Below the pieces are notes generated by a model, which saw only the letters and a list, made by a program, of their open reading frames with translations, was not told the origin of the DNA and did no database searches. From positions 1 through 53,597 of the IMG/VR virus record IMGVR_UViG_3300017758_000011: a stretch of DNA of 53,597 nt, one strand, 5' to 3'. Source of the DNA: a virus. Position numbers and translations under genes: made by a program. Below, piece by piece: positions 1-53,597 of this stretch (the stretch's first letter is position 1; each line of letters starts with the position of its first letter).

Positions 1-44
1 ACTTCCGATAGTTATTATTTAAGAGTGATTTTAAGTTGAGAAAC

Positions 45-188
45 ATGATTTACTTAATATTAGCATTTATTATTAGTTTTATTTTTGGCTATTTTACTAT
101 GTCATTATTATTAAAAGATAGTGAAAAGGTCGGAATTATTTTTGTTCAAGAAAATGATTTTGATTTACCCGAACAAAATTCAAAATAA
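45..188 (+). CDS. Small single-pass membrane protein
   Basis: A 47-residue reading frame with an N-terminal hydrophobic segment (about residues 2-20, rich in I, L and F) and a polar tail ending in acidic and amide residues. It is the only plus-strand gene at the left edge and converges on the minus-strand block, so it may be the last gene of a plus-strand operon lying outside the window. Upstream, AAGTTGAGAAAC gives only a weak ribosome binding site. No family is recognised; the call rests on composition and position. Confidence 0.45.
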   Translation: MIYLILAFIISFIFGYFTMSLLLKDSEKVGIIFVQENDFDLPEQNSK

Positions 189-220
189 GCGAACAAAAAA
201 TCGTGATTTTTAAAAAACCA

Positions 221-256
221 AAAAAAAAATGAGAGAGGCCGAAGCCCCCCTCATTT
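221..256 (-). terminator. T-run hairpin terminator ending the long minus-strand block
   Basis: Read on the minus strand, AATGAG pairs with CTCATT through an inner GC-rich stem closed by a TTCG loop, followed directly by nine T residues. It lies at the end of the leftmost minus gene and overlaps that gene's stop codon, so it should terminate the leftward block. It also separates that block from the converging plus gene at 45-188. Confidence 0.8.
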
Positions 257-394
257 AGTTTTATCCGACCATATTCCATTACAAGCCCTGCATTCCCACA
301 ATTTTACTTGTTCGGGCGAACCTACATAAAAGCCTAATAGCCTTCTCGCCACTGTTTTTTCGCCACAGTAGCGGCATTCTTGTTTTAAACTCAT
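251..394 (-). CDS. Small zinc-ribbon protein
   Basis: A 47-residue protein with two CxxC knuckles (C7/C10 and C35/C38) about 25 residues apart, the spacing of a zinc ribbon. Arginine and lysine residues between the knuckles suggest nucleic-acid binding, but no family is recognised. It is the last gene of the minus block and its stop codon lies inside the terminator stem. The upstream ribosome binding site is poor, so it may be translated by coupling to the gene at 399-548. Confidence 0.6.
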   Translation of the reverse strand: MSLKQECRYCGEKTVARRLLGFYVGSPEQVKLWECRACNGIWSDKTK

Positions 395-398
395 ACAA

Positions 399-548
399 TC
401 ACTTGTTTTTGTTATCTTCGCTCATCAAACGCTTCATATATTCTTCAACGCTTTCATCGGTGATATTAGTTCCACCGAAAGCGGCAAAGAAAAGAAGCAT
501 AAGAATTACGACGAAAACAAACAAGCCGAACCATTCCCAACCAGTCAT
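399..548 (-). CDS. Small single-pass membrane protein
   Basis: A 49-residue protein with one strongly hydrophobic helix (about residues 7-25) followed by an acidic and basic cytoplasm-like tail. Its ATG overlaps the stop codon of the upstream exonuclease gene (TAATG), indicating translational coupling. Small one-helix proteins in viral genomes can be holin-like or accessory membrane proteins; nothing here decides between these. Confidence 0.6.
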   Translation of the reverse strand: MTGWEWFGLFVFVVILMLLFFAAFGGTNITDESVEEYMKRLMSEDNKNK

Positions 549-1141
549 TACCAATCAACCTCCATTTCTTTATGTTCTCCCTTTTCCATAGAAAAGCCTT
601 TAACTAATCCATTATCTTGTCCATATTTCCAAAGGTCATAGACTAATTGTGTATCTTTCATGCAATACTCAACAACTTCATCATATTGACCCATTTTCCA
701 TAACTTAGGAGCATCTGCACTATCCATTAGTTTTGCATCATTCATAGTGCATTTAACTAAATTCTTTAATTGAAATCTTTCTTTATGTTCTTTCATTAAG
801 ATGCGACTTGTATCTATAAACTTCTCTTCCTTTAAATACTTATTAATACAATAAATATCCATAGAGTCTCTCAATATAGGTAAATCAAAAGCCTTAATGT
901 TATGTCCTAAGAGGACTCCGCCTTTTTGTAAATGCTCATCTAAATCATATTTTAGTTCGGATAATGGTTTAATAATATGACCGGACTTAGCAAAACTATC
1001 CATTTTCTCATCAACATAGACTTTTCCAATTTTACCATCCCAAGTAGCAACAGTAGATACTTGGAACATATGAGTATTACCAAAACCGCCTATGTCAAAA
1101 GACATATTTTTAGTTTCTAAGTCAATAGCCAATACTGACAT
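548..1141 (-). CDS. DnaQ-like 3'-5' exonuclease (DEDDy type)
   Basis: A 197-residue RNase H-fold exonuclease. Visible motifs are ExoI DLE at residues 6-9, ExoII in the stretch HNIKAFDLPIL, and ExoIII as YCMKD, where the tyrosine places it in the DEDDy subclass. Proteins of this family remove nucleotides from 3' ends, as proofreading or repair subunits. The partner polymerase at 7919-9568 has its own exonuclease motifs, so this enzyme may act in recombination or host DNA degradation. GGTGAATAAGT supports the ATG chosen. It sits downstream of the helicase gene in the replication block. Confidence 0.75.
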   Translation of the reverse strand: MSVLAIDLETKNMSFDIGGFGNTHMFQVSTVATWDGKIGKVYVDEKMDSFAKSGHIIKPLSELKYDLDEHLQKGGVLLGHNIKAFDLPILRDSMDIYCINKYLKEEKFIDTSRILMKEHKERFQLKNLVKCTMNDAKLMDSADAPKLWKMGQYDEVVEYCMKDTQLVYDLWKYGQDNGLVKGFSMEKGEHKEMEVDW

Positions 1142-1143
1142 AC

Positions 1144-1374
1144 TTATTCACCAGCATTAGACCAAAGTTTGCTAATCTTTTCCTCTTCTTTATTTACTTT
1201 AGGTTTTTCATCTATGTCAGTTCTTCTTTTTAAGAAACAAACTATCTGTTTATTAGCCACAATTAGTTGAGAACAACATTCCCAACCATCGTCTCCATAA
1301 GTATTTAATGTGTCAATTATTACTTTTGGCCCTTTTTCTACTTGAAAAACTAAATATGTATTTTCCCATTTCAT
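1144..1374 (-). CDS. DUF4177-like small protein
   Basis: A 76-residue protein beginning MKWENTYLVF. A YGDDGWE segment mid-protein is followed by two hydrophobic strands ending FLKRR. This layout (strand, short helix, G-W-E, strand, strand) matches the DUF4177 pattern, a family of unknown function often seen in phages and bacteria. The C-terminal 25 residues are charged and probably disordered. It overlaps the helicase gene by four bases and has a GGTGAT ribosome binding site. Confidence 0.55.
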   Translation of the reverse strand: MKWENTYLVFQVEKGPKVIIDTLNTYGDDGWECCSQLIVANKQIVCFLKRRTDIDEKPKVNKEEEKISKLWSNAGE

Positions 1375-2834
1375 TCATCATCACCTTTTATCATTCTAAT
1401 ATATGTTGTTCTGCCTTCCTTCTTTTCTGCAAACTTATGTCTAATAACTTCATAATATCTGTAAATCTGCGCCCTTGACTTCTTTGCTTTGGTCTTGACT
1501 TCGGTTAAGAGGTTGGTCTTATTCACGAATCCCTCATCATCTTTATTTAACTTATCGTAGATTTCGACGAAAATCGGCTCTAAATTGTTTTCTGCGATGC
1601 TTCGCTTCTTCTGTCTCATGGTTCTTTCAAGCCAATCAACTAATGTCATGTAGCATTGTTTGATAATAGTTGCGGCTTGACGCACATTATGTCCTGTCAC
1701 TTTGAATCTATCTTCTTCATTGTTAATAGATGGTGCGGAAGCAACGCTACAAAGAACAGACATTTTATACAATATCTTCATCAATCGAGTAGTAAAGTTT
1801 CCTGCAATAACCGCAACATCTTCTCTTGCATCTTGCATGATTTTTCTTAATGTTTCATATTCTAATGTTAGAACTTGGTTAAAGTCCGGAGTAAATGTCA
1901 TTGTTTCAAGGGAGTTCTTATTCGCATCTTCCCATCTTTTCTTAGTCATGTTGTAAATAGTCATTAAAGCCTCAACATATCTATCAATCGGTGCATTTAC
2001 TTCTTCTATTGTTCCTGCTTTTGCTATTTGCTCAAGTCTCATTTTATGTTGAATAAATTCGGGAACTTCCCAACAATAAACAAGCATTCTTTGTAATACT
2101 CCTTTTTCAGCCATTACTTGATTAAGATTACTTGGAGGGTAAGTCATAGCAATTACTGAACGCTCACAAAAACATTCCATAACCATGCCACCAAAAGAAG
2201 TTAATGCTTTTGATATTATCCAAGAATTACCCGATAATGAGTTCATTAAAGTGTTTAGATAAACAATTGAATTTTCTTTATGTTGAGTTTGTTTAAAGAT
2301 ACCGGAGTATTCAAATTCATCCCAATGGGCTAAACCGTTTCCTTCTAAAACGCCCGGATTTCTTTCATATTCAACTTCTCCATCATCATCTTGTTCTTTA
2401 GTAAAACCACCAATTAAAACAGAATCGGTATAATCAGTAATACCAAAAGTATCAAAGATTCTATTCATAGGTATATTGTTTTCATTTAAATATGGTGGGT
2501 GTGCGTTTTGTGTGTTTATTCTCTTAAATACTCTATTAGCAACAGGGCCAACAAAATTCCATAGAGTTGATTTACCCGTTCCTGAAGTTTGAATCCAACA
2601 AAAGTGTATTCTTGTATCTTCATGGTTTCTTCCGTTAGGAATAGTAATAAAATCTTTACAAATCTGTCCTAAGATAGTAAAGAAACTTATTGCGGCAGGT
2701 ATCTCATTATAGTGCGATACTTCAATTGCTGATTTTTGAAAGTCTCTAACGACTCTCGGTAGGGCTTCACTGAAAACACCTGCATTAGTTTCAAGCATTT
2801 CCATATATTCGTCTTCATTATATTCTTCATTCAT
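1371..2834 (-). CDS. P-loop ATPase, probable replicative helicase
   Basis: A 487-residue protein with a clear Walker A (TSGTGKST, about residues 83-90) and a Walker B-like HWDEFE near residue 170. The C-terminal portion (about 415-480) looks like a winged helix. The arrangement of an ATPase core plus C-terminal winged helix, next to an ERCC4 nuclease and a primase, suggests the replicative helicase, of an MCM-like or DUF3987-type AAA+/RecA lineage. Which lineage cannot be decided by eye. AGGTGAAAAT sits upstream and the ATG overlaps the nuclease stop codon. Confidence is high for an ATPase, moderate for a helicase. Confidence 0.6.
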   Translation of the reverse strand: MNEEYNEDEYMEMLETNAGVFSEALPRVVRDFQKSAIEVSHYNEIPAAISFFTILGQICKDFITIPNGRNHEDTRIHFCWIQTSGTGKSTLWNFVGPVANRVFKRINTQNAHPPYLNENNIPMNRIFDTFGITDYTDSVLIGGFTKEQDDDGEVEYERNPGVLEGNGLAHWDEFEYSGIFKQTQHKENSIVYLNTLMNSLSGNSWIISKALTSFGGMVMECFCERSVIAMTYPPSNLNQVMAEKGVLQRMLVYCWEVPEFIQHKMRLEQIAKAGTIEEVNAPIDRYVEALMTIYNMTKKRWEDANKNSLETMTFTPDFNQVLTLEYETLRKIMQDAREDVAVIAGNFTTRLMKILYKMSVLCSVASAPSINNEEDRFKVTGHNVRQAATIIKQCYMTLVDWLERTMRQKKRSIAENNLEPIFVEIYDKLNKDDEGFVNKTNLLTEVKTKAKKSRAQIYRYYEVIRHKFAEKKEGRTTYIRMIKGDDE

Positions 2835-3520
2835 ATTTTCACCTTCTCTTCCGAGTTTAATGTGGAGAGTATTCTTTTGGCTAAGGTTTCCCCAATACCT
2901 TCAATTGCTTGCAGTTCAAAAACTGAACATTCACCAATTTCCATAATAGAGCCGAATTGCTTTATTAGTTCTTTTGCTTTTTTTACTGATATTCCTTTAA
3001 TACTTGTTAATAAATCTAATCTTAAATCATCTGTTGTTATTCTTTTAAATACTTGTGGTGCTATTGTTTCTCTTGTTCTTGGTTTCATTTTACTTACTGC
3101 TGTTATTATTGATGCCGCTTCTTCTTCTGTTTTTACCCAAAAGGGCTTTATGTCTGTGTCTAATACTATTCTCCCTAATGCTCCAAGAAACTTATTGTTT
3201 AACATCACGCTTCTTGCGGCTACGGGTAATTTACTGCTGGAATGTTCAATTATATTTAGTATGGCCTCGTCAAGAGAGCCATAGATGATTACTACATTAG
3301 TTTGGTAATGTCTATCCATGTTATCAAGTTGAGTCCAAAGCCTCTTTGACATTACAGACCCGATGAAATCAATAGTGGATTTTGCTTCAAAGCAAACATC
3401 ATCATAAACATAGTCGCCTATCTCAATCCATTTTTTCTCATGTGGAATGAATAGGGCTTTTGCTTTTTTCATTACTAAATCGGCTAATTTAGACTTTTCT
3501 CTTGAATCAATTATTAGCAT
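2831..3520 (-). CDS. ERCC4/XPF-type structure-specific nuclease with helix-hairpin-helix tail
   Basis: A 229-residue protein starting MLIIDSREKS, the first acidic motif of the ERCC4 nuclease fold, followed by IGDY and an FEAK segment in place of the usual ERK. The C-terminal 60 residues contain two helix-hairpin-helix units (IKGISVKKAKELI and IEGIGETLAKRIL). XPF/Mus81-family enzymes cut branched DNA at replication forks and recombination intermediates. The start at 3520 is preferred over upstream codons because GGAGGT lies at the correct distance. The E-A-K substitution in the catalytic motif deserves note. Confidence 0.8.
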   Translation of the reverse strand: MLIIDSREKSKLADLVMKKAKALFIPHEKKWIEIGDYVYDDVCFEAKSTIDFIGSVMSKRLWTQLDNMDRHYQTNVVIIYGSLDEAILNIIEHSSSKLPVAARSVMLNNKFLGALGRIVLDTDIKPFWVKTEEEAASIITAVSKMKPRTRETIAPQVFKRITTDDLRLDLLTSIKGISVKKAKELIKQFGSIMEIGECSVFELQAIEGIGETLAKRILSTLNSEEKVKI

Positions 3521-4547
3521 TTGAATACCTCCAACATTTCCCAACACAAAACCCATCACTAATCAGTTTATCACAATGAGGGGTATTATAATTATTATAT
3601 ACAGTAAATTTAGAATGCTTGATAGTTTCGCTTTTATCCCAATCCAACCATACTGAATCGGATTCAGCAAACACTCTTTCTAATTCTTCAACTACTAATT
3701 TATGCACTTGTGTTTTATCTGCTTGATTTACTAAATCAGTATAGCCTGATAATAAATCTCGATACCAAGATACCAAATAGGCTCTTGCTAAATGCGTTGG
3801 ATTTTCTACCATAACGGCATTATGCAAACAAGGCAACATAGGCAAATTACCAACTGTTGAAGGCACAGAAATCGAGCCTTCCATAGCCTCGATAGGGGGT
3901 GCTTCGGGGAAAACTACCTCTTTTTTCCCGCTTTTTTTGAACGGTAAAAGGCGTGGCTCAAGAGCCATTGTTAGTATTTCTTCAATATCTAATCTTAAGT
4001 CATTAATTGTTAAGGGTATGCAATACCGAGCATTTCCTTTACCATCGGAAGAGGACATATTAACAGTATTAGGAACTCTTCTCAATCTTGTTTTCTGTCC
4101 AACTCTTTCATCTAATGAATTTTTCTTACCGACTTTTAAATCCAGCAATTGTTTTATTTCTCTAAAAAATGTTTGAACATTTCTCATATTTTTTGTTGTC
4201 TTACCAAATAAAAATAAATGAAATCCACGACCTGAAAAAAACAAGGTATGTAAATAATTATTTTCAATAACCATTTCCATCACAACCTTAACATCTCTCC
4301 ACGCCATATCTAAATTATCTTCATGAGCATCAAAATCTAAAAAGATTCTATCAATAATTACACTATCCTCAACAGGCATAGTTTCTGTAAAATGTTCAAA
4401 ATCATAAACGGTAGTATATACATTAGTTCGGTTGTTATGAGATTTAACAAACTCAAAGTATTCATTCTTTGTTGTCATCTTTTTTCTTTTCATTTGCGGA
4501 GCGTTTTTTACTTGACTCCCCGCCCAAACCATTCTCGGAAACTTCAT
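3507..4547 (-). CDS. Archaeo-eukaryotic primase (PriS-like)
   Basis: A 346-residue protein with the two main AEP signatures: an acidic strand IFLDFDAH and, about 40 residues later, FFSGRGFHLFLFG, matching the SGxGxH motif of PriS-type primases. The C-terminus holds a His/Cys cluster (HCDK, GFCVGKC) that could bind zinc. It should make primers for the viral polymerase. GGAGGTAATAAC fixes the ATG at 4547, which makes the gene overlap its upstream neighbour by 86 bases. A shorter start at 4478 has a weaker site. No large primase subunit is visible. Confidence 0.8.
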   Translation of the reverse strand: MKFPRMVWAGSQVKNAPQMKRKKMTTKNEYFEFVKSHNNRTNVYTTVYDFEHFTETMPVEDSVIIDRIFLDFDAHEDNLDMAWRDVKVVMEMVIENNYLHTLFFSGRGFHLFLFGKTTKNMRNVQTFFREIKQLLDLKVGKKNSLDERVGQKTRLRRVPNTVNMSSSDGKGNARYCIPLTINDLRLDIEEILTMALEPRLLPFKKSGKKEVVFPEAPPIEAMEGSISVPSTVGNLPMLPCLHNAVMVENPTHLARAYLVSWYRDLLSGYTDLVNQADKTQVHKLVVEELERVFAESDSVWLDWDKSETIKHSKFTVYNNYNTPHCDKLISDGFCVGKCWRYSNANN

Positions 4548-4833
4548 TGTTATTACCTCCAAAATTAACTGTTGCAGTATTAAGCATCTGTTTAATTACT
4601 TCCGCTACATCTGCTTGTATTTGTATTAATCCAATATCTCTAAACATATCTTCGTAGGTTCTTCCTACCATATTTTCATTTATTCTAATATCTCTAATCA
4701 ATTCAAATCTTTCTTGAAGTGATAATTCAATATAAATATCATTGGCTAAAGCACCAATAGAATTTGCTAAATCGCTAACTTCAACAAAAGACCATTGTTT
4801 AGATAAAACTTTTTTCTTAATTAGTTCTTTCAT
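4462..4833 (-). CDS. Unknown helical protein
   Basis: A 123-residue, mostly helical protein with a lysine- and glutamate-rich low-complexity tail that is read in another frame by the start of the primase gene. GGAGAGGAAAG upstream and an ATGA overlap with the preceding gene support the start at 4833. No family is recognised. Position between a zinc-ribbon protein and the primase suggests a replication accessory role, which is inference only. Confidence 0.6.
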   Translation of the reverse strand: MKELIKKKVLSKQWSFVEVSDLANSIGALANDIYIELSLQERFELIRDIRINENMVGRTYEDMFRDIGLIQIQADVAEVIKQMLNTATVNFGGNNNEVSENGLGGESSKKRSANEKKKDDNKE

Positions 4834-5123
4834 TCTTTCCTCTCCTTTATTGGAATATTCCATGTTTCTAATTGTTCATATGCTTGTAGTCTGCTTTGTT
4901 TTAATGAATTAGCCATTTGTATAACTGATGCTATTATAGAACAAACTCCCTCATGGGCTTCACGGTCTAATCCTCTAAGTAATATTCTACTTGCAGTAAC
5001 ATAATCATTACAGTCTCTACAAACTCTATCTTCAAAATTCTCAAGAAGAGGTTGTGGATTATTACTTTCAAATTCTATCATTTTTTCATTACATAATTTA
5101 CATTCTATTACATTAGTATTCAT
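4830..5123 (-). CDS. Zinc-ribbon protein
   Basis: A 97-residue protein with CxxC at residues 8-11 (CKLC) and a second pair CRDC about 27 residues later, then a long helical C-terminal half. This is a zinc ribbon fused to a helical hairpin. Many small zinc proteins like it sit in this block; none can be given a function by sequence alone. A TGAGAAA sequence precedes the ATG. Confidence 0.6.
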   Translation of the reverse strand: MNTNVIECKLCNEKMIEFESNNPQPLLENFEDRVCRDCNDYVTASRILLRGLDREAHEGVCSIIASVIQMANSLKQSRLQAYEQLETWNIPIKERKE

Positions 5124-5293
5124 TTTCTCACCTTATTTTTTAGCACTTTTGAAATCTTTACACCGGCTCTTATTTCAGTTATAGTAGTTTTTAATTTTAC
5201 TACAAAGGGTATCGTAATTAATCCTATCATATACACTATTAAAGAACCCATAAGTAGACTTCCTTCATCGTGAACTACGCAACTTTCATACAT
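5120..5293 (-). CDS. Small membrane protein
   Basis: A 57-residue protein with one hydrophobic helix (about residues 13-33) and a basic C-terminal tail (positive-inside, so the C-terminus is probably cytoplasmic). GGTTGAT precedes the ATG at 5293 and overlaps the end of the nuclease gene upstream. No family is recognised. Confidence 0.55.
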   Translation of the reverse strand: MYESCVVHDEGSLLMGSLIVYMIGLITIPFVVKLKTTITEIRAGVKISKVLKNKVRK

Positions 5294-5297
5294 TTTA

Positions 5298-6227
5298 TCA
5301 ACCCCATGTATCTTCTTGTGCCGCAGGACAAATACCAAAATAAGAGCATGAAGAACACATCTTGTAAAAGAAAGTTGGTGTAAATTCTTTTATTTCATAT
5401 GCTTTTATCAGTTTAGCAATATTTAATTTAACAGAAGACATAGACCTTTTCTTTACTTCTTCAACTGTAATATGATTAGCCGCAGGATAATACCAACCCC
5501 AATGAGTGACCTTCATATCTTTGTTTAAACCATGTTTAGCCAAAACTTCTTCACTACAATTCTCTATCATTAGTTGATAAAAAGCCATTTCTTGACGCAT
5601 AGAAGTTGTTTTGTAATCTTTCCAACCTCCTGTTTTATATTCAAAAGGAATTAAATTACCATTCTCTATAAATATTCTATCAATAATACCTTGAAGTCTA
5701 ACCGTATATGGTCTGTTAAGAGTAAATTCTTGATAATTATTCCATGCTCCGCCTTTATATGGGCCAATTGGAATAACTATTTCTGTATCAAACATTTCTT
5801 CATTAACAATAGGAAGAAACTCATGTAGTTTCTCTTCTGATTTTGCTTCAATAAATCGTTGTGCTTCAAATGCCGCTACATTTAGTGTAATGTCAAAATA
5901 ATCATCAACAGGCATTAGACTTGTGCAATATTCTAAGACTTCACTATTATTCATATTCTCGGCCTTTTTAATATCAAAAACATTAAAGAAATCTTCACGA
6001 TGATTATGTAATACCGTTCCTTTACGCATGGCTTCGGTTTGGTCTTGTGGCCTTCTCTCAATATAATTAAATTGATACTTTTTAGGACACCAATTAAATG
6101 AACCTAAAGAAGATTTACTAATCTTCAATATTGGTTTAGATGGGTCATCAAAATTTTCCCATTCCCATTTATATGTAAAATCCTGCATACTTGCTATTCT
6201 TGCTTTATATTTTTCATCTTTATTCAA
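5298..6227 (-). CDS. PD-(D/E)XK nuclease with iron-sulfur cysteines (Cas4/AddB-like)
   Basis: A protein of about 309 residues. An N-terminal cysteine in SLGSFNWCPKKYQF, a GIIDR motif, then FEYKTGG (the E-x-K active-site pair) and a C-terminal cluster CSSCSYFGIC reproduce the order seen in Cas4 and RecB-family nucleases, whose four cysteines bind a 4Fe-4S cluster. Such enzymes resect DNA ends. GGAGG abuts the ATG at 6233 with one base between, so the in-frame TTG at 6227, at normal spacing, is the more likely start. No CRISPR array is present, so a repair or recombination role is more likely than spacer acquisition. Confidence 0.75.
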   Translation of the reverse strand: MNKDEKYKARIASMQDFTYKWEWENFDDPSKPILKISKSSLGSFNWCPKKYQFNYIERRPQDQTEAMRKGTVLHNHREDFFNVFDIKKAENMNNSEVLEYCTSLMPVDDYFDITLNVAAFEAQRFIEAKSEEKLHEFLPIVNEEMFDTEIVIPIGPYKGGAWNNYQEFTLNRPYTVRLQGIIDRIFIENGNLIPFEYKTGGWKDYKTTSMRQEMAFYQLMIENCSEEVLAKHGLNKDMKVTHWGWYYPAANHITVEEVKKRSMSSVKLNIAKLIKAYEIKEFTPTFFYKMCSSCSYFGICPAAQEDTWG

Positions 6228-7114
6228 AACCATTCCTCCAAACTTCTTTGTATTGTTCCCGTTCTTATTGATGTTAAATCCCATGCCATAGCACTAAAAA
6301 TAGGCTCGGCCTTCTTTATTACCTGCTCGGCATAGTGCTTGAGGTCGGGATTACAACCCTCAAACTCCTTCGCAGTTGTGCATGATACATACTCAACTAC
6401 TTTTCTTTCCTTTGTTAAAGGGTGAATATAATACTCACTATTGTTTAATACTTTCATAAAGATATAGGAATCATCAAATTCCGTATCTTTACTCCAAGCA
6501 TAAATAACTCCTGCGATACCCGAACCTATTGTTGGTTTTTTACCTTCAAGAGTTGTGAATTTCTTTGTATGTGTAGCGCATTTACTACATACAGAATGCT
6601 CTAATTCTAAACATTCTTTTAGATGATATTTAGCATTACAATCCGGACATTTAACCATGAGTCTATTAGTTCTCAATCTACTTCTTTTAATAAGAGGCGT
6701 TAATCCTAAATTACCATCTAAAACATCTGCATATTTATTATGCAGATATTGGACTATTTGTGCCTGTGAATTTTGGTTCACCCACATTTTTAATACATCT
6801 GTTTGAACTTCTTTAGCCAACTTAGTTTCACTAACTCTTTTGGCAGTAAATCCGGTCATGCTGAATTTAGGCTCATCAAGCCATTCTCCATCTTCCCAAG
6901 ATACTAAACCTGCATTTCTGTTTCTAACAGTTCCAACGCCTAATGCTGAAAAATACTTTTCAAACTCCAATACTACGGGGTGTTCATCTAACCCCATAAC
7001 ATTTGGAAAATGTTCTCTTACGCTTTCTTCTATCTCCTTGATAGCCGTCTGCGCTTTTTCAACAGAATCTATTTGAACATAAATAGAATCCGTATGCCCA
7101 TAAACTACTTTCAT
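6224..7114 (-). CDS. DNA polymerase B, C-terminal part (motif C, thumb)
   Basis: A 296-residue protein that begins four residues before polymerase motif C: YGHTDS at residues 5-10 supplies the second catalytic aspartate, as in the canonical YGDTDS. Further on come a KR-containing segment typical of the palm/thumb boundary and a CPDC/CSKC zinc knuckle (residues about 152-178) that is not usual here in family B enzymes. It must pair with the product of 7919-9568 to form an active enzyme. AGAGATGAT precedes the ATG, so it is separately translated and is not a frameshift fragment. Confidence 0.9.
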   Translation of the reverse strand: MKVVYGHTDSIYVQIDSVEKAQTAIKEIEESVREHFPNVMGLDEHPVVLEFEKYFSALGVGTVRNRNAGLVSWEDGEWLDEPKFSMTGFTAKRVSETKLAKEVQTDVLKMWVNQNSQAQIVQYLHNKYADVLDGNLGLTPLIKRSRLRTNRLMVKCPDCNAKYHLKECLELEHSVCSKCATHTKKFTTLEGKKPTIGSGIAGVIYAWSKDTEFDDSYIFMKVLNNSEYYIHPLTKERKVVEYVSCTTAKEFEGCNPDLKHYAEQVIKKAEPIFSAMAWDLTSIRTGTIQRSLEEWF

Positions 7115-7118
7115 AATA

Positions 7119-7328
7119 TCATCTCTTTATGCGAGTAAATAACATTCCAACAGGTTGCTTTGCTGACTTAGCAACTTCTTCTTGTAATTCTTCAATACAA
7201 TATTTTATCATTCCTAAATCGGGGCTATTCTCTACAATATAATCCAAGTCTCTCTCCAAGCCTCTAATCTTTTGCTCTAAAACTGCTATCTTATTTTTTA
7301 GTTCTTTTAATTCTTTATCTTTATTCAT
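7119..7328 (-). CDS. Small coiled-coil protein in the polymerase gap
   Basis: A 69-residue protein whose first 35 residues form a heptad-patterned, lysine- and glutamate-rich coiled coil. It has a strong GGTGAT site and lies directly upstream of the polymerase C-terminal gene. It might help the two polymerase parts assemble, but this is speculation from position. Confidence 0.6.
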   Translation of the reverse strand: MNKDKELKELKNKIAVLEQKIRGLERDLDYIVENSPDLGMIKYCIEELQEEVAKSAKQPVGMLFTRIKR

Positions 7329-7456
7329 ACTATCACCGTCATAATTGTTATAATGGTCGCTATGTTCACGATATTTACCATCATTAATATCTTATTTGAT
7401 TTTGCTATCATAGCCAGCAATTCTTCTAATAATTCATTCGTCTTGTCCATCATCAT
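7325..7456 (-). CDS. Small membrane protein in the polymerase gap
   Basis: A 43-residue protein: an acidic and amphipathic N-terminal half followed by a hydrophobic stretch of about 20 residues rich in I, V, M and T. AAGGAGTGA precedes three consecutive ATG codons, and its TGA overlaps the next gene's ATG. No family is recognised. Confidence 0.55.
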   Translation of the reverse strand: MMMDKTNELLEELLAMIAKSNKILMMVNIVNIATIITIMTVIV

Positions 7457-7607
7457 TTTTATTCACTCCTTGCTCAATATCAATAATGACCGCATTACGC
7501 TTTAAATTATTCATCATTTGAAATATCTCCTTTACTTCTTTTAAAGTAATATCCCATGTTTCTTCGGTATCATACGATACCTTTACACTTACAATTTTAG
7601 TTCTCAT
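7434..7607 (-). CDS. Small unknown protein in the polymerase gap
   Basis: A 57-residue protein with two predicted strands, a helix, a strand (VIIDIEQ) and an acidic tail. AGGAGGATTAAAC places the start at 7607. It overlaps both neighbours, which is typical of genes translated by coupling in this block. No function can be assigned. Confidence 0.55.
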   Translation of the reverse strand: MRTKIVSVKVSYDTEETWDITLKEVKEIFQMMNNLKRNAVIIDIEQGVNKNDDGQDE

Positions 7608-7824
7608 GTTTAATCCTCCTGTAAATCTTTCTTCCTTTAGTTGTTTTAATAGGCTCAACATATTTTTGTCTATTTAAATACCACCCGATAGCGGCATTAT
7701 CACAAACAAAATTTGTTCCTCTTGTTTCAATTAGTTTTTCTTTTATTGACATAGCGAAAAATTCTTCGCCAATATCAAGGGATAAAACTAATTCATCTAT
7801 CCATCTTTTAATATGGGTATTCAT
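7597..7824 (-). CDS. Small winged-helix-like protein in the polymerase gap
   Basis: A 75-residue protein with helices in the first half and a basic strand-turn-strand end (GRKIYRRIKH), compatible with a winged-helix DNA-binding fold. CAGGAGATGAAAAA precedes the ATG. The fold suggestion is weak and comes from the pattern of hydrophobic residues only. Confidence 0.5.
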   Translation of the reverse strand: MNTHIKRWIDELVLSLDIGEEFFAMSIKEKLIETRGTNFVCDNAAIGWYLNRQKYVEPIKTTKGRKIYRRIKHEN

Positions 7825-7922
7825 TTTTTCATCTCCTGTTCTACGGCACATCTTTTACAATGATATTTGCCTTCAAATTGAGGGTTATGTGCTAATGGTT
7901 TTTTACATTTAATTCTTTTCAT
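7821..7922 (-). CDS. Very small Cys/His protein in the polymerase gap
   Basis: A 33-residue basic peptide with one early cysteine, histidines, and a CKRC pair, compatible with a single zinc knuckle. Its ATG overlaps the stop of the polymerase N-terminal gene (ATGA) and its own stop overlaps the next ATG. These overlaps on both sides are the main support for its being translated. Confidence 0.5.
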   Translation of the reverse strand: MKRIKCKKPLAHNPQFEGKYHCKRCAVEQEMKK

Positions 7923-9568
7923 ATTTTCATCTCCTTCGCCTTAAACGCTGCTAATCTAATAGCCTCTCTTGCACTTGCTGTTATAGAAGCCGCTAAATTA
8001 ACATTAGCCCAACCAAATCCTTGAAAGGCAATAATTCCATAAAATGAAGCCATTAAACGCTTTACTGCCATTTGATTATTATACCATTTTTGATACTCGC
8101 CACTATCATTAGTGGCTTTCATTCTTTTCTTGTAGTCGTTTCTTAACTCTTTTAGTTCTAATACTGCTCTTGGCAAAAGACCTAATTCATCTGTTTTAAA
8201 ATACAACATATGTTTCATTTTAACAGGGCTAAAATCTCTCGGTGTTAGAATATTAACTGCAAATTCTGTGGGTTCTTCACTAATAGTTTCCCAACTTATA
8301 TTGCGAGCAATCATCATTGAAGGATATAGACCTGCAAAATCAAAAGCCGCAACATTAAGATGTAATCCTTGAGTTTGTTCACTTAGAGGGTCATAAATCA
8401 TAGCCCCTTCATAAGTTTCTCTTTTCTCTACTCTACTTCCTGTCTTGCATTTCCACCAAGCATTTCTCATAAAATAAATACTTCCCATGTGAGAAGCATA
8501 GAAACAAGCATCAAATGGTGCTTTTAGTAATCTTTGTAGTGATAATATTGCTTCACTACAATAATTCATTTCATCTATCTCAACTATCAACTTTACATCT
8601 TGTAAAGCATAATCAAGATAAGTTTCTGTATCTTCCAACCAAGCCCTACGATAAAATTCATTTGTGTCGGGAAACTTCTCCGAGACAAGTTTGTTCTTGT
8701 TCAAGACTGTTTCACCAATATAATTAAGAGACAAAGAAGGTAATGTTCCTCTTTGTGAATCATTCCATTGTCTTTCAAATGCTAAATCTAAAGATAAAGT
8801 AATTCTTCCATTAATAGGTTGTTCAATAGGACTAAAGCCCTTTTCACCATAAACAAAGGAAAAACTATCTTTCTTTTTCTTAATACCTTTAATGTGTCCT
8901 GTTGGCGACATTATTTGTGGATTAAGACCAAGAGCGCAGGTTCTTTCTAATAACTTAGGAATATCTGCAAAATGACCGAACCATGCAATTAACATATCGG
9001 GGTCTTTTACAACCATAGTTGTCATAAAGTTTTCAAGCATATCTTTTTCATTATCAAAAATAAATCTAACTCCGTTATCAAAAACAGTATCTAATGCCCT
9101 ATCATTTGGAAACCAAGCCCACTGATAATAATGCTTATCCCAGTTATCATACACTACAATAGTAGTAATCTCATCATGGTGTTCTCCGCCTTGTTGCCAT
9201 TCCATATCCCAATACCATTTACGCATTTTATACTCCGGCATTTCTTTTACTTCATCAACTGCATATCTAAAGTGAAAAGGCACATCAGCCTCATAGGTTT
9301 TCTTAAACATATCTTTAGCCTTTCTAATATCAAAAGAAGTATCAACAACTACTTTCTTTAGCGGCTCATTATCAATATTAACCCAATCACCACGAATATA
9401 CTCAAAGTCTCTATCAATATACTTTGATGCCTTATACTTGGAAGGTTCTTTCTCATCTTCTTTAACATAAAAATAAGGTTTGACTTCCACCATTTCAAAC
9501 TTCTTTTCACCGTTCTCTCTCCATGATTTGTAGATTCTTTTACCATCATTCATCTTACTTATTATCAT
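7919..9568 (-). CDS. DNA polymerase B, N-terminal part (exonuclease, motifs A and B)
   Basis: A 549-residue protein carrying the proofreading domain (ExoI WDME at 120-123, ExoII GHFADIP, ExoIII YALQD) and polymerase motif A (FDFAGLYPS) plus motif B (KRLMASFYG). It ends just after the helix following motif B, exactly where motif C should follow; the missing part is encoded at 6224-7114. Joined end to end, the two would make a family B polymerase of ordinary length (about 845 residues). Similar two-gene polymerases are known in Methanothermobacter, and Nanoarchaeum has a split-intein version at this site. No intein residues are visible at either junction. Confidence 0.92.
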   Translation of the reverse strand: MIISKMNDGKRIYKSWRENGEKKFEMVEVKPYFYVKEDEKEPSKYKASKYIDRDFEYIRGDWVNIDNEPLKKVVVDTSFDIRKAKDMFKKTYEADVPFHFRYAVDEVKEMPEYKMRKWYWDMEWQQGGEHHDEITTIVVYDNWDKHYYQWAWFPNDRALDTVFDNGVRFIFDNEKDMLENFMTTMVVKDPDMLIAWFGHFADIPKLLERTCALGLNPQIMSPTGHIKGIKKKKDSFSFVYGEKGFSPIEQPINGRITLSLDLAFERQWNDSQRGTLPSLSLNYIGETVLNKNKLVSEKFPDTNEFYRRAWLEDTETYLDYALQDVKLIVEIDEMNYCSEAILSLQRLLKAPFDACFYASHMGSIYFMRNAWWKCKTGSRVEKRETYEGAMIYDPLSEQTQGLHLNVAAFDFAGLYPSMMIARNISWETISEEPTEFAVNILTPRDFSPVKMKHMLYFKTDELGLLPRAVLELKELRNDYKKRMKATNDSGEYQKWYNNQMAVKRLMASFYGIIAFQGFGWANVNLAASITASAREAIRLAAFKAKEMKI

Positions 9569-9574
9569 TAATAT

Positions 9575-10348
9575 TCACGCACCTATATGTGGTGCTTTCA
9601 ATAGTATTCTATCATTAGCCACTACTAAAAGCGGAAATTCATCTTTCATGTATATGTTTAACATTTGGTCTTTCTCAAAGAAAGCATAAATAGGGCTACT
9701 AAATTCAATAGTTGCCCCTTCATTTGGATTAGTAATAAACAACGGAGTTAGCGTTTCTTCATACTTGTTAGTAATGCTTTGTCTTGTTGAAAGTGTTATT
9801 GTTTCATTCTTATCTAATTTGTAGATGCCGCTTTTAACTAATTCACAAGTTTTAATCGCACTTTTGAATTGTGCCTGTGTAATAGTAAATGCAGTTTCAA
9901 ACTGTCCTTTACCAAATGTCCATAGTCTATTCGGATTTACTTCATATCTAACATGACTTAGCATTCCCTTAATTCTTGTTAATGGCTCAATTTGGGGGTG
10001 ATTAACAACTAAAGGTATTGAAGCCTTCTTTGAATCACCACTTGTAATAGTAATAAAATCGCCAACTGCAAATGTTATCTCATTAGAAAATGATTTCAAA
10101 TAAGGAAGGACATTTGCGCTATCAAGACAGCAAACTCCTTCTTCGGATTCACCTTCTAATGGAATAGTTAGTGATACAAAGAAAGTTTGGTTTCCATTCC
10201 AAATACTCAAATTATTATCCTTAACTTCTAAGAGAGCATATGCTCCAAGATTAGTATTACCAAATCCATTATTGGTTGTTCCCTTTCCTTTAACTTGAAC
10301 GCTCTCTAATCCGTTTTTTAGTTTATCTGTTTCAATTGTAAATTTCAT
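9575..10348 (-). CDS. Sliding clamp (PCNA-like)
   Basis: A 257-residue protein of the usual PCNA length with the repeated strand-helix-strand pattern of a two-domain clamp monomer. Its ending, EFPLLVVANDRILLKAPHI, parallels the C-terminal strands of archaeal PCNA. It should encircle DNA and tether the polymerase, ligase and the clamp-loader subunit at 14587-15429, which ends in a PCNA-binding peptide. AAGAGGAATTAAT precedes the ATG. Divergence from host PCNA is high, so the family call uses length, fold pattern and neighbours. Confidence 0.75.
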   Translation of the reverse strand: MKFTIETDKLKNGLESVQVKGKGTTNNGFGNTNLGAYALLEVKDNNLSIWNGNQTFFVSLTIPLEGESEEGVCCLDSANVLPYLKSFSNEITFAVGDFITITSGDSKKASIPLVVNHPQIEPLTRIKGMLSHVRYEVNPNRLWTFGKGQFETAFTITQAQFKSAIKTCELVKSGIYKLDKNETITLSTRQSITNKYEETLTPLFITNPNEGATIEFSSPIYAFFEKDQMLNIYMKDEFPLLVVANDRILLKAPHIGA

Positions 10349-10803
10349 ATTAATTCCTCTTTTAATTTGTTGATTTCAACTTCCAAAGACTGTATTTTTT
10401 CTATGAGGTATTTATTCTTTTGTCTTTTTTGGTATAACTCTTTTGCTTGACGCAAATAAGTAGTTAAAGGCATTTCTTTAGCAATTATCTCCAATAGACA
10501 TTTTAATTTATCTATATCAGTTTCTTCTTGAATAATTTTCAATGTAATGCCACTAAACTTAGATTCCTCTTGCTTTTTATTTTCTTCAAAATCTTTATGT
10601 ATCTTCCCTCTATTTACAGTTGGTATATACTCCGAAGAACAATATGCACAATTACAGTGCATAAAGCACATATTTTTTTCCGGATTTTGACATAAGTTAG
10701 AGCGAGCAGAATCTTGTTTTACCATTACTTTACATCTGTTGTCTTTGGCGTATTGATTATTATTTTTCTCATTACTAACTCCGATACATTGTATTGACTT
10801 CAA
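10345..10803 (-). CDS. Cys-rich protein with coiled-coil tail
   Basis: A protein of about 152 residues. Seven or more cysteines and a histidine cluster in the first half (pattern C-x8-C-x3-C-x-C-x2-C) suggest one or two zinc sites, followed by a long coiled coil to the end. The start is likely TTG at 10803, whose bases overlap the TGA of the RecA-like gene (TTGA) with GAGGGATTGAT upstream. No family is recognised. Confidence 0.55.
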   Translation of the reverse strand: MKSIQCIGVSNEKNNNQYAKDNRCKVMVKQDSARSNLCQNPEKNMCFMHCNCAYCSSEYIPTVNRGKIHKDFEENKKQEESKFSGITLKIIQEETDIDKLKCLLEIIAKEMPLTTYLRQAKELYQKRQKNKYLIEKIQSLEVEINKLKEELI

Positions 10804-11621
10804 ATCAATCCCTCTCGCAATTCGGGAATACCTGTCCAAGAAACTTTACCTGTTCCGACAGTTAATGATTCCCAAGTTTTACCGACAAGTGCAGTATTGG
10901 TTTTACTACTTAGTAATTCAGCCTTATACACTACATCGTTTTTCTTGCGAGTTCTTCTTGTTGAAATAATTTGGAACATATAATCTCCCCAATTGTGCCA
11001 ATTAGGTTTAGAACCAATTACTTCTCCTGTTGCTCCATAGTCTGCTTTAGCATGAGTAATGTAAATTTGGTCACAATCCAAATTCTTACACATCATCAAT
11101 AGAGAATAAAATGGTGCATTTCTTTTGCCCCATTCAAATTTCATCTTTTGTGGTTTGCCGATTTTAGAACTTCCAGTCACATTTAATGTGCAACAATCAA
11201 GCCACTTATCTACTCCATCAAATACAAACAAAACATCTTCTCCTTCTGCTATTTTAGACTTAACGAATAAAACAAAATCTTCGGAATTTGCTTCCGACTT
11301 TTGAATATCTAATTCGCCATTTTCATTTCTTACTTCGGGATTCCACAAAGTAATTCTTTCAGTCATCTCATGGTTTTGTCTCCATGTAGGTTCGCAACCA
11401 TTATCCCAATCTAAAACATAAATTTGTTTATTAGGGAAATCAAGGGCTAATCCACTTTTGACTGTTTTGGGTTCTCCCCAAATACCACAGACTAAACGAT
11501 TACTTCTTGCTAATCTACCTTCTGTTTGTTTCTTTAATTTATCCTGAAATGCGACAACTCTTTGGTTCTCTATCATTTCATTCGCTACTGCGGGTTGTTT
11601 ATTCTTACTTGTTAAACTCAT
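10800..11621 (-). CDS. RecA/RadA-like ATPase (Sak4-like recombinase)
   Basis: A 273-residue protein with Walker A GEPKTVKSG (about residues 49-57), a Walker B-like strand VLFVFDGVD, and a sensor strand DQIYITHAKAD. It lacks the N-terminal domain of cellular RadA and has the compact size of phage Sak4-type single-strand annealing or recombination ATPases. It would promote strand pairing in repair or recombination-dependent replication, working with the SSB-like protein at 12182-13405. GGTGAT precedes the ATG. Confidence 0.7.
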   Translation of the reverse strand: MSLTSKNKQPAVANEMIENQRVVAFQDKLKKQTEGRLARSNRLVCGIWGEPKTVKSGLALDFPNKQIYVLDWDNGCEPTWRQNHEMTERITLWNPEVRNENGELDIQKSEANSEDFVLFVKSKIAEGEDVLFVFDGVDKWLDCCTLNVTGSSKIGKPQKMKFEWGKRNAPFYSLLMMCKNLDCDQIYITHAKADYGATGEVIGSKPNWHNWGDYMFQIISTRRTRKKNDVVYKAELLSSKTNTALVGKTWESLTVGTGKVSWTGIPELREGLI

Positions 11622-11625
11622 TATA

Positions 11626-11883
11626 TCACCATTCCTCTATTATATCTTCATCTTCTATGTTTACTGTCTTTCCATTTAGTTTAGCCCATGTTTGTAATAC
11701 TGTTCTTAATTCCTCAATACCATCACAAACATATCTTGCCTCTTTAGTTCCAATGTGAAACTTAGCCCAATAGGTATTTTCTTTCTTGTCATTTTCTTTC
11801 CAAGTAATAAAATCTACTTTAGACAAGTCAATCATATAACTATTAGTCTTTATTAAATACTTATCTTCTTTTAGTTCATTCAT
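11626..11883 (-). CDS. Small beta-rich protein, paralogue of its neighbour
   Basis: An 85-residue protein of alternating strands followed by one amphipathic helix (GIEELRTVLQTWAKL). The order (I-DLSKVDFITW, strand, strand, helix) is repeated in the product of 11876-12100, so the two seem to be diverged duplicates. The shape of strands capped by one helix resembles a PH-like fold, but no family is recognised. GGAGTAGGGGGAT lies upstream. Confidence 0.55.
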   Translation of the reverse strand: MNELKEDKYLIKTNSYMIDLSKVDFITWKENDKKENTYWAKFHIGTKEARYVCDGIEELRTVLQTWAKLNGKTVNIEDEDIIEEW

Positions 11884-12100
11884 AGGTAAATCCCCCTACT
11901 CCTAACCAATCACGAACATAAGAATCTAAAAACCTCTCAAGGTCTTCAAGTTCTAAATATTGGATTATTGTTCCTGCGCTTGAATACACTTTCAATTCCA
12001 TACCTAACACTCCATTTTGATTCCATGAAATGTGTTGGATTTTATCGTAGTGAATAAACGCTCTATCTGTTTTTAGTGCATTTTTAAAAATTCTTATCAT
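11876..12100 (-). CDS. Small beta-rich protein, paralogue of its neighbour
   Basis: A 74-residue protein with the same layout as the product of 11626-11883: a strand ending in ISWNQN where the neighbour has ITWKEN, then strands and a C-terminal helix (LEDLERFLDSYV). AAGGAGAAATTAAT precedes the ATG. The two may form a heterodimer; that is inference. Confidence 0.55.
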   Translation of the reverse strand: MIRIFKNALKTDRAFIHYDKIQHISWNQNGVLGMELKVYSSAGTIIQYLELEDLERFLDSYVRDWLGVGGFTYE

Positions 12101-12181
12101 ATTAATTTCTCCTTAAATATAGGCTTCGCACCTATATGACCGTCATTAACGCCAACGACTACACAATGATTGAATAATCAA
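12101..12181 (-). promoter_or_regulatory. Short intergenic region with inverted repeat and TATA-like box
   Basis: Between the SSB gene and the downstream pair lies an inverted repeat ATATAGG/CCTATAT (12116-12136) with a seven-base loop, followed in the minus-strand direction by TATATTTAAGGAG. It could be a weak terminator or an operator combined with an internal TATA element. There is no T-run. Confidence 0.35.
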
Positions 12182-13405
12182 TCAAAACCAATCAAAGTTA
12201 TCCTCAACGGGTTGGGAAACTTCAACGGCTGAACCATGCTTTAGGGTGCAATAAATACCCGAAGCATTAATTGTTGTTGGTTCAACTCCTTCATCGGTTG
12301 TTCTTTGGCTTGTTCGGCCAACAATAATAACTGATGATTGAATCCCGAAATCAATATTCAAATGTGGAGGAATCCAACAAGTGACAATTCCCGAACCATC
12401 GGAATAATCCAATTCATAATCAATATCTGTTATATTGATAATTCTATTACCGTTCTTTGTTGGAGTCATGTTCATATTAGTTACTGTTCCATCTGTAATT
12501 ACATATCTTTCCTTAGAAGGTAATTCCTGTCTTTGAATATGCGCTCTATCTAATTCCATAAGTGGAGTTAGATGAGAACCAAAGTTATTTCTTAGACAAT
12601 CTTCAAAGCCAAAGTTAGACATATCCCTAAATAATTCATTGTCCGGACTCATTTCACTATTCAATGAAAGACTATTAGATGTTAAATCTTTAGCCCCATA
12701 AATATCTGTTCCGGCATCGTTAGCAACGCAAAGAAAATGCACCCATTCAAATGTATTAGGTGCAAAATCTACTCCGCCTTGATTCTTATAAGAAAAGAAA
12801 TAAGGCTTCATTTCACTTGTTCCGACAGAACCGTAAAATACACCGCTTCTTCTCATTTGTTGTGGTGGTAGTGGTTTTCCGTATTGTGCATTCTTTCCAC
12901 CATTCATATAAACGGGTGTGTTATCTAAAGGAATATAATATCGGCCATCTTCTGTTTCTTCTGCTCCCGCAGGTAGAGACGAAATGGTTTTCTCTTGATA
13001 TTCTCCATGTTGATAACGGGAAACAACCCACTTACCTAAAGCGTTTTCACTTGCTATTGACACAATTCCTTTTTCAAGGGCATTATCAGCATCACGCATA
13101 AACTCTTCTTTTGCTTTCATTCTATTCCACGCCATCATATCTCTTGGTTCTTCTAAAGCAACAAAGAATCCAAATGCTGCCTTGTAAAAAGAATCATTAC
13201 TGTTGTTATTGTTATTATTTGAATCTCCCTCTTGGGTTCTTCTAACATTCGCAACATAGTTTCTCCATACACCTTTAGCAATTGGGGTTGTTGTTTCAAT
13301 GCCGTTTTCTTCGCAAACTTCAACGAATTTTGCTAACGCTTCTTCTTCGCTCAAACCAATATATTGTGCGCTTTTAATCACTTCTGCTTTCATATCTTCA
13401 TTCAT
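12182..13405 (-). CDS. RPA/SSB-like single-stranded DNA-binding protein
   Basis: A 407-residue protein with a helical N-terminal region, an Asn-rich linker (about residues 75-90), a central domain and a C-terminal OB-like segment (YVITDGTVTN to INASGIYC). It ends in an acidic tail closed by aromatics (VEDNFDWF), the hallmark by which SSB proteins recruit partners. The start at 13405 follows AGGAAAGTGAAAAAT; an in-frame extension upstream is rejected because it is lysine-rich and lacks a site. It should coat single-stranded DNA at the viral fork. Confidence 0.65.
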   Translation of the reverse strand: MNEDMKAEVIKSAQYIGLSEEEALAKFVEVCEENGIETTTPIAKGVWRNYVANVRRTQEGDSNNNNNNSNDSFYKAAFGFFVALEEPRDMMAWNRMKAKEEFMRDADNALEKGIVSIASENALGKWVVSRYQHGEYQEKTISSLPAGAEETEDGRYYIPLDNTPVYMNGGKNAQYGKPLPPQQMRRSGVFYGSVGTSEMKPYFFSYKNQGGVDFAPNTFEWVHFLCVANDAGTDIYGAKDLTSNSLSLNSEMSPDNELFRDMSNFGFEDCLRNNFGSHLTPLMELDRAHIQRQELPSKERYVITDGTVTNMNMTPTKNGNRIINITDIDYELDYSDGSGIVTCWIPPHLNIDFGIQSSVIIVGRTSQRTTDEGVEPTTINASGIYCTLKHGSAVEVSQPVEDNFDWF

Positions 13406-13452
13406 ATTTTTCACTTTCCTGTTTTTTTTTGTTTTTGTTTTTTTGTTCAATT

Positions 13453-14361
13453 CTATGATAGTTGGCCAATTAACCATGAGGCTAATACTTTAGGAGTCAT
13501 AGTGGTTGAACGCCATTCACTTTCTCCTATCGTTCTAAGGACTTTAAATTTCAAATTGCTATCTAATTCAGCAATTAATACTGCGTCATGCAAGCCAATA
13601 CAAATTTCACGGATAGTATATCCATCGTAAAGTAAGTTATGTATTGCCTGTAAAGAATCTGCCTGTTTATCAATTATTTTCATTAGTATTTTGCTATATT
13701 CATCTAAACTGTTATCCACCTGTGCCTTGAGGGAAGAATCACTTGCTTTTGCGGCCTGTAATTCTGTAATCGCCCTCCGCATATCACCGTTCATAGCATA
13801 TATAAAGGAGTTCAAATCATTGGTTTCAAAACGAGTTATACCTTCTTTTTGAAGGATTGATTGTATTACTTCCAATACTGATTCATTACTCAATGGCTTA
13901 AAATGATAGTTAGCACATCTGCTTTGTAATGCAAAGATAATCTTATTTCTATCATTACAAGTAATAATAAATCTTATATTACTTGAGTATCTTTCCATGA
14001 TTCTTTTCAATGCATTTTGAGCATCATTAGTCATTCCATCCATTTCATCTAATAATACGATTCTAAATGGTGCATCACCTATTGTTGCACTTTGAGCAAT
14101 ATTCTTTATTGTTGTTCTTACTGTTTCTAATCTTCTATCATCGGAAGCATTTACTTCTATATAATTATCAATAAAAGATTCACCGAGTATTTCTTGGGCT
14201 AATACTAAAGAAGCACTTGTTTTCCCATTTCCGGGATTTCCATGAATTAAAACATTAGGCATGTTTCTTTCTTCTATCCATGTTTTAGCGTCTAAAGTAA
14301 AGTGTTCTTGTCCTATTAAGTCATTTAACTTATTTGGCCTGTATTTTTCTGTCCATAACAT
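13453..14361 (-). CDS. rfcS: Clamp loader small subunit (RFC small)
   Basis: A 302-residue AAA+ protein beginning MLWTEKYRP, the signature N-terminus of RFC subunits. It has Walker A GNPGNGKT, Walker B LLDEMD, the sensor region ITCNDRNKI and the SRC motif (LQSRCANYHF) that supplies the arginine finger. The length is close to archaeal RFC small subunits. GGAGGAATAGAA precedes the ATG at 14361. It would form a complex with the large subunit at 14587-15429 and load the clamp. A TATA-like sequence inside it is listed separately. Confidence 0.95.
   Translation of the reverse strand: MLWTEKYRPNKLNDLIGQEHFTLDAKTWIEERNMPNVLIHGNPGNGKTSASLVLAQEILGESFIDNYIEVNASDDRRLETVRTTIKNIAQSATIGDAPFRIVLLDEMDGMTNDAQNALKRIMERYSSNIRFIITCNDRNKIIFALQSRCANYHFKPLSNESVLEVIQSILQKEGITRFETNDLNSFIYAMNGDMRRAITELQAAKASDSSLKAQVDNSLDEYSKILMKIIDKQADSLQAIHNLLYDGYTIREICIGLHDAVLIAELDSNLKFKVLRTIGESEWRSTTMTPKVLASWLIGQLS
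13799..13814 (-). promoter_or_regulatory. Promoter-like sequence inside rfcS
   Basis: The minus strand reads TGAACTCCTTTATATA, identical over 16 bases to the promoter at 37329-37345 and differing by one base from that at 29913-29929. It lies in the coding region about 390 bases upstream of the SSB start, so it could drive SSB separately. It could also be coincidence constrained by codons. Confidence 0.35.
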
Positions 14362-14590
14362 TTCTATTCCTCCATATATTAACATCTTTATTTTTACATT
14401 TTCCAATCTTTTCAAATCTTTTATTTCTAAGTAGTTGTGCAATTTGATTTGAGGTAAATGAACATGACCTATTGGAAGAATTGCGCTTCCTTGAATTTTC
14501 TTTATTTAATTCATCCATTATCTGCCTACAAGTCATTTCTTTATCTTGTAAAACAGATTCTATTCTAAAAATTAATTTTCTTGTTTTCAA
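14330..14590 (-). CDS. Small HTH-like basic protein
   Basis: An 86-residue, strongly basic protein with a helix-turn-helix-like middle (MTCRQIMDEL and SNQIAQLLRNKRFEKIG), similar in pattern to winged-helix DNA-binding proteins. It starts at a TTG that overlaps the TGA of the large clamp-loader gene, with GGAGG seven bases away. Its last 32 bases overlap the start of rfcS. Probably a regulator or DNA-binding accessory. Confidence 0.55.
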   Translation of the reverse strand: MKTRKLIFRIESVLQDKEMTCRQIMDELNKENSRKRNSSNRSCSFTSNQIAQLLRNKRFEKIGKCKNKDVNIWRNRNVMDRKIQAK

Positions 14591-15429
14591 AAATAGTCCT
14601 CCAAAGAGGTTTGTTTTGCTCTTATCGGGTCTGTCTTTTTTCTCTTTCTTTTTTCACCTAAGCCTAACAAACGACATTCCCCGTTATTTAATTTCTTTTT
14701 GAAATGAGAAGCAACGGTCTTATCCATACAAAGTTGCCGTAAGACTCTTGGATTCTTAACTCCAAGCCTTCTTGCTAACTTAGGCAATACAGAATACTTC
14801 CTTCTTTTAGGCATATTTAATCTATCAAAAGAACCACCTTCATGTGCATAGGCTAACATTTCATAAAAGTATTTTTGACTCCATCTTCTTTTTACTACAC
14901 CATCAACAAAGATTAATCTATGCGGGTGCATATTTTCACTTAACCAAGATACTATTTGGGTGTCCGGAGGTTTGTTATAAACTAATAACTTAGCAACTAA
15001 ATCTCTATCTCTCTCTTTCAGGTAGCCCCTTACGAGGGAATAGGTATCTCTTTCAAAAGAGAACGGTTTTTCTGAATTAGGAGCAATTGATTTAATTGAC
15101 TCTTCAAGAAAGTTATAAGAACCGGCTCTTTTTATACGACACATATCTTTTATTTCTTTAGGAACTGATTTCTCATTAATAGAAGTTAATACAATTTGTC
15201 CTCTATAATTTCTTAAAATGAATAGAATTGCTTGTTTATCTGGTTTATAATGAACATCTTCTATGATAATACCATTTTCCATAGGAAAAGAACCTACATC
15301 AATATCAATATCATTAGCAAAAACAATCATTGGTTCTTTTACTAATGTTAATGCTTGAGTTGATTTTCCTGTTCCTATTTTGCCTGTTATTAAAATTGCT
15401 CTAATTTGATTCATTGTTGTTAATCCCAT
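14587..15429 (-). CDS. Clamp loader large subunit-like protein with C-terminal PCNA-binding peptide
   Basis: A 280-residue protein with Walker A TGKIGTGKST (residues 15-24) and a basic C-terminal third that ends in QTSLEDYF, a textbook PIP box (Q-x-x-L-x-x-aromatic-aromatic) at the extreme C-terminus, as in archaeal RFC large subunits. It is much shorter than cellular RFC large subunits (usually over 400 residues), and Walker B and sensor motifs are hard to see. Adjacent to rfcS, it should be the loader's second subunit, recruiting the clamp. The start may be 15429 or an internal ATG 15 bases later. Confidence 0.75.
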   Translation of the reverse strand: MGLTTMNQIRAILITGKIGTGKSTQALTLVKEPMIVFANDIDIDVGSFPMENGIIIEDVHYKPDKQAILFILRNYRGQIVLTSINEKSVPKEIKDMCRIKRAGSYNFLEESIKSIAPNSEKPFSFERDTYSLVRGYLKERDRDLVAKLLVYNKPPDTQIVSWLSENMHPHRLIFVDGVVKRRWSQKYFYEMLAYAHEGGSFDRLNMPKRRKYSVLPKLARRLGVKNPRVLRQLCMDKTVASHFKKKLNNGECRLLGLGEKRKRKKTDPIRAKQTSLEDYF

Positions 15430-15827
15430 TAAATAACCCCTTTTAATTCTAATAATTTATCTAATCCTTTTTGTGTTAGATGTTCTTTGTTCACCAACAT
15501 TTTAACTACCTTGTCCATTGTTGTCCATTCCCCTTGACGACTTTCTAAATTGTCGGGAATGTTATTTATTACTTTTTTAAGGTTCATTATCCCGCTAATA
15601 TAGAGTATCGGCTTTGGTCTTGAAGATGATTCTTCATTATGATAAGAAGAATATACTCCCCAATGCAACAAAGACCGTTGCACACCATTTAGAAACTTAG
15701 CCGTTCCTCTTATGCTCAAACCCACTATTGGTTTGTAGCCAATCTTTAATTCATCTGTTCTAATAATCTTGAACTGAACTTTTGCACATGATAATAAAAT
15801 TCCTACTAACATATCTTTACTAAACAT
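15429..15827 (-). CDS. Unknown protein with a LAGLIDADG-like pattern
   Basis: A 132-residue protein beginning with a helix LVGILLSCAKVQFKI that resembles a degenerate LAGLIDADG helix. Strands, a helix containing LHWGVYSSY, and a strand YISGIMNLKKVI follow in the order found in LAGLIDADG endonucleases. The acidic catalytic residue is not evident (C or S where D is expected), so if related it is probably a domesticated DNA-binding form. An alternative is an unrelated alpha-beta protein. ATG at 15827 overlaps the upstream stop. Confidence 0.4.
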   Translation of the reverse strand: MFSKDMLVGILLSCAKVQFKIIRTDELKIGYKPIVGLSIRGTAKFLNGVQRSLLHWGVYSSYHNEESSSRPKPILYISGIMNLKKVINNIPDNLESRQGEWTTMDKVVKMLVNKEHLTQKGLDKLLELKGVI

Positions 15828-16176
15828 AATTCTCACTTACTTTTATTCCTAAGTATTCGCATTTGTATCTAAGAAAATCTAGCCCATCTAAGATTATTCC
15901 TTTGATGGTATTTTCTGTTTCCGAAGCGTCTCCTGCAAAGATAAACGCTAAACTTGTTCCTTGATAAGTATTCCAAGCAACTGCTTGCTTCTCATCTATT
16001 GGGTCAAAAAATACTGCCATTTCCGAGTATTTCTTAATCTGTTGGAGATGAATAACTACACCCTTAATCAAGAGTTCAACTTCTTCTTCTTTTAAATCTC
16101 CAAAAACTACAAATGTAAAACTCGTAGCCGTTCCATGACTTTCTATCCATTCTTGAATATGAAGGTCATTGAACAT
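15820..16176 (-). CDS. Unknown alpha-beta protein
   Basis: A 118-residue protein with regularly alternating strands and helices (FTFVVFGDL, VELLIKGVVIHL, LAFIFAGD, IIDGLDFL type segments in order), looking like a compact ferredoxin-like or similar fold. AAGGAATGATTATT precedes the ATG. No family is recognised. Confidence 0.5.
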   Translation of the reverse strand: MFNDLHIQEWIESHGTATSFTFVVFGDLKEEEVELLIKGVVIHLQQIKKYSEMAVFFDPIDEKQAVAWNTYQGTSLAFIFAGDASETENTIKGIILDGLDFLRYKCEYLGIKVSENYV

Positions 16177-16181
16177 AATAA

Positions 16182-24010: not shown

Positions 24011-24570
24011 AGATTCACCACCATATAATCTCTAACTTCATCATTATTTTGAAACCATCTTTGAGTCCATTGTGCGCCCATTCCTGCAATAGCAACTTGC
24101 ATAAAGTGAACTCCCTCATTTGAACCATTCCAAGAATCACCTTGACAAGAAAAAGACCGTTCTTCACCCGCTAAAAGCATATCATACATTTTCGGGTCGG
24201 CCTTATAACTTACTAAAGCGGCATTCCTGCCTTGCGCTCGTAAATCAAGCCATTTAACACTTGTGTTGTATAAGGTCTTTCTAACGCCTAAGTTATCTAC
24301 ACAACAAATAACCAAGTCATATCCTTGCATTTGTTTTTCAGTTAGAATAGGATAGGGTTTACAGTTCCCAACACTCTTATGTTTGTTATACATGACCTTT
24401 GCTTTATTCTCTCTTACATCATCAACATTAAAGTTTTGATATGGTAGATTCTTTGTTTCTACCGTATCGGGGTCTGCCACCGTTATGTCATATAATTCTA
24501 CTTTATCTAAAAGCGGTATAAAGAAACTCCCGATACCACCTGCTCCAATTACTAATATTTTTCTTTTCAT
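24007..24570 (-). CDS. E1-like/ThiF-family adenylyltransferase
   Basis: A 187-residue protein with a Rossmann nucleotide site GAGGIG (residues 9-14), the DPDTVETKNLPYQ stretch that matches D-x-D-x-V-x-x-x-N-L-x-R-Q of E1 enzymes (R replaced by Y), ENKAKVM, and CCVDNLGVRKTL. These enzymes adenylate the C-terminal glycine of ubiquitin-like or sulfur-carrier proteins. It is short and lacks the CxxC zinc pairs of MoeB/ThiF. One cysteine in RSFSCQGDSW could be a thioester site. GGAGGAATAAAA precedes the ATG. Likely partners are at 22285 and 29670. Confidence 0.8.
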   Translation of the reverse strand: MKRKILVIGAGGIGSFFIPLLDKVELYDITVADPDTVETKNLPYQNFNVDDVRENKAKVMYNKHKSVGNCKPYPILTEKQMQGYDLVICCVDNLGVRKTLYNTSVKWLDLRAQGRNAALVSYKADPKMYDMLLAGEERSFSCQGDSWNGSNEGVHFMQVAIAGMGAQWTQRWFQNNDEVRDYMVVNL

Positions 24571-24572
24571 TT

Positions 24573-24809
24573 TTATTCCTCCATGCTTTCTTCTTCTAAT
24601 CTAAACATATTAACAGCCATATATAATTCCATAAAGAAATTAGTTAGCCAATCTTCTTTCTTTAGAATAGTCATATCCTGTTCTAAATCATTTTGATACA
24701 TTTGATTTATTTCTTTTACTATTCTATCTTTATTCTCTAAGAACATCATTTCTATTCTATGTCTGCTCTCTTTTAGTTTTTTCAATTCTTCTTCTGTTCC
24801 TCGCCACAT
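24573..24809 (-). CDS. Small helical protein
   Basis: A 78-residue protein, nearly all charged helix (coiled-coil-like), ending in an acidic stretch. GGAGAGATTAAT precedes the ATG at 24809. It is downstream of another unknown gene and upstream of the E1-like gene; no function can be assigned. Confidence 0.5.
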   Translation of the reverse strand: MWRGTEEELKKLKESRHRIEMMFLENKDRIVKEINQMYQNDLEQDMTILKKEDWLTNFFMELYMAVNMFRLEEESMEE

Positions 24810-24810
24810 A

Positions 24811-25074
24811 TTAATCTCTCCTTCCTGCATGGGGTAAATCAATTGGTTTAATTTCCCAAATTCTGCCTTGTTTAATCAGTGGTTCAAGTTCGCCATACCA
24901 AAAAGAACCCCATTCATTTTCAAAGCCTTGAACATAGCCAAAATATAGAGGGTGTCCTCCATAATCTTCTTGTTCTATTTCAGTAGCAAACCAATACCAA
25001 CCGCTAAACGATTCGTAGGCTTTGATTACTTCTTTATCTCCTGCATACAATTTTCCATTTTTATTATTCAACAT
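24811..25074 (-). CDS. Small aromatic-rich protein
   Basis: An 87-residue protein rich in Trp, Tyr, Phe and Gly (GWYWFATEIEQEDYGG, YFGYVQGFENEWGSFWYGEL), compatible with a compact beta sheet, followed by a short strand. It resembles a DUF2958-like pattern found in plasmid and phage proteins, but this match is from memory of the motif and is tentative. GGAAAGGAATTATA precedes the ATG. Confidence 0.5.
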   Translation of the reverse strand: MLNNKNGKLYAGDKEVIKAYESFSGWYWFATEIEQEDYGGHPLYFGYVQGFENEWGSFWYGELEPLIKQGRIWEIKPIDLPHAGRRD

Positions 25075-25922
25075 TATAATTCCTTTCCTTTTAGTTCCTC
25101 AACTAATTCAACACCGATTAAATCCAGTATTGCTTTTGTTTGTTTCCAAACAATCCATCTTGAGAATCCTGTTTTCTCACATATTCTCTCTTTAGTAATA
25201 TTATCCTTAACATATACATTAGCCGCTATCCAAATAATAGAGGCATAGTATGACCCGCCTTTATTGAAGGTTGAGTTCAAGACCACTGTTTCAAAATGCT
25301 CTAATACCCTAATACATTGATTTCTAAATGTCATGTCATCTGTTATTTTTGCTAATGTCTGTATCAAAGCATACTGCGGATTAATCGGTTTGTAATTAAT
25401 ACTATTTCTATGAAACTGATTAATCTTCCTTACTAATCTTTTAACTGATTTAACATTAGGACTAAATTCTTCGCATACATCTTTGATAGTGTGCGGTGTT
25501 CCGTTCTCTTTTAGAGCATAATAAACAACTGCGGTTGCTCTTGCTTCGTATTGGCTTCTACCAAACATATTTCTATTTAGACAATCAATGTATAATTTTT
25601 CAACTCTTGGCTGAAGAGAACTATTCGGTGCTATATTCGCCAATACCATATTACAAAATCTAATTCCATTTTGGATATGCTTAGGTAAAACACTATTCAT
25701 TCCATACTTATTATACTTGAAAGAACCTTTACCCGTTATTACAGAACCTAATTTATTTCTGTCCGGTGAATGAACTAATTCTCCTGTTGAATCAAGAATA
25801 TGAACTGTCTCTTCAAACATTTCTGTTATCAAAACAAGTCCACAGTCTTTACAAACTGTTTCGCCAAGCCGTTCATTAAACTCATTGTTTTGGCTTCTGC
25901 ATTCTTCGCAAATTAATTTCAT
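25074..25922 (-). CDS. tfb: Transcription initiation factor B (TFB)
   Basis: A 282-residue TFIIB homologue. An N-terminal zinc ribbon (C5, C8, C24, C27) recruits RNA polymerase, a B-reader/linker follows (LVHSPDRNKLGSVI), and two cyclin-like repeats extend from about residue 85 to the end, the second with a helix-turn-helix (TKERICEKTGFSRWIVWKQ) that contacts the BRE. The length is close to host TFBs. A viral TFB would steer host RNA polymerase to viral promoters. The start at 25922 gives a clean N-terminus and overlaps the preceding gene. Confidence 0.92.
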   Translation of the reverse strand: MKLICEECRSQNNEFNERLGETVCKDCGLVLITEMFEETVHILDSTGELVHSPDRNKLGSVITGKGSFKYNKYGMNSVLPKHIQNGIRFCNMVLANIAPNSSLQPRVEKLYIDCLNRNMFGRSQYEARATAVVYYALKENGTPHTIKDVCEEFSPNVKSVKRLVRKINQFHRNSINYKPINPQYALIQTLAKITDDMTFRNQCIRVLEHFETVVLNSTFNKGGSYYASIIWIAANVYVKDNITKERICEKTGFSRWIVWKQTKAILDLIGVELVEELKGKEL

Positions 25923-27117
25923 TCCCCTCAACCCTATATTTATTCGCATCGTGTATCATATATCCCTTAATAGTTGATACCATTTTTACTGTTATTAAAT
26001 CATTTAGAAGTGCTAATGCTCTACCTGCGAATTGGTCGCCTAATGGTGAATTATTAGCCACATTGTCTATACAAATCGGCCCACTCCAAAATTTGAAATC
26101 TTCTTCATTATCTTCAGTGATATTGAAATACTTTGTTCCTTCGACTTCACTAATGTTTCCAAGCATCCAATTCTGTTCTGCAAATTCAGCAACAACATCT
26201 TTCTTTGGTTGCCAAATATATGTTGATACCATTTGTATTCCTGTCTTATATCTGTTATTAGTTAGTTTCCAATCGTAGCCTCTACCTCTAACATACATTG
26301 TAGTTAATATTCCTTTTTCATCATAAACTGCATGAATGCGACCATCATGTTGATTGCATAAATCCTTTACTAATTGTAATGCTCTTTCTTCAACCATATC
26401 TTGAGTTCTATTTTGCATTAGAAATGCTATCATAACTTTTAATTCAGCAGTTGTTGGTTCTCTATCCAATAGTTTCTTGAATAAATATTTTGGCCCAAGT
26501 CTTTTCCATGAACCTCTTGATTTACCAAGATGATAAAAATTACAAAATGTATCTAATTGTCTTGGAGTTATCTCTCCCCAAATACCGTCGCTTATTTCTA
26601 TAGCAAGCATATTATCATCTATTTGCATAACATTTAGTCTAACTTCTATTTTTTCAAAGGAATGCATAAAATGATATGGCGCACGATTCTCTAAACAATA
26701 TCTAACATTTTCCGGTAGTGATAATGTTGAATATAAACTACTCAACAATACTTCCGGATTATCTTCAAAACAAGATTTGTAAGTTAGTCTTGCTAATGCT
26801 GAACATATGGTAGCAAGACTGTATGATTTACCATTTAGTTGATACCTAATACCTTCTCGGCTTAACACAACAGGACAGGTTTTAACCATAACAACATGAT
26901 TAAATTTGTAGCCGAATCCCCTATTATATCTATTTCTTGGAGAAATAATACCTCTCCAAAAATCTTCTAATCCTGCATGAACAGGGTCTTTCTTTCCTCT
27001 TTGAATACTAACAGACCTTGCAGTTCCAAAAGCATGCGTTTCGCATCTTATAGTAGTTTTATCTACTATTCTTGAATCATCCGGTCTTGCTATACTTAAA
27101 TTACATTTTACACTCAT
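25882..27117 (-). CDS. Unknown 411-residue protein
   Basis: A large globular-looking protein without a recognised motif. It starts with basic, beta-rich sequence and contains several Cys, His and Trp residues but no obvious metal site or P-loop. It lies between a small zinc protein and TFB. GATGTGATAAT precedes the ATG, and its 3' end overlaps the TFB start by 41 bases. It could be a virus-specific regulator or a diverged enzyme; nothing favours either. Confidence 0.7.
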   Translation of the reverse strand: MSVKCNLSIARPDDSRIVDKTTIRCETHAFGTARSVSIQRGKKDPVHAGLEDFWRGIISPRNRYNRGFGYKFNHVVMVKTCPVVLSREGIRYQLNGKSYSLATICSALARLTYKSCFEDNPEVLLSSLYSTLSLPENVRYCLENRAPYHFMHSFEKIEVRLNVMQIDDNMLAIEISDGIWGEITPRQLDTFCNFYHLGKSRGSWKRLGPKYLFKKLLDREPTTAELKVMIAFLMQNRTQDMVEERALQLVKDLCNQHDGRIHAVYDEKGILTTMYVRGRGYDWKLTNNRYKTGIQMVSTYIWQPKKDVVAEFAEQNWMLGNISEVEGTKYFNITEDNEEDFKFWSGPICIDNVANNSPLGDQFAGRALALLNDLITVKMVSTIKGYMIHDANKYRVEGNEINLRRMQKPKQ

Positions 27118-27121
27118 ATTA

Positions 27122-27283
27122 TCACATCAAATATATATTTTTATTATCTTTATCGCATTCTGCGTGAATTTCATTTTTAATTTCTTGGGCGTTTAATAAC
27201 TGCCCTCCGCACACACGGCATCGTGTGGCTATTCTTTTCTTTGTCCTATTAGACAAGGTATAGTTCGGGTCTTTTTCTTTCAT
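27122..27283 (-). CDS. Small zinc-finger-like protein
   Basis: A 53-residue basic protein with C22-x2-C25 and H40-x2-C43, spacing suitable for a zinc knuckle. GAGGAATAACA precedes the ATG. It overlaps the upstream gene by 35 bases and ends just before the next start codon. No family is recognised. Confidence 0.55.
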   Translation of the reverse strand: MKEKDPNYTLSNRTKKRIATRCRVCGGQLLNAQEIKNEIHAECDKDNKNIYLM

Positions 27284-27623
27284 TGTTATTCCTCAATTGT
27301 TCTTTAATTTTTATTTGAACTTGGCAAACCTTACAATCCGGTTCACCTTCACAATTATATTTGTGATACTCAACTATTTCTTTAGAGAGTTTTAATTCCT
27401 GCTTTAGATATTGAGGGAAGCCCATTTCAATCGCTTCTCTAATATCCCAAAAACAAAGCATAAGAGTATCATTCATTCTATATATTTTGTCTCTATCATC
27501 TATCAAAGATTCACAGACATTTATTGCCATTTTTACTCTATGGATATTCGCTGGCGAATAATCCCTAATCATTATTATTACTGCTGAAAGATACTCCTTA
27601 TATGTAGCAAAGAGTTTCTTCAT
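27249..27623 (-). CDS. Unknown helical protein with Cys motif
   Basis: A 124-residue helical protein with a C-terminal cysteine set (CEGEPDCKVC) that may bind metal. It is directly downstream of the ribonucleotide reductase gene, with AAGGTGAAAACT before the ATG at 27623. A role as a reductase partner is possible but unsupported by motif. Confidence 0.55.
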   Translation of the reverse strand: MKKLFATYKEYLSAVIIMIRDYSPANIHRVKMAINVCESLIDDRDKIYRMNDTLMLCFWDIREAIEMGFPQYLKQELKLSKEIVEYHKYNCEGEPDCKVCQVQIKIKEQLRNNNERKRPELYLV

Positions 27624-27633
27624 AGTTTTCACC

Positions 27634-29496
27634 TTATATTTCGCAAGACCCACCTGCACAGGCTAATTCACCCGACAAGTCAGTATTGTCTTGAGTTTCA
27701 ATAACTTTCGTTAAATCAACATTTGTCAATGCTCCGGTTAATTCTTCAAACTTATCTTTATCGCAAGTTTCAAACGGTGCTTGAGTATATGTTCCCCCAT
27801 CAAAAGGAAGGACTGAAAGCCCATTATAATAATGTCGGTTAAGCCAAAACCAATCCCCGACAGATTCCCATTCATCTTCTTTAATAGAAACTGTCGCTGA
27901 AACATTATGAGTATTTAGCCCATCTTTGTGTCCTGCTCTAACCCAACTAATGCTAAATTCTTTAATTCTTTCTAATAAATCAAATACAGATTCATTACGA
28001 GTAATAGCATTTAATGGTGCTTGTTGAGGAACTGAAATAACCGCTTGTTCGTGTGGCTTAAAATACTCATCTTCAATTAACGAGGGATGCTCTTTGGAAA
28101 GGTAATCATAAATCGCTTCATTTTTACCAACTCTTAGTCTCCTAATATAATACTCATCGTGATAAGCATGAATACCGCTACTTGTTCCTAAAACAAGAGA
28201 AGTAGTTCCGGCAGGTTTTATGCAAGTTGTTCTTGCGGCAGGTTTTATTCCTATTATTTCTGCTACTCTCTTATTTTCATTAACTACCTCAATTGCGGCC
28301 ATATGTAAATCTAATTCCGCTACTTTATTAGCGGCAATACCTGTCATAGATACTCCTAATAGTGCATCTTTTTCTGTATTCTTTCTCCATATTTCTCTTA
28401 AATAATGAAAATCAGTATATCCTGCTTGTAATGTTCCTAAGAATGCTCCTGCACTAACTCTTGCTTCTAAATCCGCTTGGTCTTTTACATTAGAAGCATT
28501 AACTTCTGTTAAATTACAAAATTGATATGGTCGTAAAGCAATCTCACAACAAGGGTTTGTTCCCCAATCTTTGTCATTATTGAAATAAATTCCGGGTTCT
28601 CCGCTTCCTGACGCTTTAATTCTATTCCACAAATCTAAGAAATAATCTTTAGTTATTCTATGTCTAAGTAAAACGGCTGAATTGTTTGCCCTGCCCCTTT
28701 GTGGGTTATTTTCCCACCATTTACCGGATTTAGCGGCAATCATTCCCATATCATCAGCAGAAAACAAACTAATCATAGCGGCTCTCCTAATTCCACCACT
28801 TAATACTGCATCAGCAATATGACACATAATATCATGGCAATATATAGGATTAAGTTGATAATTACCGCATCTTTGTAAGATTCCTTCTATTTTAACTAAA
28901 CATTCTCTTAATGGCTGAGAACCGGGGGCTTTACCACCAGAAGTAATTAATAATGCTCCTTTCTCCCTTATATCGGAATAATCAAAAATAGGAGTTGATT
29001 TCCTAATTCCCATATAACATTCTAAAAGAATTTTAATTGCATCAGCCCAACCTTCAATTGAATCTGCAATTAAATATCTTCTTTGTCTATCCGGATTTGG
29101 CATTACCAATTCGGGTAGTTGTTCTACATGGTGTCTTTGAACAGAATATCCAACTCCTGTTCCACCAAGTAATAAAAACATAGCCTCGCTAAAGGCTAAG
29201 TATGAATCTATTGGCATATATGCACAATTATATACTCTATTTGGTGATATATCAATTGGCTTTCCTGCAAATTGCATTGAGCGCATTGATGGTAATACCA
29301 ACTTAGGTAATACAAAATGTGCATAAACATCTTTAATGTCTTGTTCTAACATTGGGTATTTCTTAATGTGCATATTCATATTTCTTTCACAAATTTCTTC
29401 CCAAGTTTCTCTTCTTAGAAGTTCGGGCTTAAATTTTGCATATTTCATATGCACTGTTATATCTGATAATATTTTTTTATTGGGGGCTTGTTCCAT
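27634..29496 (-). CDS. nrdJ: Class II (adenosylcobalamin-dependent) ribonucleotide reductase
   Basis: A 620-residue monomeric-type reductase. Recognisable are GGTGVGYSVQ in the first third, NPCCEIALRP and EPGIYFNND around the middle, KPAGTTSLVLG, and PFDGGTYTQAPFE near the C-terminus, all typical of the RTPR-like class II enzymes. The end ACAGGSCEI carries the CxxxxC pair that re-reduces the active site. It makes dNTPs from NTPs with vitamin B12, without oxygen. The preferred start is ATG 29496 after CAGGTGAAAAAT; an upstream ATG at 29511 is in frame. Confidence 0.9.
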   Translation of the reverse strand: MEQAPNKKILSDITVHMKYAKFKPELLRRETWEEICERNMNMHIKKYPMLEQDIKDVYAHFVLPKLVLPSMRSMQFAGKPIDISPNRVYNCAYMPIDSYLAFSEAMFLLLGGTGVGYSVQRHHVEQLPELVMPNPDRQRRYLIADSIEGWADAIKILLECYMGIRKSTPIFDYSDIREKGALLITSGGKAPGSQPLRECLVKIEGILQRCGNYQLNPIYCHDIMCHIADAVLSGGIRRAAMISLFSADDMGMIAAKSGKWWENNPQRGRANNSAVLLRHRITKDYFLDLWNRIKASGSGEPGIYFNNDKDWGTNPCCEIALRPYQFCNLTEVNASNVKDQADLEARVSAGAFLGTLQAGYTDFHYLREIWRKNTEKDALLGVSMTGIAANKVAELDLHMAAIEVVNENKRVAEIIGIKPAARTTCIKPAGTTSLVLGTSSGIHAYHDEYYIRRLRVGKNEAIYDYLSKEHPSLIEDEYFKPHEQAVISVPQQAPLNAITRNESVFDLLERIKEFSISWVRAGHKDGLNTHNVSATVSIKEDEWESVGDWFWLNRHYYNGLSVLPFDGGTYTQAPFETCDKDKFEELTGALTNVDLTKVIETQDNTDLSGELACAGGSCEI

Positions 29497-29532
29497 ATTT
29501 TTCACCTGCATTTCTCCGACTTAAGTTATCGG

Positions 29533-29543
29533 CATAAATATAT
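29533..29543 (-). promoter_or_regulatory. TATA-like element upstream of nrdJ
   Basis: The minus strand reads ATATATTTATG about 40 bases upstream of the nrdJ start and after the terminator at 29587-29635. This is a plausible archaeal TATA box giving a short leader. An inverted repeat CTTAT/ATAAG lies next to it and could be an operator. Confidence 0.45.
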
Positions 29544-29586
29544 CCCTTATCTTTAAATAAGGAATAAAAGTCCATTTTTGTTTATT

Positions 29587-29635
29587 AAAAAAAGGGATAG
29601 CACATAGTAAATGGAACTAAACTATGTGCTACCCC
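29587..29635 (-). terminator. Strong hairpin terminator after the ubiquitin-like gene
   Basis: On the minus strand a 15-bp stem (GGGGTAGCACATAGT pairing with ACTATGTGCTATCCC, one G-U pair) closes a 12-base loop and is followed by seven T residues. It stands between the ubiquitin-like gene and nrdJ and makes the ubiquitin-like gene a single-gene transcript. Confidence 0.85.
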
Positions 29636-29669
29636 AAAGAGTAGTTAGAGGGAGTTAGCAAACTTCCGC

Positions 29670-29879
29670 TTATTCCTGTCCTCCGACAATTGCCGGAATC
29701 AAATCAACGGAAGATACTTCTTCCCAATTGATACCTCTAATCTCTTCTCTTGATACAATATCACCATCAATGATAGCCCAATGTGTCGGGTGTGTATCTA
29801 TCTGTTCTATAATCTCGCTTGAAGCCATCATCAGTTCTGTGTGGCCTGTTTCATTCATAATTCTTAATTTAATTGACAT
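29670..29879 (-). CDS. Ubiquitin-like (beta-grasp) protein with C-terminal Gly-Gly plus two residues
   Basis: A 69-residue protein. Order of elements: strand SIKLRIMN, strand TELMM, helix SEIIEQID, strand HWAIIDGD, a short turn, then strand SSVDLIPAIV and G66-G67-Q68-E69. Both the beta-grasp order and the hydrophobic strand ending in Gly-Gly match ubiquitin, SAMP and MoaD proteins. The two residues after Gly-Gly would have to be trimmed, a job for the JAMM protease at 22285, before activation by the E1-like protein at 24007. It has its own promoter (29913-29929), GGAGAGG site and terminator, so it is probably abundant. Confidence 0.65.
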   Translation of the reverse strand: MSIKLRIMNETGHTELMMASSEIIEQIDTHPTHWAIIDGDIVSREEIRGINWEEVSSVDLIPAIVGGQE

Positions 29880-29912
29880 ATTAATCCTCTCCGTTCTTGC
29901 TATTCCTCTTAA

Positions 29913-29929
29913 CTATTTAAAGGAGTTCA
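29913..29929 (-). promoter_or_regulatory. Promoter of the ubiquitin-like gene
   Basis: Minus strand TGAACTCCTTTAAATAG has a TATA box about 38 bases before the start codon and matches the promoter at 37329-37345 in 16 of 17 positions. Upstream, TTAAAGGAG forms a perfect nine-base inverted repeat with CTCCTTTAA of the promoter itself, so a regulator or cruciform could mask the TATA box. Confidence 0.65.
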
Positions 29930-29965
29930 CAAATAAGTTTTGTCGGCCTCCTTTAAGCCTTGACT

Positions 29966-30382
29966 TTATTTTTTCATCAACTCCAAAATCTTGTTGTTGA
30001 GTGTAAGAAGTTGCCTTTGCATCTTCTCTTTGAATTGTTTATCTTCTTCTTGTTTTTTATTCCATAAAGCAAACATATCTTTATACAGTTCTTCTTTTGT
30101 CATTTTAAGAAAGTCAGCATCTACTAATGTATTTAGTGAGTTGTTTAACTCTCCTTTGATTATACTTGGTATTGAATCAACTTCTTGTTGAAGTTTAGCA
30201 ACATGAATTTTAATTGCTTTGAGTTTAGTTTCTTCAAACTCTTCAAATCTTTTAAGTTGAAAACTTTTATTATTTTTAACTTTTAAATAACAATCGAGAC
30301 AGTGTTTCTGCCATCTTGCTGATTTAGCACTTCTCGCAACAAAAAGTGTTTTGCACATTTGACATTCTTTTTGCACTGTCAT
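29966..30382 (-). CDS. Zinc-ribbon and coiled-coil protein
   Basis: A 138-residue protein with CQMC near residue 7 and CLDC about 25 residues later (zinc ribbon, with a basic spacer), then a long coiled coil to the C-terminus. GGGAG is somewhat distant from the ATG and translation is probably coupled to the gene upstream. No family is recognised. Confidence 0.6.
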   Translation of the reverse strand: MTVQKECQMCKTLFVARSAKSARWQKHCLDCYLKVKNNKSFQLKRFEEFEETKLKAIKIHVAKLQQEVDSIPSIIKGELNNSLNTLVDADFLKMTKEELYKDMFALWNKKQEEDKQFKEKMQRQLLTLNNKILELMKK

Positions 30383-30383
30383 T

Positions 30384-30626
30384 TCAAACAAACTCCCTGT
30401 CCTGTTTTTCAAAAGCATAATTTTCTTCTAAATAACTTGTTAGAATCATATCCAACTTGTCCTGTAATGCTTCCATAATTCCTGCAATTACTCTACGATT
30501 AAGACTAATCCATAGTCTATGATGAGTGTTAATTACTACCTTTGGGTTATCATCTTCATTCTGCGATATTACCAAAGGCGGTAAATCGGGGCTATCTACT
30601 ATTCTAAATTCTACATTTGTATTCAT
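30384..30626 (-). CDS. Unknown small protein
   Basis: An 80-residue protein of strands followed by a long helix (RRVIAGIMEALQDKLDMIL). GGAGAGATGATAAT precedes the ATG. No family is recognised. Confidence 0.55.
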   Translation of the reverse strand: MNTNVEFRIVDSPDLPPLVISQNEDDNPKVVINTHHRLWISLNRRVIAGIMEALQDKLDMILTSYLEENYAFEKQDREFV

Positions 30627-30988
30627 ATTATCATCTCTCCTGTTAGTTTATTTGGGTGAAGGAAATACTCGCCCGCTTTTTTTCCGTTTTTATCATAGAT
30701 TGTATCGTGTAAATTAGCCACAATAAAATCCCATGCTTCTTCCGTAAGAATATAATTATCTTGTTTTATTACTGCATTGGTTTCAAACAACTGCACACCT
30801 AATTTCTTAAATTGTCGTTGTAATGAAACTGCATTCATCTTGATTGTATTATCGCCTATGTCCTTAAGCCCTGCTTGTAATAAAACAAATGCAACGCTCG
30901 CTTCAACATTATGCGTTTGGTCTTTGTGCCATTTAATGATGTTATTTAGCACTGTTATTTCTGCTAATTCTCTAAACATATAAATCAT
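30623..30988 (-). CDS. Unknown protein, possibly winged-helix
   Basis: A 121-residue alpha-beta protein. The start at 30988 follows AGGTGAATAAT, the same start context as several other genes here. A helical middle (MNAVSLQRQFKKLGVQLF) followed by strand and helix is compatible with a winged-helix fold. Tentative. Confidence 0.55.
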   Translation of the reverse strand: MIYMFRELAEITVLNNIIKWHKDQTHNVEASVAFVLLQAGLKDIGDNTIKMNAVSLQRQFKKLGVQLFETNAVIKQDNYILTEEAWDFIVANLHDTIYDKNGKKAGEYFLHPNKLTGEMII

Positions 30989-30989
30989 A

Positions 30990-31301
30990 TTATTCACCTG
31001 CGTATGCTTTTGCTACATGAATAGCGTTAAGGTAATTCTTAGTTTGAATTATTCCCTCAAGTCTCGCTATATCGTCATTTTTATTTTTATCCATTTGACT
31101 TACTGTAAATGTAGCAACTAATAATGCTAACTGTTGCTTACTTGACTTTGTTAGTAAATCTGCTAACTGTTCTGTCATGTGTTCTTTGTATTGTTCTGTC
31201 AATAAACATTCCATACATTCAACCCATTCCATTTGTTCTAATCTATAATTTGCTACTTGATACCATCCGCTACCTTCACAAGTATTACAATCTTTATTCA
31301 T
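30990..31301 (-). CDS. Zinc-finger protein with helical tail
   Basis: A 103-residue protein with CNTCEGSG near residue 5 and a second CMEC about 27 residues later, a DnaJ-type CxxCxGxG knuckle, followed by helices. It overlaps the CxC-rich gene by a few bases. GTGTGAAGAAG is the only site upstream. Confidence 0.55.
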   Translation of the reverse strand: MNKDCNTCEGSGWYQVANYRLEQMEWVECMECLLTEQYKEHMTEQLADLLTKSSKQQLALLVATFTVSQMDKNKNDDIARLEGIIQTKNYLNAIHVAKAYAGE

Positions 31302-31449
31302 CTTCTTCACACTCACATTCTGCATCAACAAAACAACCGCATTCTAAATAACATTCACAATCCATACTTGCATAACAACCACATTCTAATTTAGGGTCTA
31401 AATGGTCATCTAATGCCGCCCAACACATATTATCGGGATAATTACTCAT
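31294..31449 (-). CDS. Cys-rich CxC peptide (metallothionein-like)
   Basis: A 51-residue acidic peptide with nine cysteines, eight of them in four CxC pairs (C23/C25, C31/C33, C37/C39, C45/C47) at regular 6-8 residue intervals, plus C9. Such arrays bind metal clusters in metallothioneins, and no aromatic core or basic patch suggests DNA binding. Its ATG lies in the end of the preceding zinc-ribbon gene and its end overlaps the next gene. A metal-buffering role is inference from composition. Confidence 0.6.
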   Translation of the reverse strand: MSNYPDNMCWAALDDHLDPKLECGCYASMDCECYLECGCFVDAECECEEDE

Positions 31450-31555
31450 TAGTTTCACCCGCCTTTTGTTCTGCTTCGGTAAAACATTTGTAGCAATAAT
31501 GTCTGCCTTTACTTATTCTTACATCACAACTTATACATCTATATATTTCTTTCAT
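31442..31555 (-). CDS. Small zinc-ribbon protein
   Basis: A 37-residue protein with CISC (7-10) and CYKC (21-24), a minimal zinc ribbon with basic residues between. It overlaps the start of the CxC-rich gene. No further assignment is possible. Confidence 0.6.
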   Translation of the reverse strand: MKEIYRCISCDVRISKGRHYCYKCFTEAEQKAGETNE

Positions 31556-31557
31556 TT

Positions 31558-31824
31558 TTATTCCTCATTTAAATTTATTTTAATTTGTTGTCCATTCCAT
31601 GTCCGGACAAAATCACATTTCTCATGGTAAGGTAAAGCCCAAAACTCATCTGATACTGACCTATACAATTCCCAAATCTTGTTGTGGGTTGTTCCCCAAC
31701 TATCTTCTTCTTCTACCATTTTAAGACAAGCCCATACTATAACTGAAAGCATAGCAGGGTCTAAATCTTTAGAAATTGCTCTTTTCCAAAAGAAGGGATT
31801 CACCATTTTATTCTCATTAAACAT
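31558..31824 (-). CDS. Unknown Trp-rich helical protein
   Basis: An 88-residue, predominantly helical protein with five tryptophans and an acidic end. GGAGGAATAAAT precedes the ATG at 31824. No family is recognised. Confidence 0.55.
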   Translation of the reverse strand: MFNENKMVNPFFWKRAISKDLDPAMLSVIVWACLKMVEEEDSWGTTHNKIWELYRSVSDEFWALPYHEKCDFVRTWNGQQIKINLNEE

Positions 31825-31826
31825 AT

Positions 31827-32459
31827 TTATTCCTCCAATAACAACATTGGGTATTTAGGTTTAGTTGCATTATACGCTCTAACTCCTTTGTTATATTTTA
31901 CTGCGTAGTGATTCTTTGGCCACCAATTCGGCATTTTACCTTCCGGCCATTCAGCAAATTTCCATTTACCTTCCAAGTAATAATGACGATAGGATTGTAT
32001 TACAAATTCCCATTCATCATCGAATGTATTTTTAATTCTATAAGTATCATCCATAGCAATTGATACAGGAGTTGCTAATGTAATATCAGCATCATATTCA
32101 ACCGGAGTTTGTAGCATTCTTTTATACGCTCCGTGTTGTTTATCGTATCTATCTGTATATTCTCCGCATAAAGCGATACCATGATTATACAACCATAATG
32201 TATTGTGAATACTTTGTCTCGCCCAAATAGTTGAAGGGTGATTCAACATAGCAGGTTTCATTAAATTAGAATCCATAAGTGTATGATAATCCTTGAGTTG
32301 TCGTAGCGTAGGTTCTTGTCCGTGTCTATCTGTATATTCCATAAACAAAGCATTAGTATGTAGCATTTGACAAGTTTCTGTTGGCATTTTTACTACATGC
32401 TTGTTGAGCATCTGTTGTGCTGATTCTATCGGGTCTTTTGATAGTGCGAATATATTCAT
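31827..32459 (-). CDS. Pyrimidine-dimer-glycosylase-like phage protein
   Basis: A 210-residue protein whose start, MNIFALSKDPIESAQQMLNK followed by HVVKM, and later NHPSTIWARQS and ALCGEYTDRY, match the conserved boxes of phage proteins annotated as pyrimidine dimer DNA glycosylase (PF03013-like). Members are common in marine phages; whether they cut UV photoproducts is not firmly established. A DNA-repair role would suit a sunlit-ocean virus. The start overlaps its upstream neighbour. Confidence 0.6.
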   Translation of the reverse strand: MNIFALSKDPIESAQQMLNKHVVKMPTETCQMLHTNALFMEYTDRHGQEPTLRQLKDYHTLMDSNLMKPAMLNHPSTIWARQSIHNTLWLYNHGIALCGEYTDRYDKQHGAYKRMLQTPVEYDADITLATPVSIAMDDTYRIKNTFDDEWEFVIQSYRHYYLEGKWKFAEWPEGKMPNWWPKNHYAVKYNKGVRAYNATKPKYPMLLLEE

Positions 32460-32698
32460 TCTTCTTCACCTTCACAAAATTCTGTAAACTCATTTAGATA
32501 TTCTCTTGCATCAACAAATTCGCTATGTTCAATAGTCATTCTGTCTAAGTGTGCTTGCCAATTACCCTTCATGCCAGCATCTAAATTATCCTGCCAAAAG
32601 GTGTTTAGTTCTCTTATCTTATCAAATTGATAAGTTATTGTTTTAGATATAGTATTATCACCATAAATTATATTTCCATATTTCTTTGTTATTTTCAT
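32456..32698 (-). CDS. Unknown small protein
   Basis: An 80-residue protein, beta-rich at the start and then helical, with an acidic end. AAGGAGAATGAAAG precedes the ATG. No family is recognised. Confidence 0.55.
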   Translation of the reverse strand: MKITKKYGNIIYGDNTISKTITYQFDKIRELNTFWQDNLDAGMKGNWQAHLDRMTIEHSEFVDAREYLNEFTEFCEGEEE

Positions 32699-32862
32699 TC
32701 TTTCATTCTCCTTATTGATATTTGGTATGCGTTGTAGTGGGGCATACCTAAACCCACTAATTCTTTACAAATTCTTTTTCTTGTTTGTTCATGTTCACAT
32801 CTTCGATTCAAAAACTCCGGCTTGTATTGGCGGTGGTTTTCTATCGGGATTATATCTTTCAT
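32695..32862 (-). CDS. Small basic HTH-like protein
   Basis: A 55-residue basic protein with helices RKRICKELVGLG and AYQISIRRMK. It overlaps the upstream zinc protein by about 68 bases in another frame. The ribosome binding site is GAAGAAG only. Its last bases overlap the next ATG, which is the main evidence for it. Confidence 0.4.
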   Translation of the reverse strand: MKDIIPIENHRQYKPEFLNRRCEHEQTRKRICKELVGLGMPHYNAYQISIRRMKE

Positions 32863-33040
32863 ATACTTCTTCATAACAACCATCACATATTTTAATTAAT
32901 ATTTTATTTTCTATTTCTGTTAATTCCATTGTTTGAAATTCAATTAACATATGATATTTAGCACCTAAAGCGCATATATCACATTTTGGTGTCTTTTCTT
33001 TGTTTTTACTAACAAAGAATTTCTTTATCCAATCTATCAT
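32795..33040 (-). CDS. Zinc-ribbon protein
   Basis: An 81-residue protein with a basic start, CDIC near residue 20 and CDGC about 33 residues later, a zinc-ribbon spacing. AAGGTGATTTAC places the start at 33040. It follows a 280-base stretch without genes, so it may start a transcript. Confidence 0.6.
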   Translation of the reverse strand: MIDWIKKFFVSKNKEKTPKCDICALGAKYHMLIEFQTMELTEIENKILIKICDGCYEEVYERYNPDRKPPPIQAGVFESKM

Positions 33041-33324
33041 GTAAATCACCTTAAAGGCGAGGGAACGGACTTCGTGTCCATAGAACACTATTCATATGAC
33101 CATTAGTGAACACATACAAATTTCACTAAGAGATGAGTCTTGTTTCGCAACAAGCAACTTTATCCGTATTACCATGCAAACCCTCTATGCAGGAAAATAT
33201 ACTTATGCCTATGAAAAATGACTACGACCTTACGGTAGGAGTTATCATTCTCATAATTTGACAATTTGTATATTTTTACCCTTAAACCTGCGGTTTCAAA
33301 TGAGGCTTTAACCTACCATTGAAT
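33041..33324 (-). other. Gene-free stretch with several small hairpins
   Basis: No convincing reading frame. On the minus strand it contains ACC-GTAA-GGT, CTTGTT-GCGA-AACAAG, GGAC-ACGAA-GTCC and AAACC-GCA-GGTTT hairpins and a TATA-like AAGTATATTTTCC near 33203. The number of tetraloop-closed stems is unusual for spacer DNA and could mean a structured leader or small RNA. Confidence 0.35.
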
Positions 33325-34620
33325 TTAATTTCTTTCCTCCAAGAGTTGAGAAATAATGTTACTTGCTTCTCTTTTAGTTAAAGCGGAAACTGTTCCATTA
33401 TAACCTAAGTTTTCTAAAAAGCCAAGTTGTTTAGGCGTTGCTAAATCTTCGTCAAATATTTTTCTTAAAGTGTGCAGTTGGCGTTGAGATAATTCTCTAC
33501 TACTCATCATTTGTTCTTTAATATCTACAAGGAAAGAACGCTCCCAAGCACTATTAGCAAATGATTCATCAAATTCAGGCACACCATAATAGTCGCACAT
33601 TTGTAAGAAAGTTTCTCCGCCAAAATCTTTAGTTAAAACTTCTTCTTGTTTTTGTCTTTTCGCTATTTCTCTCGCAAGTCTATCGGTTTCTTGTTTTTCT
33701 CTAAAAACCCTATCTCTTTCTTGTCTTTCTTCTGCTTCTATTCTTCTTACTTCTACATTTTCCGGTAGATTGTAAATACGCATTCTTTCTGCTTCTTGCT
33801 CTCGATAGCGTCTTTGTCTTTCTTCTTGTTGTCGTCGTCTTTCTTCTAAAGCAATTCTAAGAGCCTCTATTCTATTTGCTCTTGTTTGATTATATTTATC
33901 CAATTTATCTTGATACTGTTCACGCTTTATGTAAAACAAAGCCAAGTCTTTCATTAGATTATCATTAGGAAAACCTGTTGTATTGATTTGTGCTTTAGCA
34001 TTGTCGGGGTGATTCCACCGCCATACGAGAGAAGCCATTTTGTAGTTAGGTGAACCATAACTCCCTTCACCTCTTTTTCTCAAAACTCTTCTTCTATGGT
34101 TTTGTTGTGTATCACGGTCATAATACCAATCTCTTTTGTGAATATTGAAGTGTAAATCTAATTCTTTTACTGAATCAAACATCATAGTAAAAGCCTCACC
34201 ATTTGATTTCCACCACGCTTCTGCTTTCATAGACTTGGTTCTAACACTAATCCATTCTTGGATTTGTTCATCAGTAATAGTATCAATATTAATTCCTTTA
34301 TCTTCTGCAATTGCTCGCATAATTAGATAGGAGTTAATGTGGTCGCTACCAACACATTCAATAATTCCATTTTCTGTGTTTCTTATTTCAAAGTGATAAA
34401 CAACTATATGGCCACATAAACATTTTCCAACGCCCATTTGAGAATTTCTAACCCAATCCGGCATAACATCATTACCACTCCACCAAACATTACCTGTTGC
34501 TAACCATTCATGTTTAGCATCATCATAATTATCTGCTACTGATAATTCAGTCATTTTACGCTTTAACGCTCTATCCCAACGACCCTCACCGAGCCGTCTC
34601 TTCGCTACTATATTTTCCAT
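33325..34620 (-). CDS. Unknown protein with zinc knuckle, coiled coil and DUF3072-like C-terminus
   Basis: A 431-residue protein. N-terminal part with KCLCGH and a VGSDHI segment, as in phage proteins carrying a CxCG-H zinc site; a central Arg/Glu-rich coiled coil (about 240-335); and a C-terminal 40 residues reading LATPKQLGFLENLGY then LTKREASNIISQL, the short domain (DUF3072-like) often found at the ends of phage DNA-processing proteins. Probably a nucleic-acid-binding accessory protein. GGTGGAATAAAA precedes the ATG. Confidence 0.6.
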   Translation of the reverse strand: MENIVAKRRLGEGRWDRALKRKMTELSVADNYDDAKHEWLATGNVWWSGNDVMPDWVRNSQMGVGKCLCGHIVVYHFEIRNTENGIIECVGSDHINSYLIMRAIAEDKGINIDTITDEQIQEWISVRTKSMKAEAWWKSNGEAFTMMFDSVKELDLHFNIHKRDWYYDRDTQQNHRRRVLRKRGEGSYGSPNYKMASLVWRWNHPDNAKAQINTTGFPNDNLMKDLALFYIKREQYQDKLDKYNQTRANRIEALRIALEERRRQQEERQRRYREQEAERMRIYNLPENVEVRRIEAEERQERDRVFREKQETDRLAREIAKRQKQEEVLTKDFGGETFLQMCDYYGVPEFDESFANSAWERSFLVDIKEQMMSSRELSQRQLHTLRKIFDEDLATPKQLGFLENLGYNGTVSALTKREASNIISQLLEERN

Positions 34621-34741
34621 TTTTATTCCACCAATTATATATTTTCATTAAAGATATGACAAACAAACTGAAGAGTCCGAATAATGTTGCATTAATAAAA
34701 GGCAACATATAATAGAACTCCGCAGTTAGTCTATCTGTCAA
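34586..34741 (-). CDS. Small membrane protein (TTG start)
   Basis: A 51-residue protein with a hydrophobic helix at about residues 12-32 and a basic, aromatic tail. GGGGAG of the helicase's last codons lies four bases upstream of the TTG start, giving coupled translation. Its end overlaps the next gene by 35 bases. Confidence 0.45.
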   Translation of the reverse strand: MTDRLTAEFYYMLPFINATLFGLFSLFVISLMKIYNWWNKNGKYSSEETAR

Positions 34742-34742
34742 T

Positions 34743-36176
34743 TTACTCCCCAACAATTCCTGTTCTTTGTCCTACTAAAAATAGGTTTTTCTTTGCTCTT
34801 GTAATTGCTACATAGCAAATGTTGTTTTCTTCTAATCCACCTAACGGGTGTGGCATTCTATCAGTTGCTAAGATATACACATTATCAGCCTCAAGACCTT
34901 TAGCCTTGTGAACTGTTGAAAGCATAATTTCTCCGTTATCATTACCGTCAAATACTCTCTTGATTTCTTCAATAATTCCACCAACAGTTGATGCTTTATT
35001 TACAAAGATACTGATACAGTCTCTTTTATCTTCAAGAGCCATCGCTTGATTCTTTTTATTATCATTCAATAATTTGTTATAGTTGTAATTAAAGTCTTGC
35101 ATATATAATTGCCAAAACTCTTCTGTTCCCATATGATTATTCTTAGAAATCTTTTGAACTGCATTAACTAATCCTTTAGTCATATCACGACCAAGAATAT
35201 ATGCTGATTTACCTTGACTAATTAAATCATAGAAAGCACCGACTAATGGTGCATTATATCTACATAAAACCATATCTTTCTCATTAGGAGTAAATTCAGC
35301 ACCAACCATAACATTACCTTCAATTGCATTTTCAGCCGCTTGGAAATCTTTTACATATCTATTGGCTTCCTTAACAACTGATAAAGGGCATCTCCAAGAA
35401 ATGCTGAGAGGAAATTCGCTTATTTCTCTTGAGCCTTTTAGAAGTCTCTCTCTAAATAGTCCAATACTATTAGAATCTGCGCCCCTAAATCCATAAATCG
35501 CTTGATTTTTGTCACCAACAATAATACATCGGCCACCATTCACGCATTTACTAATCATTTCTCTTTGGCTTTCGTTAAAATCCTGCGCTTCATCTACAAA
35601 TAATATATCATACTTAGGAAAAGGATAGTTATTTACTAAAGGTAGCCAAATCATATCATCAAAATCAACTTCACTTGTCTTATTTGCACAAGCCTTGAGT
35701 AGTGTATTTAGATGAGCAATTGCTATTTCTTCTTCACGCTCGGAATGAAATTGAATATTATATTCATCAATTAGTCTATTGACTTCTCTTTTATTAGAAG
35801 GGTCAATTAGAGAACCTTTGATTAAAGATACCAACTTCTTGACCGGAGCAATATTGAAATCTTTACCTAAGAAATCCTTAATGATATTGTTAAGTTTGAA
35901 GTTATTGACTCTTGTTTTAACACCTGCATTTCTAATAGCGGCAAAACCGAATGCGTGGAATGTTTTTGCTTCTACACCTTTAGGTAGTCTTTCTGCAAGT
36001 TCTGTTGCTATTGATTTATTGAATGCTAAAAAAGCGGCCTTATCATTACCAATTTTATTAGCGGCTTCTACAATAGTAGTAGTTTTACCTGTTCCTGCAC
36101 CTGCATTAATTATAATGTGGTGGTCTGTATTTTCTATGCAATCAAATATTGCTTTTTGCTGTTTTGTATGTTCCAT
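34743..36176 (-). CDS. UvrD/Rep-type superfamily 1 helicase
   Basis: A 477-residue helicase with Walker A AGAGTGKTT (25-33), motif Ia, motif II FVDEAQDF, motif III (IVGDKNQAIYGFRGA), motif V region (STVHKAKGLEADNVY) and motif VI (VAITRAKKNLFLVG). It is compact compared with UvrD (over 700 residues), as viral versions often are. It unwinds DNA in the 3'-5' direction in repair and recombination. GGGAGGTAAAATAA gives one of the strongest ribosome binding sites here. Confidence 0.92.
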   Translation of the reverse strand: MEHTKQQKAIFDCIENTDHHIIINAGAGTGKTTTIVEAANKIGNDKAAFLAFNKSIATELAERLPKGVEAKTFHAFGFAAIRNAGVKTRVNNFKLNNIIKDFLGKDFNIAPVKKLVSLIKGSLIDPSNKREVNRLIDEYNIQFHSEREEEIAIAHLNTLLKACANKTSEVDFDDMIWLPLVNNYPFPKYDILFVDEAQDFNESQREMISKCVNGGRCIIVGDKNQAIYGFRGADSNSIGLFRERLLKGSREISEFPLSISWRCPLSVVKEANRYVKDFQAAENAIEGNVMVGAEFTPNEKDMVLCRYNAPLVGAFYDLISQGKSAYILGRDMTKGLVNAVQKISKNNHMGTEEFWQLYMQDFNYNYNKLLNDNKKNQAMALEDKRDCISIFVNKASTVGGIIEEIKRVFDGNDNGEIMLSTVHKAKGLEADNVYILATDRMPHPLGGLEENNICYVAITRAKKNLFLVGQRTGIVGE

Positions 36177-36437
36177 TTATTTTACCTCCCTAAAAGGGAA
36201 TATGAAGAGAGAGGGGAGTCAGCGAAAATTAATTCGCATTTACATTAGTAGCCCCCTTGACTCAACCCTCTCTCAAGAATGATTCTCAATACCATGAACT
36301 AAATTAATTCATGACATAATTAAGTTGAGAAAGTGAAATGAATCCGCTTTCCAACTGTTTGAATCAACCTGTGCATGTCGGGGCGTATAAGGGGTCGGCT
36401 CACCCCCCTTTGAGTTTTGACTAACCCCTAAAAATTC
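36177..36437 (-). other. Gene-free stretch with inverted repeats upstream of the UvrD-like gene
   Basis: Holds a long imperfect inverted repeat (GAGAGAGGG-x2-GAGTCA pairing with TGACTC-x-CCCTCTCTC, about 36208-36277), an AAGGGG/CCCCTT hairpin near 36388, and an AT-rich ATTAATTTAG zone near 36300. The first could act as attenuator or terminator before the helicase gene. No open reading frame is convincing. Confidence 0.45.
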
Positions 36438-36686
36438 TCAATTGAAGAAAGAAAGGTAAATGACCCATGATGCAAGGCCAACAATAATACTGCCCCAAAA
36501 TAGTCTTAGTCGGACATTGTTTGGGGGATTACATTTCTTCTTCAAGCAATAATGACTTGTTGATATTTTTCCTTTATGAACATAAGATTCCAATAGGTGA
36601 TTAGAACCTTCGGGTATATCACACCCGCAACTTTGGCATATCAAGTCCTTCTCGGCCTTTACATATACTTCTTCAACAAGTCTCAT
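36438..36686 (-). CDS. Zinc-knuckle membrane protein
   Basis: An 82-residue protein with CQSCGCD near residues 17-23, a later HYCLKKKC, and a C-terminal transmembrane helix (about 62-80). Zinc end outside the membrane segment and tail anchor suggest a membrane-attached adaptor. ATGTGATAAA precedes the ATG. No family is recognised. Confidence 0.6.
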   Translation of the reverse strand: MRLVEEVYVKAEKDLICQSCGCDIPEGSNHLLESYVHKGKISTSHYCLKKKCNPPNNVRLRLFWGSIIVGLASWVIYLSFFN

Positions 36687-36705
36687 TTTATCACATCACT
36701 TAAAT

Positions 36706-36731
36706 TAAAAACAAAGGGAGGCGAACCTCCC
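36706..36731 (-). terminator. TTCG-loop terminator after the control-region gene
   Basis: Minus strand GGGAGG-TTCG-CCTCCC is a perfect six-base-pair stem with a stable tetraloop, followed by TTTGTTTTTAATTT. It ends the transcript of the gene at 36814-37281. Confidence 0.8.
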
Positions 36732-36813
36732 AATGTTTCATTCGCTAACACATGGTTAGCATATATATCTTTAACGCATTAAAGATGTGCAACTATACAA
36801 AGTTAGACTTTGT

Positions 36814-37281
36814 TTATTCAGCCGTTCCCAATAAAGAATCAACCGTTCCATCCCAAGTGCCATCTTTATACATTTTACTTAGGTTGTTTCGGGTTCTCTT
36901 AACAACTGCCGAAGCATAATCGCTTGCATCATCATAATGACCGCCACCACTCTTAATGTGTTTCATGGTGATTGCTCCAATAACTGCATCGTGGTTATAA
37001 TAATTCATAGCCGCTTCTTGCACTACTCCGCATATTTTGTCAATTGATACTCTAACGCTTGCCGGAACTGCTGACTTTTGACCTCTCTTGAAAGGTGTTC
37101 CGTCTCTTCCCTTCAAAAGAGCCTTTAGTGCGCCCTTAGCCGCTACTCTTTCGTTTGGGTTGTTTGTTCCGATTTGAAGATTTAGTTCTATGACTTGTTT
37201 AAGTCCAGCGTCTAAACCTGTGTCTGCTTCAAGGTATTCTCTAACCTCTATTACGAGGCTATCCCATTGTGTGTTATCCAT
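36814..37281 (-). CDS. Control-region paralogue A
   Basis: A 155-residue protein of the same family as the products of 38113-38631 and 40078-40584. Shared features are a G-R-x-[SG]-[ATS] basic stretch mid-protein, an alpha-beta segment, then GGG-H/A-Y, a Y/E-x-A pattern and K-D/E-G-T/R-W-D-G. It is the first gene leftward from the control region, with a consensus promoter (37329-37345) and its own terminator, so it is likely made in quantity. A DNA-binding regulator or coat protein of viral DNA is plausible but unproven. Confidence 0.65.
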   Translation of the reverse strand: MDNTQWDSLVIEVREYLEADTGLDAGLKQVIELNLQIGTNNPNERVAAKGALKALLKGRDGTPFKRGQKSAVPASVRVSIDKICGVVQEAAMNYYNHDAVIGAITMKHIKSGGGHYDDASDYASAVVKRTRNNLSKMYKDGTWDGTVDSLLGTAE

Positions 37282-37328
37282 ATTATCTATCTCCTGCCCT
37301 TGTGGGCTATTTTAGACAATTGATTACC

Positions 37329-37345
37329 CTATATAAAGGAGTTCA
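37329..37345 (-). promoter_or_regulatory. Leftward promoter of the minus-strand block
   Basis: Minus strand TGAACTCCTTTATATAG: a BRE-like GAACTCC followed by a TATA box about 50 bases before the start at 37281. It agrees with the ubiquitin-like gene promoter at 29913-29929 in 16 of 17 positions, which defines a consensus for this virus. Confidence 0.65.
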
Positions 37346-37399
37346 GCATTGATGACCAATGAGGGTTTTTACAACTTTTTTATTAGAATAAAATGCGGC

Positions 37400-37990
37400 C
37401 CTCCTGATTCGGCGGATTATTTCACATTTTTCTAAATTAAATTAAATATTCTAAATTAAATCTAATAACATGAATTAAAATTATTTAACTATAATGATTC
37501 GCCAATGAAACAACTTTTGCGTCTCACACTTTCCTATGTTTCTCGCATTCGTCTCATCATGAGAATAATGAGTTATGACCCATAACCCCTAAGAATCTAC
37601 GGAGAAGTGGGGAAAATAATTCGTCTCGTCTCGTCTCATGGATTTTCCATATATATTTCTCTCTAAATATGCCTCTTATCCTCTCCCAAGAGAGAGAGAG
37701 AGATAGATAGATAGATATGAGATATATGAGATTATGAGAAGTATTAATATTCTTTATAGTTATACACTATAACTACCAAGATTCTCCCTCATCTGTCTCG
37801 TCTCATTGGAAATTTGGATGAGACACATTGATTAGATTACTATAATATAAGTATATGAATAAGAATATGAATTAATATAAGCCTAATTGGAAAAGACTCT
37901 TTCACGCTTGCATTCTTTCCTGCCCCAATTAATTGAACCTGTTGTTGTTTGAATATATATTCTTAATTAGGGCAAACCTGCGCTTAACGA
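37400..37990. other. Control region between divergent transcription units
   Basis: No gene. Contains GTCTC repeats (three in tandem at about 37621-37637, others near 37551 and 37789), an inverted copy ATGAGAC near 37817, an AG/GATA microsatellite at about 37688-37720, AT-rich stretches, and a palindromic CTCATCATGAG near 37554. Iteron-like repeats, AT-rich DNA and divergent promoters are the usual makeup of an origin or main regulatory switch. Which it is cannot be told by eye. Confidence 0.5.
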
Positions 37991-37999
37991 TATAATACA

Positions 38000-38032
38000 A
38001 CCATATGGTTCATTCTGCTTTGCATGAAGGCA
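38000..38032 (+). repeat. ACCATATGGT element 1
   Basis: Core 38000-38009, CTTTG at 38017, then a partial complementary arm ATGAA and GGCAACC. It lies upstream of the gene at 38113 and lacks the CAAAG left arm. Followed by the extended leader CCATATACGCCC and TAAGCC shared with elements 5 and 8. Confidence 0.75.
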
Positions 38033-38112
38033 ACCATATACGCCCTTTAAGCCTGTATAGTGCTACAAGGGCTGAAACTGTGGCTTTACCAACAAACGAA
38101 AAGGTGAATAAT

Positions 38113-38631
38113 ATGAAACAAGCAAATTGGAAATTAAATACAAATAAAGTGCGAGTTTGGGCGGAGAATCAACCCCCAAGTGATAACCTACAGGCAGTAA
38201 TGCTATCTCTAACTCTTGGAGATTCTGCAAATACTGATGAATTAAGAAGCACCTATTGGACAGCAATTCGTTCAATAGGTTCAACAATGGATGGTTTTCC
38301 GTCAGCCCGTCGTGGCCGAGAATCAACATTGACCGAGGAACAGGAAATTGTTTTGGCGACTGTGGAGCAAAAAGTTATAGATGCTTTTGCGGAAATCCCT
38401 ACTGACTACCACGACTTATTACTGTCCGTCATTGTGCCACACGGAAGAACAGGTGGCGTTTATGCTAACATGGATGAATTGGTTGCTTACTACAAGAAAT
38501 CTGCTCATAACTATATGATGCAATCAATCAAAGAAGGAAGATTTGATGGTGTAGCGGTTAATAAGGCCGGTATTCCTCAAATAACCCCAAGACCTACAAA
38601 GGCTGATTTGGAGGTTTCGGAAGAAGAGTGA
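38113..38631 (+). CDS. Control-region paralogue B
   Basis: A 172-residue protein closely related to the product of 40078-40584 (shared LRSTYWTAIRSIGS, ARRGRES and VPHGRTGG or LPHGRTGG segments) and more distantly to 36814-37281. N-terminus MKQANWKLNTNKVRVW is beta-like, the middle helical, the acidic tail ends EEE. AAGGTGAATAAT fixes ATG 38113; an in-frame extension upstream covers the leader and is not coding. Function unknown; it may be the protein that binds the repeated elements. Confidence 0.7.
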   Translation: MKQANWKLNTNKVRVWAENQPPSDNLQAVMLSLTLGDSANTDELRSTYWTAIRSIGSTMDGFPSARRGRESTLTEEQEIVLATVEQKVIDAFAEIPTDYHDLLLSVIVPHGRTGGVYANMDELVAYYKKSAHNYMMQSIKEGRFDGVAVNKAGIPQITPRPTKADLEVSEEE

Positions 38632-38655
38632 GACTACGGGATTCAGCCCTCGTAG

Positions 38656-38704
38656 CCCCCATGTGGGGGTAGATGCAAAGCACGACCATATGGTAGGAAC
38701 TTTG
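38656..38704 (+). repeat. Stem-loop plus ACCATATGGT element 2
   Basis: A CCCCC-ATGT-GGGGG hairpin (38656-38669) follows the upstream gene, then CAAAG 38676-38680, core 38685-38694 and CTTTG 38700-38704. TAGCC, a TATA-like GTTAAATGG and then 18 bases lead to ATG 38743. Confidence 0.85.
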
Positions 38705-38742
38705 TGAATAGCCAAGTTAAATGGTGATTTATTCCTATTACC

Positions 38743-39021
38743 ATGAGTGAGTTGAGAAGACCGAAGGTAGAAGATTATGACATGACAGATGGAACAAACG
38801 GGCATATGCAGTTTATGCGTGATTGGGAAGCATATCAGGAAGCAGAAAAAATAGAGAGGTTTGAAATGGCTCTCAAAGAAGATTATGGAATTGACGAGGA
38901 AACATGGAATAATACTCCAACCAAGATGAAGAAACTTATGGCAGATATGCATGAAAAAGTAGCAAACCATGCTTGGTTGATGGAAGAATTGGAATGTTGG
39001 AGAGATAATATGCCTATCTAA
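38743..39021 (+). CDS. Small acidic protein of the cassette array
   Basis: A 92-residue helical, acidic protein (many Met, Glu and Trp residues). No ribosome binding site precedes its ATG; a TATA-like box 18 bases upstream of the ATG suggests a leaderless transcript. It is a single-gene unit between elements 2 and 3. No family is recognised. Confidence 0.65.
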   Translation: MSELRRPKVEDYDMTDGTNGHMQFMRDWEAYQEAEKIERFEMALKEDYGIDEETWNNTPTKMKKLMADMHEKVANHAWLMEELECWRDNMPI

Positions 39022-39028
39022 TCAAAAA

Positions 39029-39099
39029 CCCTTCGGGGCGCAAGACAAAGCATGACCATATGGTAGGAAATAACTTTGGAATTCCTACCATAGCCGTTT
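39029..39099 (+). repeat. Stem-loop plus ACCATATGGT element 3
   Basis: CCC-TTCG-GGG hairpin (39029-39038), CAAAG 39046-39050, core 39055-39064, CTTTG 39074-39078. GGTAGGAA and TTCCTACC form a perfect eight-base inverted repeat with CTTTG in its loop. A TATA-like GTTTATAAAGG follows. Confidence 0.85.
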
Positions 39100-39132
39100 A
39101 TAAAGGCTATTACTCGCTTAAGAGGTTTTAAA

Positions 39133-39468
39133 ATGAAAAGTTTTTACAAATGGTTAGATAATAGAGTAGATGATGAAAATAATTGGATTAAAGAGGATTA
39201 TGGAATTAGGCATTTCTTATGCCCCGATGTTATATCCGAAAACTTTGTTGATTCGGGTTCAATAACTGTTGAGGAATTCGAAGAAGATAATTTTGAGGTT
39301 TTGCACCCTGTCTTTGAAGAATGGTCTAAAACTGCTAAACCTTTCTCGGTTTCTCAAAAAGATATTGACGAACACATCAAAGAACACAAAGCAGAAATGC
39401 GAATGAGGGCGATGGAGTCCGGCTATCATAATTTTGTTGATGATGGCGAAAGGACTTATTATTGGTGA
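39133..39468 (+). CDS. Unknown protein of the cassette array
   Basis: A 111-residue acidic protein with aromatic-rich ends (SFYKWLDNR and RTYYW). AAGAGG precedes the ATG, so unlike two neighbours it has a leader with a ribosome binding site. Unit between elements 3 and 4; no family is recognised. Confidence 0.65.
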   Translation: MKSFYKWLDNRVDDENNWIKEDYGIRHFLCPDVISENFVDSGSITVEEFEEDNFEVLHPVFEEWSKTAKPFSVSQKDIDEHIKEHKAEMRMRAMESGYHNFVDDGERTYYW

Positions 39469-39514
39469 ATAAGTTCCCCTATGACCGATTTAAAAAAAAT
39501 CGTGAGGGTCTTAG

Positions 39515-39543
39515 CAAAGTAAGACCATATGGTAATGACTTTG
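39515..39543 (+). repeat. ACCATATGGT element 4
   Basis: CAAAG 39515-39519, core 39524-39533, CTTTG 39539-39543; preceded by a CGATTT/AAATCG hairpin near 39487. TAGCC and TATA-like CATTTTAAGG follow, with 18 bases to ATG 39581. Confidence 0.85.
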
Positions 39544-39580
39544 TAATTAGCCCATTTTAAGGGGATATATTCCTTTAACC

Positions 39581-39934
39581 ATGTTTACAAAGAGTATAGG
39601 AGACGGAGAATGGGAAGGAAAATTAATCAATGTAGGACTATGTTTAGGCCGTCATGATATAGCAGGTGTCACAGATTATATCTTTGATGAGCCGATTGAA
39701 AATCCTAATGACTTTAAAGCACTAAGAGAAATCGCAAATAAAAAATTGGAGCAAATGTGGAATGCAGGAAATTGCATTAATCTTTATGTCACTGGATTAG
39801 GACAAGCACTGACAATCGTTTTATCGGAGGTTTTCAAATTGCATGAAACTTATTCGGATGATGTTTTGTTTCAGGTTTTTCATTGGGATAGAGAATCAGA
39901 AACTTACAAGGGGCATACTATTGTAGGAAATTAA
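39581..39934 (+). CDS. Unknown protein of the cassette array
   Basis: A 117-residue alpha-beta protein with a regular pattern (KLINVGLCLGRHDI, LYVTGLGQALTIVLSEVF). No ribosome binding site precedes the ATG and the TATA-like box sits about 18 bases upstream, so it is probably leaderless. No family is recognised. Confidence 0.65.
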   Translation: MFTKSIGDGEWEGKLINVGLCLGRHDIAGVTDYIFDEPIENPNDFKALREIANKKLEQMWNAGNCINLYVTGLGQALTIVLSEVFKLHETYSDDVLFQVFHWDRESETYKGHTIVGN

Positions 39935-39935
39935 G

Positions 39936-40003
39936 CCCTTCGGGGATATATACAAAGCAATACCATATGGTTGTAATGGCTTTGCCCTTGTTTAATTACA
40001 ACC
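39936..40003 (+). repeat. Stem-loop plus ACCATATGGT element 5
   Basis: CCC-TTCG-GGG hairpin (39936-39945), CAAAG 39953-39957, core 39962-39971, CTTTG 39980-39984, and a perfect nine-base stem GGTTGTAAT (39969-39977) with ATTACAACC (39995-40003). Confidence 0.9.
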
Positions 40004-40077
40004 TTATCCGCCCCATAAGCCCTATATTCGGCACAGGGGCTAAAAAGTGCGGATTTACTTTATTTGAGGTGAAAAAC

Positions 40078-40584
40078 ATGAAAATAGAAAATTGGAATAA
40101 GAATATAGGAGAAGTAGAGGTGTGGCTGAATCGTGAAGATAGAGGCGATGCCGGACAAGCGATTGGATTATCTATTACATTAGGTAATGCATGTGGAAAT
40201 GATGATTTGCGTTCAACATATTGGACAGCAATAAGAAGTATTGGGAGTTTATTTGAAGACTTCCCAAAAGCGAGAAGAGGCCGAGAATCAGCATTACCGG
40301 AGGAAATGGAAGCACTTGCGGTTTCTGTGAAGAATGCGGTTTATACTGCCTTTGCGGATATTACTAATGCTGAATTACTAATGACTGTAATACTACCACA
40401 CGGCAGAACAGGCGGAGCATATACTTCAATACAAGAATATGCGGAGAAAATGGCGAAAACTGCTTATGATAACCTTGTAAAAGGCCATAAGGAAGGTCGT
40501 TGGGATGGTTCGATGAATGGTGAAATCCCATCATTAACCCCACCTCCGGTTAAAACCAAAGAAGGAGGCGAAGAAGAGGAATGA
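40078..40584 (+). CDS. Control-region paralogue C
   Basis: A 168-residue homologue of the product of 38113-38631 (LRSTYWTAIRSIGS, ARRGRES, LPHGRTGG conserved) with a GRWDG motif near the end and an acidic tail. GAGGTGAAAAAC fixes the ATG. It has the long leader type shared with element 1, including an AGCCC/GGGCT hairpin near 40019-40041. Duplication with retained promoter architecture suggests a regulatory function. Confidence 0.7.
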   Translation: MKIENWNKNIGEVEVWLNREDRGDAGQAIGLSITLGNACGNDDLRSTYWTAIRSIGSLFEDFPKARRGRESALPEEMEALAVSVKNAVYTAFADITNAELLMTVILPHGRTGGAYTSIQEYAEKMAKTAYDNLVKGHKEGRWDGSMNGEIPSLTPPPVKTKEGGEEEE

Positions 40585-40634
40585 TGCCTTTTTAGCCCCT
40601 GAAGCCCCCTAACGGTGCGGTTTCATTTCATTGG

Positions 40635-40676
40635 CAAAGCACAACCATATGGTTATGACGGCTTTGTTGCATAACC
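40635..40676 (+). repeat. ACCATATGGT element 6
   Basis: CAAAG 40635-40639, core 40644-40653, CTTTG 40662-40666; GGTTATG (40651-40657) pairs with CATAACC (40670-40676). TTATTTATGG follows, then 17 bases to ATG 40704. Confidence 0.9.
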
Positions 40677-40703
40677 TTATTTATGGATTATTTCTATTAG
40701 GTC

Positions 40704-40991
40704 ATGCGAAAGATAACAAGCGATGCAGTAAGGGCTTTTAGGAATAGACAAACATTCAAGCGAGGAAATACTCAAGTTAAGGTATTTGATAACTCGGTCG
40801 GATTTTTTCTTCATGGTAATATGATTGCTGAATATGCGGCTGATGGTGGTTTATACATAAATGATGGTGGGTGGCAAAGCAACACAACAAAGGAACGCTT
40901 GAACGGCTTGCCAAATGTCCACATTCAACAAAAGAATTTCCAATGGTTTCTAAATGGTGAAGCGTGGACAGGCGATTGGATATTAGTATGA
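40704..40991 (+). CDS. Unknown beta-rich protein of the cassette array
   Basis: A 95-residue basic protein predicted as strands (AVRAFRNRQTFKRGNTQVKVF, GGLYINDGGW, FLNGEAWTG). Its ATG lacks a ribosome binding site and is probably leaderless. It shares a transcript with the small gene at 41002, which does have one. Confidence 0.65.
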   Translation: MRKITSDAVRAFRNRQTFKRGNTQVKVFDNSVGFFLHGNMIAEYAADGGLYINDGGWQSNTTKERLNGLPNVHIQQKNFQWFLNGEAWTGDWILV

Positions 40992-41001
40992 AGGTGATAA
41001 A

Positions 41002-41151
41002 ATGAATAATCAAAAGAGAATATGGGAATTAGAAGATAAAGCGGTTGAACTATACTTAAATGAGATTGAATGGTCAAGTATCATTAAAATGCTCACAGAT
41101 GAGGAACATGATGAATATTGGCGTTTAGTCAATGAGAAATGTGGCTTTTAA
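41002..41151 (+). CDS. Small helical acidic protein
   Basis: A 49-residue helical protein (WELEDKAVELYLNEIEW). AAGGTGATAAA lies upstream, ten bases after the preceding stop codon, so it is the second gene of a two-gene unit. Confidence 0.6.
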   Translation: MNNQKRIWELEDKAVELYLNEIEWSSIIKMLTDEEHDEYWRLVNEKCGF

Positions 41152-41154
41152 AGC

Positions 41155-41204
41155 CCCCTTCGGGGTATATCCAAAGTCCTACCATATGGTTGAGTAAAAC
41201 TTTG
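41155..41204 (+). repeat. Stem-loop plus ACCATATGGT element 7
   Basis: CCCC-TTCG-GGG hairpin (41155-41165), CAAAG 41172-41176, core 41181-41190, CTTTG 41200-41204. No plus-strand gene follows; beyond it lie CCGC-AAA-GCGG and TTTATCAG/CTGATAAA hairpins and the end of a minus-strand gene. Confidence 0.8.
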
Positions 41205-41243
41205 TGTGTAGCGAGAACCGCAAAGCGGCTCAAGCGGTGTTTA

Positions 41244-41486
41244 TCAGCGTTTATAGTGTTGATTACTGATAAATCGGCGAATTTCTGGGAGAGCATCTGT
41301 CAGTTCTTCGCCACCTTTGATGATAATTTTCATTCCTCTAAAATCGCTGTTAAGAGTAGCCCTTAATCCATGAGTATGAATAAACTCCGTAATTTTCGGA
41401 ATACAGAATAAACCATCTGCACAGGTCGTAATTACCAATTTATCGGCTCTCTCATTAAACAAATCTTGCGTTAATACTGCTCTCAT
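41244..41486 (-). CDS. Lone minus-strand gene of the cassette array
   Basis: An 80-residue alpha-beta protein (LVITTCADGLFCIPKITEFI, RATLNSDFRGMKIIIKGG). Codon use is a little different from neighbours (more ACG, CTC and CGC). It has no ribosome binding site; CTATTAATGG sits 18 bases before the ATG, as in the leaderless plus-strand genes, so element 8 read backward may serve it. Confidence 0.5.
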   Translation of the reverse strand: MRAVLTQDLFNERADKLVITTCADGLFCIPKITEFIHTHGLRATLNSDFRGMKIIIKGGEELTDALPEIRRFISNQHYKR

Positions 41487-41507
41487 GGTATATAGCGATT
41501 ATAACCA

Positions 41508-41570
41508 TTAATAGGGTTCGCTCGTCGAGACGGAACAAAGTTGCCGAACCATATGGTTGTTATTGCTTTG
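41508..41570. repeat. ACCATATGGT element 8 (usable in both directions)
   Basis: Core 41548-41557, CAAAG 41536-41540, CTTTG 41566-41570. Read on the minus strand, GGTTCG (41546-41551) pairs with CGAACC (41515-41520), with CTTTG in the loop, followed by a TATA-like box before the minus gene. Read on the plus strand it has a partial arm (ATAAC) and the extended leader. Confidence 0.75.
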
Positions 41571-41810
41571 CACATAACTAAACCCTATACGCCCCGTAAG
41601 CCCTATTACTGTTCGGTGGCAATCGGACACGGAGATGACTGAATAAGAATTTGTAAGAGAGTTTTAAGGTAGCCATATCGGGGTGCTTCCCGCATTTAGG
41701 GTTAATCAAGCGGTTTAGTCGCTGACTTGATTAATTACGGTGATTAAGGTCGTAGATTAGCAATCGGTGACTATATGGTGTTGAGTGTGTTAAATCCACA
41801 AAGATTGATT
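41571..41810 (+). ncRNA. Candidate structured non-coding RNA
   Basis: About 240 bases without a convincing gene downstream of element 8. Stems visible: TTAATCAAG/CTTGATTAA (41701-41733) with an inner GCG/CGC, and CGGG-GTGCTT-CCCG (about 41679-41692). GC content is higher than in nearby spacers. It may be an RNA gene or a long structured leader for the genes at 41941 and 42053. Confidence 0.4.
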
Positions 41811-41940
41811 CTTTTACGACAACCACGCTCATTTGGGTATTCAATTAAATCCCAACTCCACCCTTTATATTCCATTGGTTTATTAGTGGCCATAAACACT
41901 AATGGAAACAAAGCCGAAACACAGCGTAGTAAGACATACA

Positions 41941-42051
41941 ATGGGGAACAAATCTAAGGAGGCATGCCGAATTAGAGACGGAAACAAGAAAAAATGCAGT
42001 TATTCGGATATGTATGAAGTAGGCGGAGTTTCTTCAATTCAAGGTGATTAA
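41941..42051 (+). CDS. Very small protein ahead of the basic protein gene
   Basis: A 36-residue basic peptide with two cysteines (EACRIRDGNKKKCSYSD). It has no clear ribosome binding site of its own; its stop codon overlaps the GGTGAT site of the next gene, an arrangement typical of coupled genes. Low to moderate support. Confidence 0.4.
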   Translation: MGNKSKEACRIRDGNKKKCSYSDMYEVGGVSSIQGD

Positions 42052-42052
42052 A

Positions 42053-42310
42053 ATGAGAAAAGCACAAAAACACGGACTAAAAAGAGTTGAGAATAATTCA
42101 AAAAGACAAAAACTAATTGCCGGTTTGAAACAAGAGCGTAGAAGAGAATTGAAAGAGTTGTGGCAAGACCCATATAATTTTAGAACTAAATCATATGCTC
42201 AAATTACATTCAAGGGATATAAAACACCCGAACAAATAAAGGCGAGATTTAAGAAGATGAAAAATAAGAAAGTTAAAGGTAAGGTATCTTTATCAAGCCT
42301 TTGGAGTTAA
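42053..42310 (+). CDS. Small very basic protein
   Basis: An 85-residue Lys/Arg-rich protein with helices (RQKLIAGLKQERRRELKELW, EQIKARFKKMKNKK), probably nucleic-acid binding. AAGGTGATTAAA precedes the ATG; in-frame GTG upstream is part of the ribosome binding site. No family is recognised. Confidence 0.6.
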   Translation: MRKAQKHGLKRVENNSKRQKLIAGLKQERRRELKELWQDPYNFRTKSYAQITFKGYKTPEQIKARFKKMKNKKVKGKVSLSSLWS

Positions 42311-42316
42311 AACTCC

Positions 42317-42355
42317 CCGCTTAGTTGCGGTAAGTGCAAAGCATTACCATATGGT
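42317..42355 (+). repeat. Stem-loop plus ACCATATGGT element 9
   Basis: CCGC-TTAGTT-GCGG hairpin (42317-42330), CAAAG 42337-42341, core 42346-42355, then a degenerate CTTAT at 42373 in place of CTTTG. A possible 30-residue frame starts at 42360. Confidence 0.75.
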
Positions 42356-42359
42356 TGTT

Positions 42360-42452
42360 ATGAGGCTTATGAGAACATCAGCGAGACTATTCATAGTGCA
42401 TAATCACGAAACATTGAATAGAGGCATTAATGACGAAGGATATAGCCTTTAG
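42360..42452 (+). CDS. Possible very small protein after element 9
   Basis: A 30-residue frame beginning inside the right arm of element 9, ending in tag at 42450-42452. No ribosome binding site and no recognisable family. Its only support is position after an element, as for other genes here. Confidence 0.2.
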   Translation: MRLMRTSARLFIVHNHETLNRGINDEGYSL

Positions 42453-42937
42453 AATTAAACATTGAACAGTTGCGTAATGCCTTTTTTATTCATCTATTAA
42501 CCGCTATAAACAATCAATCTACAATCTTCGGAATAATAGCCCTTTATGCATTTTGCATATCCTATTATACAACCATATGGCTTTGTATCAAATTTTTTTA
42601 TTTATACAAGTTTAAACGAAATCGCTCTAAATCACTTACTTTGAACCATTAAATTTAAACTTTATAGCAGTTTGGCCGCCACTTTAACCATAATAAGAGA
42701 TACTGAGGATAATACTGATAAACAATAATATATTAAACATTTAATCTTAATCGTGAAACAATTAGCATTTAATTCAAACAGCCAGCCGTTTATATTTAAA
42801 TTATATCATTTTATTCTGTTTATACAAATCTATAGAAAAAAATGAGAACGCTAGTGCCAAATAAATTACCCCATATTTTTTGAGAAATTAAAGGGTTATG
42901 CTGAAAAAAAATCCCCACCAATTTTTTTACCAAAATA
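42453..42937. other. AT-rich gene-free stretch before the late operon
   Basis: Contains a degenerate tenth element (ACCATATGG at 42572-42580 followed directly by CTTTG), TTTAAAC palindromes near 42611 and 42652, and otherwise AT-rich DNA without a convincing frame. It separates the cassette array from the late operon. Confidence 0.5.
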
Positions 42938-42950
42938 GAAAGGTATAAAC
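42938..42950 (+). promoter_or_regulatory. TATA box of the late operon
   Basis: AGAAAGGTATAAA has a BRE-like purine stretch followed by a TATA box about 40 bases upstream of the first gene with the N-terminal tag. It does not resemble the leftward promoter consensus or the cassette elements, suggesting a different temporal class. Confidence 0.55.
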
Positions 42951-42985
42951 CACTAAACTTAGTGCGAATTAAAAAGGGTGATTTA

Positions 42986-43243
42986 ATGACATGGAAAGAT
43001 GAATTAAAAAAACAGTTAAACATGGATATTGGAAGCACTAATTATGCTAAGGATTTAGGAAATAGTGTGCAATTTGGCGAAGGTAATAATTCCGTCACTA
43101 TTGATAAGAACACTATACCCCATTTAGTAGAACAATTTGTTCAAGCGGAAAGGCCAATGTCACCTATTACCAGATTAGCCCAAATAACAACAAGTAGCGG
43201 AACTACTGATGATTTTGTTAGATGGTATATGCAACATAGGTGA
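42986..43243 (+). CDS. Late-operon protein with N-terminal W tag (1)
   Basis: An 85-residue protein starting MTWKDELKKQL. The rest is polar with a strand-rich centre and an amphipathic end. GGGTGATTTA fixes ATG 42986. First gene of the late operon. The tag is shared with many proteins downstream; the body has no recognisable family. Confidence 0.7.
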   Translation: MTWKDELKKQLNMDIGSTNYAKDLGNSVQFGEGNNSVTIDKNTIPHLVEQFVQAERPMSPITRLAQITTSSGTTDDFVRWYMQHR

Positions 43244-43247
43244 TTTA

Positions 43248-43355
43248 ATGACAAGATGTAATTACCTTGATTCATGGTTTGATTCTAAGTCAAAAGAGTT
43301 AGATGAAGCAGAATCTAAGGCCGAAAAAGATTTAATTACAGGTGATAAAAAATGA
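43248..43355 (+). CDS. Very small acidic protein
   Basis: A 35-residue acidic helical peptide with AGGTGATTTA upstream and a stop codon overlapping the next ATG. It has a DSWFD sequence but not the N-terminal tag. Its retention in the operon suggests it is real. Confidence 0.5.
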   Translation: MTRCNYLDSWFDSKSKELDEAESKAEKDLITGDKK

Positions 43356-43645
43356 GTTGGAGAGATATAGTAAGAAAAGGACATTGTGGAATGGAGAAAG
43401 GCAGTTGTAGTGGTTGTTCTTCATGCGAAAAACAAGAATTTGAAAAGAAACTTATTGGTAATCAAAAGAAAATTGATGCTAACAAAGATGGTAAAATAAC
43501 AGGTGAAGATTTTGCTATGTTAAATGAGACTAAAAAGGCCAAAATGGAATGCCCTAAATGTAAAGGAAAGGGTTGTGAGCATTGTAATAATAAAGGCTAC
43601 CACAGTAAATCAAAATCAAGAGGCGCATTTACAGATGAGAGTTGA
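43352..43645 (+). CDS. W-tagged protein with EF-hand and zinc knuckles (2)
   Basis: A 97-residue protein: tag MSWRDIVRKG, a C-x-G-C-x2-C cluster (residues about 12-25), a calcium-binding EF-hand loop D42-x-N-x-D-G-K-I-T-x-x-D53, then CPKCKGKGCEHC, a DnaJ-type zinc knuckle. An EF-hand loop beside zinc knuckles in so short a viral protein is unusual and resembles calcium-stabilised structural adaptors. The ribosome binding site is AGGTGAT. Probably a virion component that needs metal ions, by inference. Confidence 0.7.
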   Translation: MSWRDIVRKGHCGMEKGSCSGCSSCEKQEFEKKLIGNQKKIDANKDGKITGEDFAMLNETKKAKMECPKCKGKGCEHCNNKGYHSKSKSRGAFTDES

Positions 43646-43650
43646 TTAAT

Positions 43651-43827
43651 ATGACTTGGCAAGATGTTGTGGCTAAATACACTGAAAAGGATATTGAGCA
43701 TAGAGTCCAACAGACAGGATATTGTCGCAGGTGTCAAAAAATGGTGACTAAATACCAAAGGTGCGATTTAAACTTACCATCACCAAAAGCAGGAATAAAG
43801 CCATTTTGTCCAATGAAGGAGGAATAG
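43651..43827 (+). CDS. W-tagged zinc-binding protein (3)
   Basis: A 58-residue protein: MTWQDVVAKY tag, then CRRC and two more cysteines (CDL, CPM), a zinc-binding set. GTTGATTAAT precedes the ATG. Confidence 0.65.
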   Translation: MTWQDVVAKYTEKDIEHRVQQTGYCRRCQKMVTKYQRCDLNLPSPKAGIKPFCPMKEE

Positions 43828-43829
43828 TC

Positions 43830-44690
43830 TTGGATTGGTTTGGTGTTATAAAAGTCGAAGATATTGATTTTGAGATAGATAACACAGAAAGAGGTTTTGG
43901 GTATTTTACCTTTGAACCCGTTAATGAGGATAAGTTTGATGAAATATTAACAAAGCCAAATCCAACAGTATTAGATTTTTTACATAAGAAAATTAGAATT
44001 AATCCGGCTAATATCTATTCCTATCTAAAAGAAAGATTAGGCAAAGAACCAACAGATAAACAATTAATGGAATGGGTAAAAAGAACCATTATGCACGAAG
44101 CAATTCATGGCGGTATGGCAGAAGAACAGTTTGAAATGGCCGACCAACAAACAGAATATGCGGCATTTACAGGCCAATTCCCTGATAGCACATATCTAAG
44201 ACTAAAACAATATTTACAACACCCTGCAACAAGGCAACAAATAATAAATCCATTGGGTGCTATGTTTATTGGTCTTGATGATATGGGGGCTTATCAAAAG
44301 AACTCCACAAGAGTATTAAGAGAAATAGTATCATTTGTTGATTCTTTGACTGAGGATATTAGAAACAAGAAACAACAAGAAGAAGCCAAAGAACTCATAA
44401 CAAGATTAGAGGTTTTAGCAAGAAAAGCAGGAAAGCCACATATTAGAGAAATTGATGTTGAAGACATAAAGGTTTTAGTTGATAGATATGGAGAGCAGTA
44501 TAGAGATGTTCTTGTAACATTGTTTAAAAGTATTATGGGCTATGACTATGAAGAAACTGATTTTAGTCGGGAAAGGGCTAAAGACTTTGAGAAACAGGCC
44601 ACAACAGTAATGTCCACAACTGCCGGATTTGAAAGCAGACCGAGATATGGTAAGAAAAAGGAGGAAGAAAAAAATGGTAAAAGAAACTAA
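43830..44690 (+). CDS. W-tagged HExxH metalloprotease-like protein (4)
   Basis: A 286-residue protein that starts at TTG 43830 with AAGGAGGAATAG upstream; translation then gives MDWFGVIKVE, matching the tag. H89-E90-A-I-H93 is a zinc-metalloprotease motif, with further Glu residues (EYAAF) as the possible third ligand. The second half is helical with a basic Lys-rich end. In the late operon a protease is a good candidate for virion maturation. It is unlike the serine-type prohead proteases of HK97-like phages. An upstream in-frame ATG is rejected because it lacks a ribosome binding site and overlaps the previous gene. Confidence 0.65.
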   Translation: MDWFGVIKVEDIDFEIDNTERGFGYFTFEPVNEDKFDEILTKPNPTVLDFLHKKIRINPANIYSYLKERLGKEPTDKQLMEWVKRTIMHEAIHGGMAEEQFEMADQQTEYAAFTGQFPDSTYLRLKQYLQHPATRQQIINPLGAMFIGLDDMGAYQKNSTRVLREIVSFVDSLTEDIRNKKQQEEAKELITRLEVLARKAGKPHIREIDVEDIKVLVDRYGEQYRDVLVTLFKSIMGYDYEETDFSRERAKDFEKQATTVMSTTAGFESRPRYGKKKEEEKNGKRN

Positions 44691-45825
44691 GAAAAAGAAG
44701 GAGTTCCAAAACCACAAAGGAAACAAGGTGAAGCAAACTCAAGATTTTCCATTTATTGAAAATTTTAACAAGTGGCGAACTAATTGTCAGCAAATTAGTG
44801 GTGGCGACCTTCAAGTAAAGAATATACCTAATCTTTACAATATGCTAAAGAATCATTTGAAAGACCCATACATTAGAGGCGGTAGTCGTAATGATGGAAG
44901 AGATGGTGAAGGAGCAGTTCAATTTTTGAATGCTATAGAAGGATTTGTAGATAATCCCGATAATTTATTTACTGTTCAACAAGCACAACTAATAGCAAGA
45001 ATGGCTAATACTTTAGAAAAAATGAAAGATACAGGAAAAGACATAGGAGGCGACACTCCTGCTTATGACCCTGCATTTATTTTATTTACTGAAAAGCCAA
45101 AAAGCGCAACCGGAGAAACACTTGCAGTAAGAGAAGTTCAAGGACATTATGCGACTGAATGGTATTCTGAAAGAAATGAAGGCGTTAGTGCAGTTCCTAA
45201 AGCATGGTTGGCCGGAGAAAATCCTCCACATCAAGCATTGTTTTCCGAAACCGCAAATAAATATGCTAAACCAAAAGGGCTTCTTTATATTATGAAAGAC
45301 GCAGAAAACATGGAACAAGAAACTGATTTAGAAGTTGAAGTTGATACAATACCAAGCGGAGTTGATGAAGTTGATATTGATGAAATTAAGTCTGTTGAAG
45401 ATTTCTTTAATGGTGTAATTAAGAATACTGCTTTTTGGAACGCAGGTGGAAAACTTCTTGTTAATAAACTTAGACGAGAACTACAAGCAATTACTTTTAC
45501 TGTTAAACCTAATGAGCAAAACCCAATTAGGGAAATAGCAAATATTGGAAGAAAAGAAGAAAAAGATGCACTTGTTGGTAATGTGATTAGTTTCAAATTA
45601 ACTTCTACGGCATTACCTATGATTGGTTTAGTTGATAGAGCATTAAAGAGAGCCAATACCAACAAAGCACCAAACGGATATAGAGCGTGGCAGAATGCAA
45701 GAAAGACTGGTTTTGATTATAGAAAAACTGCAAGAGAAAAGTTCGGTGCGGATGGAACAGGAAAATATAGCCCCGATGCAAAAGTAATTTCTAAGATGTG
45801 GCAACAACTTCTATGGAGGAATTAA
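44674..45825 (+). CDS. Late-operon protein without the tag
   Basis: A 383-residue protein with a basic N-terminus (MVKETKKKKEFQ), then mixed helix and strand. A long helical region of about 90 residues is followed by beta-rich sequence. AAGGAGGAAGAAAAAA fixes ATG 44674, overlapping the protease gene by 17 bases. No known structural protein family is recognised; length fits a virion component. Confidence 0.65.
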   Translation: MVKETKKKKEFQNHKGNKVKQTQDFPFIENFNKWRTNCQQISGGDLQVKNIPNLYNMLKNHLKDPYIRGGSRNDGRDGEGAVQFLNAIEGFVDNPDNLFTVQQAQLIARMANTLEKMKDTGKDIGGDTPAYDPAFILFTEKPKSATGETLAVREVQGHYATEWYSERNEGVSAVPKAWLAGENPPHQALFSETANKYAKPKGLLYIMKDAENMEQETDLEVEVDTIPSGVDEVDIDEIKSVEDFFNGVIKNTAFWNAGGKLLVNKLRRELQAITFTVKPNEQNPIREIANIGRKEEKDALVGNVISFKLTSTALPMIGLVDRALKRANTNKAPNGYRAWQNARKTGFDYRKTAREKFGADGTGKYSPDAKVISKMWQQLLWRN

Positions 45826-45826
45826 C

Positions 45827-46063
45827 ATGACATGGGAAGATGAGATAAGAAAACAAAGACCGAGTTATAGTAGTTCTAAGAGCAAATTTTGGGGCGACAC
45901 ATATCGTGTTCCTAATGAATTAGGCAGAATTGCTGAAAAAATATCCAAAATGGGAGAAGAGGAAAGAAACAATCCCGAAGTTCAAAAAGACATTAAATAC
46001 ATTAAAGAACTTGTTGCCGAGCAAAAGAAACTACTGCAAAAGTATTTAGAAATGGTTGAGTGA
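45827..46063 (+). CDS. W-tagged protein (5)
   Basis: A 78-residue protein: tag MTWEDEIRKQR, a Ser/Lys-rich stretch, then a coiled-coil helix to the end. The gene starts two bases after the preceding stop. No family is recognised. Confidence 0.65.
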   Translation: MTWEDEIRKQRPSYSSSKSKFWGDTYRVPNELGRIAEKISKMGEEERNNPEVQKDIKYIKELVAEQKKLLQKYLEMVE

Positions 46064-46068
46064 TTATT

Positions 46069-46401
46069 ATGTGGAAAGAAATATTAAAAATTGATATGGA
46101 AGAAGCCCGCAGATTAGGAGATAAATATGCTCCCGAAGATATGGAAGAAGCAAGAATAGAAGAAATAAGAGCCAACTTCACAAAAGTAAAACCTACGATT
46201 TTGAGGACATTAGAAGCATATACTCTTCCCGATTTAGAGGGAATGGACTCAAGACATTTAAGAAGCACACTTGTTAATTTAATGAGAGCCTTACCGCTTG
46301 CCCCTCGTTTGCATGGTAGTCATACACTTAGGGCAAGAATGCAAAATAAAGAAATAATCGAAGAGTATTTTGATGCTTTAGAAAACAATATACTAAGGTG
46401 A
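46069..46401 (+). CDS. W-tagged helical protein (6)
   Basis: A 110-residue helical protein starting MWKEILKID, a form of the tag lacking the residue between Met and Trp. AGTGATTATT precedes the ATG. The body is helical with a hydrophobic, Leu-rich second half. Confidence 0.65.
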   Translation: MWKEILKIDMEEARRLGDKYAPEDMEEARIEEIRANFTKVKPTILRTLEAYTLPDLEGMDSRHLRSTLVNLMRALPLAPRLHGSHTLRARMQNKEIIEEYFDALENNILR

Positions 46402-46406
46402 TTATT

Positions 46407-46742
46407 ATGTGGGAAGATATACTTAAAAGAAGAGATGCAAGGCAGTATGCAGAAGGTTTTGAAAATGACAATGAATTTAATGATGTGATTGGTGATGAAT
46501 TTGATTATGTCATGGGCGGAATTAAGGAAAAATATTATTCATATTTTGATGAAGATAGAAAAGAATATTTTGATATTCTCATACATAAGACTGGAAGATT
46601 TTTAAATCAATTTGATTATCGAAGGACTCTTAGAGGCGTTAAGGGTGTTAAGAAAATGGTTAATCAATTTGATTTACCCGACCTTGATTTTCTAATAGAA
46701 GTGTTAGAACTTAAGGCAAACCAACCCGAAACCAACTCTTAA
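46407..46742 (+). CDS. W-tagged helical protein (7)
   Basis: A 111-residue protein starting MWEDILKRRD, very close to gene (6) in its tag but not in its body, which is acidic and Phe/Tyr-rich before a basic stretch. AGGTGATTATT precedes the ATG. Confidence 0.65.
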   Translation: MWEDILKRRDARQYAEGFENDNEFNDVIGDEFDYVMGGIKEKYYSYFDEDRKEYFDILIHKTGRFLNQFDYRRTLRGVKGVKKMVNQFDLPDLDFLIEVLELKANQPETNS

Positions 46743-46753
46743 GGTGATTATTA

Positions 46754-47419
46754 ATGTCAGTTAGTCGTAAAAGGTGCGGCCTTTGTCAGCACGAATATAG
46801 AGAAGAATTGGAGCGTATGCTTGAAACAGGCGAAGCCACCTGCGATGAATTAGATACAAAATATAATTGGAGAAGTGGAACTGCTGCTCAACATCAAAGA
46901 AATCATATGGGCGATTATAAAATGTCGTCTAATCCAAAGTGCGCTCTTTGTATAGACCCCATGAGAAAGCATTATGAACAGGCAATTAATGAAGGTAGCA
47001 TTTCAACAGAAGCAGTTGCCACCGCATTAAATACAACACAGGCTCAAATTCAAAGACATATGAAACATCATTTGATGCCTATTGTTCAAGAATCAGCCGC
47101 TATGATGATAGCAAAGAGAGAAGTAAATGAAGTTGATTTACTTTCTAACAATGTTGCTAAATTAGATACACGATTAGAACAAGTATTCAATGAGTTAGGA
47201 AATGACCTTGACCCAAAGATGATTGACGCTTTGACAAAACTCGCAAGAGAAATTAGAGAGTCGCTAAAATATCTTATGGAGTTCAAAGGTAAATTGGTTC
47301 ACAAGAGACAAGATACAATTGTTATCGCCCAAATGCAAATAGTCCAAGAAGTGTTAGCCCAAAACAATCCGGAGATTTGGTTAGACATTAAAAAGAAAAT
47401 GCAGGAGAAATTACAATGA
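46754..47419 (+). CDS. Zinc-finger HTH protein, candidate small terminase
   Basis: A 221-residue protein without the tag. Two tandem repeats of about 50 residues each begin CxLC (CGLCQHEY, CALCIDPM), continue with an HTH-like pair of helices and end in a His pair (HQRNHM, HMKHHL), so each looks like a zinc-stabilised helix-turn-helix. The C-terminal 90 residues are helical (coiled). DNA-binding HTH plus a helical oligomerisation region, in the late operon, fits a small terminase subunit, but no large subunit is in the window. Confidence 0.6.
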   Translation: MSVSRKRCGLCQHEYREELERMLETGEATCDELDTKYNWRSGTAAQHQRNHMGDYKMSSNPKCALCIDPMRKHYEQAINEGSISTEAVATALNTTQAQIQRHMKHHLMPIVQESAAMMIAKREVNEVDLLSNNVAKLDTRLEQVFNELGNDLDPKMIDALTKLAREIRESLKYLMEFKGKLVHKRQDTIVIAQMQIVQEVLAQNNPEIWLDIKKKMQEKLQ

Positions 47420-47577
47420 TTTGGAAAAGCATTTTAAAATATGATATGCTGAATGAAATAAAGAAGGCTCTACGAATAATTGAAGAATTAAAACAAGAAT
47501 ACAAAGATGAAAGAATCCAAAAATTAGAAGATATATTTTACGACGCATTAGAAAATTTAAGAGGTTATAGGTGGTAA
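47416..47577 (+). CDS. Small W-tagged protein (8)
   Basis: A 53-residue protein starting MIWKSILKYD, then one long charged helix ending LRGYRW. Its ATG overlaps the preceding stop (ATGA). Essentially a tag with a helix. Confidence 0.65.
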   Translation: MIWKSILKYDMLNEIKKALRIIEELKQEYKDERIQKLEDIFYDALENLRGYRW

Positions 47578-47578
47578 T

Positions 47579-47848
47579 ATGGCTTGGGAAAGAATAGTTA
47601 AGAAAGATGAAAAAGAATGGGAAGATTTAGGCGATGTTCTTACAGGAGAATATGACTATGAGAAATGGAGAAACAAACCGATTCCAAATGATTTAAAAAA
47701 ATTACAAGCATTGTATAATACTGCGCCCCCTTCTGCCAAAAAAGATGTTAAAATTCTTTTTGAATCTGCCAAAGGTCAAAGTAATGAAAATAAACAACAG
47801 GTCTTTGATTTAATCAAAGTTATTCTGCAAGCAGTTAATGGAAAGTGA
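47579..47848 (+). CDS. W-tagged protein (9)
   Basis: An 89-residue protein starting MAWERIVKKD followed by an acidic stretch and a helical C-terminal half. AGGTGGTAAT precedes the ATG. No family is recognised. Confidence 0.65.
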   Translation: MAWERIVKKDEKEWEDLGDVLTGEYDYEKWRNKPIPNDLKKLQALYNTAPPSAKKDVKILFESAKGQSNENKQQVFDLIKVILQAVNGK

Positions 47849-47852
47849 TTGA

Positions 47853-50180
47853 ATGTCTTGGTTTGAATTATTAAAAATGATTCCGTTAGATAACTTTACT
47901 TTAGCGTGGGTTATAACTAACGCCAAAGAAACCGAGAAAGCAATAAAAGAAATAGAAAATCTATCAAAGACTCCTAAAGCACTTAAAGAATTATTAAGAA
48001 GTGTTGAAAATAATCAGTTAGATTTGCAGAATTTAAAAGATTTATACGGTCAGCCTCCACATGGCGACCAAACTTTAGAACAGATGAAGGAAAATGTTCA
48101 AAAAATAAAGGAAGCCGCACGATTTTTGACAATTGATGAAGTTAAAGAGTTAGTTAATGAAGCAACCGAAGCAAAAAGAAATAATAATCACCAAAGAGTT
48201 AAACAAATTTTAGAAAATTTAGACCAAAATGCTGATTTGTCCGTTGCTACTCTTAAAAGAAATAGAGATTTAAGAGATAAATTAGATTTATTGAGAATGA
48301 AAGGCGATAAATCGACTATAATTTTTGATAATCCTCCAAAAAATAAAAGTTTAATTAAAGAATTTGCTAAATTAATTAATGGAACAGTAAAGGGTGATGG
48401 AATTTTAGTTAATTTTAAGTCGGAAAGTGAAATTGTTGCCTTAATGTCAATAAAAATGAATAAAAATCGAGATAAAGTCTTAGATTCTAAAGCAGTTGTA
48501 GATAGAAAAAATAAAATTAAAGAAATTTACAACAAAATGCAAGGAGAAGAGAGAAATTTGGGTATGAAACTCAATATTGGCGATAACAATATTGAAATTG
48601 ATGACTTAGTTAGACAAAAAAAGATATTTATTGCTTCGGATAGGAAATTAGAATTAATTGAGCCTTTTTCGGAAGGTTCTGTAATAAAATATGTTAGAGC
48701 AGTTGATAAAACTAAAGGTAGTGTAAGAGCATTTAGGCCAACAACACTTCCAAATGGAAGAAGTCTGCCTTCTGTTCTATTTTTAGAGAAATCAAGTTCT
48801 AACAGTATGAATCTGAATCCATATTCTTCTTTAGTTATAACAAATGACTTTTCCGATAGCGCAACATGGCAAAAAAAATTCTTTGATACACTAAGAAGTA
48901 ATGAAATGTTGAGTATAAAAGAGGCTGAACAGATAATTGTTGAAGAAATCTATCAAGCAGTTATAGAAGATGAAGAAAGAACAATTAGTAATCTATATGT
49001 TGGAAGTCTTATTGGAGAAAACGGCATTCAAGGTGCAAAAACTAAAACCAAGAAGGCGGTAAAGAAAGAAATTAGAAATTTTATAAATTCAAGCAGGATT
49101 TTAGGAAACCAAGTAGAGGATGCTAAACTAAATCTACAATCTGAGCAACTGCAATACTTGGGCGAGGACTTTACCCTTCAAGAAGCAACTAATTTTGAAA
49201 AATTCTACAAAACTCTAAGCGAAAGCGACCCCGAAGATTTCCCAATAGATGATTTAGAAATTAAATACTTTAGAAACGGTAGAGCGTTAGACCCCGAAGA
49301 ACCTCAACCTATTTTAGAAGATGGTGTTCCAAAAAGAGACAGTAAAGGCAATATTGTTTTTGAAAATGCAAATGTCAAGCAGTATGCTAATCATGCTTCT
49401 GTATTTTTAGCCGGAGAAAAAATTAATCCAAAAGATGCTTATTCAATAGGAATGAAAGCAACAAGTCGTGAAGCCCCTTTGTCGGCTCAAGCGAAAGTTG
49501 ATAATTTGATTAAGGATTTAGAAAAAAGAATACGCAAGGCTAAGGAAAAGTTGGATAAGTATTCTAAATTTAGTGCAGAAAATCTGCCTAAAGATGATGA
49601 AGGAGAGCCAACTATGAAACCTCTTCAACTACAAGAAATACAAGAAGCAATAAAAAGAAATATTGCCCGTTATGAAATGCGACTTAAACAAACTAAAGAT
49701 AGAAAGAAATCCGGCAAACCAATAACAGACTTTGGCGAACAAACTGCAAAATTAAGAGATGAACTTTTAACAACTGATAGTTTTGCAGAATATATTCTTA
49801 CTATGGCGAGAAAATTAAAAGATAAAGGAGGATTAGAAGCGTTTGTTAATACTATTGATAGGTCAGCAAGTGCTTTAGAACAGATAACTCCGGAAAGAAG
49901 TTTAAGTTTCCTTGCACAAATGGCTCAACATACTAATAACAATGAAATAAGAGAAGCCTTTATTAAAATTGATTCTAACGCAGAAACAGCGAAAGCCGAA
50001 GCGCAGAAGTTAAATGAGCAAATGCCTAATATACTACAAACAATGCAGGAAGAATTAATAGGGGCTTTTAAGAACAAACTACAAGAATTTGTTAATAAAC
50101 CAGCGACTTTCCCCGACAATCAAGTAATAAATGCAAAGAAACAATTTATCAATGAAAATCTAATAAGATATGCAGACTGA
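47853..50180 (+). CDS. Large W-tagged protein (10)
   Basis: A 775-residue protein starting MSWFELLKMI. Long helical, Lys/Glu-rich stretches dominate, with a beta-rich region (about 240-340) and a coiled coil near residues 550-620. No enzyme motif is recognised. Size and place in the operon suggest an inner-core, scaffold or tail-associated virion protein. AGTGATTGA precedes the ATG. Confidence 0.7.
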   Translation: MSWFELLKMIPLDNFTLAWVITNAKETEKAIKEIENLSKTPKALKELLRSVENNQLDLQNLKDLYGQPPHGDQTLEQMKENVQKIKEAARFLTIDEVKELVNEATEAKRNNNHQRVKQILENLDQNADLSVATLKRNRDLRDKLDLLRMKGDKSTIIFDNPPKNKSLIKEFAKLINGTVKGDGILVNFKSESEIVALMSIKMNKNRDKVLDSKAVVDRKNKIKEIYNKMQGEERNLGMKLNIGDNNIEIDDLVRQKKIFIASDRKLELIEPFSEGSVIKYVRAVDKTKGSVRAFRPTTLPNGRSLPSVLFLEKSSSNSMNLNPYSSLVITNDFSDSATWQKKFFDTLRSNEMLSIKEAEQIIVEEIYQAVIEDEERTISNLYVGSLIGENGIQGAKTKTKKAVKKEIRNFINSSRILGNQVEDAKLNLQSEQLQYLGEDFTLQEATNFEKFYKTLSESDPEDFPIDDLEIKYFRNGRALDPEEPQPILEDGVPKRDSKGNIVFENANVKQYANHASVFLAGEKINPKDAYSIGMKATSREAPLSAQAKVDNLIKDLEKRIRKAKEKLDKYSKFSAENLPKDDEGEPTMKPLQLQEIQEAIKRNIARYEMRLKQTKDRKKSGKPITDFGEQTAKLRDELLTTDSFAEYILTMARKLKDKGGLEAFVNTIDRSASALEQITPERSLSFLAQMAQHTNNNEIREAFIKIDSNAETAKAEAQKLNEQMPNILQTMQEELIGAFKNKLQEFVNKPATFPDNQVINAKKQFINENLIRYAD

Positions 50181-50199
50181 ACAGAAGAGGTATGATATT

Positions 50200-52680
50200 A
50201 TGGCACTAAGCGAAGAAGAAATACAAATGTTGAATTTGTCTGCCGAAAAAGTAAATGAATTAGCAACTGCTAATCCATTAACACGAAGACAATTGATTTC
50301 AAAAATAGTTAATCAATTTAAAGATAAACTAAGAGACGAGGCAAGGACAATTGACGACACAGAAGAAAGACAGGCTATGCTTAATTCCTTAGAAGAAAAA
50401 GGAACAGAAGTTAGAGGACATATTAAAGACCGTATTAAGGGAGAGGCAGGGGGAGCAAAGACTACTCAAGCATCTTTTAATCAAGTATTAAAACCATTAA
50501 CACAAATGAATCTGTATGCAGACGGCCAATTAATTAATGAAAACTATCTTTTAAATGAAGAAATAAAAGGAAAGATAGACATAAGAAATCCTAAGCCGGA
50601 ACTATTAGATAGACCGGATATTCAAAGAATGCTAACTGCCGAAGGAATGACTGAAGCGTTTAGAAAAAATGTGCAAAAAATCCTACAAACTCTTGGAGAT
50701 ATTTCCAATGTTAGAGAATATATTCAACTTAAGAGCAAATTCCCACGCAACAAATTCTTAGGTGCAATCAATGTTTCTAAGAAACAAAACAGAATACAAG
50801 TTTATGACTATTGGGCTGATATAGGCAAAAAATATGATGATTTTGAAAATGACTTAGCGGCATTTTTTGTTGCAGTTAAAAATGTTGAATGGGAAAATCC
50901 ATCAGTAGCAAAATTATTTGAAAAATTATACAAAGATGTAAATGATATTAACTTAGAATATATCGCAGAATTTACAGATGTTGAAGAAGAATTCTTAGCA
51001 CCAAAGCACAGATTTTTTAATTTGGTTGCATATAGAATGATGTTAGAAGGTTTAACAAGAAGAGAAGATGCCGAATCAAATTTTGGTGAAGAAGGAGAAA
51101 CCCCACAAGACCAACAATATGCTGATATTAACCAAAAATTAAGAGAAGAGTTAGAATCAGCCGTAGCAAGTTCAAGTAGCACACAAGGAGATACAATAGA
51201 CATAGATGATTATAGAAGTGAATTGTTTGATGAGCCACAATGGGAAGAAGACTATGAATCAGTATTTGGTGCAGCAGACCCCTTATTGATTTATGAATAC
51301 CAAAAGGGCGAAAGACTGGTTGCTATTAACGATGCGATGGAAAGAGAATTATTAAAAGTTTTAAAAGAGGTTGAAGATGCTATTGATGATGGGAAGGGTG
51401 TTTCATTAGACACATCAACAGATATTGAAAATTGGTTTGATGAATTAGATGATACTACGACTCTTGATGGAGAAGTCAAAACAATGGCATTACCAATTTC
51501 TGTTTTGAGTAATACCGCTTTCGCTAATTTATATGATGAGAATAAATTCAAATCAATAGCAAACAATAAAGACATAGGCTTAGATAATCTTGATACCATT
51601 AAGAATTTCTTTGGGGATTTGTATAATCTTTTGAGTAGTGAAGATTTTAGAGCAGAAGTAGAAGCAAGAACCACAAAAGGAAGAAGGAGAGGTTCTGTTC
51701 AAGATTATAGAGAATCAAGAGGAACAAGTATGGAGGGATTAACCGGAAGTGCAAAAGTTCCAATGTCATTAAATCAAAAAGGAGAATTTAGGGGAGTGTT
51801 TGCTAAATTTCAAAGCGAACTACAAAAGATGATGGATTCAGCAATTGATTATTTCTTTGACCCGTTGTATAGTGGATTACTACCATTAGAAATACCTCGT
51901 TTTGGTTCAAGTATTGGGTCAAAGGTTATGCAGACTTTAAGTTTAGATTTAGGATTAGAAACTGTCATGTCGGCTTCATATGATACCCTGTTTGAAGGTT
52001 CAGTAGAAGAAGTTGATGAAGGAGACTTAATAGCAATTGCTGATTTCTTAGATAATATATTTATGCCGAGCGTTAAAATTGATGCGGATATTATTACAGA
52101 AGGAGAATTTGCCGCAGAAGCATTGACTGAAATTTTTGGAAATAAAGAAGCAAATAATAATTATTGTGCCGCTTTAATTTATCATTTCATGGAAGATATA
52201 GGAGATTTAAGCAGGGCAGAAAATGATTTTGATACAAAGACTATCAAAGAAAGAGCCGATTTGTTTGATAAGCAATATATGTCAAGAAAACCATTCCCTG
52301 TATTTGCACTTCCTCATTGGCTTGACATGAATCAAGGCATTCTAACAAAGAAAAGCCCTGCCATGAAAGAAGCATATAATAGACTAAAAACTATCTTTGA
52401 AAGCGCACAAACAGACTTACCTGTTCTATTGCATAAACTATTGAAAGCACATGACGCAGTAAGAGAACAATTAGGAAAGCCTCTTGTTTATGGTTATGTT
52501 CCAATGAATGAATATGGAATTGAAAGAGTCATTAACAAGATGCAAGTTGATGAAAATATTGACTTGACAATGTTTGAAGTAGAGCAAATCGTAAAGGCGG
52601 TTGATTCACATAGCAATATTTCAACCGAATACGGAATTAGTAAAGAACAAGTTTATTTGATTAAAGCAAATTTTAGGTGA
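50200..52680 (+). CDS. Largest late-operon protein
   Basis: An 826-residue acidic protein lacking the tag (start MALSEEEIQML, with GAGGTATGAT upstream). Helical throughout, with acidic low-complexity zones near residues 320-370. No motif recognised. It follows the tagged 775-residue protein and may form a complex with it. Candidate core or portal-like protein, undecided. Confidence 0.7.
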   Translation: MALSEEEIQMLNLSAEKVNELATANPLTRRQLISKIVNQFKDKLRDEARTIDDTEERQAMLNSLEEKGTEVRGHIKDRIKGEAGGAKTTQASFNQVLKPLTQMNLYADGQLINENYLLNEEIKGKIDIRNPKPELLDRPDIQRMLTAEGMTEAFRKNVQKILQTLGDISNVREYIQLKSKFPRNKFLGAINVSKKQNRIQVYDYWADIGKKYDDFENDLAAFFVAVKNVEWENPSVAKLFEKLYKDVNDINLEYIAEFTDVEEEFLAPKHRFFNLVAYRMMLEGLTRREDAESNFGEEGETPQDQQYADINQKLREELESAVASSSSTQGDTIDIDDYRSELFDEPQWEEDYESVFGAADPLLIYEYQKGERLVAINDAMERELLKVLKEVEDAIDDGKGVSLDTSTDIENWFDELDDTTTLDGEVKTMALPISVLSNTAFANLYDENKFKSIANNKDIGLDNLDTIKNFFGDLYNLLSSEDFRAEVEARTTKGRRRGSVQDYRESRGTSMEGLTGSAKVPMSLNQKGEFRGVFAKFQSELQKMMDSAIDYFFDPLYSGLLPLEIPRFGSSIGSKVMQTLSLDLGLETVMSASYDTLFEGSVEEVDEGDLIAIADFLDNIFMPSVKIDADIITEGEFAAEALTEIFGNKEANNNYCAALIYHFMEDIGDLSRAENDFDTKTIKERADLFDKQYMSRKPFPVFALPHWLDMNQGILTKKSPAMKEAYNRLKTIFESAQTDLPVLLHKLLKAHDAVREQLGKPLVYGYVPMNEYGIERVINKMQVDENIDLTMFEVEQIVKAVDSHSNISTEYGISKEQVYLIKANFR

Positions 52681-52684
52681 TAAT

Positions 52685-52990
52685 ATGACATGGAAAACTA
52701 CTTTAAAATCTGTCAAAAGAATACCTTATCCACAGGTTTTACCACAAAAACCGCCACCCTCACCACCTGCTGACCCTAATATGGAAGAATATAGAAATAG
52801 AAAATATCAAGGTGGAAAATTAGAATATGAAAACCCAATAAGTAGAAAACATATTTTAGAACCACAAAAAAGAAAAGAAGTGCAGAATCAAATAAAAGAA
52901 CTACAAAGGCAACTTGAAGAAAAGAAAAAAGAATTGGAAAGATATTCAAAAGAAGAAAGACAGGCAAGTGCTATGTTTAGAAACGATTAG
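52685..52990 (+). CDS. W-tagged Pro-rich coiled-coil protein (11)
   Basis: A 101-residue protein: MTWKTTLKSVK tag, a proline-rich linker (QKPPPSPPADP), then a charged coiled coil. The linker separates tag and coil as expected of an anchored fibre or adaptor. AGGTGATAAT precedes the ATG. Confidence 0.7.
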   Translation: MTWKTTLKSVKRIPYPQVLPQKPPPSPPADPNMEEYRNRKYQGGKLEYENPISRKHILEPQKRKEVQNQIKELQRQLEEKKKELERYSKEERQASAMFRND

Positions 52991-52999
52991 GTGAGTAAT

Positions 53000-53341
53000 A
53001 TGACATGGAAAGATATAATAAAAGAAGAAGAATTACCGGAAGATGTAAAGAGAGCAAGAGAAAGAGTTAAGCAGGGATTACCATCAAAGGAGAGGCCTCT
53101 TATTCCTCAATTTGATGACGATTCTAAAAAGTCATCAACTGATTTGCCCGATGAAACAAAAGAAGCATTAAAAAAACTCACTGGACAATTAAAAGAGGCA
53201 TTTGAATCAATAGACCACAATGCATTATTAAGTGTTTTAAATCCAACAGGCAAAAAACTGTCTATGACTCAACAAGAAATAGTTGATAGAATGGTTAAAG
53301 ATACTATTAACCGAATTAAGTCCAATAGATTATACAAGTGA
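53000..53341 (+). CDS. W-tagged helical protein (12)
   Basis: A 113-residue protein starting MTWKDIIKEEE, helical and acidic, with a Ser/Lys-rich linker. AGGTGAGTAAT fixes ATG 53000. No family is recognised. Confidence 0.65.
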   Translation: MTWKDIIKEEELPEDVKRARERVKQGLPSKERPLIPQFDDDSKKSSTDLPDETKEALKKLTGQLKEAFESIDHNALLSVLNPTGKKLSMTQQEIVDRMVKDTINRIKSNRLYK

Positions 53342-53346
53342 TATTT

Positions 53347-53597
53347 ATGTCAAGTTGGGAGGATTTTTTGAAAGCCCGTTATTATGACGGTGCTATGCAA
53401 ACTAATCCTCAATTGATAGCACAACAACTACGACAAGATTTTAGCAAAGCCCCTTCATTACACAAAGCGATTACTAATTTTATACCTATAATAGAAGAAT
53501 ACGCTTTCAAGGACAAAGCAAGGGCAAGTCAATATAAACAAATTGCCGACAATCTAAGGAAGGTGGCTTCCGATGTTAAACAAATGATAACCGAATA
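53347..53597 (+). CDS. W-tagged protein, cut by the window end (13)
   Basis: At least 83 residues, starting MSSWEDFLKARYYDG (one extra residue before the Trp). Helical so far; the frame runs off the right edge without a stop codon. AGTGATATTT precedes the ATG. Confidence 0.6.
   Translation, partial: MSSWEDFLKARYYDGAMQTNPQLIAQQLRQDFSKAPSLHKAITNFIPIIEEYAFKDKARASQYKQIADNLRKVASDVKQMITE

Follow-up and report, generated by a model that had tools for sequence, protein, structure and literature searches.

A short tryptophan motif shared by unrelated late proteins and the scaffold C-terminus is a probable head-loading label in Magrovirales-type viruses

In several tailed phages, such as P22 and phi29, the C-termini of scaffold proteins bind the inside of the shell. 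The scaffold of phage 80alpha and the SaPI1 protein CpmB have a common C-terminal capsid-binding motif that occupies the same site, the bound element being an amphipathic helix with a terminal RIIK hook (PMC5644958). The targeting of proteins to heads is known from a handful of model phages (T4, P1, giant phages), each with a small number of cargoes. In T4, the internal proteins and Alt form a diverse, fast-changing set with a conserved short capsid-targeting leader, and the internal proteins are injected at infection and act against host defences (PMC3012670, PMC5694885). In phage P1, the N-terminal residues of DarB suffice to direct a reporter into the capsid (PMC9024508), and in encapsulins, cargo-loading peptides dock on the inner side of an HK97-fold shell (PMC7355545).

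The window analysed here, a stretch of 53,597 nucleotides (positions 1 to 53,597 of IMG/VR virus record IMGVR_UViG_3300017758_000011), belongs to a Magrovirales-type archaeal tailed virus in which otherwise unrelated late proteins begin with a common short motif, hereafter the tag. Its closest kin in logic is the shared scaffold motif of 80alpha and CpmB, as in both cases a short peptide at the scaffold C-terminus is common to other proteins and the capsid protein has the HK97 fold. In 80alpha, however, binding is proven and one C-terminal competitor (CpmB) changes capsid size, whereas the tag has a different sequence, is known from sequence data, and is carried by dozens of proteins per virus, mostly at the N-terminus. 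As with the T4 leader, a short peptide is common to otherwise unrelated, fast-changing proteins of the head region; unlike the T4 leader, which is removed by a protease, the tag has no visible cleavage site, also occurs in internal and C-terminal copies, is present on far more proteins per virus, and matches the virus's own scaffold C-terminus. The P1 DarB signal differs in that it was shown for one large protein and was not reported as a short motif of many proteins. Encapsulin peptides are likewise short, lie at either terminus of unrelated cargo, and belong to genes near an HK97-fold shell gene, but they differ in sequence and serve a cellular compartment with usually one or a few cargoes and without a scaffold, DNA packaging or a tail. 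The system here has terminase, protease, and tail genes and would resemble an encapsulin in its working without being one.

The early genes of the window encode a family B DNA polymerase split over two frames, an RFC-type clamp loader (AAA ATPase), an ATP-dependent DNA ligase, and a Cpn60 (GroEL-type) chaperonin, and a TFIIB zinc ribbon was detected with a score just below the cut-off. The window stops before the capsid and protease genes, and these features were therefore read in relatives (94-96 kb, G+C 34-37%), which encode an HK97-fold capsid protein (SU10_MCP above cut-off in Pfam; HK97-fold PDB matches), an S78 prohead protease (Peptidase_S78 above cut-off), a terminase, and tail genes; the nearest named capsid proteins, at 24% identity, are those of the haloarchaeal Druskaviridae HCTV-1 and HVTV-1. 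This gene content and capsid kinship fit the ICTV description of the Aoguangviridae, order Magrovirales: viruses associated with marine archaea that have a split family B polymerase, clamp loader, DNA ligase, TFB, and GroEL-type chaperonin, two opposed gene clusters in genomes of ~90-100 kb with low G+C, an HK97-fold capsid protein distantly related to that of Druskaviridae, and an S78-type maturation protease (PMC10768690). The presumed host, Poseidoniales (Marine Group II), is taken from the ICTV profile (PMC10768690). Additionally, record G011 (IMGVR_UViG_3300021958_000021, 184.7 kb) contained two differing capsid gene regions, at 70.5 and 162 kb, and may be two virus genomes joined at assembly. 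Contigs with magrovirus-type capsid genes (L288-L291) were also observed in GTDB MAGs labelled Maricaulis and Altibacter, a placement that is probably bin contamination.

All 13 tagged starts that the sequence-only reading had placed in the window were found, each with the N-terminus assigned to it. The tagged genes and their neighbours are as follows, with the evidence for each call in brackets (SD, Shine-Dalgarno-like sequence).

42986..43243, plus strand: tagged protein of 85 aa, MTWKDELK (start and SD)
43352..43645, plus strand: tagged protein of 97 aa, MSWRDIVR (start and SD, orthologues)
43651..43827, plus strand: tagged Cys-rich protein of 58 aa, MTWQDVVA (G007 71353 homologue, MSWRDVVLK)
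43830..44690, plus strand: tagged protein of 286 aa with a TTG start, (M)DWFGVIK, and a zincin-like HEAIH motif (HExxH) (SD, orthologues)
44674..45825, plus strand: protein of 383 aa without an N-terminal tag, C-terminal motif SKMWQQLLWRN (orthologues)
45827..46063, plus strand: tagged protein of 78 aa, MTWEDEIR (start and SD)
46069..46401, plus strand: tagged protein of 110 aa, MWKEILK (start and SD, orthologues)
46407..46742, plus strand: tagged protein of 111 aa, MWEDILK (start and SD, orthologues)
46754..47419, plus strand: untagged, highly conserved neighbour of 221 aa with a Cys-rich N-terminus (orthologues)
47416..47577, plus strand: tagged protein of 53 aa, MIWKSILK (start and SD, orthologues)
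47579..47848, plus strand: tagged protein of 89 aa, MAWERIVK (start and SD, orthologues)
47853..50180, plus strand: tagged protein of 775 aa, MSWFELLK (tag kept in all close relatives)
50200..52680, plus strand: untagged conserved late protein of 826 aa (orthologues)
52685..52990, plus strand: tagged protein of 101 aa, MTWKTTLK (start and SD)
53000..53341, plus strand: tagged protein of 113 aa, MTWKDIIK (start and SD, orthologue in G001)
53347..53597, plus strand: tagged protein, MSSWEDFLK, that passes the window end and has 87 aa in G001 (start, orthologue)

A clear Shine-Dalgarno-like sequence (GGTGA, GGAG, AGGTG or GTGA) was seen upstream of 12 of the 13 tagged starts, with that of 43651 being weaker, and a gene caller ignorant of the tag (using open frames, start codons, and Shine-Dalgarno strength) recovered nearly all 13. 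The starts that had been chosen on the basis of the tag also held. The TTG at 43830 has GGAGG upstream, is also TTG in the 91%-identical relative G001, and has orthologues beginning M[SKG]WFDI[IL]KVEDI; the ATG starts at 46069 and 46407 are backed by the orthologues MWKNVLKIDMDEARRLG and MWQDVIKIRDARQ. The pattern first described, a Trp followed by aliphatic residues at W+3 and W+4, applies to most of the set but not to 42986 (MTWKDELK), 45827 (MTWEDEIR), and 52685 (MTWKTTLK), which have no aliphatic residue at W+3. Four neighbours had been described as untagged; 46754, 50200, and 43248 indeed lack the motif, and the first of these is probably not cargo, whereas 44674 carries a conserved C-terminal copy.

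Loss of the motif from orthologues with conserved bodies, the outcome that had been named as counting against the tag, was not what the relatives displayed, as their orthologues retain it. The orthologues of 43830 (MDWFGVIK) begin MDWFEIIK, MKWFDIIK, MGWFDILK, and MSWFDILK, those of 47853 (MSWFELLK) begin MSWFELLK, MNWFEQLK, and MSWFEQLK, and those of 46069 (MWKEILK) begin MWKNVLK, MWKKILK, and MTWQTILK. In the G001 counterpart of 53000, the C-terminal body is the same and the middle is different, with the tag kept as MTWKDILK. The 43352 family, with an EF-hand-like loop and a Cys-rich tail, is the largest tagged family (34 members). Several proteins of the 43830 family (G006 L034 6621-7463, G007 71174, and the G010 and G035 homologues) have the C-terminal end GAVTTTSxPAMFNKVVRGRKKRRKK, and a similar stretch comes after the tag in proteins of ~50 residues (L088, L102); this element is possibly another signal.

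To extend the set, the DNA of IMG/VR was scanned for a tag-coding pattern, and the contigs and proteins of relatives were taken from the matches listed. From the fetched sequence, at least 482 different proteins with the tag were collected; their median length is 112 residues, and by body they form at least 263 clusters, 202 of which are singletons. Most contigs among the matches listed carried several to ~20 tagged genes each. The same capsid protein family was encoded in 23 of 28 contigs tested and was not detected in the other five. According to a calling rule that ignored the tag, 304 of 1,371 distinct proteins bore the strict tag, compared with a mean of 1.16 and a maximum of 5 when the first 30 residues were shuffled (200 shuffles). 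The proposed check for enrichment at position 3 agreed: the core W..[ILVFM][ILVMFA][KR] begins there in 245 proteins vs. ~0.46 per other position. Chance or a start-codon artefact is ruled out by the shuffles combined with the tag-blind start calls supported by Shine-Dalgarno sequences. Because part of the sample had been picked by the tag, a tag-blind sample was also drawn with the capsid protein as query; among its loci with more than 7 kb upstream, one or more tagged genes were present in 45 of 59, invariably on the strand of the capsid gene and never on the opposite one.

The consensus of the tag is M-[ST]-W-x-[DN]-[IV]-[LI]-K, with MSWxDILK as the eight-residue form. By position, it reads M; S, T, N or K; W; K, E, F or Q; D, N, S or E; I (76%); L (71%); and K (96%), and beyond this Lys (after W+5) the information falls to 0.03-0.30 bits per position (262 non-redundant proteins). 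All six codons are used for Leu at W+4, and synonymous codons vary freely at Ile, Leu, and Lys; therefore, selection acts on the peptide. The claim that the bodies are unrelated was borne out by the 263 clusters and by 120 representatives in which only MxWxxILK was common. The same representatives had almost no Pfam, PHROG or PADLOC families in common, and a shared domain behind the tag is thereby ruled out. Recognisable bodies are few (a PAP2 phosphatase, a GNAT acetyltransferase, a pentapeptide-repeat protein, and HExxH-bearing proteins) and do not contradict a role as injected proteins. No charge bias was observed between tagged bodies and other late proteins (P = 0.59), which rules out basic, DNA-binding cargo as a group; the kind of bias that marks DNA-associated internal proteins is thus missing, a point against cargo loading. 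As a separate observation, tandem tagged paralogues in L193 of G009 and L118 of G015 share a further N-terminal stretch behind the tag, W..[IV]LKNIQISSQRTSSKDYV or W..[IL]LKxQIxxxRQKLR, which suggests local expansion of tagged genes.

The position of the tagged genes within the genome is highly restricted. The late strand holds 302 of 303 tagged genes, and the sole exception, the early-strand DNA ligase of the window (17014-18549, MTWERMARLL), fits a loose form of the pattern and was set aside as a chance match. When the late clusters of seven genomes were compared on either side of the capsid gene, tags were found on 65 of 189 upstream (head-side) genes vs. 1 of 100 tail-side genes (Fisher P = 3e-13); the capsid, portal, and terminase genes carry no tag, and tail genes almost never do. 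Therefore, the label marks head-side proteins outside the standard parts of shell and tail. A 536-residue late protein of L038 (G006; start 89240, minus strand) includes a LAGLIDADG-like stretch (AFIDSDGYITLDRNMNPRVGLVATGERG) that may be an inserted homing element.

A sister form of the motif was found at the end of the scaffold. In the product of the gene directly preceding the capsid gene, an S78 protease is joined to a scaffold-like region that is acidic and coiled-coil, and the last 10-20 residues of this fusion (MDWADIHKMVGGNL, MDWSDIHKMVGGY, MSWNEINNYVAQFEE, MTWDDVHSLVRGN, MSWDEINELVRELQ or LSWEQVNDLAREVRGL) contain motifs such as MDWADIHKMV and MSWDEINELV. Of the tag-blind loci found via the capsid gene, 82 of 82 have this motif (79 by the strict pattern), and its Trp is invariant in an extended set of relatives (183 of 183). 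The same kind of motif closes a second coiled-coil head protein of ~80 residues (MDWSDIHKMVSKME or MSWDDIEKFVGGR). The tag-derived pattern M.W.[DNSEKT][IVL] matches the C-termini of both proteins and, elsewhere, only a handful of ~3,460 other non-N-terminal Trp, several of which are genuine tags whose start was wrongly placed. As a variant rather than an identical copy, the scaffold motif has His or Asn at W+4 vs. Leu or Ile in tags and lacks the Lys in distant clades; when ranked by a tag profile, most scaffold sites fall within the top 0.02-0.4% of windows and a few only within the top 2%. Neither scaffold motif nor tags were found in the head genes inspected of the haloarchaeal HCTV-1 and HVTV-1. 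The end of the protease domain holds a Phe-Asp-Ile-Leu-Lys stretch (GINPEAKFDILKQ) that was weighed as another copy of the motif but discounted, as it is probably part of the S78 fold. Additionally, a small conserved protein encoded just upstream of the portal (G035 8635 in L165, G006 85325, and homologues) has MSWRELHKGIV or MSWKQLKSGILNDELPRDR near its N-terminus, which resembles the scaffold form.

Copies with the tag signature also occur at C-termini and in the stretches between domains. A given body may have the motif at its N-terminus in one virus but further inside, preceded by an extra domain, in a second virus (GYVGKSWKNILKKDPKKGTG vs. MWQKILKADPKKGTG); near-identical bodies (MWQKILKADPKKGTGKKPKG vs. 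GYVGKSWKNILKKDPKKGTGKKPKG) and a PAP2-type phosphatase (MSWFSILKKRKWEG vs. GYVKKSWFDILKKRTWQG) display the same alternation. Start-site miscalls may account for some of these internal cases, but not for those in which no Met lies near the Trp. The C-terminus of the 44674 protein (ISKMWQQLLWRN) is retained in all close orthologues, and distant orthologues have overt C-terminal copies (KKSWQDILRW, LKSWIDILRN or KKSWAEVLVW). Judged by these sequences, the tag is a short motif that is not bound to one position, as a strict N-terminal leader would be. Single-chain AlphaFold prediction gave a helix at the motif with moderate confidence (pLDDT ~65-75). With the scaffold C-terminus tethered to the capsid protein by natural stop readthrough, a first run gave a poor model with a pLDDT of 50, and in a second run the capsid protein was folded with a pTM of 0.63.

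Combined, the head-side late location and the sister motif strongly support the earlier proposal that the tag is what brings proteins to the capsid core or to a common scaffold. The tag is probably a portable, helix-forming motif that loads cargo into the Magrovirales-type prohead; we infer docking, receptor, presence in the virion, and delivery from sequence. In the most economical reading, a scaffold docking helix would have been reused as a cargo label, with the tag being a putative sister copy of the peptide that ends the protease-scaffold fusion and the small coiled-coil head protein. The scaffold, the small head protein, and the tagged proteins would then occupy like sites during prohead assembly, probably on the inner face of the capsid protein, so that docked tagged proteins would already be enclosed when DNA packaging starts, would travel in the head, and would probably be delivered along with the genome. 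For the capsid protein itself as the receptor, we put the chances at about even. Given the precedents of T4 internal proteins, which are delivered, and of P1 Dar packing, a similar role at infection is plausible for this fast-changing tagged set. A bolder version, in which the scaffold docking helix was copied to dozens of proteins per genome to make an open cargo system in these abundant viruses, with any labelled gene product carried and delivered, could prove right or wrong with equal probability.

The alternative that survives best shares prohead entry with the head-loading reading and differs in the receptor: the tag and the scaffold C-terminus would dock on another head component (the scaffold coiled coil, the protease domain or the portal), with the cargo in an inner core rather than lining the shell. 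The presence of the motif on both the scaffold fusion and a second coiled-coil protein of the same module, which could co-assemble, is in keeping with this arrangement, but the equivalent shared C-terminal motif in 80alpha binds the capsid protein (PMC5644958) and no datum here points to another receptor, leaving it rather unlikely. A T4-style capsid-targeting sequence, which would direct proteins to the prohead core from their N-terminus and afterwards be cut away by the prohead protease, would account for an N-terminal peptide common to unrelated, fast-changing proteins, and the viruses encode an S78 prohead protease with the tagged genes in the head module. Nevertheless, no conserved cleavage site was found within 22 residues, and the tag thereby fails one testable defining feature of the T4 sequence; it is also unlike MKTYQEFI, and the internal and C-terminal copies are evidence against a simple cleaved leader. 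The proteolytic removal suggested by the sequence-only reading is therefore not upheld, as the removal of a leader makes no sense for such copies, and we regard a T4-style leader as improbable.

Docking on a non-structural hub, be it a host factor, the virus's own GroEL-type chaperonin or a compartment for replication or assembly, is more doubtful still: the virus encodes a Cpn60 chaperonin and the motif would fit a hydrophobic groove, but tags are confined to head-side late genes and nearly absent from early and tail genes, and the scaffold C-terminus matches the tag. Finally, a nucleotide-level translation signal or likeness inherited through gene duplication, suggested by the frequent ATGAGTTGG and by the tandem paralogues, is refuted as a full account by the freely varying codons of Ile, Leu, and Lys, the mostly unrelated bodies, and the internal and C-terminal copies away from start codons, and deserves hardly any weight.

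An earlier description of the tag was not found in the literature searched, a search that did not cover the first magrovirus paper. Within one uncultured order of ocean viruses, up to ~20 proteins per virus carry one and the same eight-residue motif, which spans at least 263 body clusters, nearly all without known function. If the tag is a head-loading label, cargo loading would be tied to scaffold docking, a defined peptide would be available for encapsulation work, and the internal, probably injected proteins of these viruses could be listed from metagenomes. If the open cargo system is also true, the tag would read out the injected protein arsenal of an uncultured virus order from sequence alone.
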